Source: an uncultured Bacteroidales bacterium (GTDB lineage: Bacteria > Bacteroidota > Bacteroidia > Bacteroidales > UBA932). From it: 46,964 nucleotides of DNA. Below the pieces are notes generated by a model. That model was not told the origin of the DNA and made no database searches. It saw nothing but the letters and a program-made list of their open reading frames with translations. The stretch lies in NCBI GenBank assembly GCA_900319405.1, contig ONOH01000014.1:1-46964 (forward strand). The letters run 5' to 3'. Shown here in pieces: positions 1 to 46,964 of this stretch; the first letter of the stretch is position 1, and every line of letters begins with the position of its first letter. The position numbers and the translations under genes were made by a program.

Positions 1-1089
1 AAGACCCTCTCTGAAATTCTGTCCCTTTCGTCCCGCCAGTCCCGTCTGTCCTGTCCGTCCCGTTCCCCCGGCTCGCTCGTCTGCGACATCCTTGCGAAAG
101 ACGGCTGCAAGACAGGCGCGTTCTTCTTCGGGATGAGCGAGGAGGCGATACCCTTCGTGGGAATCGTCGTTCCGCTGGTGGTTTCCATGGGCTACGATGC
201 CATTATGGGGCTCCTGGTGGTGTATGTGGCATCCAATATCGGCTTTTCCAGCGCCTTCCTCAATCCTTTTACCGTGGGGATCGCCCAGGGCATGGCAGAC
301 CTTCCACCCTTCTCGGGAATGGGCTACCGCATCTTCTGCTGGGCCTTCCTGACGACGCTCCTGTGCATTTTTGTGGTTTTCTACGCGAAGAAGACAAGAA
401 AGGCTCCTCAGGAGAGGGCTGTGATAAATGCCGATAAACTGAGCCCAAGGCAGGCCTGGATCCTGCTTGTACTCTTCCTCACCGTCGTCGCCCTGATTGC
501 CGGAGTCACGCTCCGGGGCTGGTATATGCCGGAGATAACGGGACTCTTCCTGGCGATGGGAATCCTCTGCGGCATTATCTCGGGCTTCTCCGCCAACCGG
601 ATTGCAGACGAACTGATAGCCGGAGCCAGAGACATCCTGTCCGCCGCCCTTGTGGTGGGATTTGCCTCCGGCATCATCATCATCCTGCAGGACGGCAGGA
701 TCGTGGACAGCATCCTTCATGGGATGCAGGAGTCGCTGGACGGCACCGGCGAGGCATCATCCCTGGCGGCGATGTACGGCATCCAGGCCGTGATAAACTT
801 TCTCATTCCAAGTGCAACGGCCAAGGCCGCCATCACCATCCCCATCATGGCACCCTTCTCAGACCTGGTAGGGGTGTCCCGGCAGGCCATGGTCCTGGCC
901 TTCCAGTTTGGAGACGGCTTCACCAATATGATTACGCCCACATCCGGGGTCCTTATGGCAGCCCTTGCCATGGCCCGCGTGCCCTATGAAAAATGGGCCA
1001 AGTGGATATGGAAGGGAGTCGCAGTCCTCCTTCTGCTGGGACTCATCCTCCTTCTCCCCACACTCTTCCTGTCCCCGAGCGGGTTCTGA
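1..1089 (+). CDS. YfcC/DcuC-type membrane transporter, C-terminal part
   Basis: The frame is open to the first base, so the gene is cut by the window edge. From about base 112 on, the protein matches the YfcC family (C4-dicarboxylate anaerobic carrier superfamily; inner-membrane carriers, substrate usually unknown). Visible family marks are FGMSEEAIPF, an NPFTVGIAQG loop, and near the end FQFGDGFTNMITPTSGVL followed by PYEKWAKW and a last hydrophobic helix. There are about five to six further membrane segments. About 320 residues fit the family, against a usual 450-500. The 40 or so codons before base 112 are Ser/Arg-rich and do not look like the membrane helices expected there, so the gene may be broken or joined to other sequence at this edge. 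An internal ATG at 133 is unlikely to be a real start, because conserved residues lie before it. Convergent with trpS. Confidence 0.75.
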   Translation, partial: KTLSEILSLSSRQSRLSCPSRSPGSLVCDILAKDGCKTGAFFFGMSEEAIPFVGIVVPLVVSMGYDAIMGLLVVYVASNIGFSSAFLNPFTVGIAQGMADLPPFSGMGYRIFCWAFLTTLLCIFVVFYAKKTRKAPQERAVINADKLSPRQAWILLVLFLTVVALIAGVTLRGWYMPEITGLFLAMGILCGIISGFSANRIADELIAGARDILSAALVVGFASGIIIILQDGRIVDSILHGMQESLDGTGEASSLAAMYGIQAVINFLIPSATAKAAITIPIMAPFSDLVGVSRQAMVLAFQFGDGFTNMITPTSGVLMAALAMARVPYEKWAKWIWKGVAVLLLLGLILLLPTLFLSPSGF

Positions 1090-1224
1090 CGAGGCCCCAT
1101 CCCACACGGCAAACCGCAGAATGCGCTGTCCCATTCGGTTCAAGAACCGGCCCATAGTATACCTCGGCACCGCGACTTACACGAAAACGCCCCAAAACGC
1201 GTTTGTCGCGCAGCCAGAGGCAGC

Positions 1225-2337
1225 CTACTGGCGATACCTGGCGGCCTGCTCTGCGATGAGGGCGGCGTCGTCGAAGTAATTGATCCGCATGGCATCCTTC
1301 ATCTCGTGGAGGGTTTTGGCAGCCACTTCGCGGGCGGCCTCGGAGCCCTTGCAGAGGATGTTGTACACCTCGGGGATGTCCTGCTCGTAGGAGTGACGGC
1401 GCTCCCGGATGGGATCCAGGCGGTGGTTGAGGACGTTGATGAGGAACTTCTTGCACTTCATATCTCCCAGGCCTCCGCGGCGGTAATGATCCTTGAGCTC
1501 TTCCAGGTTGTTGTATTCCGGCCAGAAGCGGCCGAAGTCATCGGCCTCGCAGAAAGCATCCAGATAGGTGAACACACAGTTTCCTTCCACCTTGCCGGGA
1601 TCTTCCACGCGAAGGTGTCCGGGATCCGTGAACATCCCCTTCACCTTTTGCTCCATATCCTTGGGCGTGTCGGAAAGGTAGATGCAGTTACCCAGGGACT
1701 TGCTCATCTTGGACTTGCCGTCCGTGCCGGGAAGGCGGCGGCAGACCAGATTGCCGGGAAGCAGGATTTCCGGTTCCACCAGTACGTCGCACTTGTAGGT
1801 TCCGTTGAAACTGCGCACGATTTCCCGGCACTGCTCGATCATCGGCTCCTGGTCCTCTCCCACCGGGACGGTGGTGGACTTGAAGGCGCAGATATCGGCC
1901 GCCTGCGATATGGGATAGGTGAAGAATCCTACGGGGAGGCCCCGTTTGTTGTCATCCGTGGCGCCGCCTTCGAAACCGCGCATGGCCATCTCGGTCTTGA
2001 CCGTAGGGTTGCGCTGGAGGCGTTGCACCGTAACCAGATTGGAGAAGAACTGCGTCATTTCGTGCAGTTCGGGAATCTGGCTCTGGATGAAGATGGTCAC
2101 TTTTTCCGGATCCAGGCCGCAGGAAAGATAATCCAGAGCCACCTCTATGATGTTCTGACGCACCTTTTCGGGATTGTCGGCATTGTCTGTAAGCGCCTGA
2201 ACGTCTGCTATGAATACAAACATTCTGTCATAGTTTCCCTCTTCCTGCAAAAGAACGCGGTTGCGAAGGGAACCCACATAATGACCCAGATGGAGTTTTC
2301 CGGTGGGACGGTCTCCGGTAAGGATGATTCTGCCCAT
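1225..2337 (-). CDS. trpS: tryptophanyl-tRNA synthetase
   Basis: Cytoplasmic class I aminoacyl-tRNA synthetase that charges tRNA-Trp. The 370-residue protein has the ATP-binding HIGH motif as HLGH at residues 16-19 ([12 protein letters not shown]) and the KMSKS loop at 210-214. Between them lie the conserved NPTVKTE and PVGEDQ segments. It is slightly longer than the usual 330-350 residues. The start ATG lies one base after the stop codon of the upstream coiled-coil gene, so the two are almost certainly co-transcribed and translationally coupled. No separate promoter is visible. Confidence 0.96.
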
Positions 2338-2338
2338 C

Positions 2339-2974
2339 TTATTTGGTGTTTAAGCTGTCAGCGGCCATCATTTCTGCTTTCTGGGCGGCTTTCACAGCCT
2401 TCTGGCTGGCCGATTCCAGTTTTTTGGCGGCCCTCACCTCTTTCTTCGCGGAAGAGATATCCTTCTTGGCCGCCCTGATCCGGGACTGCACCTCCTTGAG
2501 GGATTTCTTGCTCTGGTTCACCCGGGATTCCACCTTCTTATGCTCGCGCTGGGCCGATTTGTAGTCGGACTCAAGAGCCTTCACCTCCTCCTCCAGCTGG
2601 GAGATGTGCAACTTGTCCGAGGCATTCAGGCCACCTTCTGCCTTGCGGTGCTTCTTCTCCAGCTTGAGGGCATTTTTCTTGGCCCTGACCACCTCCTTCT
2701 TGGCATCCAGGGATTTCTTGGACACCTGGAGGGACTTCTTTCCTTCACTCAACTGCTCCTTATAGACATCGGCCTCTTTTTCCAGGCGGTTGATCTGACG
2801 CTGGGCGTCCTTGGTCTGCTCACCGGCCTTCTGCTGCACCGATTTCAGGTCCTGCCGGGCCTGCTCCAACTGCTGCTGGGCGCTCTGGACGGTTTCACCG
2901 GCCGTATTCTGAGCACCGGCCCCGACAGTCAGGGCCAAAGCGGCAATAACAAGTATGAAACGATTCTTTTTCAT
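2339..2974 (-). CDS. secreted coiled-coil protein of unknown function
   Basis: I do not recognise a named family. The 211-residue protein starts with a clear signal peptide ([21 protein letters not shown], cleavage near AGAQ). The rest is almost all predicted coiled coil, rich in Lys, Glu, Gln and Ala, with repeated KKS, KKEV and AAKK runs and no Cys. This suits a periplasmic or envelope-associated helical rod. It is the first gene of a two-gene unit with trpS (1 bp between them), an odd pairing of an exported protein with a tRNA synthetase. A good promoter lies at 3002-3033. The function is open; Lys/Ala-rich periplasmic proteins of this kind are often annotated only as hypothetical. Confidence 0.85.
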
Positions 2975-3001
2975 CTTAAGATTACTTTTATTTCTATCTT
3001 A

Positions 3002-3033
3002 CAAAGATACGCTTTTTCCGGGAAACACCCAAA
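3002..3033 (-). promoter_or_regulatory. Bacteroidota-type promoter for the coiled-coil protein and trpS
   Basis: On the minus strand, TTTG (3030-3033), 20 bp, then TATCTTTG (3002-3009). This is the -33/-7 arrangement known for the Bacteroidota primary sigma factor. It lies 27 bp before the start codon. The 3041-3074 palindrome sits 7 bp upstream of the -33 element. Confidence 0.75.
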
Positions 3034-3040
3034 AACAAGC

Positions 3041-3115
3041 TTCGTGTGCAAAACAGGGGCCCTTTGCACACGAAAGCTCCCGCAAACACCGTCCGTGTGC
3101 ACCAAGGGCCGGTTG
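3041..3115. repeat. paired REP-like palindrome downstream of the RAYT gene
   Basis: First unit: TTCGTGTGCAAA (3041-3052) pairs perfectly with TTTGCACACGAA (3063-3074) around a 10-base G-rich loop. Second unit: TCCGTGTGCA at 3092-3101 begins exactly 51 bp after the equivalent base of the first, but its right arm is lost. The same pair structure occurs at 4183-4268 on the other side of the RAYT gene and at 12601-12686 inside tilS. Confidence 0.85.
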
Positions 3116-3136
3116 AGAAGCCACGAGCCAGGAAAC

Positions 3137-4045
3137 TTACGAGGATTTGGGAACGGGAAAAAACTGGTTCACCTGATCTATCGGAAGACGAAGAACCTGG
3201 GCAATTTGCTTGTTGCCGCTCATCAATTCCGCCTTCATCCGCCGGGCTGCCTCAAGGCGCTGATCCGGGAGCAGCAGGCTCACTGTCTTCACCTTATACC
3301 AGTCAGACACAATCCGGAAAACATCCTCATTGGGAAGTTGAATGATTTCTCCAATCCAACGGGCTGTTTCCGCATCTGCCTCCACTTTCCGTGTCAGCAT
3401 ATAAAAGTATTGATGGGCCGATTCAAAAAAAGCCTCAGCCCGACGATAGTCTACAAAACCTGAACGGAGGATGAGACCATCCAACACTTCCCAGGTAACG
3501 GGAAAGTCGATGATCCGGGACTGAACAATGCATCGCTTTTCCCTGTATGTCAGTTTATTGAAAGGGATTCCCCTTGAGCAGTGAGTTATGTTTTCATTGA
3601 ACATCAAGTGCGCACCGCTCCACCGATAACCCGTCGGTGTGACATCCCGTCCGGCCACATAAGGGTTACGTGAGATATACAAGATGGCATTCCGAAGATT
3701 GCGCAGATCACTGATGGGCTTGATCTGGATATCCCACTGCGCCAATGACGGATTCCCGCGTTTAATCTGGTAGCGGCTCATCATTTTCCGAAATCTATCT
3801 GCAAACTCCTCCACTTGGCCACACGGACCTTCGAATAGAAAATGCAGATGATTGTTCATTTCCACATCATTCAAAAGCCGTAGTTCCAATCCTGCCAAAG
3901 CCACTGCCATCATATTGGTCCCATCTTTGAATTCTTGCTCACTGCTGAATAGCAGCCACGGCAGATTCTCCGTGGTTACAATAAAGAACGGACCTCCTTC
4001 CCGAAAGATGCGCTCACACCTGTTTTCTCTTTCCCAATAGTTCAT
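3137..4045 (-). CDS. REP-associated tyrosine transposase (RAYT), Y1 HUH family
   Basis: Single-strand DNA nuclease/transposase-like protein of the IS200/IS605-related Y1 superfamily. The metal-binding HUH motif is H66-L67-H68 in DVEMNNHLHFLFEG. The segment LRNAILYISRNPYVAG (about 117-132) matches the family's Y-I-x-x-NP-x-x-AG region and holds the candidate catalytic Tyr (Tyr123; Tyr129 is the alternative). At 302 residues it is longer than the best known enterobacterial RAYTs (about 165). The extra C-terminal part ends in a helix-turn-helix-like stretch (NKQIAQVLRLPIDQVNQFF). RAYTs are single-copy, domesticated-looking genes thought to spread REP palindromes. Palindrome pairs flank this gene at 3041-3115 and 4183-4268, which strongly supports the call. 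The frame is intact and no terminal inverted repeats of an ordinary insertion sequence are seen. Confidence 0.85.
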   Translation of the reverse strand: MNYWERENRCERIFREGGPFFIVTTENLPWLLFSSEQEFKDGTNMMAVALAGLELRLLNDVEMNNHLHFLFEGPCGQVEEFADRFRKMMSRYQIKRGNPSLAQWDIQIKPISDLRNLRNAILYISRNPYVAGRDVTPTGYRWSGAHLMFNENITHCSRGIPFNKLTYREKRCIVQSRIIDFPVTWEVLDGLILRSGFVDYRRAEAFFESAHQYFYMLTRKVEADAETARWIGEIIQLPNEDVFRIVSDWYKVKTVSLLLPDQRLEAARRMKAELMSGNKQIAQVLRLPIDQVNQFFPVPKSS

Positions 4046-4090
4046 TTCATTTTTTTACAAAGGAAATCATTATTACCGGTTTATGAAAAG

Positions 4091-4104
4091 ATTAAACGTT
4101 TAAT
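4091..4104. promoter_or_regulatory. perfect 14-bp palindrome upstream of the RAYT gene
   Basis: ATTAAACGTTTAAT is a perfect inverted repeat 46 bp before the RAYT start codon, in an otherwise featureless AT-rich stretch (4046-4180). It could be an operator. No clear TAnnTTTG promoter was found next to it. Confidence 0.35.
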
Positions 4105-4182
4105 TTCAAAAACGGCCTCACACATATCTGGAAAGCCATCCTCAGTACCGTATTCATCTGCTTTCCACAGAAAAAACGTAAA

Positions 4183-4268
4183 CTCCGTGTGCAAAACAGG
4201 GGGCATTTGCTCACGGAGGGACCAAAAAACAAGCTCCGTGTGCAAAACAGGGGTGTTTTGCACACGGA
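4183..4268. repeat. paired REP-like palindrome between dnaK and the RAYT gene
   Basis: Unit 1: 13-base arms at 4183-4195 and 4206-4218 with one mismatch. Unit 2: a perfect 14-bp stem, TCCGTGTGCAAAAC (4235-4248) with GTTTTGCACACGGA (4255-4268), and a 6-base loop. The shared GTGTGCAAA starts at 4187 and 4238, 51 bp apart. The pair lies 25-111 bp after the dnaK stop codon, so it may also stabilise the dnaK mRNA end or help stop transcription, although no long T run follows. Confidence 0.88.
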
Positions 4269-4293
4269 ACGAACAGACAGATGGTTTCGGAGC

Positions 4294-6201
4294 TTACTGC
4301 TCGTCGGGACCCTGGTCCTGGGGACCGGGCTGGGGACCGCCGCCGAAGGGACCCTGAGGGCCACCCTGGAACGGGCCCTGGGTACCGCCCTGAGGGCCTC
4401 CGGCCTGTTGTCCGGCCTGGTACATCTTCTCGAAGGCTTTGTTCAGGGCCTCGGAGTAACGGTCGATATCGGCCAGGTTCTGGGCCTTGACGGCTTCCTT
4501 CAGGAGGTTGCAGTTGGATTCCACCTCGGCCTTCACATCGGCGGGGACTTTGTCTCCGTTCTCCTTCAGGAACTTCTCGGCCTGGAAAGTGAGGGCGTCG
4601 GCACCGTTGATTTTGTCGATGCGCTCCTTCTCGGCCTTGTCGGCGGCCTCGTTGGCCTTGGCCTCGTCGCGCATGCGCTGGATTTCGGCGTCGGACAGGC
4701 CGCTGGAGGCCTCGATGCGGATGTGCTGCTCCTTGCCGGTGGCCTTATCCACAGCGCTGACGTTGAGGATGCCGTTGGCATCGATGTCGAAGGTTACCTC
4801 GATCTGGGGCACGCCGCGGGGTGCGGGAGCAATGCCGTCCAGGTGGAAAATGCCGATCTGCTTGTTGTCCTTGGCCATCGAACGCTCGCCCTGCAGGACG
4901 CGGATTTCCACGCCGGGCTGGTTGTCGGCCGCAGTAGAGAAGATCTGGCTCTTCTTGGCCGGGATGGTGGTGTTGGACTCGATGAGCTTGGTCATCACGC
5001 CGCCGAGGGTCTCGATACCGAGGCTGAGCGGGGTGACATCCAGAAGGAGCACGTCCTTCACGTCACCGGCCAGCACGCCGCCCTGGATGGATGCACCGAT
5101 GGCAACCACCTCGTCGGGGTTCACGCTCTTGTTGGGCTCCTTGCCGAAGAAGTTCTTCACCAGCTCCTGCACGTAAGGGATGCGGGTGGAACCGCCCACG
5201 AGCAGGACCTCGTCGATGTCAGAGGGATTCAGGTGCGCGTCGCTCAGGGCCTGGCGGCAAGGGGCGATGCTGCGCTGGAACAGGCTGTCGGAAAGCTGCT
5301 CGAACTTGGCGCGGGTCAGGGTCTTGGCCAGGTGCTTGGGCACGCCGTCCACCGGCATGATGTACGGAAGATTGATTTCCGTAGAAGTCTGGCTGGAGAG
5401 CTCAATCTTGGCCTTTTCGGCCGCCTCTTTCAGGCGCTGGAGGGCCATCGGATCTTTCTTGAGGTCCAGACCGCCGTTCTCGGAGGCGAATTCTGCGGCC
5501 AGCCAGTCGATGATGACCTGGTCGAAATCGTCGCCGCCCAGGTGGGTGTCACCATTGGTGGAGAGCACCTCGAACACGCCGTCGCCCAGCTGGAGGATGG
5601 AGATGTCGAAAGTACCGCCGCCAAGGTCATAGACGGCCACCTTCATATCCTTGTCCTTCTTGTCCAGGCCATAGGCAAGGGCTGCGGCGGTGGGCTCGTT
5701 GATGATGCGCTTCACGTCCAGGCCGGCGATGCGGCCGGCCTCCTTGGTAGCCTGGCGCTGGGAGTCGGAGAAATAGGCCGGGACGGTGATGACCGCCTCC
5801 GTGACCTCCTGACGGAGATATTCCTCGGCCGTCTTCTTCATCTTCTGAAGGATCATGGCCGATATCTCCTGGGGAGTGTAGAGTTTGCCGTTGATGTCCA
5901 CGCGGGGGGTGTTGTTTTCACCGCGGACCACTTTGTAAGGCATGCGGGAGACCTCGGTGTTTACCTGGTCGAAGGTTTCACCCATGAAACGCTTGATGGA
6001 GAATACGGTGTTGTTGGGATTGGTGATGGCCTGACGCTTGGCCGGAGAGCCGATTTTACGCTCTCCCCCGTCGGTGAAAGCCACCACGGAAGGGGTGGTG
6101 CGCTGCCCCTCGTTGTTGATGATGACGGTAGGCTGATTGCCTTCCATCACTGCGACGCAGGAATTGGTGGTTCCCAGGTCGATGCCGATAATTTTACCCA
6201 T
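4294..6201 (-). CDS. dnaK: chaperone protein DnaK (Hsp70)
   Basis: ATP-dependent cytoplasmic chaperone of 635 residues, the normal length. The start was placed at [18 protein letters not shown], the invariant N-terminus; an in-frame ATG 63 bp upstream is rejected because it adds residues outside the family. The nucleotide-binding domain shows DLGGGTFD and [14 protein letters not shown]. The substrate-binding domain starts near [18 protein letters not shown]. The C-terminal lid ends in a Gly/Pro/Gln-rich tail ([17 protein letters not shown]) before DEQ. No grpE, dnaJ or hrcA lies nearby, and no CIRCE element was seen upstream. It follows the OmpP1-like gene after a 119-bp gap with a hairpin at 6233-6261. 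Confidence 0.98.
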
Positions 6202-6232
6202 AATATCAAGTTTTAAATTTTGTTTACAAATT

Positions 6233-6261
6233 AAGGCGCCGTCCGTAATGGGCGACGCCTT
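6233..6261 (-). terminator. hairpin between the OmpP1-like gene and dnaK
   Basis: AAGGCG and CGCCTT arms with an inner CGTCC/GGGCG stem and one mismatch form an 11-bp hairpin 60 bp after the OmpP1-like stop codon and 31 bp before dnaK. On the minus strand it is followed by TTAATTTG, only a weak T run. It may be a terminator of the upstream gene or part of the dnaK leader. Confidence 0.35.
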
Positions 6262-6320
6262 CATTTTATCGAACTTCGTGCCAGCGGTTCAAGGCTGACA
6301 AAATGGCAGGTAATCGGGAC

Positions 6321-8003
6321 TTAAAAGCGCCATCCTGCCGTTAGAACGATGTCCATCATATTGGGCTTGACCTCCACTTCCGGGACGGGTACGCTCCAAT
6401 CTATGTACTTGCTGGTGAAATCCCGGTCATAGTTCCAATAGTGGTAGGGCATCAGGTACTCCTTGGGCGCAAAGCGGAAGCGGAAGGCCGCATCCAGGAA
6501 GAAAGAGCCGAAGGAATAGCCCAGGCCGAAGGAGACGAGGTGCTTGACAAGGGCCATCTTCTCGGAGGAGGTGAGCGGAGTGGTGCTCCAGTCTTCCTCC
6601 AGCCAGTTTTTCTGGCCATAAGTGACCATATTGTAACCCACGCGGATAGCGAGGGGTTCCACGGGCTTGAACTCCATTCCCGCGCGAAGCTGATGGGCCA
6701 GGCCCAGGGCATCCCGGATGTCGGCATTGGCATCATCCAGGTAGGCGGGAGTGGCAGAAGTATTGGCTCCGACGTAGCGGATGGCACCATAGTTGACCAG
6801 CTCGTAGTCGGCGCTGAGGACGGCGAAACTGCCAAAACTGTAGGCGGCACCCACATTGAAACGCCAGGGTTCCCGCATCCGGTAAGACCAGCTGTCTTCC
6901 GGCGTAGTGGAAGGAACCAGGGTCTTTCCGTTGGTGAGGACCTCTCCGGAGAAGGCCTGACGGGCCGCGTAACTGAGGAGAACGGGAGTCTGAACGGCAC
7001 CGCCCAGACGGAGTCCGGCCACCGGACGCCACAGGAAACCGAGCTTGGCATAGATTCCCGTTCCGCGAAGCGAATAATTGTGCTTCATCTGCAGGCTCTT
7101 CAGGGAAGCCCTGCTGCCGTCGGTGTACTCGATGACGGGGAAATCGTCCGGATTGTCCGGGGCTTCAAAGAAATACTCCGAGAGGCTGTAACGCAAGGTG
7201 GTAAAACCTACATTGGCGCCGATATAGAACGTATCGTTGTAATTGGCCGAGAAGTTGAACACGACATCGTACTTGTTGCCGTGGGTCTGCTGTCCGTATT
7301 TCTGGAACAGCGGGCCGGCCACCCAGCAGTTGCCGACGGCATCCCGCACCTCGGTCACGGCCTGATAGTCTCCGGGAAATCCCGGAATGCCGTTGAACAT
7401 ACCGGAGCGATAGCCCATCATATCCACCCATTTGGGCATACGGGCGGCGTCGCCCCCGTCGTACCACCAGCTTTCGGACCCGAGGACGGTTTCCGAATAG
7501 CCTGCCGCAGACGTAGCCAGCGAAGCGGCGTAGGAATTATCCGCATTGATGCCGGAGGCATTGAAACGTCCGGTGTAATTGTTGGTGGCATTGAGCACGA
7601 GACCAAAGGAGGTGCGCCTCCAACCGGAACGGCGGCCCGTATCAATGGTAAAAATGGCGCCGACATTAGGAAGGGTCATTCTGCCATAAGTGGTACGGAC
7701 GGCATCTCCCAGGCCGACGGCGGCGGATTCCCCCTGTCCCACGACACCGCTGGCACGGGTGGTGGAAAGGGTGAAGCCGGGGCTGATGACAAACTGCGAA
7801 TACGAAGCCACCGAAGAGCCGGCCGGATTGATGGTGATGGAGCCGGGGTCACCGCCGACGGCAGTGACGGCATTTCCCATCCCCAGGGTGCGCGCCGTAC
7901 CGATATAGTTGTTCTCGGTGAAAAAACGTGCGTCCTGCCAATCCTGGGCGCTGGCCGCCAAGGCGACGGCCGTTCCCAAAATGAAGGTCAATATCCTTTT
8001 CAT
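6321..8003 (-). CDS. outer-membrane transporter of the FadL/OmpP1 family
   Basis: Predicted outer-membrane beta-barrel of 560 residues. It has a signal peptide (MKRILTFILGTAVALAASAQ) and then the family's N-terminal hatch signature, seen as ARTLGMGNAVTAVGGDPGSITINPAG, here with the typical NPAG turn. The rest alternates short amphipathic strands with aromatic residues and ends in a strand with terminal Phe (MDIVLTAGWRF), as outer-membrane proteins do. Family members move long-chain fatty acids or other hydrophobic compounds; the substrate here is unknown. The gene follows the low-complexity lipoprotein after 21 bp, so the two probably form a unit. Confidence 0.88.
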   Translation of the reverse strand: MKRILTFILGTAVALAASAQDWQDARFFTENNYIGTARTLGMGNAVTAVGGDPGSITINPAGSSVASYSQFVISPGFTLSTTRASGVVGQGESAAVGLGDAVRTTYGRMTLPNVGAIFTIDTGRRSGWRRTSFGLVLNATNNYTGRFNASGINADNSYAASLATSAAGYSETVLGSESWWYDGGDAARMPKWVDMMGYRSGMFNGIPGFPGDYQAVTEVRDAVGNCWVAGPLFQKYGQQTHGNKYDVVFNFSANYNDTFYIGANVGFTTLRYSLSEYFFEAPDNPDDFPVIEYTDGSRASLKSLQMKHNYSLRGTGIYAKLGFLWRPVAGLRLGGAVQTPVLLSYAARQAFSGEVLTNGKTLVPSTTPEDSWSYRMREPWRFNVGAAYSFGSFAVLSADYELVNYGAIRYVGANTSATPAYLDDANADIRDALGLAHQLRAGMEFKPVEPLAIRVGYNMVTYGQKNWLEEDWSTTPLTSSEKMALVKHLVSFGLGYSFGSFFLDAAFRFRFAPKEYLMPYHYWNYDRDFTSKYIDWSVPVPEVEVKPNMMDIVLTAGWRF

Positions 8004-8024
8004 AACAAATATCTTTTTTAATAA

Positions 8025-9281
8025 TTATCGGCGACCGCCGGAACGGGATCCTCCACCACCGCCGGAGGAAGAGCCGCCGCCGGAGCGGGAGCCGCCGCCA
8101 CCGGAATAGCCGCCGCCGGAATAACCGCCGCCGGAAGAGCGGGAAGAACTGCCTCCCGAATAGCTGCCGCCGGAATAACCGCCCGAAGAACGAGTGGAGC
8201 CGGAAGAGCGGGCGCTGCTGCTGCCGGAAGAACGGTATGTTCCGCTACCGGAAGAGGAGCGGGTGCTGCCGCCGGAAGAACGGTAGGTTCCGCTGCTGCC
8301 CGAAGAGCGGGTGTTCCCGCCGGAGCGATAACTGGTTCCGCCGGCCGAGGAGCGGCCCGCAGAGGTGCTGCCGGCAGAAGAAGCGCGGGTGGCCGGCGAA
8401 GTGCTGCGGACCGCGGAGCGGGTGCTGCGCGTTGCGGCGGAAGCACTGCGCGTAGCTGCCGAAGCGCTGCGCGTGGTGACGCCGGAGCGGCTGGAAGAGG
8501 CCGCACGGGTAGTCACTCCGGAGCGGCTGGAAGAGGCCGCACGGGTAGTCACTCCGGAACGGCCGGAAGAGGCCGATTTGGTGACGCCGGAGGCTCTGCT
8601 GCTGCGGGCCGAGGCATGACGCTCCGTCAGGCTGCGGCCGGCCGAACGGGAAGCGCCTCCGCGGGCGAAGGACTGTCCGGCATACGGGGTAGTGTGGTAG
8701 AAACCGCCTCCGCCCCATCCGTGGCCGTGGTAATAATAAGGTGCATAATACCCGTAGTGGATGCCGTAATAAGGACCGTACCAGGGCGAATAGAAGGGAT
8801 CGTGCCAGAAGGACCAGGCGAACGAACCGTAATAGGGACGGAAACGCCAGAAGTCGTAATAGTCATAAAACCACGGATCCCAGGCCCAGCGGTTGAAATA
8901 CCAGGAATTGTAGTACCAGGGGCTGTGCCAGTAATGGAAATCGCGGAAATACCAGGGGCCATATCCCCAAGCATAGTCGTACAACCAGGACGGGGTGACA
9001 TCCGTCACCAGGATATCGGCCCGGGTTGTGAACTGCACTTTCTTACCGGCCGGCACCACCAGGGTATCCCCCTGACTGTTGACGATATAGGCTTGGGATT
9101 GCTTGCTCTCTGCAAGAAGATTATCCAAATCGGAATTCACTGCAGCCACCTGGGTTGCAGGAACGACAGAAGGACGGGTATAGACACCGTCATCGTAGAC
9201 TTGTGTCTGAAGCTGGCTCACGGAAGAGCAGCCCAGGGCGGCGAAAGCCGCAACGGCATAGGCCAAAAAACTCTTTTTCAT
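8025..9281 (-). CDS. aromatic- and Ser/Arg/Gly-rich putative lipoprotein
   Basis: A 418-residue protein in three parts. Residues 1-18 form a lipoprotein-like signal with a loose lipobox (ALGC, Cys18, then SSVSQ). Residues about 90-200 are extremely rich in Tyr, Trp and Phe (runs such as WYYNSWYFNRWAWDPWF). Residues about 205-418 are Ser/Arg/Gly/Thr low complexity with a 12-residue repeat GVTTRAASSSRS and later SGG and YSGG repeats. No enzyme family is recognised. A strong Shine-Dalgarno-like AAGGAGGT lies 8 bases before the ATG, unusual for this phylum. The gene is divergent from proS and lies just upstream of the OmpP1-like gene. A surface or envelope structural role is a guess. Confidence 0.75.
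   Translation of the reverse strand: MKKSFLAYAVAAFAALGCSSVSQLQTQVYDDGVYTRPSVVPATQVAAVNSDLDNLLAESKQSQAYIVNSQGDTLVVPAGKKVQFTTRADILVTDVTPSWLYDYAWGYGPWYFRDFHYWHSPWYYNSWYFNRWAWDPWFYDYYDFWRFRPYYGSFAWSFWHDPFYSPWYGPYYGIHYGYYAPYYYHGHGWGGGGFYHTTPYAGQSFARGGASRSAGRSLTERHASARSSRASGVTKSASSGRSGVTTRAASSSRSGVTTRAASSSRSGVTTRSASAATRSASAATRSTRSAVRSTSPATRASSAGSTSAGRSSAGGTSYRSGGNTRSSGSSGTYRSSGGSTRSSSGSGTYRSSGSSSARSSGSTRSSGGYSGGSYSGGSSSRSSGGGYSGGGYSGGGGSRSGGGSSSGGGGGSRSGGRR
8482..8589 (-). repeat. 36-bp tandem repeat inside the lipoprotein gene
   Basis: Three direct copies of a 36-bp unit start at 8482, 8518 and 8554. The first two are nearly identical and the third is diverged. Each encodes a 12-residue unit of the SGVTTRAASSSR type, so copy-number change keeps the reading frame. 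Confidence 0.8.
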
Positions 9282-9314
9282 CGTCAGTACCTCCTTTTAT
9301 CCAATAAAAATAAG

Positions 9315-9322
9315 TATCTTTG
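9315..9322 (+). promoter_or_regulatory. putative -7 element for proS
   Basis: TATCTTTG matches the Bacteroidota -7 consensus, 105 bp before the proS start codon. No good -33 TTTG is found at the usual distance, so the call is tentative. The position just before the folded leader at 9324-9388 supports it. Confidence 0.5.
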
Positions 9323-9323
9323 T

Positions 9324-9388
9324 GCCCGGATATCCGGGTTAAAAAGGCATATATGCAATTTTGATACCTATAATGCCTTTTTCCGGGC
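9324..9388 (+). promoter_or_regulatory. structured proS leader with a terminator-like hairpin
   Basis: AAAAAGGCAT (9341-9350) pairs with ATGCCTTTTT (9373-9382), giving a stem that ends in a T run like an intrinsic terminator. GCCCGG (9324-9329) can pair either with CCGGG at 9334-9338, within a perfect CCCGGATATCCGGG palindrome, or with CCGGGC at 9383-9388 beyond the T run. These two pairings exclude each other, as in attenuators. No T-box sequence was recognised. Confidence 0.55.
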
Positions 9389-9426
9389 AATAATAAGCAC
9401 AAAAACGAAAAAAAACAAATATTATT

Positions 9427-10905
9427 ATGGCAAAAGAGGTAACGAAACGTGCCGAAAACTATTCCCAGTGGTATAATGACCTGGTAGTCAAGGCGGACCT
9501 GGCAGAGCAATCCGCCGTCCGCGGCTGTATGGTCATCAAGCCCTATGGTTATGCCATCTGGGAAAAAATGCAGGGCATCCTGGACGGGATGTTCAAGGAA
9601 ACCGGTGTCAAGAACGCGTATTTTCCGCTGTTCATTCCCAAGTCTTTTTTCAGCCGTGAGGCGGAACACGTGGCCGGCTTCGCCAAGGAGTGCGCCGTGG
9701 TCACCCACCATCGGCTGATGAACGCCCCCGACGGAAACGGCATCATCGTGGACCCCGAGGCCAAACTGGAAGAAGAGCTCATCGTGCGCCCCACCTCGGA
9801 AACCATCATCTGGAACACATATAAGAATTGGGTGCACAGCTGGAGAGACCTCCCCATCCTGTGCAACCAATGGTGCAATGTGGTACGCTGGGAAATGCGC
9901 ACCCGCCTGTTCCTGCGCACGGCGGAGTTCCTCTGGCAGGAAGGCCATACCGCCCACGCCACCGCCGAGGAGGCCGAAGCCGAAAAGACGCAGATGGTGA
10001 ACGTCTATGCCCGCTTCGCCCGCGAGGTGATGGCCATGCCGGTCGTGGTGGGTCACAAGAGTCCCGGAGAGCGCTTTGCCGGCGCCCTGGACACCATGAC
10101 CATCGAGGCCCTGATGCAGGACGGAAAGGCCCTCCAGGCCGGCACGTCCCATTTCCTGGGCCAGAATTTCGCCAAGAGTTTCGATGTCACCTTCACCAAT
10201 AAGGAAGGCAAGCAGGACTATGTCTGGGCTACTTCCTGGGGCGTGAGCACCCGGCTGATGGGCGCCTTGATCATGGCCCACGGAGACGACAACGGCCTGG
10301 TACTGCCTCCGGCCCTGGCCCCCATCCAGGTGGTGATGGTTCCCATCTACAAGAGCGAAGAGGAACGCAACGCCGTCCTGGACAAGATGTACGAATTGAA
10401 AAAAGCGCTGTCCGCCAAGGGACACACGGTGGAAATTGACGACCGGGACACCCTCCGTCCGGGCTTCAAGTTTGCCGAATGGGAGCTCAAGGGCGTTCCC
10501 GTACGCCTGGCAATGGGTCCCCGCGACATCGCGAACGGCACCGTGGAAGTGGCCCGCCGGGACACCCTGGAAAAGACTTCCGAGCCGCTCGAAGGTCTGG
10601 AGAACCGCATCATCGACCTGCTCGAAGACATTCAGAAGAACATTTACAACAAAGCCCTGGCCTATCGCGACGCTTCTATCCGCAAGGTAGACAGCTGGGA
10701 AGAATTCAAGACGGAAATCGAGAAAGGCGGCTTCCTCCTTTGCCACTGGGACGGCACGGCCGAGACCGAAGCCAGGATCCAGGAAGAAACCAAGGCCACC
10801 ATCCGCTGCATCCCCGTGGACAGCGCGGTATGCATCGAAGAAGGCAAGTGCATCTATACCGGCAATCCTTCCCGCCAGAGGGTTCTGTTTGCCCGTTCCT
10901 ATTAA
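9427..10905 (+). CDS. proS: prolyl-tRNA synthetase, archaeal/eukaryotic type
   Basis: Class II synthetase charging tRNA-Pro. It has 492 residues and ends in the family-typical Arg-Ser-Tyr. The class II core is seen at [20 protein letters not shown] (motif 2 entry), [18 protein letters not shown] and the anticodon-binding domain near [13 protein letters not shown]. It lacks the inserted editing domain (INS) of the long bacterial ProRS, as expected for this short type, so mischarged Ala-tRNA-Pro would need a separate deacylase; one candidate is at 42036-42566. It is first in a proS, DUF3078 protein, tilS unit, with 13 bp to the next gene. An unusual folded leader precedes it. Confidence 0.97.
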
Positions 10906-10918
10906 TCCCCTTTGTAGT

Positions 10919-11956
10919 ATGAAAAAGTTATTTCTTATCATCGGCCTGACGGTTGCCTGCTTTACCGTACAGGCCCAGAATACACAGGAAGCGGCAGCAG
11001 AAGCTGCAGCGGCCCTCAGCGCAGCTGAAGACGTTCCCGAAGTGCCGCAGAAACCCCGCTACTGGGACACCGTCCTGCTGACCAACATCAACTTCGGCCA
11101 GACCTACCTTTCCCAGTGGGCCGCCGGCGGCTACAACAATGTTTCCCTGGCCGGCAACGTGGACCTGACCAACAAATTTGAGAAAGGAAAACTGCTGGGC
11201 GTGAACCGCCTCCAGTTGGACTACGGCTTCCTCTACAGTGCCGACAAGCCCATCCTGCAGAAAAATAAAGACCGCATCTACTTCGAAGCCAAGTGGGGCT
11301 ACGAATCCCCGGTGAAGAACATCGCATACTCGGCCAACTTCGACTTCAAGACGCAGTTTGACAACAACTACGCCTATGGAACGCCGGCCAGCGACGGAGA
11401 GGTCGAGCCCACCGTCCAGGACTGGCTCAACGCCCGTTCGCTCAAGTCCGGCTTCTTCGCTCCGGCCTACATCAATCTGGGTATCGGTGCCCTGTGGACC
11501 CCCGCCCCCTGGTTCTCCCTCAACGTGGCTCCCCTTTCCGGCGGCGCCGTCATCGTAGGGATTCCGGAACTCCGGAAAACCTACGGTATGGATCTGCGTT
11601 CGGTAGGGCTGGACGACTCGGTCGGGGAGAACTACCGCCCGGTGCGTATGGAATTCGGCGCCCAGATCAAGGCCGATATGGCCTGGGTCATCAACGATGT
11701 CTTCTCCTATACCACGCAGGCCACGCTCTTCTATAACTATCTTACGCCCAAAGTGGAACCCCGCATCACCTGGGACAACAAGATTTTCTGGAAGCTGCGC
11801 AAATTCTTTGCCCTCACCCTGTCCACCAACCTCATCTACGACCCGCGCGTGATCGTGAGAGATTCCAACAAGGACGGGAAACCCGACACCAAGGGCGTCC
11901 AGTTCAAGGAATTCCTGGAGTTCGGCTTCACCTACACCATTTCCCGCAAACACTGA
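10919..11956 (+). CDS. DUF3078 family secreted protein
   Basis: 345-residue exported protein with a signal peptide (MKKLFLIIGLTVACFTVQAQ). The mature part starts with an Ala/Glu-rich spacer and then the DUF3078 hallmark: WDTVLLTNINFGQTYLSQWAAGGYNNVSLAGN. The rest consists of alternating strands with aromatics and ends in FTYTISRKH, suggesting an outer-membrane or periplasmic beta structure. The function of the family is unknown. The start was set at the Met before the signal peptide; a GTG/ATG further upstream would lie inside proS. The stop TGA overlaps the tilS ATG (TGATG), so translation is coupled. Confidence 0.9.
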   Translation: MKKLFLIIGLTVACFTVQAQNTQEAAAEAAAALSAAEDVPEVPQKPRYWDTVLLTNINFGQTYLSQWAAGGYNNVSLAGNVDLTNKFEKGKLLGVNRLQLDYGFLYSADKPILQKNKDRIYFEAKWGYESPVKNIAYSANFDFKTQFDNNYAYGTPASDGEVEPTVQDWLNARSLKSGFFAPAYINLGIGALWTPAPWFSLNVAPLSGGAVIVGIPELRKTYGMDLRSVGLDDSVGENYRPVRMEFGAQIKADMAWVINDVFSYTTQATLFYNYLTPKVEPRITWDNKIFWKLRKFFALTLSTNLIYDPRVIVRDSNKDGKPDTKGVQFKEFLEFGFTYTISRKH

Positions 11957-13041
11957 TGCTGCTTGTTGCCGTCAGCGGAGGGATAGACTCCATGTGCCTT
12001 GCAGAAAAGGTCCGCCAGGGTGGCGGGCCTTTCGCCATTGCACACTGCAACTTCGGGCTCAGGGGAGAGGAGAGTGACGGCGACGAAGCCTTTGTCCGCT
12101 CCTGGGCCGCCTCTTATGGAATCCCCTGCCACGTTAAGCGCTTTGAAACCGAAGCGTTTGCGAAGGAACAGGGCATTTCCGTGGAAATGGCCGCACGCCG
12201 CCTCCGCTACCGCTGGTTCGGACAACTCTGCCGGAAGTTCGGCTACAAGGCCGTAGCGGTAGCCCACAATGCCAATGACAATGCGGAAACGCTGATTCTG
12301 AATCTGCTCCGAGGAACCGGCCTGCGCGGCCTGACGGGCATGAAGGAAGAAGGCTTCCTCCCGGACCCGGACCATGCCGACATTCCCCTTCTAAGGCCCC
12401 TTCTGGGAAACACCCGCGAAGACATCGAGGCCTTTGCCAAAGATAACGGTCTTTCATGGCGGGATGACGGAAGCAATGCCCGTAACAACTATAAACGCAA
12501 CATAGTCAGAAACCTTGTCTTCCCCGTCTTTGCCCGGATCAACCCTTCTTTTGTCCAGACCCTGAACCGGGACATGGCCCGTTTTGCCGAGGAGATGCAA
12601 TCCGTGTGCAAAAACGCCCACTTTTGCACACCGGCAGAGCAGAATGACGGCTCTGTGTGCAAAAAGACCCACTTTTGCACACCGGAGGAAATATCCATTG
12701 CCGAGGAGGCCTGGGACGGGAGCCTTCCGCTTAAGCAGCCGGAGGGGATGCTCATCCTGGATGCGGACAAGGCGGGCATCCCGGAAGGGACGGGACCCCT
12801 CATCGGCCCCTGGGAAAGCGGCGACTGGATTCGGCCGCTCGGAGCGCCGGGCAGAAAAAAAATGCAGGACTGGTTCACCGACCACCACATCCCGGCCGAT
12901 GAGAAGCCCTTCATTCCCCTGCTCCGCTCCCCGGCAGATCGCAAGCATATCCTGGCCGTCGTGCCTTTCTGTATAGACCATAGCGTGCGCGTAGGCAATT
13001 CCACCCGGAGAATTCTTCGGATATCCATGAAAAATGATTAA
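11956..13041 (+). CDS. tilS: tRNA(Ile)-lysidine synthase carrying a REP pair
   Basis: Modifies C34 of the tRNA-Ile CAU anticodon to lysidine. The PP-loop SGGIDS is at residues 7-12, followed by HCNFGLRGEESDGDEAFV and the conserved HNANDNAETLILNLLRGTG. The protein has 361 residues, shorter than many family members. Residues 216-243 are not family sequence: they are the translation of a palindrome pair (12601-12686) and read as two similar peptides, VCKNAHFCTP and VCKKTHFCTP. This insert lies between the catalytic N-terminal domain and the C-terminal tRNA-binding part, a place likely to accept extra residues, and the frame is kept. The tail after the insert still shows conserved features (IGPWESGDWIRPLG, KKMQDWFTDHHIP), so the gene is probably functional. 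Confidence 0.95.
   Translation: MLLVAVSGGIDSMCLAEKVRQGGGPFAIAHCNFGLRGEESDGDEAFVRSWAASYGIPCHVKRFETEAFAKEQGISVEMAARRLRYRWFGQLCRKFGYKAVAVAHNANDNAETLILNLLRGTGLRGLTGMKEEGFLPDPDHADIPLLRPLLGNTREDIEAFAKDNGLSWRDDGSNARNNYKRNIVRNLVFPVFARINPSFVQTLNRDMARFAEEMQSVCKNAHFCTPAEQNDGSVCKKTHFCTPEEISIAEEAWDGSLPLKQPEGMLILDADKAGIPEGTGPLIGPWESGDWIRPLGAPGRKKMQDWFTDHHIPADEKPFIPLLRSPADRKHILAVVPFCIDHSVRVGNSTRRILRISMKND
12601..12686. repeat. paired REP-like palindrome inside the tilS coding region
   Basis: Two hairpins with perfect 10-bp cores: GTGTGCAAAA (12604-12613) with TTTTGCACAC (12622-12631), and the same core at 12655-12664 with 12673-12682. The loops are 8 bases (acgcccac, agacccac). The units are 51 bp, or 17 codons, apart, as at the RAYT locus. 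By loop sequence they lie in the opposite direction to the copies around the RAYT gene. Confidence 0.9.
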
Positions 13042-13046
13042 CTTTG
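13016..13046 (+). promoter_or_regulatory. putative gpmI promoter
   Basis: TTCG (13016-13019), 19 bp, TAACTTTG (13039-13046). The -7 element overlaps the tilS stop codon. The -33 is imperfect. The predicted start of transcription falls inside the tilS terminator hairpin, so either the promoter or the terminator call may be wrong. Confidence 0.45.
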
Positions 13047-13047
13047 C

Positions 13048-13076
13048 AGACTGCCGGAAAGGCGGTCTTCTTTTTT
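13048..13076 (+). terminator. intrinsic terminator after tilS
   Basis: AGACTGCC (13048-13055) pairs with GGCGGTCT (13061-13068), 8 bp with one G-T pair and loop GGAAA, followed by TTCTTTTTT. It begins 7 bp after the tilS stop codon and ends 12 bp before gpmI. Confidence 0.75.
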
Positions 13077-13087
13077 GATATAAAAAC

Positions 13088-14617
13088 ATGCAAGATATGA
13101 ACAGAAAAGTACTTCTGATGATTCTGGACGGCTGGGGAGAAGGCCGTCATGACTATTCCAACGCCATCTGGACCAAGGGTACCCCCCGGATTGACGCCCT
13201 CCGGGCTAAGTATCCTTCCGCCCATCTGCAGGCCTGCGGCGAGTACGTGGGATTGCCCGACGGCCAGATGGGAAACTCCGAAGTGGGTCATATGAACCTG
13301 GGCGCCGGCCGCGTGGTGTACCAGGACCTTGTAAAAATCAACATCGCCTGCCGCGAGCACAAACTTCTGGAAAACAAAGAAATTAAGGCTGCATACGAGT
13401 ATGTGAAGCAGAGCGGAAAAAAACTGCACCTGATGGGGCTCACCTCCCATGGCGGCGTGCACAGTTCCCTGGATCACGTCTATGAATTCCTTCGTGTAGC
13501 CAAGGAGGAAGGCCTTGACAAAGTCTATGTCCACGCCTTTATGGACGGTCGTGACACGGACCCCCGCAGCGGCCTTGGGTTTGTGAAGGAGCTGGAAGAG
13601 AAGATGGCCGAAACCACCGGCAAGATAGCCTCCGTCTGCGGCCGCTTCTATGCGATGGACCGCGACAAGCGCTGGAGCCGGGTGAAAGAGGCCTACGACC
13701 TCCTGGTGGAAGGAAAGGGCGCCGCTTTTGAAAGCGCCCAGGCCGGCATCCAGGCCAGTTACGACGCCGACGTCACCGATGAGTTCATCAAGCCCATCGT
13801 GGTCACTGAGAACGGAAAACCCGTTGCTACCATCGGGGAAGGAGACGCCGTCATTTTCTACAATTTCAGAAACGACCGCGCCCGCGAACTCACCTCCGTA
13901 CTCACCCAGCAGGACATGCCGGAAGAAGGGATGCACACCCTGCCCCTGTATTACTGCTGCCTCACGCCCTATGACGCCTCCTTCAAGGATGTCCACATCC
14001 TCTTTGACAAGGAATTGGTGCAGGACACCCTGGGAGAGACCGTCTCCAAGGCCGGGAAACACCAGCTCCGCATTGCGGAAACGGAAAAATACGCCCACGT
14101 GACCTTCTTCTTCAACGGCGGCCGGGAAACCGTTTTCGAGAACGAAGACCGTATCCTGGTGAATTCCCCGAAGGTTCCCACCTACGACCTCCTGCCCCAG
14201 ATGAGCGCCCCCGAGGTGGCCGAAAAACTTATCGGAGAGATCCGCGGTGGAAAGCAGGACATGATTATCCTCAACTTTGCCAACGGAGACATGGTAGGCC
14301 ATACCGGCGTGTACAATTCCATCACGCAGGCCGTCAGCTGCATCGACCGGCTGGTCGGGAAGGTGGTGGAAGAGGCTATTGCCAAGGACTATGTGGTACT
14401 CCTGACGGCAGACCACGGAAATGCAGATTTCGCCGTCAACGCCGACGGAACCCCCAACACCGCCCACTCCCTGAACACGGTCCAGTTTGTGGTCATCAAC
14501 GCCGGTGCCGAAGTGAAGACAGTCAAGGACGGCGCCCTGTGCAACGTGGCTCCCACCATCCTCAAACTGATGGGTATCCCGCAGCCGGCCGCCATGACGG
14601 CGGAGCCGCTGATTTAG
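13088..14617 (+). CDS. gpmI: 2,3-bisphosphoglycerate-independent phosphoglycerate mutase
   Basis: Glycolytic enzyme interconverting 3- and 2-phosphoglycerate; metal-dependent, alkaline-phosphatase superfamily. The 509-residue protein has the usual length. Seen are the metal site MILDGWGEG, the nucleophile Ser64 in [21 protein letters not shown], the DGRDTDP loop, NFRNDRARE, and near the C-terminus DMVGHTG and TADHGNAD. A second ATG three codons into the gene (13097) is an equally possible start. lpxD follows after a 27-bp gap that contains a short interspersed repeat. Confidence 0.97.
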
Positions 14618-14641
14618 ATTTTCACTGCGCTCAGAATGACA
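14616..14641 (+). repeat. short interspersed repeat of the HSERSEE type, copy 1
   Basis: GATTTTCACTGCGCTCAGAATGACA between gpmI and lpxD. It is one of three copies in the window (others at 21568-21593 and 33209-33234) with consensus GATTCTTCACTKCGYTCRGAATGACA. On the opposite strand it reads as the peptide CHSERSEE. It contains an ATG that should not be taken as the lpxD start. Confidence 0.75.
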
Positions 14642-14644
14642 AAT

Positions 14645-15634
14645 ATGGAACTTACCGCCAAATTCCTGGCCCAGCTCCTGAAGGGGACGGTGGAGGGGGA
14701 TGAAAACGCCAAAGCAAGCAAGTTTGCCAAGATTGAACATGGCAAAGCGGGAAGCCTGAGCTTTTTCGCCAATCCCAAATACGAGTCCTACGTCTATACC
14801 AGCGAGGCTTCCATCCTCATCGTGGACAGGACCTTCGAGCCCAAGCAGCCCGTGAGACCCACCCTGGTACGGGTAGACAACGCATACTCCGCCATCGCCG
14901 ACCTTCTCAAATACACGGCCGACAAACAGAAAAAAGCGCGACGCCACCGCAGCCTGAGGGCCCGCTGGTTCCTGAGCACCCGCTTCGGGAAAAAGGTCTA
15001 TCTGGGAGCGTTCTCCTATGTGGGCCATCACACCCGGGTGGGAGACAACACCATCATCCACGAGCATGTGTACATCGGTGACAACTGCACCATCGGCAAA
15101 AACTGCATCCTCTACCCCGGCGTCCGCATCTACCCCGGGATGGTTATCGGGGACAACGTCATCCTCCACAGCGGCGCCGTCATCGGGGCCGACGGCTTCG
15201 GCAACGCCCCGCGCGAGGACGGAAGCTGGGAGAAGATCGAACACCTGGGCAACGTGATTATCGGCAATGACGTGGAGATCGGGGCCAACACCACTATCGA
15301 CCGCGCCCAGATGGAGTCCACCATCATCGGCAACGGCGTCCGCATCGACAACCTGTGCATGATTGCCCACAACTGCATCATCGGAGACCACACCGTGATG
15401 GCCGCCCAGACCGGCATCGCAGGCTCCACCGAGGTGGGCAAGTACTGCATCTTCGGCGGACAGGTGGGAATCGCCGGGCACCTGAAGATCGCCGACCACA
15501 CCACCATCTGCGCCCAGGGCGGCGTTATCGGCCATATCCGGAAAGAAGGACAGGTGCTGCTGGGATCCCCCGTCATCGACGCGAAACAGTACATGAAGGC
15601 CTACGCCCTCTTCAAACAGGCCGCGCAGCAGTAG
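14645..15634 (+). CDS. lpxD: UDP-3-O-acylglucosamine N-acyltransferase
   Basis: Third enzyme of lipid A synthesis; it adds the second 3-hydroxyacyl chain from acyl-ACP. The N-terminal uridine-binding domain runs to about residue 100 ([25 protein letters not shown]). Then come hexapeptide repeats of a left-handed beta helix, with [27 protein letters not shown] and the catalytic-loop region [13 protein letters not shown]. The product has 329 residues from the chosen start, [14 protein letters not shown]; an ATG 9 bp upstream lies inside an interspersed repeat and is rejected. It precedes lpxC and lpxA, the normal Bacteroidota order. Confidence 0.96.
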
Positions 15635-15664
15635 TTGCGAATTAAGAGAAATTGCGTATCTTTG
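15635..15664 (+). promoter_or_regulatory. putative lpxC promoter
   Basis: TTGC (15635-15638), 18 bp, TATCTTTG (15657-15664), starting right after the lpxD stop codon and 32 bp before the lpxC ATG. Spacing is one base short of the usual 19-20. Confidence 0.55.
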
Positions 15665-15696
15665 TAAACTTAATGTAACAGAGCTACGTTTTTTGC

Positions 15697-16608
15697 ATGC
15701 ACTGCAATCAGAATACCCTTAAAAAGAGTTATTACTTCCAGGGAAAGGGCCTCCACACGGGCACGTATGCCCATATGAAGCTCCTTCCCGCCCCGGCCGG
15801 TTCCGGTATCTGCTTCCGCCGCTCGGATCTTCGCGGCAAGCCTGTCATCGAAGCGCTGGCCGAGAATGTCTCCAACACTGCCCGGAGCACCACCATCTCG
15901 CACAACGAGGCTCTGGTGGTTACCATCGAGCACATTATGAGCGCTCTCACCGGGCTGGGGGTGGACAACGCCGTGATCGAACTGGACAACATCGAAGTGC
16001 CCATCCTGGACGGCAGCGCCCGCCCTTACTGCGAGGCCATCCTCAAGGACGGCCTGGAAGACCAGGGCGTTCCTCGCAAATACATCGACATTCCCCAGTC
16101 CCTCGAAATCCGGGACGACCGCAGCGGTTCCTGGGTCAGGATAGAACCCTCCGCCGCCCCATCGGCCGACATTACCGTGGACTTCAATTCCAAAATCCTG
16201 GGCGTCCAGAGCGCCCATTGGGACCAGGGCGTCAACTATGCCCGGGAAATCGGCGTGTGCCGCACCTTTGTCTTCTTCCACGAAATCGAGTACCTCTTCC
16301 GGAACAACCTCATCAAGGGCGGAGACGTGGACAACGCCATCGTCATCGTGGAGAATCCCGTGAACGAGGAACAGCTGAGCAGCATCTCCTACCTGTTCAA
16401 CCTGCCCAACATCCGCATAACGGACGAGGGCTACCTGAACAACCTGCAGCTCCATTTTCCCGACGAATGCGGCCGTCACAAGCTGCTGGATCTGCTGGGA
16501 GACCTCCGGCTCGCCGGCGGTTACCTGAATGCACGCATTACGGCCTACAAGCCCGGCCATTCCATCAATACCAAGGCTGCCAAAGCCCTTCGCGCCCTCT
16601 TAAAATAA
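15697..16608 (+). CDS. lpxC: UDP-3-O-acyl-N-acetylglucosamine deacetylase without a FabZ domain
   Basis: Zinc enzyme for the committed step of lipid A synthesis. The 303-residue protein covers only the deacetylase. Zinc ligands are His79 (VTIEHIMSAL), His261 and Asp265 (ECGRHKLLDLLGDL); His288 in GHSINTK is the conserved late His. The start region SYYFQGKGLHTG is typical. In most Bacteroidota this protein continues into a FabZ dehydratase domain, giving about 460 residues; here it stops at KALRALLK and lpxA begins 8 bp later. A stand-alone fabZ would have to lie outside this window. It is probably co-transcribed with lpxA and the WbqC-like gene. Confidence 0.96.
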   Translation: MHCNQNTLKKSYYFQGKGLHTGTYAHMKLLPAPAGSGICFRRSDLRGKPVIEALAENVSNTARSTTISHNEALVVTIEHIMSALTGLGVDNAVIELDNIEVPILDGSARPYCEAILKDGLEDQGVPRKYIDIPQSLEIRDDRSGSWVRIEPSAAPSADITVDFNSKILGVQSAHWDQGVNYAREIGVCRTFVFFHEIEYLFRNNLIKGGDVDNAIVIVENPVNEEQLSSISYLFNLPNIRITDEGYLNNLQLHFPDECGRHKLLDLLGDLRLAGGYLNARITAYKPGHSINTKAAKALRALLK

Positions 16609-16615
16609 GCCAAGA

Positions 16616-17413
16616 ATGAACAAAATCCACCCTATGGCCCATGTCGATCCGGCCGCCACGCTGGGAGACAACATCGAAGTAGGACCTTTCGCCTTCATTG
16701 ATGCCCAAGTAGAGATTGGGGACGGCTGCCGCATCCTCAACGGCGCCACCATCTTCAACCACGTAAAAATGGGCAGGGACTGCACCGTCTTCCCGGGCGC
16801 CGTGGTCGGAGCCATCCCCCAGGACCTCAAATTCGAGGGAGAAGAATCCTGGGTGGAAATCGGAGACCGGGTGAATATCCGGGAATGCGCCACCGTCAAC
16901 CGGGGAACGAAAGCCAGCGGAAAGGGCATCACCCGGGTGGGCAGCGACACGCTCATCATGTCCTATGCCCACATCGCCCACGACTGCCAGATCGGCAGCC
17001 ACTGCATCATCGTCAGCTACGCAGGCCTGGCCGGAGAAACGGACGTGCACGACTGGGCCGTGATGGGCGGCAAATCCGGTTCCCACCAGTTCTCCAAAGT
17101 AGGCACCCACGCCTTTGTGGCGGCATACGCCAAACTCACCAAAGATGTCCCTCCCTATGTCCTTGCCGGCCGGGAACCCCTTGTTTTTGAAGGGGTCAAC
17201 CGTGTGGGACTCCTTCGCCGGGGTTTTACCGAGGAGCAGGTGAACGAAATCAAAGACATTTACGACACGCTCTATTTCAAGGGGATGAACGTAAGCCAGG
17301 CCGTGGAGTTCATTGAGGCCAACTTCCCCGCTTCCGGGCACCGCGAGACCATCCTCCACTTTATCCGTGAATCCAAGCGCGGCATCATTCCCAAGCCGCG
17401 TCCCGCCCACTAG
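16616..17413 (+). CDS. lpxA: acyl-ACP:UDP-N-acetylglucosamine O-acyltransferase
   Basis: First enzyme of lipid A synthesis; a cytoplasmic trimer with a left-handed beta helix. The 265-residue length fits. Hexapeptide repeats fill residues about 5-190, with the catalytic His122 in SYAHIAHDCQIG. The C-terminal helical domain runs from about 195 (GFTEEQVNEIKDIYDTLY). The segment usually reading GLTAVHQF is GKSGSHQFSKVG here. It is translated 8 bp after lpxC, and its stop TAG shares a base with the GTG start of the next gene. Confidence 0.96.
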   Translation: MNKIHPMAHVDPAATLGDNIEVGPFAFIDAQVEIGDGCRILNGATIFNHVKMGRDCTVFPGAVVGAIPQDLKFEGEESWVEIGDRVNIRECATVNRGTKASGKGITRVGSDTLIMSYAHIAHDCQIGSHCIIVSYAGLAGETDVHDWAVMGGKSGSHQFSKVGTHAFVAAYAKLTKDVPPYVLAGREPLVFEGVNRVGLLRRGFTEEQVNEIKDIYDTLYFKGMNVSQAVEFIEANFPASGHRETILHFIRESKRGIIPKPRPAH

Positions 17414-18057
17414 TGCTCCTGAGCACGGCATACTTCCCTCCCCTGGCCTGGTTTGCCCTGGCAGCCCGGGATATGGTCTTGTTTCCCGATCAGGTCCGGC
17501 CGTCTTCCGTATGGCTGGAGGCCTGTGAAAATTACCAGAAACAAAGTTATCGGAACCGCTGTTACATCCTGGCCTCCGACGGCCCCCAGATGCTGCAAGT
17601 TCCGGTTGTACACTCCTCAGAATCAGGGATTTGCCTCCTCCAGATAGACTATTCCACCCCCTGGGTATGCCGTACGGAACGTGCGCTGGACACCGCCTAT
17701 GAAACGGCGGCCTACTACGAGTACTACCGGGACGAAGTCTTTGCCCTGCTGGACTTCCGGCCCCGGACGCTATGGGAACTGAACCTTTCCCTGATCCGAT
17801 GGTGCCTGGAGAAAAGCGGCATCCGCTGCGAACTGAAGCCCACCGCCGCTTTTGCCGCACCGGATTCCGTTGCCGATGACTACCGCTACGCCATCCACCC
17901 CAAGCGTCCCGATACGGTTCTGTCCCGGATGGGGCTTGAGAAGCCCTATTACCAGGTGTTCCGGGACCGCCTGGGAGGCTTCACCCCGCGGCTGTGCATC
18001 CTGGACCTCCTTTTCAATGAAGGCCCCGGCAGCATCCGCTGGCTCAAACAACTCTAG
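17413..18057 (+). CDS. WbqC-like family protein
   Basis: 214-residue cytoplasmic protein of the WbqC family (named after an O-antigen cluster gene; activity not established). Family marks are the N-terminal STAYFPPLAWFALAA and the strongly conserved EACENYQKQSYRNRC followed by LQVPVVH. The start is a GTG whose G is the last base of the lpxA stop codon (TAGTG), consistent with coupled translation; no better ATG precedes YFPP. Its position after lpxA hints at a role in surface glycolipid assembly, but this is inference. It ends 3 bp from the convergent purD with no terminator between them. Confidence 0.85.
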   Translation: MLLSTAYFPPLAWFALAARDMVLFPDQVRPSSVWLEACENYQKQSYRNRCYILASDGPQMLQVPVVHSSESGICLLQIDYSTPWVCRTERALDTAYETAAYYEYYRDEVFALLDFRPRTLWELNLSLIRWCLEKSGIRCELKPTAAFAAPDSVADDYRYAIHPKRPDTVLSRMGLEKPYYQVFRDRLGGFTPRLCILDLLFNEGPGSIRWLKQL

Positions 18058-18060
18058 GAA

Positions 18061-19386
18061 TTACTCGAAAGCAATGTGGGCGATGTCTTTTCGGTAGAAG
18101 AGATTCTCGCACTGGATTTTCTCCACTTCCCGATACACCTTGGCGCGGGCTTCGGCCAGGTCCTTTCCACCGGAGACCACCATCAGCACACGGCCGCCGC
18201 TGGTGAAGACCTGTCCGTCCCGTACTGCGGTTCCCATATGATAGACCTGGGCATCCACCCGGTCCAGCCCCTGAATATCAAAGCCTTTCTCGTAATGGCC
18301 GGGATATCCTTTTGACGCCAGGACAACCCCCAGGGTGACGGCATTTTCCCATACCGGTTCTTCCACGGGACAAGCAGTAGCCACTGCCTCGAAGATATCG
18401 TAGATGTCGCTTTTGAGAAGGGGCAGCACCACCTCCGTCTCGGGGTCTCCGAAACGGGCGTTGAACTCGATGACCTTGATGCCCTGAGAAGTCTTTATCA
18501 AGCCTCCGTACAGGACGCCGGAAAGCGGAAGACCCTCGGCCACCATCGCGGAAGCCGTTTTGCACATGATTTCCTCCAAGGCAAACTTCCTGTCCTCCTC
18601 CGTTATGAAAGGAAGGCCCGTATAGGCGCCCATGCCACCGGTATTTGGCCCCTTGTCCCCGTCGAAGGCACGCTTGTGGTCCTGTGAAAGGGGCATCGGA
18701 TACACGCGGGAGCCGTCCACGAAGCAAAGGAAAGAGAATTCCGGACCGCTGAGGAAATCCTCCACCACGACCCTGCCTTCCCCGAAGGAATGGTCCAGGA
18801 GCATATCGGCCAGGGCTTTTCTGGCCTCGTCCAGGTCCTGGGCAATGACCACGCCTTTTCCGGCGGCCAGGCCGTCATACTTGAGAACGGCCGGGAAGGG
18901 ACGGGACGAGACATAGGCCAGGGCTTCCTCAAAGTCGGAGAAACTGCGGTAAGCGGCCGTGGGAATGCCGTACTTGTCCATCAGTTTCTTGGCAAACTCC
19001 TTGGAGCTTTCGATGGCCGTCGCGGCCTGCGTGTGGCCGAAAACCGCCAACCCGGCAGCCCTGAAAGCGTCGGCGATGCCGGCAGCCAGGGCGGCTTCGG
19101 GGCCCACCACGGTTAGGTCCACCTGGTTTTCCAGGGCAAAGGCCTTGAGGCCCTCCACGTCGGTGTCTTTCAACGGCACATTGAACGCCTGCGAGCCGAT
19201 ACCGGCATTTCCGGGGGCGCAATAAATCTTGGAGACACGGGGACTGCGGCTGAGCGCATCCACAATGGCGTGTTCCCGGCCGCCGCCACCAACCACCAGC
19301 ACGGTTTTTCCGAGGCAGTTCTCCAGATTGATTTCAAGTCCCCCCATTGAGGTTTTCAGAGAAGGAAGAGGATAAACAAGACCCAT
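18061..19386 (-). CDS. purD: phosphoribosylamine-glycine ligase (GAR synthetase)
   Basis: Second step of purine synthesis; an ATP-grasp enzyme joining glycine to phosphoribosylamine. The 441-residue protein contains VLVVGGGGREHAI, the ATP-grasp core (LKYDGLAAGKGVVIAQD), PNTGGMGAYTG and EFNARFGDPETE. The chosen start gives about 27 extra residues before VLVVGGGG. It was preferred because its upstream is AT-rich like other starts here; an internal ATG at 19347 is the alternative. It is separated from purH by 93 bp holding a GC-rich palindrome and a terminator-like hairpin, so it may have its own transcript. Confidence 0.96.
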   Translation of the reverse strand: MGLVYPLPSLKTSMGGLEINLENCLGKTVLVVGGGGREHAIVDALSRSPRVSKIYCAPGNAGIGSQAFNVPLKDTDVEGLKAFALENQVDLTVVGPEAALAAGIADAFRAAGLAVFGHTQAATAIESSKEFAKKLMDKYGIPTAAYRSFSDFEEALAYVSSRPFPAVLKYDGLAAGKGVVIAQDLDEARKALADMLLDHSFGEGRVVVEDFLSGPEFSFLCFVDGSRVYPMPLSQDHKRAFDGDKGPNTGGMGAYTGLPFITEEDRKFALEEIMCKTASAMVAEGLPLSGVLYGGLIKTSQGIKVIEFNARFGDPETEVVLPLLKSDIYDIFEAVATACPVEEPVWENAVTLGVVLASKGYPGHYEKGFDIQGLDRVDAQVYHMGTAVRDGQVFTSGGRVLMVVSGGKDLAEARAKVYREVEKIQCENLFYRKDIAHIAFE

Positions 19387-19413
19387 AATCTTATAATTTT
19401 ACTTTATTTAAGT

Positions 19414-19446
19414 CCCTCCCCCGAGGGGAGGGGTTTCGGGAGGGAG
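19414..19446. repeat. GC-rich palindromic intergenic element
   Basis: CCCTCCCC (19414-19421) pairs with GGGGAGGG (19425-19432) around CGA, followed by a second G-rich arm CGGGAGGG. From memory, similar elements are common between genes in Bacteroidota, but only one copy is present here. It lies between purH and purD. Confidence 0.55.
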
Positions 19447-19465
19447 TGACGTTAAACACTGTTAT

Positions 19466-19488
19466 TTAAAACACTGGCATCAGTGTTT
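19466..19488 (-). terminator. hairpin at the end of purH
   Basis: AAACACTG (19469-19476) and CAGTGTTT (19481-19488) form a perfect 8-bp stem that includes the purH stop codon. On the minus strand it runs into TTTTAAATAAC. It could end transcription before purD, but the T run is short. Confidence 0.5.
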
Positions 19489-21009
19489 AAAATGTCTTAT
19501 TCCGGTGAAGAGCATCGTGATTCCCAGTTCGTCGGCCTTTTTGATGGCGTCTTCGTCACGGATGCTGCCGCCGGGCTGGACGATGACCGTAACGCCGTAC
19601 TGTGCGGCCAGGGCCACCGTATCGTCAAAGGGCAGGAAACCGTCGGAAGCCAGCACCAGCCCCTCCGTGAAGCCGGCGTTCCTAGCCTCTTCCAAGGCGA
19701 TGAGAGCGGAGCCCACGCGATTGGTCTGTCCGGCACCGATGCCGATAGTGTGGCCATCCCGAACAACGGCTATGGCATTGGATTTCACGTGTTTGACTAT
19801 TTTCCAACCGAAGTTGGCATCGGAGAGCTGCGCCGCGACGGGTTTCACATTGGTAACACACATTTCGGGAGTGACTTTTTCTATCCGGGTGTCCAGCTGC
19901 TGGGCCAGCATACCGCCGTTGACGCTGATGAACTGAGGGACAGGAGCTTCGCTCCGGGTCATATCCACCTTCATCACGCGAAGGTTTTTCTTGGCGGAGA
20001 GGATCTCCAGAGCCTCGGGAGTATAATCGGGAGCGATGACAATTTCCAGGAAGATGGGCTTCATCCCGGCGGCCACCTCGGCGGTGAGGGTGCGGTTCAC
20101 GCACACGATACCGCCGTAGATGCTCACCTTATCGGCCTCGTAAGCCGCCTGCCAGGCTTCCTCGATGGTAGCCCCCACCGCAGCACCGCAGGGATTCATG
20201 TGCTTGAGGGCCACGCAGAAGGGTTCCTCGAAGTCCCGGAGCACGTTCAGGGCCGCATTGGCATCCTGGATGTTGTTGTAGGAGAGTTCCTTTCCCTGGA
20301 TCTGGGTGGCAAAGGCCAGAGAGAAGGGCGCCGGTTCCGGGGTGGCATAGAACTTGGCCGCCTGGTGAGGGTTTTCTCCGTAGCGGAGTCCCTGCTTGAG
20401 GTCATACTCCAGGAAAAGTTTCTCGTTCAGGCCAGCCTGGGCGCGCATATAGGTGGCGATGCAGGCATCGTACTGGGCCGTATGGGTATAGGCCTTGGCC
20501 GAGAGTTGGAGACGGGTCTGGTCGGAGGTCTTGCCATCGGCCTTCAATTCTTCCAGGACCACGGCGTAGTCGGCAGGATCGCAGACGATGGTGACGTCCT
20601 TCCAGTTCTTGGCGGCGCTGCGCACCATGGAAGGGCCGCCGATGTCGATATTTTCGATGGCATCTTCCAGGCTCACTCCCTCCCTGGCAATGGTCTGGCG
20701 GAAGGGATACAAATTCACGCACACCAGCTCAATGGTCTCGATGCCGTTCTCCTTGAGGGTTTCCATATGGGCGGGAACGTCCCGTCGGGCCAGGATGCCG
20801 CCGTGCACCTTGGGATGCAGGGTCTTGACCCGGCCGTCGCAGATTTCCGGGAATCCGGTCACTTCGCTGATGCCGATGGTCTTCACCCCCTCGGATTCCA
20901 GCAGTTTTTGGGTACCGCCCGTAGCGATGATTTCCCAACCCAATTCCACAAGGCCCTTCACAAACGGAACCAGGCCGGTCTTGTCAGATACACTAACTAA
21001 CGCTCGCAT
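19480..21009 (-). CDS. purH: bifunctional AICAR transformylase / IMP cyclohydrolase
   Basis: Last two steps to IMP. The 509-residue protein has the IMP cyclohydrolase domain first (MRALVSVSDKTGLVPFVKGL, GGTQKLL, RVKTLHPKVHGGIL) and the formyl-transfer domain after about residue 195, with the conserved ALKHMNPCGAAVG, YGGIVCVN and a C-terminal GAGQTNRVGSA. It overlaps the end of purN by 13 bp, so it is translated from the same mRNA. Confidence 0.98.
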   Translation of the reverse strand: MRALVSVSDKTGLVPFVKGLVELGWEIIATGGTQKLLESEGVKTIGISEVTGFPEICDGRVKTLHPKVHGGILARRDVPAHMETLKENGIETIELVCVNLYPFRQTIAREGVSLEDAIENIDIGGPSMVRSAAKNWKDVTIVCDPADYAVVLEELKADGKTSDQTRLQLSAKAYTHTAQYDACIATYMRAQAGLNEKLFLEYDLKQGLRYGENPHQAAKFYATPEPAPFSLAFATQIQGKELSYNNIQDANAALNVLRDFEEPFCVALKHMNPCGAAVGATIEEAWQAAYEADKVSIYGGIVCVNRTLTAEVAAGMKPIFLEIVIAPDYTPEALEILSAKKNLRVMKVDMTRSEAPVPQFISVNGGMLAQQLDTRIEKVTPEMCVTNVKPVAAQLSDANFGWKIVKHVKSNAIAVVRDGHTIGIGAGQTNRVGSALIALEEARNAGFTEGLVLASDGFLPFDDTVALAAQYGVTVIVQPGGSIRDEDAIKKADELGITMLFTGIRHFKH

Positions 21010-21563
21010 AATAGTTTTTTTATGGTTTCAATGTATAATTCGTGTTCGATTTTCTGGCCGATGCGGTGCACTTCGGCGGGGTCCGAGCCTTCGTAGGGGA
21101 AGGCCCGCTGGGCGATGATCCGTCCACCGTCCAGATCGGCGTTCACCCAGTGGATGGTGATGCCGTAAACCTTGACGCCGTAGGCTACGGCGTCCTCCAC
21201 GGCATGGGCACCCTTGAAGGACGGCAGCAGCGAAGGATGGATATTGATGATTCTGCCCTCGTAGGCATTCAGGAGGGTCTCACCGACAATGCGCATATAG
21301 CCCGCCAGGCACACCAGGTCAATTCCCCTGGCATCCAGCAACTTTACAATCTCCGCCTCGTATTCGGCCTTGGAGGCATAATCCCGGGGCGAAAAGACAT
21401 AAGTCTCGATGCCGAGCTCCCGGGCACGCCCGATGACGGGAGCGCCGGGCTTGTCGCATACCATCACGGCCACCCGGGCATCCAGAATACCGTCCCGGCA
21501 GGCCTTGGCGATGGCCACGAAGTTGGTGCCTGTGCCGGAGGCGAATACAGCTAGGTTTTTCAT
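20997..21563 (-). CDS. purN: phosphoribosylglycinamide formyltransferase (GART)
   Basis: Third purine step, using 10-formyl-tetrahydrofolate. The 188-residue protein starts MKNLAVFASGTGTNFVAI and has the catalytic region INIHPSLLPSFKGAHAVEDA (Asn-His pair) and the later Asp in VNADLDGG. The start was set at MKNL; an ATG 48 bp further upstream would only add translated interspersed repeat (CHSERSEE) and is rejected. It lies 31 bp after purM and overlaps purH. Confidence 0.97.
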   Translation of the reverse strand: MKNLAVFASGTGTNFVAIAKACRDGILDARVAVMVCDKPGAPVIGRARELGIETYVFSPRDYASKAEYEAEIVKLLDARGIDLVCLAGYMRIVGETLLNAYEGRIINIHPSLLPSFKGAHAVEDAVAYGVKVYGITIHWVNADLDGGRIIAQRAFPYEGSDPAEVHRIGQKIEHELYIETIKKLLCER

Positions 21564-21567
21564 AATC

Positions 21568-21593
21568 GATTCTTCACTTCGTTCAGAATGACA
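21568..21593 (+). repeat. short interspersed repeat of the HSERSEE type, copy 2
   Basis: GATTCTTCACTTCGTTCAGAATGACA in the purM-purN gap. Relative to the direction of transcription it is inverted compared with copies 1 and 3. Confidence 0.75.
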
Positions 21594-21594
21594 A

Positions 21595-22623
21595 TTACGG
21601 GAGAATGACAACTCCGGGGCGGTCGGTCACGCGACCGATGACGGAGGCGTTTTCACCGTGGCTCCGGAGAATCTCGATGGCCCTGGGGGCCTCGGAGGCA
21701 TCCAGGACGGCAATCATTCCGATGCCCATATTGAAGATGTTGAACATTTCGCGGTGCGGAACGGCACCCCACTTTTCCAGCATCTTGAAAACGGGAAGTA
21801 TCTCCCAAGTTCCTTCTTGAATCTCCAGGCCCTGACCGGGCTTGAGTACACGCGGAATGTTCTCGTCAAAGCCGCCTCCCGTGATGTGGCAAATGCCGTG
21901 TACATCGCACTGGCGGATGACGTCCAGCATCTGCCGGACATAGATTTTCGTAGGGGTGAGAAGCACGTCTCCCAGCTTGGCGCCGCCGAATTCGGGGATG
22001 GCATCCTGATAGTCCAATCCGGCATCGGCCACGATCTTCCGAACCAGTGAGAAACCGTTGGAGTGCACACCGGTAGAAGCCACGCCCAGCAGAACGTCTC
22101 CCACTTTCACCTTGGAGCCGTCGATGAGCCGGGATTTCTCCACCACGCCGGTGGTGAAGCCGGCAATGTCATACTCGCCATCCTCGTACATTCCGGGCAT
22201 CTCGGCCGTTTCTCCACCCACGAGGGCGCAGCCGGCCTGACGGCAGCCTTCGGCCACCCCCGCCACAATGGCTTCTACCTTGGCAGGAACGTTGTGCCCC
22301 AGGGCTACATAATCCAGGAAAATGAGCGGCTCGGCCCCCTGGGCGAGGACGTCGTTGACGCACATCGCCACGGCATCGATGCCGATGCTGTCGTGCCGGT
22401 CCATCGCGAACGCAATCTTCAGTTTGGTTCCCACGCCGTCGGTGCCGCTCACCAGGACGGGGTCCTTCACGTTCAGGGCGGAAAGGTCAAACATGCCGCC
22501 AAAAGAGCCGATGTTGCCCATCGAGCCCGTGCGGGAGGTGGAAGCTACGTGCTGCTTGATGCGCCGCACCACTTCATATCCGGCTTCCAGGTTCACGCCG
22601 GAGGCTTCGTAAGATTTTGCCAT
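21595..22623 (-). CDS. purM: phosphoribosylformylglycinamidine cyclo-ligase (AIR synthetase)
   Basis: Fifth purine step, closing the imidazole ring. 342 residues, normal length. Visible are GVNLEAGYEVVRRIK at the N-terminus, VSGTDGVGTKLKIA, GIDAVAMCVNDVLAQGAEPLIFLDY, LVGGETAEMPGMY and, in the C-terminal half, HITGGGFDENIPR. It starts 1 bp after the purF stop codon. Confidence 0.98.
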   Translation of the reverse strand: MAKSYEASGVNLEAGYEVVRRIKQHVASTSRTGSMGNIGSFGGMFDLSALNVKDPVLVSGTDGVGTKLKIAFAMDRHDSIGIDAVAMCVNDVLAQGAEPLIFLDYVALGHNVPAKVEAIVAGVAEGCRQAGCALVGGETAEMPGMYEDGEYDIAGFTTGVVEKSRLIDGSKVKVGDVLLGVASTGVHSNGFSLVRKIVADAGLDYQDAIPEFGGAKLGDVLLTPTKIYVRQMLDVIRQCDVHGICHITGGGFDENIPRVLKPGQGLEIQEGTWEILPVFKMLEKWGAVPHREMFNIFNMGIGMIAVLDASEAPRAIEILRSHGENASVIGRVTDRPGVVILP

Positions 22624-22624
22624 A

Positions 22625-23983
22625 TCAGTCTTCGGTAGTTATATCGTCATACAGTAAGGTAGGATACTCTCCAGTAAAGCAGGCCTGGCAGGGATTGGCA
22701 CAGCCGAAACAGGAATCCCGCGTGGATTCCGGGCTCAGGTAGCCCAGGGTATCGGCACCGATGGCCTCGCACGCCTCCGAGAGCGTCCGGCGGGAGCACA
22801 GGAGCTCTTCCGGCGTGGAGGTGTCCACGCCGTAATGGCAGGTGAAACGCATCATCGGGCTGGCAATGCGGACATGTACTTCTGCGGCCCCGGCCTCGCG
22901 CAACATCCTCACAATCTTGAGCGAGGTGGTGCCGCGCACGATGGAATCGTCCACCAGGACGATGCGCTTGCCCGAAACGATGCTGCGTACGGGTGACAGC
23001 TTCATTTTTACGCCCAGTTCGCGCATCGACTGGACCGGCTGGATGAAGGTGCGGCCCACGTATTTGTGCTTAACCAGGCCCATCTCGTAAGGGATTCCGC
23101 TCTCCTCGGCATAGCCCATCGCCGCGCTGAGGCTGGATTCCGGGACACCCACCACGATATCGGCCCGGGCGGGACATTCACGGAAGAGACGACGGCCGGC
23201 TTCCTTCCGGTACGCGTGTACATTGCAACCGTCGATGTCGCTGTCCGGACGGGCGAAATAGATATACTCCATCGCGCACATCTGGTGGCGGGAAAATCTG
23301 GAATACGGCGTGCTCCTGAGCCCGTGGCGGTCCAGGGACACAATCTCCCCGGGATTCACGTCCCGAAGGAACTCGGCGCCCATTATCTCAAAGGCGCAGG
23401 ATTCGCTGCTCACCGCATAGCCCTCTCCCAGTTTGCCGATGCACAGCGGCTTGATGCCGTGCTTGTCGCGGCAGGCATAGATGCGGTTGGGCGTCATAAT
23501 CACAAAAGCGAATCCTCCCTCCATCATATTGAGGGCCTTCACGATATTGACGATACGGTCTTCTCCGGCCGTTTTCTTGATCAGGTGGGCCAGCAGTTCA
23601 CTGTGGGAGGGTGTCTGGAAGATGGTTCCGCGCTTTTCCAGGTAGTCGGCAATCTGCCTGGCGTTGACCACATTGCCGTCGGCGGCGACGGCGAAGTCCC
23701 CGCTGCGGTGATGGAAGAAAAGGGGATCCACATTTTCCAGGCCTCCCTTGGAAGCGTTGGCATACTTCACGCTACCGATCCCCATGGTGCCCGGAAGATG
23801 GTTCACCTCCCCATTGGTAAATATCTCGCTCAGAAGGCCCAGCCCCCGGTAACGGTGGTATTTTCCCTCCCCGTCAAAGGTGGCGATACCGCCTCCTTCC
23901 TGCCCGCGGTGCTGAAGATTGTGCAGCCCGTAATAAATGTGTACAGCGGCGTCGGGAACGCCATAAACAGCAAGAACTCCCAT
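22625..23983 (-). CDS. purF: amidophosphoribosyltransferase lacking the N-terminal cysteine
   Basis: First purine step, making phosphoribosylamine from PRPP. 452 residues: Ntn glutamine-amidotransferase domain (about 1-220) then a phosphoribosyltransferase domain with the PRPP loop VLVDDSIVRGTTS. The family normally begins with Cys (CGVFGIYG), the nucleophile that splits glutamine. Here the sequence is MGVLAVYG: the initiator Met occupies the Cys position, and the codons before it (Tyr, Leu) offer none. The rest of the glutaminase domain is kept (NLQHRGQEGGGI, DGNVVNARQ). Four candidate 4Fe-4S ligands of the Bacillus type are present: the Cys in HQMCAMEYIYFARPDS, the Cys in FTCHYGVDTST, and the pair in CQACFTG. 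So the enzyme may use ammonia. The start overlaps the purC stop (TGATG). Confidence 0.93.
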   Translation of the reverse strand: MGVLAVYGVPDAAVHIYYGLHNLQHRGQEGGGIATFDGEGKYHRYRGLGLLSEIFTNGEVNHLPGTMGIGSVKYANASKGGLENVDPLFFHHRSGDFAVAADGNVVNARQIADYLEKRGTIFQTPSHSELLAHLIKKTAGEDRIVNIVKALNMMEGGFAFVIMTPNRIYACRDKHGIKPLCIGKLGEGYAVSSESCAFEIMGAEFLRDVNPGEIVSLDRHGLRSTPYSRFSRHQMCAMEYIYFARPDSDIDGCNVHAYRKEAGRRLFRECPARADIVVGVPESSLSAAMGYAEESGIPYEMGLVKHKYVGRTFIQPVQSMRELGVKMKLSPVRSIVSGKRIVLVDDSIVRGTTSLKIVRMLREAGAAEVHVRIASPMMRFTCHYGVDTSTPEELLCSRRTLSEACEAIGADTLGYLSPESTRDSCFGCANPCQACFTGEYPTLLYDDITTED

Positions 23984-24699
23984 CAGATATCCAGTTTTTC
24001 CAGTCTTTCAAGTACTTCAGCATAAGCAGGGACCACATCTCCCAAATCCAGGCGGAAACGGTCCCGGTCCATGCGTTCTCCCGTCTGCTCGTCCCAGAGG
24101 CGGCAGGTGTCAGGGCTGATTTCATCGGAGATGATAATTTCTCCCGTATCGCTGGCGCGGCCAAACTCAAACTTTACATCCACCAGTTCGGTGCCTGCCC
24201 GGTGGAAAAGCTCGGTGAGGAGAGGGCCCGCCTTTTTGGCCAGGGAAAACATCTGTTCCAGTTCTTCGTAACTGGCCAGGCCCAGGGCCACCGCCTGGTC
24301 GCTGTTCACCAGCGGGTCTCCCAGCTCGTCGTTGTTATAGCAGAGGTCGGTGATGGTGTTGGCGGGTTTGAATCCGTCTTCCACGCCCAGTTTGGCGGCC
24401 AGGGTCCCGGCCATCCGGTTGTGGAAAACCACTTCAAGGGGGATGATGTCAATCTTACGGCACAGCTGTTCCCGCTCGTCCAGGAGTTCGATAAAATGGG
24501 TCCGGATGCCCATCCGGTTCAAGTACCCCAGCAGGATGGCCGATATCCGGTTGTTCAGGATGCCCTTCCCGCGCATACGCGCCCGCTTGACACTGTTGAA
24601 TGCCACAATAACATCCTTGTAGTGGAAAATCACCCGATGGGGGTCATCCGTGGCATAGACGCGCTTTTCGTTTCCTTCGAAGATAAGGTCCTTTTTCAT
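23983..24699 (-). CDS. purC: SAICAR synthase, short bacterial form
   Basis: Seventh purine step (CAIR + aspartate + ATP to SAICAR). 238 residues, like Bacillus and Escherichia PurC. Motifs: EGNEKRVYATDD (glycine-rich strand region), FNSVKRARMRGKGILNN, the conserved RKIDIIPLEVVFHNRMAGT, VDVKFEFGR and ISDEISPDTCRLWD. A second, longer SAICAR synthase is encoded at 29072-30016. It overlaps purL by 4 bp (ATGA) and purF by 1 bp, so it is an integral part of the operon. Confidence 0.95.
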   Translation of the reverse strand: MKKDLIFEGNEKRVYATDDPHRVIFHYKDVIVAFNSVKRARMRGKGILNNRISAILLGYLNRMGIRTHFIELLDEREQLCRKIDIIPLEVVFHNRMAGTLAAKLGVEDGFKPANTITDLCYNNDELGDPLVNSDQAVALGLASYEELEQMFSLAKKAGPLLTELFHRAGTELVDVKFEFGRASDTGEIIISDEISPDTCRLWDEQTGERMDRDRFRLDLGDVVPAYAEVLERLEKLDI

Positions 24700-27600
24700 C
24701 GGTCTTTTCTGAAATAATGTACGGCGTTTTCGAACAGCGGCTGTCGAGGGTTGCCGCCGATATTTTTGTACAGCTGGTTCTCGTACCGCTCGCTGTGCCC
24801 CATCTTGCCCAGGATGTGACCGTCGGGGCTCAGGATGCCTTCGATATCATAGTATGATCCGTTGGGGTTGTCCAGGTAACGGAAGGCCACCTGCCCGCGG
24901 GAAAACAACTCGGCGGCCAGCGATTCATTCACCACGAATTTGCCTTCTCCGTGGCTGAACGCGATGTGATGGACCTCTCCCGGCTCCATTCCGGCAAGCC
25001 AGGGAGAGTTGACGGAGGCTACCCGGGTACGGGCAATCAGGGAGATGTGGCGGTTGATGTCGTTGCGGAAAAGGGTGGGCGATTCCGTGGTGACGCTACC
25101 GACCTTTCCATCCGGGAGAAGACCGCTCTTCACCAGGGCCTGGAAACCGTTGCAGATGCCCAGGATAAGCCCCCCCCGCTTCTGAAGACGGCCGATAGCT
25201 TCACTGACGCTGGCGTTGCAAATGACGCTGGCGATGAACTTGCCGCTTCCGTCGGGTTCGTCTCCGGAAGAGAAGCCGCCGCAGAAGGCCAGGATTTGGC
25301 TTTCGTCAATGCGGCGGGAGAGCTCCTCAATGGAACGGAGCACATCTTCGGCACACAGGTTCCGGAAAATGAAGGGGCGCACCCGGGCGCCGGCTTCGCG
25401 GAAAGCTTTGGCCGTATCGTAATCGCAGTTGGTGCCCGGGAATACCGGGAGGCACACCAGCGGATGCTCGACGGGGGCACCGGGATAGACCAGGTTGGCG
25501 GGGTCGAACGGAACGGGACTCACCGAAGGGGGTTCCTTGTCAAAGAGTGGCTCCACCCTGGGAGGATAGATGCCGGCGTATCGGCCTTCGTAGGCCTTCT
25601 CCAGCGCTTCCAGGGAGAGGAGAGTTCCGTTGATGCAGATGCCGCCGTCCGTCACGTGACCCAGCAGTTGCACGCCTTCCAACGCTTCCGTCGCCTCCAG
25701 CACGAGCGAACCGTATCCCAGTCGGAACAGGTCCTCCTCGGGCAAGGTCACGTCCACGCCCAGTCCGTTGCCCAGGGCCATCTTCACCAGAGCCTCGGCC
25801 ACACCGCCGTAGCTCAGCGACCAGGCCGACACCACCTTTCCGGCAGTAATCAGCTCCCTGAGGCGGCTCCAATTGGCCTTGAGGGCATCCGTATCGGGCA
25901 TTTCATCGGCCCGGGGCGTATGCTTTAAGAGACAGATGGCGTTGCCGGCCTTTTTGAATTCGGGGGAAATCACCTCCCGCGCATCCACCGTTGTGATGCC
26001 GAAGGCCACCAGGGTGGGCGGAACATGGATGTGCTCGAAGGTACCGCTCATGGAGTCTTTCCCGCCGATGGAAGGGAGCCCCAGGGCCTCCTGCATCTTA
26101 AGGGCGCCCAGCAGCGCGGCCAGCGGTTTTCCCCAGCTGTAGGGGTCTGCCGTCATCCGCTCGAAATACTCCTGGTAAGAAAAGCGCATCCGGGACCAGT
26201 CGGCTCCGCAGGCGGCCACCTTGGTGCAAGCCTCCACCACCGCATAGGCGGCGCTGTGGTAAGGGCTCCAGAGGGCCAGGTCGGGGTTGTAGCCGAAGGC
26301 CATCACGCTGGCGGTGTCGGTATAGCCATCCACCGGCAGTTTCTGCACGGACAGCTGCGTTTCGGTGGCCTGGCGCCTTCCGCCATAAGGCATCAACACC
26401 GTAGAACGTCCGATGGTGGAATCGAACATCTCCACCAGCCCTTTCTGGGAGGCCACGTTGGGCGAGGCCATCACGGCCAGCATCTTCTCTTCGAGGGTGG
26501 CTCCGCCGGGCATCCGGGCGAAGGGGTCTTTTTCCTCCACGGCTGATACGGTGGCCCTGGCGAAATGAGGGGCGCCGGCACTGTCGATGAATTCACGGGA
26601 CAGGTCGCAGACCTTCTCCCCGTGGAAGTACATTCGCATCCTTCCGGAGGCGGTCACATCGGCCACGTGCGTCACTTCGATGTTGTCCAGGGCGCAGAGC
26701 TCCCGGAAACGGTCCATAGCATCGGCTTCCACCACGACGGCCATCCTTTCCTGCGACTCACTGATGGCCAGTTCGGTGGCGTTGAGGCCGGCGTATTTGA
26801 CCGGCACGCGGTCCAGGTAGATATCCAGGCCGGGGGCCAGTTCTCCGATGGCCACGCTCACGCCGCCGGCGCCGAAGTCGTTGGATTTCTTGACCAGGCG
26901 CGTCACCTCGGGACGACGGAAAAGACGCTGCAGCTGACGCTCCTCGGGGGCGTTCCCTTTCTGGACCTCACTGCCGCAGGTCTCCAGCGAAGCCTCCGTG
27001 TGCTGCTTGGAAGAGCCGGTGGCTCCCCCGATGCCGTCCCGGCCGGTGCGGCCGCCCAGCAGCAGCACTACGTCTCCCGCCTCCGGAGTTTCACGCCTTA
27101 CGGACGAAGCTTTGACGGCACCCACCACGGCTCCGATTTCCATCCGCTTGGCCGTGTAGCCCTCCGAATAGATTTCCCTCACGTGGGTGGTGGCCAGGCC
27201 AATCTGGTTGCCGTAACTGGAATAGCCGGCGGCGGCCTTGCGGGAGATCATCTGCTGGGGCAGCTTGCCGGGAATGGTATCGGCCACCGCTGCCGTGATG
27301 TCTCCGGCCCCGGTCACCCGCATCGCCTGATAGACATAGGCACGGCCCGAGAGAGGGTCCCGGATGGCTCCGCCAAGGCAGGTCGCGGCGCCGCCGAAAG
27401 GTTCTATTTCCGTAGGGTGGTTGTGGGTTTCGTTCTTGAACTGAAGCAGCCACCGCTCGTCCTGGCCGTCCACATTCACGCTGACAAAGACGCTGCAGGC
27501 ATTGTTCTCCCCGCTCTGCTCCTGATCCTCCAGGAGGCCTTTGGACTTAAGATAGCGGGCGCCGATGGTGGCCAGCTCCATCAGGCACAACGGTTTGGAC

Positions 27601-28379
27601 TCCCGGCCCAGGGAGGCGCGCATCCGGCCCAGCAGGGCCAGGGAGGCTTCGATGTCCGGCCGGATGAAGGATTCATCGACCCGGATTTCCTCCAGAGTGG
27701 AGGTGAAAGTGGTATGGCGGCAATGGTCGCTCCAGTAGGTGTCCAGGATGCGGAGCTCGGTTTCGCGGGGCTCCCTGCCCTCCTTCCGGAAATAATGCAC
27801 CACTTCCCTCAGGTCGTCGGTGTTCATTGCCAGGCCGTGGCTTTTGCAGAATGCGGCAAAATCCTCTTCCCGCATAGCCGTAAAGCCGCCAAGATCTTCC
27901 AGGGGTTTTATATCGGCCTTTTCGGCCAGGCTGAGGACGGCCATATCCTTGCGGCGGCTCTCGACGGGGTTGATGAAATAGCGGGCTATCCGGGCCAGAT
28001 CCTCTTCCGAGGCCTCTTCCCCGAACACGAGCAGCCGGGCGCTTTTGATGCTTACCGACGCCTCCGGCTCAATGAGGTGGACACAGTCCTCGGCCGACGA
28101 GGCTCGCTGGTCAAACTGCCCCGGCAGGTATTCTACGGCCAGGTAACGCTCCCCGCCAGGGAAAGCTTCGCTCACCACGTCGGTGGCTTTTTCCCCGAAG
28201 ACGCTGTAGCGGCATTTCTCCAGCAGGCTTTCGGAGAAACCGAACAGGTCGTAAACGGTGTACAGTTGCAGGCTTTGTAACGAAAGGGAGAGATTCTCAT
28301 TGAACTCCCGGAGCAGGCTGGAAGCTTCTACGCGGAACGCTTCCCGCTTCTGAACAAACAGTCTCTTGGCTTTTTCCAT
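24696..28379 (-). CDS. purL: phosphoribosylformylglycinamidine synthase, single chain
   Basis: Fourth purine step; an ATP- and glutamine-dependent amidation. The 1227-residue chain is the large form with the glutaminase domain fused. N-terminal domain about 1-150, linker with LDTYWSDHCRHTTFTS, then the two ATP-binding halves (FKNETHNHPTEIEPFGGAATCLGG, later GGKDSMSGTFEH), and the C-terminal class I glutaminase from about residue 960 (VFPGTNCDYDTAKAF), with the nucleophile Cys in GICNGFQ. A candidate terminator ends 5 bp before its start codon, separating it from purE. Confidence 0.98.
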   Translation of the reverse strand: MEKAKRLFVQKREAFRVEASSLLREFNENLSLSLQSLQLYTVYDLFGFSESLLEKCRYSVFGEKATDVVSEAFPGGERYLAVEYLPGQFDQRASSAEDCVHLIEPEASVSIKSARLLVFGEEASEEDLARIARYFINPVESRRKDMAVLSLAEKADIKPLEDLGGFTAMREEDFAAFCKSHGLAMNTDDLREVVHYFRKEGREPRETELRILDTYWSDHCRHTTFTSTLEEIRVDESFIRPDIEASLALLGRMRASLGRESKPLCLMELATIGARYLKSKGLLEDQEQSGENNACSVFVSVNVDGQDERWLLQFKNETHNHPTEIEPFGGAATCLGGAIRDPLSGRAYVYQAMRVTGAGDITAAVADTIPGKLPQQMISRKAAAGYSSYGNQIGLATTHVREIYSEGYTAKRMEIGAVVGAVKASSVRRETPEAGDVVLLLGGRTGRDGIGGATGSSKQHTEASLETCGSEVQKGNAPEERQLQRLFRRPEVTRLVKKSNDFGAGGVSVAIGELAPGLDIYLDRVPVKYAGLNATELAISESQERMAVVVEADAMDRFRELCALDNIEVTHVADVTASGRMRMYFHGEKVCDLSREFIDSAGAPHFARATVSAVEEKDPFARMPGGATLEEKMLAVMASPNVASQKGLVEMFDSTIGRSTVLMPYGGRRQATETQLSVQKLPVDGYTDTASVMAFGYNPDLALWSPYHSAAYAVVEACTKVAACGADWSRMRFSYQEYFERMTADPYSWGKPLAALLGALKMQEALGLPSIGGKDSMSGTFEHIHVPPTLVAFGITTVDAREVISPEFKKAGNAICLLKHTPRADEMPDTDALKANWSRLRELITAGKVVSAWSLSYGGVAEALVKMALGNGLGVDVTLPEEDLFRLGYGSLVLEATEALEGVQLLGHVTDGGICINGTLLSLEALEKAYEGRYAGIYPPRVEPLFDKEPPSVSPVPFDPANLVYPGAPVEHPLVCLPVFPGTNCDYDTAKAFREAGARVRPFIFRNLCAEDVLRSIEELSRRIDESQILAFCGGFSSGDEPDGSGKFIASVICNASVSEAIGRLQKRGGLILGICNGFQALVKSGLLPDGKVGSVTTESPTLFRNDINRHISLIARTRVASVNSPWLAGMEPGEVHHIAFSHGEGKFVVNESLAAELFSRGQVAFRYLDNPNGSYYDIEGILSPDGHILGKMGHSERYENQLYKNIGGNPRQPLFENAVHYFRKDR

Positions 28380-28384
28380 TCGGT

Positions 28385-28419
28385 AAAAAATGTGCCCACC
28401 GGCGCAGGGCGGGTGGGCA
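28385..28419 (-). terminator. terminator-like hairpin between purE and purL
   Basis: On the minus strand TGCCCACC (28412-28419) pairs with GGTGGGCA (28393-28400), an 8-bp GC-rich stem, then CA and TTTTTT. It starts 6 bp after the purE stop codon and ends 5 bp before the purL ATG. It may act as an attenuator or end most purE transcripts. Confidence 0.7.
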
Positions 28420-28425
28420 GTATGC

Positions 28426-28893
28426 TTATATGGTAGTATTCAGGACCTTGTCACTCTGGTCTTTGCGGAACTGCTGGAGTTTCTGCGAGAGGGACTTGTC
28501 TTGGAGGGCCAGGATGGATACCGCATAAAGTGCGGCGTTACGGGAACCGTCAATGGCCATCGTAGCGACGGGGATTCCGGAGGGCATCTGGACGATGGAG
28601 AGGAGGGAGTCCATTCCCATCAGGGCCCTGGATTTCACCGGCACGCCGATGACGGGGAGCGTGGTAAGCGCGGCGATGACTCCGGGCAGGTGGGCCGCCC
28701 CTCCGGCGCCGGCAATCACAATCTCGCATCCCTTTTCCGGCAAGGAGGCCACATAGTCTGCCAGGGGACCCGGATTGCGGTGCGCGCTGAGCACGCGCTT
28801 TTCATAGGGAATGCCGAAATCTTCCAGCGTGGTGCAGCACGGGGACATTACGTCCCAGTCGCTGGCGCTGCCCATGATAATCGCTACTTTCAT
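28426..28893 (-). CDS. purE: N5-CAIR mutase
   Basis: Sixth purine step, giving CAIR. The 155-residue product starts MKVAIIMGSASDW, the family's N-terminus; an upstream in-frame ATG adds 45 residues of intergenic sequence and is rejected. Motifs: SAHRNP (usually SAHRTP, so Thr is Asn here), AGAGGAAHLPGVIA, GVPVKSRALMGMDSLLSIVQMPSGIPVAT. Class I PurE needs PurK to make its substrate, but no purK is in the window. It heads the purine cluster, with its own promoter at 28933-28963. Confidence 0.96.
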   Translation of the reverse strand: MKVAIIMGSASDWDVMSPCCTTLEDFGIPYEKRVLSAHRNPGPLADYVASLPEKGCEIVIAGAGGAAHLPGVIAALTTLPVIGVPVKSRALMGMDSLLSIVQMPSGIPVATMAIDGSRNAALYAVSILALQDKSLSQKLQQFRKDQSDKVLNTTI

Positions 28894-28932
28894 AGTAGAA
28901 ACGAGGTTAGAATCCATCAAAAAAATGAAGTG

Positions 28933-28963
28933 CAAATTTACAAAGAAGCCTCCATACTTCCAA
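28933..28963 (-). promoter_or_regulatory. promoter of purE and the minus-strand purine genes
   Basis: On the minus strand TTGG (28960-28963), 19 bp, TAAATTTG (28933-28940), 39 bp before the purE start codon. It diverges from the promoter at 29023-29053. Confidence 0.7.
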
Positions 28964-28984
28964 CAGCCCTTCGGGGATTTTTTG

Positions 28985-29002
28985 TCAACAATGATTTGTT
29001 GA
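28985..29002. promoter_or_regulatory. candidate operator between divergent purine promoters
   Basis: TCAACAA (28985-28991), 4 bp, TTGTTGA (28996-29002): a perfect 7-bp inverted repeat placed between the two -33 elements of the divergent purE and plus-strand SAICAR-synthase promoters, 21-22 bp from each. A repressor bound here could control both units. No regulator gene is in the window. Confidence 0.4.
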
Positions 29003-29022
29003 TAAAGATTTACGGCAGACCC

Positions 29023-29053
29023 TTGCACAACTTGGAATACAGTTTTATCTTTG
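29023..29053 (+). promoter_or_regulatory. promoter of the long SAICAR synthase and purB
   Basis: TTGC (29023-29026), 19 bp, TATCTTTG (29046-29053), 18 bp before the start codon. Confidence 0.75.
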
Positions 29054-29071
29054 TAAGTTACAATTCACTCT

Positions 29072-30016
29072 ATGAAAGCCGTAGTTAAAACCCAATTCTC
29101 CCTTCCCGGTCAGCAGTCCCTGTACACGGGAAAAGTCCGCGATGTTTACACCCTGGACAGTGGTTACCTGGTCATGGTGGCCACCGACCGTATCTCCGCC
29201 TTCGACGTGGTACTCCCGGAAGGCATTCCCTGCAAAGGACAGGTTCTCAACCAGCTGGCCGCCCAGTTCCTGGACCTCACGGCCGATATCCTCCCCAACT
29301 GGAAGGTGGCGGTGCCCGACCCGATGGTCACCGTAGGCTGGCGCTGCGAACCCTACAAGGTAGAGATGGTGGTGCGCGGCTACCTGGCCGGACACGCCTG
29401 GCGGGAATACAAAGCCGGGAAACGCAGCCTCTGCGGGGTCCCGCTCCCGGATGGCCTCCGCGAAAACGAGAAACTGCCCCAGCCTATCATCACCCCCACC
29501 ACCAAGGCGGCCGAAGGCCACGACGAGGACATCAGCAAAGCGGAAATCATCGCCCAGGGCCTGATCCCGGCCGATGAGTACGAGCAGCTGGAGCGCTACA
29601 CCCTGGCCCTGTTCCAGCGGGGAACGGAAATCGCCGCCCGCAAAGGTCTCATCCTGGTGGATACCAAGTACGAGTTTGGCCAGAAGGACGGAAAGATTAT
29701 CCTGATGGACGAGATTCATACCCCCGACTCTTCCCGTTATTTCTATGCCGAAGGGTATCAGGAGCGTCTCGAGAAAGGAGAACACCAGCGGCAGCTCTCC
29801 AAGGAGTTCGTACGCGAATGGCTGATGGCCGGCGGCTTCCAGGGCCGCGAAGGGGAAAAGGTGCCCGAGATGACCCCCGAAGTGGTGAGCGGCATCACCG
29901 ACCGCTACATCGAGCTGTATGAAAAACTCAGCGATACGCCTTTCCTGCGGGACGAGTGCGAAGATACCGCCGCCCGCATCGAGAACAACATCCTGCATTT
30001 TCTCCAAACCCGATAG
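29072..30016 (+). CDS. purC: SAICAR synthase, long form
   Basis: Second enzyme in the window for CAIR to SAICAR. 314 residues, of the longer type related to yeast Ade1 that is usual in Bacteroidota. Motifs: [84 protein letters not shown] and [13 protein letters not shown], with ADP/metal-site acidic residues in place. It differs from the 238-residue PurC at 23983-24699 in length and sequence, so the pair is not a recent duplication. purB follows after 3 bp. (Bases quoted here as two adjoining blocks are residues 18-63 of the protein.). Confidence 0.95.
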
Positions 30017-30019
30017 ACC

Positions 30020-31315
30020 ATGATAGAGCGTTATTCCCGAAAAGTGATGCGGGACGTCTGGACCGAAGAGAACAAATTCGGCGCGTACCTGCAGGTAGAA
30101 ATCCTCTCCTGCGAAGCCTGGAGCCGGCTGGGCGTGATTCCGGCCGAAGATGTGGAAAAGATCCGGAAGAACGCCCGTTTCGAGGTTTCCCGGATTCAGG
30201 AAATCGAAGAGCAGACCCGCCACGACGTGGTGGCCTTCACCCGCGCCGTCAGCGAAAGCCTGGGAGATGAGCGCAAATGGGTCCATTACGGTCTCACCTC
30301 CACCGACGTAGTGGACACCGCCAACGGCTATCTTCTCAAGCAGGCCAACGCCATCCTCCGGAAAGACTTGGAAGAGTTCCTGGAGGTGCTGCGCCGCCGG
30401 GCGCTGGAATTCAAAGGGACGCCCTGCATCGGCCGCACGCACGGCATCCACGCCGACATCACCAGTTTCGGTCTCAAATGGGCCCTCTGGTACGAGGAGA
30501 TGAAGCGCAATATCGAGCGTTTCCAGCAGGCCGCCTCCGGTGTAGAAGCCGGCAAGATGAGCGGCGCCGTGGGCAACTTCGCCAACATCCCTCCTTTCAT
30601 TCAGGACTATGTGTGCGGGGAACTGGGCATTGAATCGGCCCGCATCTCCACCCAGGTGCTCCAGAGGGACCGCCACGCCTTTTACGTGGGCACCCTGGCC
30701 CTCATTGCCTCCACCCTGGAACAGATGGCCTTCGAGGTACGCAACCTCCAGAGGACCGAAGTGCGCGAAGTGGAGGAAGCCTTCCGCAAGGGACAGAAAG
30801 GTTCCAGCGCGATGCCCCACAAGCGCAATCCCATTTCTTCCGAAAACATCTGCGGATGCGCGCGCGTAATGCGGGGCTATATGGCTACCGCCTATGAGAA
30901 CGTCGCCCTCTGGCACGAGCGTGACATTTCCCACTCCAGCACCGAACGTATCGTCCTCCCCGACGCCACGGAGCTGCTGGACTATATGCTCCAGCGCTTC
31001 AAGGGCATTCTGGAAAATCTGGTGGCCTATCCGGAGACGATGCTTGCCAACATCTACCGCACCCGCGGGGTTATCTTTGCCCAGCGCGTGATGAACGCCC
31101 TCATCGCCAGGGGTCTTTCCCGCGAGCAGGCCTACGACACGGTGCAGCCCATCGCGATGGAAGCCTGGACACAGAACAAGGACTACAAGACGCTGCTGGA
31201 AGCATCGGCCCAGGTGAGCGAAATATTATCCAGGGAAGAGCTGGAAAGTTGCTTTACCCTGGATTACTACTTCAAGAATGTGGATGAAATCTTCCGCCGT
31301 GTAGGCATTGCCTAG
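30020..31315 (+). CDS. purB: adenylosuccinate lyase
   Basis: Eighth step to IMP and also the last step to AMP; fumarase/aspartase superfamily. 431 residues, the Bacillus-like length. Motifs: [27 protein letters not shown] (catalytic His region) and the superfamily signature [17 protein letters not shown]. It starts 3 bp after the long SAICAR synthase. Its stop codon and that of the convergent purA share the bases CTAG. Confidence 0.97.
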
Positions 31316-32583
31316 CGGAGGATGGTGGCTTCCCGGTCCGGGCCCACGGAGACGATCTTGATCCCGCAGCCGGTTTCCTTTTCAATGAAAGCGATATACT
31401 GCTTGAAGGCCTCGGGGAAATCCTCGTAGCGGCGAAGACCGCCCAGCGGGGATTTCCAGCCGGGGAATTCCTTGTAAACCGGAGTGACGCCGGCTCCCCC
31501 GTCGTAAGGGAAACGGTCCGTCACTTTTCCGTTTTCCGTGTAAGCGACTGCCACCTTGATGGTGTCAAAGCCGTCCAACACGTCGGATTTCATCATGATG
31601 AGGTCTGTCACACCGTTCATCATCACGGCATACTTGAGGGCCACCATATCCAGCCATCCGCAGCGGCGCGGACGCCCGGTGGTGGCACCAAACTCGTGCC
31701 CGGTGGCGCGGAGCCGTTCTCCGTCTTCATCGAAAAGCTCGGTGGGGAAAGGGCCGCTGCCCACGCGGGTACAATAGGCCTTGAAGATGCCGTACACCCT
31801 GCCCACGCGGGAAGGGGCGACACCCAGTCCCGTGCAGACGCCGGCCGAGAGCGTATTGGACGAAGTGACAAAGGGATAAGTGCCGAAGTCAATGTCCAGG
31901 AGGGAGCCCTGTGCTCCTTCGGCCAAAATGCGCGTACCGGCCTCCAGGGCCTGGTTCAAGTACATTTCGCTGTCGATGAAGGGGAAGCGGCGAAGACCTT
32001 CCACGGCTTCCATCCAGCGGGCCTCGTATTCGCTGATGTCACAGGAGTAATCATATTGGGCCAAAAGACCGGAATGCTTCTTTTTCAGCGCATCGTAACG
32101 CGCCTGGAAATCCGGGGACAGGATGTCTCCCACACGGAGGCCGTTGCGGCCGGTCTTGTCCATATAAGTGGGACCGATACCCTTGAGGGTGGATCCTATC
32201 TTGGATTTCCCCTTGGCCGCCTCGCTGGCGGCATCCAGCATCCGGTGCGTGGGCAGAATCAGGTGGGCACGCTTGGAGATGACCAGCCGGCCGCTTATGT
32301 CTCCCGTCATCTTCTCGATGGAGCGGATTTCTTCCAGCAGAATCACTGGGTCAATGACCACGCCGTTGCCGATCACATTCACCGTCCCCTCCCGGAAAAT
32401 ACCGGAAGGAACGGTATGGAGGACAAAACTGTCTCCCTCGAAAACCAGCGAATGGCCGGCGTTGGGGCCACCCTGGAAGCGGGCGACCATCTTGTACGAA
32501 GGGGTGAGCACATCCACCACCTTGCCTTTTCCCTCATCCCCCCACTGGAGGCCGAGCACTACATCTAATTTGTTCTTTTCCAT
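31312..32583 (-). CDS. purA: adenylosuccinate synthetase
   Basis: GTP-dependent conversion of IMP and aspartate to adenylosuccinate, the first step to AMP. 423 residues. Motifs: [14 protein letters not shown] (P-loop-like start), [47 protein letters not shown] and [12 protein letters not shown]. The gene is convergent with purB with 4-bp overlap and divergent from rimP, with its own promoter at 32616-32646. Confidence 0.98.
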
Positions 32584-32615
32584 TTATGCTTTGTTACAAC
32601 ATTCGAGCGATACTA

Positions 32616-32646
32616 CAAAAATAACAAGAATTTAACTCATATGCAA
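32616..32646 (-). promoter_or_regulatory. purA promoter
   Basis: On the minus strand TTGC (32643-32646), 19 bp, TATTTTTG (32616-32623), 32 bp before the purA start codon. Confidence 0.7.
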
Positions 32647-32655
32647 CAAAGCGGA

Positions 32656-32687
32656 TTTGGTGTTTTCAGAATAATTGCGTATATTTG
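32656..32687 (+). promoter_or_regulatory. rimP-nusA-infB promoter
   Basis: TTTG (32656-32659), 20 bp, TATATTTG (32680-32687). A full match to the phylum's consensus. The mRNA would start near 32692, giving a leader of about 50 bases. Confidence 0.8.
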
Positions 32688-32700
32688 CGCCCGTGAACGA

Positions 32701-32730
32701 GATAGAGGACGACGGTCCCCTATCTTTTTT
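32701..32730 (+). terminator. terminator-like hairpin in the rimP leader
   Basis: GATAGAGGAC (32701-32710) pairs with GTCCCCTATC (32715-32724), one mismatch, loop GACG, followed by six T. It lies between the promoter and the rimP start, so it cannot end an upstream plus-strand gene (purA is divergent); it is best read as an attenuator of the operon. Confidence 0.75.
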
Positions 32731-32741
32731 ATACGGAGACT

Positions 32742-33209
32742 ATGAACAAAGATCAGATTATTCGGACCATTGAGCCGGCCGTCGCGGAAAGGGGCTGCTT
32801 CCTGGTGGAGGTGAGCGTAAGCGCAGCCAACGACATCGAAGTCGTCATCGAGAAGGAGGATGGCATCGTGGACTGGGAAGACTGCGCCGCCATCGACAGG
32901 GTGATGCACGAGCACTTCAACCAGGACGAGGAAGACTACGCCCTCACCGTCTCATCGGCCGGGCTGGACCGCCCCTTCAAGGTGCTCAGGCAGTACCTCA
33001 AGGCCATCGGCTCACAGGTGGATGTCAAGTTCAAGGGCGGAAGGCGCCTCATCGCCACTCTCCAAAAGGCCGACGAAGAGAGCGTCACCCTGCAGTACAC
33101 CGCCCTGGAAGCCGTGGAAGGGAAGAAGAAAAAGGAGAAAGTGGAGCACACGGACACCTTTGCCCTCACGGAGATCAACAGCGTTACTCCGTATGTGGAG
33201 TTCAAGTAG
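32742..33209 (+). CDS. rimP: ribosome maturation factor RimP
   Basis: Helps 30S subunit maturation. 155 residues; the N-terminal alpha/beta domain contains the conserved SSAGLDRPFK, preceded by CAAIDRVMHEHF. The C-terminal SH3-like domain carries a Lys/Glu-rich loop (EGKKKKEKVEHTD). It is first in rimP-nusA-infB, an arrangement kept across bacteria. The leader holds a terminator-like hairpin. Confidence 0.95.
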   Translation: MNKDQIIRTIEPAVAERGCFLVEVSVSAANDIEVVIEKEDGIVDWEDCAAIDRVMHEHFNQDEEDYALTVSSAGLDRPFKVLRQYLKAIGSQVDVKFKGGRRLIATLQKADEESVTLQYTALEAVEGKKKKEKVEHTDTFALTEINSVTPYVEFK

Positions 33210-33234
33210 ATTCTTCACTGCGTTCGGAATGACA
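33209..33234 (+). repeat. short interspersed repeat of the HSERSEE type, copy 3
   Basis: GATTCTTCACTGCGTTCGGAATGACA, beginning at the last base of the rimP stop codon, in the 49-bp rimP-nusA gap. Same direction as copy 1. Confidence 0.75.
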
Positions 33235-33258
33235 ATAAAATAATACAATCATAAACTA

Positions 33259-34527
33259 ATGGCAAAAGAAAAAGAGAAGGAAGTAACCTTGATTGACGCC
33301 TTCAAGGACTTCAAAGAAGAAAAGAACATTGACCGCGCCGTGATGCTGGGCGTATTGAAGGATGTGTTCCTCACCCAGATTTCCAAGACCTTTGGCAGCG
33401 CCGACAATTTCGATGTCATCATCAACGTGGACAAGGGCGACTGCGAAATTTACCAGAATTTCGAGGTGGTGGAAAAAGTGGAGGACCCCGTCACCCAGAT
33501 AACGGTGGACCAGATTAAGGCCGAAACCGGAGACGACGACTACGAGATCGGGGACGACTACTCCCGCAAACTCTCCCTCGCCTCCTTCGGCCGCCGCGGC
33601 ATCCTGAACATCCGCCAGAACCTCCAGGGCCGCATTATGGACATCGAAAAGGCCAACGTGTTCAAGAAATACTCCGAGCGTGTGGGAGAAATCTTCACCG
33701 GAGAGGTCTATCAGACCTGGAAAAACGAGGTGCTCATCCTGGACGAGGAAGGCAACGAACTTCGTATGCCCAAGGGAGAGCAGATTCCCGGGGAGCGCTT
33801 CAAAAAGAGTGATTCCGTCCGCGCCATCATCAAGAGCGTGGAAATGAAGAACAATACCACTCCCTACATTGTCCTTTCCCGTACCACCGACAGTTTCCTG
33901 GAGAAACTCTTCGAAATGGAGGTGCCCGAGATTTACGACGGTCTCATCACCGTGAAGAAGGTGGTCCGCATCCCCGGAGAGCGTGCCAAAGTGGCCGTGG
34001 AGTCCTATGACGACCGCATCGACCCCATCGGCGCCTGCATCGGCGTGAAGGGTTCCCGCATTATGGGCATCGTCCGCGAGCTCCGCAACGAGAACATCGA
34101 CGTCATCCAGTGGTCGTCCAACCCGCAACTGATGATCCAGCGCGCCCTCAATCCGGCCCGTATCTCCCGTATCGACCTGGGGAGCAGCCCGGAAGAGAAA
34201 ATCAAGGTATATATGCACGCCGATGAGGTGAAAAAGGGTATCGGCAAGGGCGGCGTCAACATCAAACTCGCCGGTATGCTGGTGGACCGTGAAATTGAAG
34301 TCTGGCGTGAACTGCCGCAGAATGAGGAAGTGGAGGACGACGTGCTGCTGAAAGACTTCGAAGACGTCATCGACCCTTGGGTGATCGAGCGTCTGCAGTC
34401 CATCGGCTGCGACACCGCCCGCAGTGTCATGGCCCTTTCCGCGGCCGATATCGCCTCCCGGGCCGACTTGGAAGACGAAACCGTGGAAGAGGTGCTCCGC
34501 ATCCTGCACGAAGAATTCGAGGACTAA
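33259..34527 (+). CDS. nusA: transcription termination/antitermination factor NusA
   Basis: RNA-polymerase-associated factor for pausing, termination and antitermination. 422 residues: N-terminal polymerase-binding domain (1-~130), S1 domain with GEIFTGEVYQTWKNEVLI (~145-200), KH1 with VRIPGERAKVAVESYDDRIDPIGACIGVKGSRI, KH2 with IGKGGVNIKLAG, and a short acidic C-terminal segment (LSAADIASRADLEDETVEEVLRIL). NusA is known to feed back on its own operon in Escherichia; the rimP leader hairpin offers a possible target here. (The KH1 quote covers about residues 236-268.). Confidence 0.97.
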   Translation: MAKEKEKEVTLIDAFKDFKEEKNIDRAVMLGVLKDVFLTQISKTFGSADNFDVIINVDKGDCEIYQNFEVVEKVEDPVTQITVDQIKAETGDDDYEIGDDYSRKLSLASFGRRGILNIRQNLQGRIMDIEKANVFKKYSERVGEIFTGEVYQTWKNEVLILDEEGNELRMPKGEQIPGERFKKSDSVRAIIKSVEMKNNTTPYIVLSRTTDSFLEKLFEMEVPEIYDGLITVKKVVRIPGERAKVAVESYDDRIDPIGACIGVKGSRIMGIVRELRNENIDVIQWSSNPQLMIQRALNPARISRIDLGSSPEEKIKVYMHADEVKKGIGKGGVNIKLAGMLVDREIEVWRELPQNEEVEDDVLLKDFEDVIDPWVIERLQSIGCDTARSVMALSAADIASRADLEDETVEEVLRILHEEFED

Positions 34528-34554
34528 TTATTCAGACAACAAAAGGGGTTATAT

Positions 34555-37254
34555 ATGGCAGATATCAGATTATCGAAACTTATCAAACAATTCAACATCG
34601 GGCTGGACACCCTGGTGGAATTCCTCAATTCCAAAGGCGCCGGTATCGAAGGTGCCAATCCCAATATGAAAGTATCGGACGAATTTCTTCCGGAACTTCA
34701 TAAAAAATTCGGGAAAGATCTGGAACTGAAGGAAGCCGCCGAAAAGGTGGACGTCAAGCTCACGGAGATCCTGGACAAGGCGTCCAAGAAACAGGAAAAT
34801 GATGAAGACGAGTTCGAACCCGAACGCGTGACGGTGATCAAGAGCAACAACCTGTCCCGCAACATCGTGGAACCCGAACCGGTCGTGGAGCCAGAGCCCG
34901 TGGCAGAGCCTGAACCGGAACCCGTGGTGGAAGCCGAGCCCGTGCCGGAGCCAGTGGCAGAACCGGAACCCGAACCGGTCGTGGAACCCGAGCCCGTGGC
35001 AGGGCCCGAACCGGAGCCTGAGACCAAGCCCCAGCCGGTCGAGGAAGCCGTTCCTGCCGAAGAATCCCAAGCCGATCAAGAGACTGAGCCGGCCCCAGCC
35101 GTAGAAGAGAAACCCGCCCCGACCCCAGCGGAAGCTCCCTTCAAGGTTGTGGGGAAAATCGACCTGTCCCAGTTCGACCCCAAAAAGAGCAAAAAACGCG
35201 AACGAATCAAGAGCAGCGGCTCCCAGAAGGTGGACGTCACCAAGGTCCAGGCCGAGAAACCTGTCAGAAAGAAAGATGAGCCCAAGAAGCCTGCCCGCGG
35301 CAAGAAGGGAGACCGATTCAAACCCGCCATGACCGAGGCCGAGCAGGAAGAGATGCAGAAGGAAATCCAGAAGCAGGTAAAGGAAACTTACGCCCGGATG
35401 AACGAGACAAAGAGCTTCGGCGCCAAGCACCGCAAGGAAAAGCGCGAGATAGCCGCCATCCGCAGCCAGGAAGAGATGGAAGCCGCCGCCGCGGAGAACA
35501 AGGTCCTGAAAGTAACGGAGTTCGTAACCGTAAACGACCTGGCCACCCTGATGAACAATACGCCGGTGGTGAAGGTCATCGGTGCCTGCATGTCCCTGGG
35601 AATGATGGTATCCATCAACCAGCGCCTGGATGCCGAAACCCTGGTCCTGGTGGCCGAGGAGTTCGGATACAAAGTGGAATTCGTCACCGCCGAACTGAGC
35701 GAGGAGGTCAAGCAGCAGGAGCCCGACCGCGAGGAAGACCTGGTGGAGCGCCCGCCCGTAATCACCGTGATGGGCCACGTTGACCACGGAAAGACTTCCC
35801 TGCTGGACAACATCCGCAACTCCAACGTGATTGCCGGTGAGGCCGGCGGTATCACCCAGCACATCGGCGCCTACCACGTTACGCTACCCAGCGGCCGCAC
35901 CATCACCTTCCTGGACACGCCCGGTCACGAGGCCTTCACCGCCATGCGTGCCCGCGGCGCCCAGATGACGGACTTGGCCGTGATTATCGTAGCCGCCGAC
36001 GACGCCGTGATGCCCCAGACCAAGGAAGCCATCGCGCACGCACAGGCCGCCGGCGTCCCCATGGTCTTCGCCATCAACAAAATTGACAAGCCCGGTGCCA
36101 ATGCCGACACCATCCGCCGCCAGCTATCCGAGATGAACATTCTGGTGGAAGACTGGGGCGGCAAGTTCCAGTGCCAGGAAATATCTGCCAAGAAAGGCAT
36201 CAATGTGGACAAGCTCCTGGAGAAGGTGCTTTTCGAGACCGACCTTCTGGAACTCAAAGCCAATCCCAACAAACTGGGAAGCGGTGCAGTCATCGAAAGC
36301 TCCCTGGACAAGGGTCGCGGCTACCTGGCCACGGTGCTGGTACAGGACGGCACGGTAAACGTAGGAGACGTCATCATCTCCGGAAGCTTTTACGGACGCG
36401 TCAAGGCCATGTACAACGAACGTGGACAAAAGGTGGAGAGCGCCGGTCCTTCCACTCCCGTGAGCCTGCTGGGCCTGAACGGTGCCCCCGCCGCCGGTGA
36501 GAAGTTCAACATCATGGCAGACGAAAAAGAAGCCAAGTCCATCGCCCAGAAGCGGGAGCAGCTCATCCGCATCCAGGGCATCAAGACGCAGAAGCACCTC
36601 ACCCTCGAGGAAATCGGCCGCCGTATCGCCATCGGCAACTTCAAGGAACTCAACGTCATCGTCAAGGGCGACGTGGACGGTTCCGTGGAAGCCCTCTCCG
36701 ATTCCCTCATCAAGCTTTCCACCGAGGAAGTGCGCGTGAATGTGATCCACAAGGCCGTGGGCGCCATCTCCGAGAGCGATGTCCTGCTGGCCGAGGCCTC
36801 GGATGCCGTAATCATCGGCTTCCAGGTACGTCCCAGCGCCGAAGCCCGCCGCAGCGCGGAGAAGGAAGGCATCGAAATCCGCCTCTACTCCGTCATTTAC
36901 GACTGCATCAACGAGGTGAAGGAAGGTATCGAGGGTATGCTGGAGCCGGAAAAGAGGGAAGAGGTCACCGCTACGGCCGAGGTCAAGCAAATCTTCAAGA
37001 TTTCCAAGGTGGGCACCATCGCGGGCTGCCAGGTGAAAGAAGGAAAGCTCACCAACAAGGCCCAGGTTCGCCTGATACGGGACGGCATCGTGGTGTACAC
37101 CGGAGAGCTTTCCTCCCTGCAGAGAGGAAAGGACAACGCCAAGGAAGTGCCCGCCGGCATGGAATGCGGCTGCGGTCTGGAGCGTTACAACGACATCCAC
37201 CCCGGAGACATCATCGAAGCCTTCCAGATTGTGGAAATCAAGCGAAGCCTGTAA
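34555..37254 (+). CDS. infB: translation initiation factor IF-2
   Basis: GTPase placing initiator tRNA on the ribosome. 899 residues. The IF2-N domain is at the start; residues about 100-180 form an acidic Pro/Glu/Val repeat region ([17 protein letters not shown] type), then a basic Lys-rich stretch. The GTPase begins near 400 with G1 GHVDHGKT, G3 DTPGHEAF and G4 NKID; domains II, III and IV follow ([32 protein letters not shown]). It sits 27 bp after nusA and ends 6 bp from the convergent MauE/DoxX-like gene without a visible terminator. Confidence 0.98.
34867..35050 (+). repeat. Pro-Glu-Pro codon repeat in infB
   Basis: An imperfect tandem array of CCC-GAA-CC and GTG-GAG codons encodes repeated EPEPV units in the disordered N-terminal part of IF-2. 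The length probably varies between strains. Confidence 0.7.
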
Positions 37255-37260
37255 GAGTTT

Positions 37261-38433
37261 TTACACCAATAGGAGCAGCGCCGCCAGGTATACGCAGAAA
37301 CCCTGCAGATACAGGCGGCGTTTGACGATGTAGCGGGTGGAGAGATCCACCGGGTCTGCGCTGAAATCTTCGGTCAGGTTCTCCGGGAAATGGGCGGCGC
37401 TCCATTTGTTCACCAGTTCACCATCGTGAAAATAGGTCCCGCCTCCGTTGGAACGGTTGAGCGTTATCAGCGTCTTGTAATCGGAAAAATACGTGGGAAC
37501 CGGCAGTTCCCGGACACGCTCCGGCACATCCGAAACCAGGACGATGGCGCGCCCCCCGGATGAGAGGACTTCCCGGCACTGCCCTTCCAGACGGATCCAG
37601 TCTGCCTTCGCGGGCTCATAAACCGAAAATACCACTACGCGGCCTACAGCGGCTTCGCGGTCACGGTACTCGCCCTCCCCGTCCCGGAAACTGAGCATGG
37701 GATGGGTTTCGGCAAGGGTAGCGGTCTTGCGGAAAACGCTGTCCACCCGCACGAAAGTCCAACTGCTGTCCGGAAGGGCGCTCAGGTCAAAGCGCTCTTC
37801 CTCCCCGTCCTTCTCATAAACATAGGATGCATTGTAATGGTTTTCGGCCAGCATTTCGTCTTCCAGGGAAGCGTAGAGTTCCGCACCCCAGTCATATTCT
37901 GTAAAATCAACGATGGGGAGGTGTGTATTGCTGTAATATACCAAGACAAGAACCGAGATTCCGGAGAGTGCCGCAGCCACCTTCCGGTCTCTCCTGGGTG
38001 TTCCCAGATTGTGGAAGGGAAGGAAGGCGAAGGCCGCCAGAAGGAGCATCAGCACGTTTTTCCAGAAACTCTGGGCATGTGTCAGATGGATGGCCTGGCC
38101 AAAACACCCGCAGTCCATGGCAGGATTGCTGATCCAGAGCCAAAGGGTAAGAAGGGTAAAGAATCCCAGGAGCAAGAAAGTGATGCGGGCGGCTGTTTTC
38201 CGAAGAACGCCCGTAATGAGTGCAATCCCGAGCAGCGCCTCCAGCAGGGCCAGGAGAATGCCTGTCACCCTGGCCGCCGGGAAGAGAAAAGTCAGGTGAA
38301 GCAGCTTGAAATACTCTTTAACAATGAGCATCGTACCCACCGGGTCGATGATTTTCAAAAGGCCCGACACCAGAAAGACCACCCCCGGCAGAAGGGCAGC
38401 AAAACGACGCAGGCCATGCCAGGAAGGACTCAT
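37261..38433 (-). CDS. MauE/DoxX-like membrane protein with C-terminal soluble part
   Basis: 390-residue inner-membrane protein. Four or five membrane helices in the first 150 residues resemble the MauE/DoxX superfamily (FLVSGLLKIIDPVGTMLIVKEYF, then MDCGCFG in the loop after helix 4, a motif of MauE-type proteins linked to disulphide chemistry). A further helix, a soluble domain of about 190 residues and a last hydrophobic segment (FCVYLAALLLLV) follow. The soluble part has thioredoxin-like alternation but no CxxC, so I do not name a function. It overlaps tmk by 4 bp (ATGA). Confidence 0.75.
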   Translation of the reverse strand: MSPSWHGLRRFAALLPGVVFLVSGLLKIIDPVGTMLIVKEYFKLLHLTFLFPAARVTGILLALLEALLGIALITGVLRKTAARITFLLLGFFTLLTLWLWISNPAMDCGCFGQAIHLTHAQSFWKNVLMLLLAAFAFLPFHNLGTPRRDRKVAAALSGISVLVLVYYSNTHLPIVDFTEYDWGAELYASLEDEMLAENHYNASYVYEKDGEEERFDLSALPDSSWTFVRVDSVFRKTATLAETHPMLSFRDGEGEYRDREAAVGRVVVFSVYEPAKADWIRLEGQCREVLSSGGRAIVLVSDVPERVRELPVPTYFSDYKTLITLNRSNGGGTYFHDGELVNKWSAAHFPENLTEDFSADPVDLSTRYIVKRRLYLQGFCVYLAALLLLV

Positions 38434-39110
38434 GACAGATAGGGGTCTATGGTTGCACGGACCTTGGTGAATATCTCATCCGGAGGGAGCATCTCTCCGG
38501 CCGCATCGGAACAGTCTATGCGGAGGAAGTGCCGGTCCAGGCGGGTCTGCGCCACATAGATGGAACGGACATCCTCCTGGAAGCCGATGGACGCCTCGTG
38601 GATGTCCTGCGCCCCTTCCAGGTAAGAGCGGTCTTCTCCCATCCGCTCCTGCGAAAGGCTCCTTTGGACAAAGCCGATGGGAACGTCCAGGAAGAGGTTG
38701 AGATCCGGCACCGGGAGGTCGAAGGCCCCGTACTCGGTATTGAAAATCCAATCCCGGAGCCGCTCTCTTTCCACGGGATCCCTGAGCTTGGCACACTGGT
38801 AGGCTATGTTGGAATAGACATATCGGTCCAGGAGCACCGTCTTTCCTTCCTGCAGGGCCCTCCGGATGGCCGGAGCGGCAGCGTGACGGTCTTCGGCAAA
38901 CAGGAGGGCCACCAGCTGCGGATGGACCGTCTCATTGGTGCCGAAATCTCCCTTCAGAAAACGGCTGATGAGACTCCCGTAAACAGGGGCGTCGTAACGG
39001 GGGAAGTGGATATAGTCCAATTCTCCGCAGCGCTGTGCCAGATATTCCTTCAGTTTCCTGACCTGGGTGGACTTCCCCGCCCCGTCCAGGCCTTCCAATA
39101 CGATGAGCAT
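38430..39110 (-). CDS. tmk: thymidylate kinase
   Basis: Phosphorylates dTMP to dTDP. 226 residues. P-loop GLDGAGKST at 7-15, DRY motif in LLDRYVYSNIAYQCAKLRDP, and a LID-like QERMGEDRSYLEG. It is a little longer than common bacterial Tmk (about 205-215). A promoter lies at 39133-39163. Confidence 0.94.
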   Translation of the reverse strand: MLIVLEGLDGAGKSTQVRKLKEYLAQRCGELDYIHFPRYDAPVYGSLISRFLKGDFGTNETVHPQLVALLFAEDRHAAAPAIRRALQEGKTVLLDRYVYSNIAYQCAKLRDPVERERLRDWIFNTEYGAFDLPVPDLNLFLDVPIGFVQRSLSQERMGEDRSYLEGAQDIHEASIGFQEDVRSIYVAQTRLDRHFLRIDCSDAAGEMLPPDEIFTKVRATIDPYLS

Positions 39111-39132
39111 AGCCGTGGTGATATTACAGTTG

Positions 39133-39163
39133 CAAATATAATAAAAAGAGCCGGCCTAAAAAA
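39133..39163 (-). promoter_or_regulatory. putative tmk promoter
   Basis: On the minus strand TTTT (39160-39163), 19 bp, TATATTTG (39133-39140), 22 bp before tmk. The -33 lies in the loop of the pnp terminator. Confidence 0.55.
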
Positions 39164-39172
39164 GACCGGCTC
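39143..39172 (-). terminator. pnp terminator
   Basis: On the minus strand GAGCCGG (39166-39172) pairs with CCGGCTC (39148-39154), 7 bp, followed by TTTTTATTATATTT. It begins 14 bp after the pnp stop codon. Confidence 0.85.
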
Positions 39173-39186
39173 GGGAGTTTCAGACT

Positions 39187-41517
39187 TTAGAACACATCGG
39201 GTTCGTTCTGCTTGGGCTCATCGTCCTGGAAACGAGGCTTGCGGGGCCTGTTGTCGTGACGCTCTGCCCGAGGGCCACGGTCGCGGCGGTCGTTTCCGCC
39301 GTGGTCTCCGCCCTTGCGTTCTCCCTCCCGACGGGGACCGCGGTCTCCGCGCGGGGCGCGCCGGGGCTCGACATAGCCCTCCGGCTTCTCGGTGAGGGCG
39401 CGCATGGAAAGACGCATCTTGCCGGTTTTGGCATCGATTTCGAGGAGCTTCACATCCACCTCGTCACCTACCTTCAGGACGTCCTCCACCTTGTCGGTCT
39501 TGTTCCAGGCAATCTCGCTCACGTGCAGGAGGCCTTCCTTACCCGGCAGAATCTCGATGAAAGCGCCGAATTCCAGGATGCTCACCACCTTTCCGTGGTA
39601 AACGGCACCGGGTTCGGGAACGGCGCAAATACCCTTGATACGCTCCAGCGTGGCATCCATGGCAGCCTTGTCGGTGCCGAAGATGTCCACCACGCCCTTG
39701 GTGGTGCCGTCTCCGTTGTCCACCTCGTCGATGGTGATGACGGTGCCGAATTCCTTCTGCATACCCTGGATGGTCTCTCCGCCCTTTCCGATGATGGCAC
39801 CGATGAATTCGGAAGCCACCTCAATCTGAACCATCCGCGGCACGAAGGGCTTGTAGTCCTCGCGGGGAGCGGGCATGGTCTTGAGCATCTCGCCCATGAT
39901 GTGGAGGCGACCCTGACGGGCCTGCTCCAGGGCTTTTTCCAGAACCTCGTAAGACAGGCCGTCCACCTTGATATCCATCTGGGTGGCGGTAATGCCGTCC
40001 TTGGTTCCGGTCACCTTGAAGTCCATGTCTCCCAGATGGTCTTCGTCACCGAGGATGTCTGTGAGGATGGCGTAGCGGTCGTTGGGACGGGTCTCGTCGG
40101 TGATCAGGCCCATCGCCACACCGGCTACGGGCTTGGAGATTTTCACGCCGGCATCCATCAGGGCCAGGCAGCCGCCGCAGACGGAGGCCATGGAAGAGGA
40201 ACCGTTGGATTCCAGGATATCGGAGACTACGCGCACGGCGTAAGGGAATTCAGGAGCCGTGGGAATAACGGGCTTGAGCGCACGCATCGCCAGGTTGCCG
40301 TGGCCGATTTCACGACGGCCGGTACCGCGCTGGGGTTTGGCTTCGCCGGTGGCGAAAGGAGGGAAGTTGTAATGGAGGACAAACTGCTGATCGTCCTGGA
40401 TGAGCACCTCGTCCATTTCCTTCATATCCATCTTGGTTCCCAGGGTAACGGTAGCCAGGGACTGGGTTTCACCGCGGGTGAAGACAGCACTTCCGTGTGC
40501 GCAGGGCAGATAATCCACCTCGCACCAGATGGGACGCACCTCATTGGTGGCGCGGCCGTCCAGGCGCTTGCCCTCATCGAGGACCAGGTTGCGCATGGCT
40601 TCCTTCTCCACATCGTGGTAGTAACGGTCTATCATCGCGCCCTTCAGTTCAAGCTCTTCTTCGGAGAAAGCGGCTTTGAACTCGTCCCGGATGGCGTTGA
40701 AGCCTTCCTCGCGCTCGTGCTTGGGCCTGGCGCTGCCGGCAAGGGCATAGCACTTGGCGTAGCAAGCCTCGCGGACAGCCTTGCGGAGGTCTTCGTCCTC
40801 CTCGTCGTGCGGGTAATCGCGCTTGTTCGCGTCCGTACCCAGTTCCTTCATCAGTTCCTTCTGGACGCGGCAGTGCTTCTTGATTTCCTCGTGGGCGAAC
40901 TTGATGGCCTCCAGCATATCGTGCTCGGAGACTTCGTTCATTTCGCCTTCCACCATCATAATGTTCTCCTCGGTGGCGGCCACCATCAGGTCCAGATCGG
41001 CCCTTTTGTTGGCTTCGAAACCGGGGTTGATGACGAACTCTCCGTCAATGCGGGAGACACGGACCTCACTGACAGGACCGCCGAAGGGCAGGTCGCTGCT
41101 GGCGAGGGCGGCCGATGCGGCCAGACCGGCGAGGGCATCCGGCTGGATATCCTTTTCGGCCGAAATGAGTACGACGTTCACAAAGACTTCCAGATGGAAA
41201 TCGGAGGGCCAGAGCGGACGGATGGGACGGTCCACAAGGCGGGCGATGAGCACCTCGTAGTCGGAGGGACGGCTCTCGCGCTTGAGGAAGCCACCGGGGA
41301 AACGGCCGGCGGCATAGTACTTTTCACGGTAATCCACGGTGAGGGGCATAAAGTCCGTTCCCTCTTTCACCTCCGTGGCGCAGGTGACGGTGGCCAGCAG
41401 CATCGTGCCACCCATTTTCACAACGGCAGAACCGGCGGCCTGCTTGGCCAGTTTTCCGGTTTCGATCTCGATTACCCTTCCGTCGGGCAATTCAATGGTC
41501 TTTTTGATAATGTTCAT
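39187..41517 (-). CDS. pnp: polyribonucleotide nucleotidyltransferase (PNPase)
   Basis: 3'-to-5' phosphorolytic exoribonuclease of the degradosome type; a trimer. 776 residues: first RNase PH-like domain ([26 protein letters not shown] onward), a helical linker, second RNase PH-like domain with the catalytic-site region [19 protein letters not shown] and [18 protein letters not shown] domain ([18 protein letters not shown]) and S1 domain ([31 protein letters not shown]). The tail of about 55 residues is Arg/Gly/Asp-rich and disordered. It lies downstream of rpsO, as in many bacteria. (Long quotes are pieces from separate domains.). Confidence 0.97.
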
Positions 41518-41549
41518 CTGTTTACGTCTTTGTTACGTCTTATATCGAT

Positions 41550-41568
41550 TACCCGGACCGTCCGGGTA
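41550..41568 (-). promoter_or_regulatory. perfect hairpin in the pnp leader
   Basis: TACCCGGACCGTCCGGGTA is an odd palindrome, 9 bp each side of a central base. As RNA on the minus strand it gives a 7-bp stem with loop ACGGU, 33 bases before the pnp start codon. It may be a processing or autoregulation site, as a leader stem is for pnp in Escherichia. Confidence 0.6.
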
Positions 41569-41579
41569 TCTCTTTTACT

Positions 41580-41631
41580 AAAAAAGGGGAGAGCATATGC
41601 CTTGCATAGTACTCTACCCCCGTTTTTTCCT
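41580..41631 (-). terminator. terminator-like structure between rpsO and pnp
   Basis: On the minus strand GGGG-(GT)-AGAG pairs with CTCTCCCC, with a small inner ATGC/GCAT hairpin, then TTTTTT (41580-41585 on the plus strand as A). It begins about 12 bp after the rpsO stop codon. The opposite strand also ends in a T run, so it may work both ways. Confidence 0.7.
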
Positions 41632-41641
41632 ATTTTCTGGC

Positions 41642-41917
41642 TTATCGGCGGAGACCCAGCTCCTTCACGATGGCCCTGTATCTCTCGATGTCCACTTTCT
41701 GAAGATAGTTCAGAAGCTGACGGCGCTTGCTGACCAGGCGAAGAAGGCTGCGACGGGTTACCACGTCTTTCTTGTTCTTCTTCACGTGCTCAGTAAGGTG
41801 AGCGATACGGTAGGAAAATAAAGCAACCTGACTCTCAGGAGAGCCGGTGTCCTTATTGGACTTTCCGTACTTCGCGAAAATCTCTTGCTTTTTCTCAGGC
41901 TGTAAATATTCTGCCAT
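41642..41917 (-). CDS. rpsO: 30S ribosomal protein S15
   Basis: Small-subunit protein binding the 16S rRNA three-way junction. 91 residues with the conserved [24 protein letters not shown] and the C-terminal [27 protein letters not shown]. It is upstream of pnp and separated by a terminator-like structure. A full promoter and a leader hairpin precede it. Confidence 0.98.
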
Positions 41918-41948
41918 AATGCAATGAGTTTTTAATGGTTACACTCCC

Positions 41949-41963
41949 GCGGGACCGTCCCGC
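41949..41963 (-). promoter_or_regulatory. perfect hairpin in the rpsO leader
   Basis: GCGGGACCGTCCCGC, an odd palindrome 32 bp before the rpsO start codon. As RNA it is a 5-bp stem with loop ACGGU, the same loop as in the pnp leader hairpin. S15 commonly represses its own mRNA, so this is a candidate site. Confidence 0.6.
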
Positions 41964-41973
41964 AAAAAGCGCG

Positions 41974-42005
41974 CAAATATACGCATTATTTTTTAAAGAA
42001 ACAAA
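41974..42005 (-). promoter_or_regulatory. rpsO promoter
   Basis: On the minus strand TTTG (42002-42005), 20 bp, TATATTTG (41974-41981). Full consensus match; leader about 50 bases. Confidence 0.8.
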
Positions 42006-42035
42006 ACTTCCCTGCCAATTCCGCCAGCGGGGCTG

Positions 42036-42566
42036 CTAGCCGATGAGTGTCAGCTGCTTGCCGGAGAGGTATTTGTCCAGCAGGTCCCGCGTACGGATTT
42101 TCACGAAGCAGGTGGCGGTTCCATCGGTGCAGGCGAACCACTCCCCTTCCGCCACTTGCCGGTCCATTACCAGGTGCACGGAACGGGCCGAAGGGAGGAT
42201 GGCGCTCAGAATGGTGGTTGCCCCTACCTTCACGCCCGTCAGTTCCCAAAGTTTTTCCGCCGATGCAAAGGACACCCGGGGGATACCCAATGAGCCGCAA
42301 AAGTCCCTAGTTACGAAGGGCTTATCGTCCGTTGTCACGTACAGGTAGAACTCTGTCTGCTGCCGGTTGCAGAGGAAAATGGTCTTCACAATCCGGACGC
42401 CGATTTTGGCGTCAATGTGCCGGCAGTCTTCCATTGTGATGCCCGGATCGGTATCCACGCGTTCAAAAGGAATTTCCAGCGCGGCAAAAGTCTCGTATAC
42501 CCTCCGCTGAAGCTCCGACCCAAACTCCCGGGGCGGAGTTGTGATGCTGTCACTGACCCTGAACAT
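42036..42566 (-). CDS. YbaK/ProX-type aminoacyl-tRNA deacylase
   Basis: 176-residue protein of the YbaK/EbsC superfamily, closest by eye to stand-alone ProX-type (Ala-tRNA-Pro deacylase) proteins. Marks are IPFERVDTDPGITMEDCRHI, RIVKTIFLCNRQQTEFYLYV (where the family's Lys sits in VKTIFL) and GATTILSAI. Such proteins clear mischarged tRNAs in trans. The ProRS at 9427-10905 lacks an editing domain, so a partnership is plausible. The start overlaps the end of bcp by 17 bp, so both are on one mRNA. Confidence 0.82.
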   Translation of the reverse strand: MFRVSDSITTPPREFGSELQRRVYETFAALEIPFERVDTDPGITMEDCRHIDAKIGVRIVKTIFLCNRQQTEFYLYVTTDDKPFVTRDFCGSLGIPRVSFASAEKLWELTGVKVGATTILSAILPSARSVHLVMDRQVAEGEWFACTDGTATCFVKIRTRDLLDKYLSGKQLTLIG

Positions 42567-43020
42567 CCTGCTCCAAAACTTGCCCGGCGGCGTTTTTTGT
42601 GTCCACTTTCTCGATTACCCGTTCCAGGATGCCGTCCTCGTCAAAGATGAAAGTGCGGCGGAGAGTGCCCACAGAGGTCTTTCCGCACATTTTCTTCTCT
42701 TTCCACACGTCATAAGCCTTGATCACGGAAAGCTCCGTGTCCGAAAGCAGTGTGAAGGGAAGACCGTACTTCTCCTCGAAGCGCTTGTGGGAGGCGACGC
42801 TGTCCTTGCTCACACCCACCACGTTGTAGCCTGCGGCCGTCAAGGCGGCGTAATTGTCCCGCAGCGAACATGCCTCGGCCGTACAGCCGGGTGTATTGTC
42901 CTTGGGATAAAAGTAGATGATGGTCTTTCGGCCTTTCCCTATGAAATCCTCCGACTTCACGGGTTTTCCGTCCTGGTCCACGACCTCGAACTGCGGCATT
43001 TTGTCTCCTGGTTTCAACAT
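42550..43020 (-). CDS. bcp: thioredoxin-dependent thiol peroxidase (BCP/PrxQ)
   Basis: Atypical 2-Cys peroxiredoxin reducing hydroperoxides. 156 residues; peroxidatic Cys46 and resolving Cys51 in YPKDNTPGCTAEACSLRD. GDKMPQFEVVDQDGK and the later TFIFDEDGILERVIEKV fit the family. The extra Cys in KKMCGKTSVGTLRRTF is not part of the known mechanism. Promoter at 43040-43071. Confidence 0.96.
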   Translation of the reverse strand: MLKPGDKMPQFEVVDQDGKPVKSEDFIGKGRKTIIYFYPKDNTPGCTAEACSLRDNYAALTAAGYNVVGVSKDSVASHKRFEEKYGLPFTLLSDTELSVIKAYDVWKEKKMCGKTSVGTLRRTFIFDEDGILERVIEKVDTKNAAGQVLEQDVQGQ

Positions 43021-43039
43021 AGTCTTATTTTTAAAACTG

Positions 43040-43071
43040 TGAAGATACTAAGTTTTATGAAACGCGGCAAA
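43040..43071 (-). promoter_or_regulatory. bcp promoter
   Basis: On the minus strand TTTG (43068-43071), 20 bp, TATCTTCA (43040-43047). One mismatch in the -7 core; 19 bp before the start codon. Confidence 0.6.
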
Positions 43072-43282
43072 TCAAACTTGTTTTTGCCAGTGACCTGCCT
43101 ATCGGCGACAGAGGCCGCAAAGCCGGGGCGCGTGGTTAAATTCTCGCCACGCCGGTGAGGGGGCAGATTGGTCGATCCTGTCCACGGTGGGCTGGTCGAC
43201 GGTAAGAAAATGGATCCGGAAGCACCATGCTGGTTTCAGTCCATTTGCGAAGAAGATTTATACAAAGTATGCGGTGAAGTCA

Positions 43283-43310
43283 CGAAGATACTACTTTTTT
43301 CTTATCTTCG
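43283..43310 (+). promoter_or_regulatory. rpiB promoter region with inverted repeat
   Basis: TATCTTCG (43303-43310) is a near-consensus -7 element 22 bp before rpiB and also the right arm of a perfect 8-bp inverted repeat with CGAAGATA (43283-43290). Its left arm gives the same element on the other strand. GAAGATACTA recurs at the bcp promoter (43041-43050). Confidence 0.5.
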
Positions 43311-43332
43311 CAGAATAATTGAATTCTCGAGT

Positions 43333-43764
43333 ATGAAAATCGGCATTTGCAACGACCACGCAGGCGTGGAGTACAAGTTTAAACTGATGAAAATGCTGCA
43401 AAAACGCGGCATTGAAGTCGTGAATTTCGGCACGGACACGGAGGAGAGCGTAGATTATCCGGATTTTGCCCACGCACTGGCACAGGCCGTGGAAAACGGC
43501 AAGGTAGAGCTTGGAATAGCCCTTTGCGGAACCGGCAACGGCATGGCGATGAGCCTGAACAAGCACCGGGGCATCCGCGCCGGACTGGCCTGGGGAACAG
43601 CCATCGGCCATCTGGTGGCCCAGCACAACAATGCCAACGTCCTGGTGCTGCCGGCCCGTTTCATCAGCTACCGCATGGCATCGGCCATTGTGCGGGAATG
43701 GCTGGACACACCTTTTGAGGGCGGCCGTCACCAGGGACGCATCGACAAGATTCCCTGCCGATGA
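43333..43764 (+). CDS. rpiB: ribose-5-phosphate isomerase B
   Basis: Interconverts ribose 5-phosphate and ribulose 5-phosphate; RpiB/LacAB family. 143 residues from MKIGICNDHAGVEYKFKL. Motifs: Asp-His in NDHAG, the active-site Cys in ALCGTGNGMAMSLNKHRGIRAGLAW, and HNNANVLVLPARFI. Upstream in-frame sequence back to 43168 is not family-like, so the ATG at 43333 was chosen. It overlaps truB by 4 bp. The enzyme supplies ribose phosphate, the start of PRPP and purines. Confidence 0.95.
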   Translation: MKIGICNDHAGVEYKFKLMKMLQKRGIEVVNFGTDTEESVDYPDFAHALAQAVENGKVELGIALCGTGNGMAMSLNKHRGIRAGLAWGTAIGHLVAQHNNANVLVLPARFISYRMASAIVREWLDTPFEGGRHQGRIDKIPCR

Positions 43765-44573
43765 GTTTTACCCACGACATCGCAGATTATCCGGAAGGCA
43801 TCGTCCTGGCGGTGGATAAGCCGTATCGCTGGACATCGGCCGATGTGATCCGCAAGATCAAGTTTGCGGCCATCCGGCATTTTGGAAAGAAAAACCTGAA
43901 GGTGGGGCATGCCGGGACGCTGGATCCGCTGGCTACCGGCGTGCTGCTGCTGTGTATCGGCAATGCCTGCAAACGGGCGCAGGAGCTGCAGGATCACGAC
44001 AAAGAGTACATCGCACGCATTCGCTTTGGCGCCACCACCCCCTCTTACGATCTGGAAAAGGAGGTGGACCGCCGTTTCCCCTTCGAACACATTACGGCCG
44101 ATGCCGTCCGCGACGCCCTCCCCGCCTTCCTGGGGGAGCAGGAGCAGGTCGCCCCCCTTTTCAGCGCCAAAAGTGTGGACGGGGTGCGCGCCTACGAACT
44201 GGCCCGCAAGCTTTACCGCAGCGGACGGGCAGACGAACTGGATGCCGCCGCACTCGAAACCCTTCACCGCAATAAAATACGCATCAGCGAGCTGGAGCTG
44301 CTCTCCTTCGGGGCATCTTCCCTTCCTCCAGCTCTTCAGGATGCGGGCAACGCGTCTTCCCGCATCCACGTAGCCGACACGTCCGGGATGGGGCTGCCGG
44401 AGGCGGAGATTCGCATTACCTGTTCCAAGGGAACTTACATCCGGGCCTTTGCACGTGATTTGGGCGAGGCACTGGGATCCGGGGCGCATCTTGGCGGTCT
44501 CATCCGTTCCCGCAGCGGGGATTTCACTGTCGGCCAGGCGCTTTCGGTGGAAGAAGTCCTTGCATTGCTCTAG
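43761..44573 (+). CDS. truB: tRNA pseudouridine(55) synthase
   Basis: Makes pseudouridine 55 in the T loop of tRNAs. 270 residues; VLAVDKPYRWTSADV, then the catalytic Asp55 in GHAGTLDPLATGVLLLC, LFSAKSVDGVRAYELAR and CSKGTYIRAFARDLG. An insert of about 25 residues (FGASSLPPALQDAGNASSRIH) sits in the C-terminal half. Coupled to rpiB through ATGA. Confidence 0.97.
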   Translation: MSFTHDIADYPEGIVLAVDKPYRWTSADVIRKIKFAAIRHFGKKNLKVGHAGTLDPLATGVLLLCIGNACKRAQELQDHDKEYIARIRFGATTPSYDLEKEVDRRFPFEHITADAVRDALPAFLGEQEQVAPLFSAKSVDGVRAYELARKLYRSGRADELDAAALETLHRNKIRISELELLSFGASSLPPALQDAGNASSRIHVADTSGMGLPEAEIRITCSKGTYIRAFARDLGEALGSGAHLGGLIRSRSGDFTVGQALSVEEVLALL

Positions 44574-44590
44574 ATTTCTTCTTATCTTTG
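44560..44590 (+). promoter_or_regulatory. promoter for the NlpC/P60 gene, possibly leaderless
   Basis: TTGC (44560-44563), 19 bp, TATCTTTG (44583-44590), overlapping the end of truB. The -7 ends 1 bp before the first possible ATG (44592) and 4 bp before the second (44595), about where transcription should start. Confidence 0.55.
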
Positions 44591-44591
44591 G

Positions 44592-45542
44592 ATGATGAGA
44601 AAGTGGATTTTACTGACAGCCGGGCTTGTACTGGGCCTTTCTGTCCGTGCCCAGCAACTGGGCGTCGTCAACATCTCTGTCTGCAACCAGCGGGAAAAGC
44701 CGGAATACAGCGCGGAAATGGTCTCGCAGGCCCTCCTGGGCACACCGGTGCACATTCTTCGCACCGGAGGAGAATACAACTGGCCGGAAGTCCAGACTCC
44801 GGACAGCTACACGGGATGGGTCCATAAAGATGCCATCCGGTATATGGATCCGGAGCAGTACCACGCCTGGAACGCCGCCCCCAAGGTGGTGGTGACCTCG
44901 CTGTTCGCCCTGGTGCGCAAAGGCCCTTCGGAGAAAGCGGCCACCCTTTCGGACGTTGTGGCGGGCTGCCGGCTCAAATACCTCGGATATCAGCGGAAGT
45001 TCTATGTGGTGGAGTTCCCGGACGGCCGGGTGGGCTACATCTCCCGCAAAGACGCCCAGCCGGAATCGGCCTGGCGCAAAAACCTCAAACAGAGCCCGGA
45101 AGCCATCTTGGAAACGGCGCAGAGCATGCTGGGCTTCCCCTACATCTGGGCCGGAATGTCCCCCAAGGGGATGGACTGCAGCGGCTATGTACGCACCGTC
45201 CTGTTTATGCACGACATCATCATCCCGCGGGATGCGGGCCCCCAGTCCAAGGTGGGAAAGCGCATCGAGCGGATGGAAGAACTCCAGCCCGGAGACCTTG
45301 TATTCTTCGGCCGCAGAAAGGAAGACGGCACTCCCCGCGTGGGCCACGTCGGCTTCTATCTGGGGGAAGGCCGCTTCATCCACTCGCTGGGCCTGGTGAA
45401 AATGGGCAGTTTCCGCCCCGAAGACCCCCTCTATGATGCCTACAACACGGGCCGTTACCTCTTTGGCGGCAGGGTCCTCCCGTATGTGAACATAGATCCC
45501 GAAATTCAGACCACCCTTACAAACAGCTTTTATGCAGAGTAG
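44592..45542 (+). CDS. exported NlpC/P60 murein peptidase with SH3-like domains
   Basis: Predicted gamma-D-glutamyl-L-amino-acid endopeptidase of the YkfC type. 316 residues: signal peptide (MMRKWILLTAGLVLGLSVRA), two SH3b-like domains (about 25-85 and 95-155), then the NlpC/P60 domain with catalytic Cys196 (MDCSGYV), His252 (GHVGFYLG) and His264 (FIHSLG). The next gene encodes a dipeptide epimerase, which supports a job in cutting murein peptides to L-Ala-D-Glu. ATG at 44592 or 44595 can serve as the start; the second fits a leaderless message. It overlaps the next gene by 11 bp. Confidence 0.92.
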   Translation: MMRKWILLTAGLVLGLSVRAQQLGVVNISVCNQREKPEYSAEMVSQALLGTPVHILRTGGEYNWPEVQTPDSYTGWVHKDAIRYMDPEQYHAWNAAPKVVVTSLFALVRKGPSEKAATLSDVVAGCRLKYLGYQRKFYVVEFPDGRVGYISRKDAQPESAWRKNLKQSPEAILETAQSMLGFPYIWAGMSPKGMDCSGYVRTVLFMHDIIIPRDAGPQSKVGKRIERMEELQPGDLVFFGRRKEDGTPRVGHVGFYLGEGRFIHSLGLVKMGSFRPEDPLYDAYNTGRYLFGGRVLPYVNIDPEIQTTLTNSFYAE

Positions 45543-46665
45543 AAGAAATTTCCTGAAAAGTTCTTCGCTGGCCCTGGCGGGCGCAGCGCTGATGGGCTGC
45601 TCAGGAGGCGGTCCGCAGCGCTTCAACGTGGTGAAGGGAGACGGAAGAATGCAGCTGCGCTTTTTCCCCTATGAGTTGGAGCTCACGCATACGTTCACGG
45701 TGGCCTCCTACAGCCGTAAAACCACGCCGGACGTGCAGGTAGAGATTGAGTATGAGGGTGTTGTCGGCTACGGAGAGGCTTCCATGCCGCCTTATCTGGG
45801 GCAGTCGGTGGCCTCCGTCACGGCTTTTCTGGAAAAGGTGGACCTCTCGCAGTTCCCGGATCCCTTCCAGCTGGAAGATATCCTGTCCTACGTGGACGGC
45901 CTGTCGGAAGGCGACTCCGCCGCCAAGGCCGCCGTGGACATCGCCCTGCACGACCTGGTGGGAAAACTCATCGGCCAGCCCTGGTACCGCATCTGGGGGC
46001 TGAACCCCGCCAAGGCCCCTTCCACCACCTATACCATCGGCATTGACACCCCGGAGGTGGTTCGGGAAAAGACGCTGGAGGCTGCGGGGCGCTTCAACAT
46101 TCTAAAGGTAAAAGTGGGTCTGGACAGTGATGAGGAGATGATCCGCACCATCCGCAGCGTTAGCGACGTACCCCTTGCGGTAGATGCCAACCAAGGCTGG
46201 AAAGACCGTTCCAAGGCCCTGGACAAAATTCACTGGCTGGCCTCCCAGGGCGTGGTGATGGTGGAGCAGCCGCTGCCTGTCGGCCAGTTGGAAGACAGCG
46301 CCTGGCTCACCGAGCGCTCTCCCCTCCCCATCTTTGCCGATGAAAGCATCCAACGGCTCCGCGACATCCCCTCCCTGGCCGGCGCTTTTTCGGGCATCAA
46401 CATCAAGCTGATGAAGTGCACCGGTATGCGCGAAGCCTGGAAGATGGTTTCCATGGCCCGCGCCCTGGGGATGAAGGTGATGGTGGGCTGTATGACGGAA
46501 ACCTCCTGCGCCGTATCGGCCGCCGCGCAGCTCTCTCCCGCCGTAGATTTTGCCGACCTGGACGGAAACCTCCTCATCTCCAACGACCGCTTCCGCGGCG
46601 TACAGGTGGTCTCCGGAAAACTCACCCTCCCCGAGGCCCCCGGAATTGGAATCACACTCATTTAA
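45532..46665 (+). CDS. dipeptide epimerase, Tat-type putative lipoprotein
   Basis: Enolase-superfamily L-Ala-D/L-Glu epimerase by likeness. 377 residues. The barrel has the KxK pair (Lys192, Lys194 in LKVKVG), metal ligands Asp218 (AVDANQGW), Glu245 (VEQPL) and Asp270 (FADES), and the second acid/base Lys292 (NIKLMK). The N-terminus is unusual for the family: a twin-arginine signal (SRRNFLKSSSLALAGA) and a lipobox LMGC with Cys23. So the folded enzyme may be exported by Tat and lipid-anchored. With the upstream NlpC/P60 peptidase it would process murein peptides outside the cytoplasm. Confidence 0.92.
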   Translation: MQSRRNFLKSSSLALAGAALMGCSGGGPQRFNVVKGDGRMQLRFFPYELELTHTFTVASYSRKTTPDVQVEIEYEGVVGYGEASMPPYLGQSVASVTAFLEKVDLSQFPDPFQLEDILSYVDGLSEGDSAAKAAVDIALHDLVGKLIGQPWYRIWGLNPAKAPSTTYTIGIDTPEVVREKTLEAAGRFNILKVKVGLDSDEEMIRTIRSVSDVPLAVDANQGWKDRSKALDKIHWLASQGVVMVEQPLPVGQLEDSAWLTERSPLPIFADESIQRLRDIPSLAGAFSGINIKLMKCTGMREAWKMVSMARALGMKVMVGCMTETSCAVSAAAQLSPAVDFADLDGNLLISNDRFRGVQVVSGKLTLPEAPGIGITLI

Positions 46666-46677
46666 AACTTTATAATT

Positions 46678-46863
46678 ATGGCAAGCATTGTTTACATCGT
46701 AGGTCTTGTCCTCTCGGTCATCGCCGTCCTGGACATCATCAAAAAGCCCATCTCCCTGGTGGGTAAAATCGTCACCTCCATTATCGTCCTGGCCACCAGC
46801 TGGATTGGCCTCGCCGTGTACTTCCTCTACGCCAAGGACCATCTCACCGAATGGTTCAAGTAA
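46678..46863 (+). CDS. small two-helix membrane protein
   Basis: 61 residues with two hydrophobic helices (SIVYIVGLVLSVIAVLDII and IVTSIIVLATSWIGLAVYFLY) joined by KKPISLVGK. It resembles the short integral-membrane proteins often annotated as PLDc_N-like or hypothetical in Bacteroidota. It starts 12 bp after the epimerase stop codon in an A-rich context, so it is probably the last gene of that unit. The function is unknown. The remaining 100 bases of the window show nothing I can assign. Confidence 0.75.
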   Translation: MASIVYIVGLVLSVIAVLDIIKKPISLVGKIVTSIIVLATSWIGLAVYFLYAKDHLTEWFK

Positions 46864-46964
46864 TGAGAAGCTGTTTTGAAATAATTGCTCTTGTTATTTA
46901 CACGACCTTTCCGGCCATTTTCACCTTTCTCATCGGTCACGTAGCTACGGCTACGCTCCCTCTT

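Follow-up and report, generated by a model that had tools for sequence, protein, structure and literature searches.

We found that two palindromes lying in frame within the tilS gene of an uncultured Bacteroidales bacterium belong to the family of REP hairpins that accompanies a RAYT-like transposase gene on the same stretch of DNA. We put at about 0.75 the probability that these are REP hairpins of a RAYT family and that the linker of tRNA(Ile)-lysidine synthetase (TilS) is a recurrent safe harbour for palindromic repeats in a clade of rumen Bacteroidales. The window –the whole stretch of DNA that was analysed– is contig ONOH01000014.1, 46,964 nucleotides long. We document the family identity of the repeats, their frame and site, their turnover on a tree, the match between linker and RAYT-associated REPs of the same genome, and empty sites in an aminotransferase gene. 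Mobile hairpins combined with purifying selection give the simplest account.

Results

A REP pair in frame within tilS

The window contains a short form of tilS, with two palindromic units in its interdomain linker:

11956..13041, + strand: tilS, tRNA(Ile)-lysidine synthetase, short form, 361 aa (TIGR02432 8e-51, TIGR02433 7.2e-07, PF01171 2.7e-48, PF11734 1.7e-05)
12592..12681, + strand: TilS interdomain linker as measured, residues 213-242, a variable region with repeat elements in 49/60 compared sequences
12601..12634, + strand: REP unit 1, a 34-nt palindrome that encodes VCKNAHFCTP (direct repeat)
12635..12651, + strand: 17-nt spacer separating the REP units (start-to-start spacing 51)
12652..12685, + strand: REP unit 2, 34 nt, encodes VCKKTHFCTP, 91% identity with unit 1

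The initial annotation had described a REP pair in frame at TilS residues 216-243, with units spaced by 17 codons, and both points are borne out: VCKNAHFCTP and VCKKTHFCTP are read without a stop, and the copies lie 51 nt apart. It had placed the element at 12601..12686; the start stands, and the end is corrected, since the second copy stops at 12685. The idea that the pair behaves as a protein insert between the two domains agrees with an AlphaFold2 model of the window's TilS (31-row alignment, mean pLDDT 86.5), where the sole stretch with pLDDT below 50, residues 222-239, falls within the REP-encoded peptide. The same residues in distant TilS proteins had been named as the outcome that would speak against an insertion; none of the 59 other linkers compared below reads the VCKNAHFCTP/VCKKTHFCTP residues.

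The window has 11 occurrences of TTTTGCACAC with at most one mismatch, where 2.39 would be expected, and 0 of 100 shuffles reach that number. Rfam at gathering thresholds gave no match for the five loci searched. The tilS pair matches the REP pair adjoining the RAYT-like gene, 8 kb away, without gaps and with 65% identity over 81 nt.

A RAYT-like gene between REP pairs

The transposase gene and its flanking units are as follows:

3137..4045, - strand: RAYT-like HUH tyrosine transposase, 302 aa (invariant HxH/Tyr/Asn, sub-threshold profile matches, REP pairs either side)
3041..3074, + strand: REP unit downstream of the RAYT-like gene (exact-pattern search)
3092..3125, + strand: degenerate second REP unit, 51 nt from the 3041 unit (read by eye)
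4184..4217, + strand: REP unit upstream of the RAYT-like gene (window repeat search)
4235..4268, + strand: second of the two upstream REP units, spaced 51 nt from the 4184 unit (exact-pattern search)

We call the gene RAYT-like because its membership rests on sub-threshold profile matches to protein families. NCBIfam REP_Tyr_transpos (NF047646) matched the window's protein at E 0.0015 with 18.4 bits, far below the cut-off of 80, and this profile of REP-associated tyrosine transposases matched 12 of 20 RAYT-like sequences at E <= 0.01 (best 1.9e-05). Pfam Y1_Tnp matched 1/20. A profile of the RAYT-like proteins gave 4er8 (TnpArep) as its sole match in the PDB, at E 0.052; the same search with the window's sequence alone gave no match. 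A single-sequence structure model of the protein had a mean pLDDT of 37 and was set aside. Across 20 aligned sequences, with the window's among them, residues H65, H67, Y122 and N126 (the HxH motif, the tyrosine and the RN that follows) do not vary, and they are probably catalytic.

Relatives of this protein were present in 28/28 searched genomes, with 2 to 9 per genome. Of 70 RAYT loci we analysed 63. Neighbouring hairpins there had a pitch of 51 nt in 12 cases, of 52 nt in another 12, and a different one in 8. Flanking REPs that recur in the genome, as expected of a REPtron, were found in the window (3041/3092 and 4184/4235) and at contig C34 of genome G004. Upstream and downstream REPs with at least 0.65 identity occurred at eight of the 63 loci, all eight in direct and none in inverted orientation; in the window the margin is small (0.85 vs 0.74) because the REP units are near-symmetric. 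Published RAYTs, as described in PMC2817692, have inverted REPs on their flanks.

REP arrays in the genome of the window

The pattern GTGTGCA-N(8-22)-TGCACAC occurs 13 times in the whole genome (G000), and its reversed control 0 times. With degenerate partners counted, these exact-pattern units form eight arrays, each a pair or triple at 51-nt pitch; by frame reading, two lie inside genes (tilS and an aminotransferase gene), both in frame, and the other six are intergenic. At 34 nt and 13 exact-pattern units, the element has the size and recurrence of a canonical REP, an imperfect palindrome of 20-40 nt repeated in the genome. More than 100 copies are called usual in PMC2817692, a number not reached here. 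Canonical REPs also carry a GT[AG]G foot (described in PMC6006769), which was absent at the hairpin from the window's REP units when read by eye.

The second genic array consists of three REP units in the aminotransferase (L002, PF00155), a gene found in 13/15 searched genomes. Its array site measures 162 nt in G000, 15-18 nt in six of 12 relatives, and 39-132 nt in the other six, and 13/13 site lengths are multiples of three. On this sequence comparison, the array is an in-frame gain in G000, and relatives show empty sites.

Open frames were frequent in the six intergenic arrays of G000 (32/36 vs 21.8 in shuffles) and in seven arrays of G004, its genic one included (29/42 vs 24.2), an excess that does not show selection, since the REP copies are mutually related.

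Other repeats are also present in the window. A TTCACTGCGCTCAGAATGACA-like repeat has three copies (14621-14648, 21573-21600 and 33214-33241) and is the same sort of repeat as the TGTCATTCTGAGCG element carried by G028 in its tilS linker (L025). Short degenerate repeats make up two further stretches (34869-35117 and 8056-8577).

The TilS linker across relatives

A tilS search in 400 genomes of the genus gave 344 at E <= 1e-60; in an earlier draw from the genus, tilS had been found in 100/101 genomes at E <= 0.001. For the short form we took 61 loci, namely all rows to E 2.8e-103 plus that of G005. The latter (L109) was dropped for N runs and one linker stop, which left 60 sequences from 59 genomes, with G180 supplying two loci (L082 and L101). 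The sequence of G166 (L088) was kept; it has one TAA within the match and may be broken. Judged from the names seen, the compared genomes are MAGs or uncultured assemblies; the named neighbours are uncultured rumen and gut Bacteroidales, one of them Candidatus Cryptobacteroides onthequi, and the genus is probably Cryptobacteroides. As a side observation, the G180 assembly holds two different short tilS genes, by contamination or as a second copy.

With N- and C-ends set by separate tblastn matches, all 60 linkers are stop-free and a multiple of three in length. Repeat elements of six types were present in 49/60, with classes assigned manually from repeats, clusters and reading: 12 linkers are of REP type, 22 hold a longer hairpin element that we call M, 4 hold both, 7 have TGGACCWGGTCCA repeats, 2 have AAAACTTTTTC palindromes, 2 have single others, and 11 have no recognised element. 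The last group consists of 17-42 aa of other sequence, and a true empty site at the window's position was not found among the 60 linkers.

The linker elements also recur elsewhere in their genomes. Element M gave 4-29 matches in each of 18/18 genomes, and many matches cover a 40-nt part of its core. The sequence TTGGACCWGGTCCA gave 5-47 matches (both strands counted) in seven carrier genomes; among six non-carriers, five had 0 and G396 had 18.

A loss of the TilS middle domain in the clade is suggested by the alignment. Pfam finds no such domain in longer relatives either, and we do not claim it.

Ten of 16 REP-type linkers match a RAYT locus in their genome

We compared the linkers of 28 genomes, 16 of REP type and 12 others, with the fetched RAYT loci. 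Ten of the 16 REP-type linkers match a RAYT locus of their own genome over 78-86 columns at E <= 5.4e-5. Nine of these matches are gapless and one (G348) has a 2-nt gap; the distance to the RAYT is within ~210 nt for nine of them and ~830 nt for that of G141. The G224 linker adds an eleventh, weak match to its own RAYT locus. Non-REP linkers gave 0/12, bar one 15-nt match at E 2.4. The loci fetched were unevenly spread: some REP-type genomes contributed more, most other genomes one or two, and G057 none; when only the first RAYT locus per genome is counted, the figures are 8/16 for REP-type linkers vs 0/11 for others. Since arms are shared among related genomes, the RAYT locus of a different genome gives a REP match that is as good or better for most of the ten.

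Turnover on the tree

The tree was built from the flanking domains of tilS, with the linker excluded, by a quick method that leaves 22/57 inner branches open. An inner clade of 49 rows (SH-aLRT 95) has elements in 47, and nine of the 11 element-free rows fall outside it, with G341 and G188 inside. The best tree requires 20 changes of element type; when only well-supported branches are counted, the number needed is lower (M 6, REP 5, none 2, REP plus M 2, and type V 1).

Close relatives differ in what they carry. The sisters G224 (REP) and G364 (M) have 90% identity in N-domain DNA, and G019 and G318, at 88%, likewise differ as REP vs M. The REP pair of G362 stands by itself; in G310 a nearly identical pair has M behind it. 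In G057 (L027) and G253 (L084) an identical element of 137 nt stands in opposite orientations at the same place and is open both ways; their tilS genes are 85% identical in N-domain DNA and 80% in C-part DNA.

These data bear on the strongest alternative, namely that a REP pair entered tilS once in the ancestor and its arms have since been rewritten from each genome's current REPs by gene conversion or template switching, without new insertions. We regard this as a serious contender, at somewhat under even odds. It would explain why eight REP-type linkers with several arm sequences agree on where the A-rich core begins (linker nucleotide 18, codon phase 0), and why the best self-match lag is 51 nt in 12 of 16 REP-type linkers; G362 and G310 also fit, with a shared pair and M added behind it in G310. 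The shared core position hints that a REP pair may persist as new arm sequences are written into it. However, sisters with REP vs M, or V vs M, require replacement or new insertion, and the A-rich spacer occurs in several RAYT-flank pairs too and is therefore no marker of descent. We favour repeated arrival of mobile hairpins at the linker.

REPs and element M in other genes

In G004, one of eight examined array loci is clearly genic, although four of the eight end at a contig end near the array, so their setting is unsure. The genic pair lies in an mnmE-like gene (L285), in the loop after KVD; it is in frame at 52-nt pitch, with its two units in different phases. A different REP-like pair occupies the same post-KVD loop of the mnmE-like gene in G011 (L291). 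The initial annotation had suggested that an element open to read-through could be selected to enter genes. That a stop-free design divisible by three is what lets a REP do so is left without support by the 52-nt pair of G004, and for the same reason we rejected a three-divisible pitch as the key to gene entry; a stop-free design as a driver of entry is possible.

Element M (L305-L354) has a conserved core of ~90 nt, open in 4/6 frames, and inverted arms that vary between copies. It was found in 42/101 genomes of the genus draw (E <= 1e-6). The 50 loci taken, the first 20 picked by hand and the other 30 automatically, included three duplicates (L327, L328 and L333) and one tilS (L325), leaving 46 distinct non-tilS loci. 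Pfam was run on 20 hand-chosen frames spanning the element, so that the figure of 20/46 distinct non-tilS copies whose open frame carries a Pfam domain comes from these. Pfam matches flank or span the element in 13 of the 20, and in three there is a second matching stretch of unstated place.

The hosts include a Mur ligase, a diaminopimelate epimerase (dapF type), a pterin-binding enzyme (folP type), a MiaB-type enzyme, TldD/PmbA, a SpoU methylase and, in the window's own genome, a pyruvate-dehydrogenase-type E2. Like the Rickettsia palindromic elements (RPE) as described, M is a palindromic repeat that many genes of unrelated function contain in frame. In the FAD synthetase-riboflavin kinase (ribF type) of three species it stands between the two domains, and in an APH-RapZ protein (L335 of G069 and L337 of G064) at about the same place in opposite orientations. 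The names mnmE, murE, folP and ribF come from reading the sequences and their Pfam domains, with mnmE and ligA assigned without a family-library run.

Folding of the linkers

A simple search for palindromes failed to set the linkers apart: with 9/10 arm bases it marked 18/60 linkers vs 42/60 N flanks and 8/60 C flanks, and with 10/10 arm bases 5/60 linkers, 13/60 N flanks, 0/60 C flanks and 1/17 longer TilS genes. For this reason we used folding z-scores. RNA folding was compared with plain and with dinucleotide shuffles; the z-scores given here are from the latter. The mean z was -4.14 for 49 element linkers, 0.19 for the 11 without elements and -0.19 for 60 N-domain controls, and z fell below -2 in 37/49, 0/11 and 2/60, respectively.

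Strong folding could itself be what is selected, if an mRNA hairpin slows the ribosome so that the PP-loop domain folds first; any hairpin would then serve and its loss would be disfavoured. We consider this unlikely. Elements in 47/49 inner-clade rows, from unrelated families, and the many strongly folding element linkers are in its favour, yet G341, G188 and the basal rows have no recognised element, none of such linkers folds strongly, and hairpins are what such mobile repeats form in any case.

Far less probable is that the insert goes unread, with ribosome bypass or RNA splicing removing its residues from the protein. Strong hairpins within coding sequence resemble bypass elements, but bypass would need neither the three-divisible length nor the absence of stops seen in 60/60 linkers. 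Finally, an ordinary fast-evolving low-complexity linker with palindromes by chance is scarcely credible: linkers do diverge fast in any protein and the palindrome search did not set them apart, but M and TTGGACCWGGTCCA recur elsewhere in the same genomes and matches lie near RAYTs.

Discussion

At the level of mechanism, we suggest that a REP hairpin pair of the window's RAYT-flanking family was placed in the disordered TilS linker, where it would be translated as a spacer. Several unrelated families (RAYT-type REP pairs, M, TGGACCWGGTCCA repeats and others) may land or recombine in this linker, where the elements appear to replace one another and to invert in place. An element would be kept only when its frame is open and its length divisible by three. 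Arrivals may be frequent and most genic ones lost, and the survivors in tolerant linkers would become sites for further exchange.

Parts of this account are inferred. The RAYT-like protein probably moves the REPs, the linker peptide is likely a neutral spacer, and hairpins already in place may make the arrival of new ones, or conversion, more likely. The account is weakened in that movement is read from sequence comparison.

A broader view can be offered tentatively, and we hold it doubtful at present: rumen Cryptobacteroides-like bacteria may harbour an ecology of coding palindromes to which three or more unrelated families belong. Housekeeping enzymes (tilS, ribF, Mur ligase, mnmE and others) might offer their interdomain linkers and loops as shared landing sites selected to stay receptive, with linker hairpins being exchanged, inverted and rewritten in step with the resident transposase, so that mobile DNA would have become the normal source of linker sequence in these proteins.

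Coding palindromes have so far been reported from Rickettsia and scattered REP-bearing bacteria. Here, one linker of one essential gene, in dozens of related species and with many hairpin repeats, provides a series of natural experiments, together with ten genomes that have a likely transposase whose own repeats match the linker. This makes REP movement, the tolerance of linkers, and mobile repeats as a source of new protein sequence in essential enzymes testable.

Comparison with known systems

The nearest precedent is that of the GTAG/CGTC REPs, for which PMC3733652 describes intragenic dimers in frame that encode 20-30 aa in several repair and RNA-modification genes, as well as recB, where two Xanthomonas species carry different REPs at nearly the same site. 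In both systems REP dimers sit in frame within genes, and since such REPs, the recB case included, already appear in PMC3733652, the kind of event is known. Apart from recB, the genes hit there belong to the same categories but are hit at different sites, whereas here one linker is occupied in 49/60 sequences by six types that replace one another. Our REPs, unlike the GTAG/CGTC ones, lack the GT[AG]G foot.

Element M fits the description of the RPE (Ogata 2000, 2002, via PMC10969869 and PMC3733652), a palindromic element of ~150 bp in frame in many unrelated genes. The likeness is one of description, as summarised in those two sources; the RPE belongs to another phylum, and in M the core is conserved and the arms vary from copy to copy.

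For the transposase, the nearest relative described in PMC6006769 is RAYT/TnpA_REP subclass 2.6 of Bacteroidetes, an HUH gene with atypical flanking hairpins and copies elsewhere in the genome. That subclass is tabled there at 179 aa, whereas the RAYT-like proteins here have ~300 aa and direct arrays at 51 or 52 nt. The same source describes TnpA_REP genes of subclass 2.4 that contain in-frame REPs in a permissive surface region, as here; the host in that case is the TnpA_REP gene, and in ours an unrelated enzyme.

In the open-access literature searched, we found no report of a palindromic or REP in-frame insertion in tilS or its variable linker. What is new relative to that literature is one linker occupied in 49/60 sequences with repeated replacement, its match to RAYT loci, and an RPE-like family in Bacteroidales.
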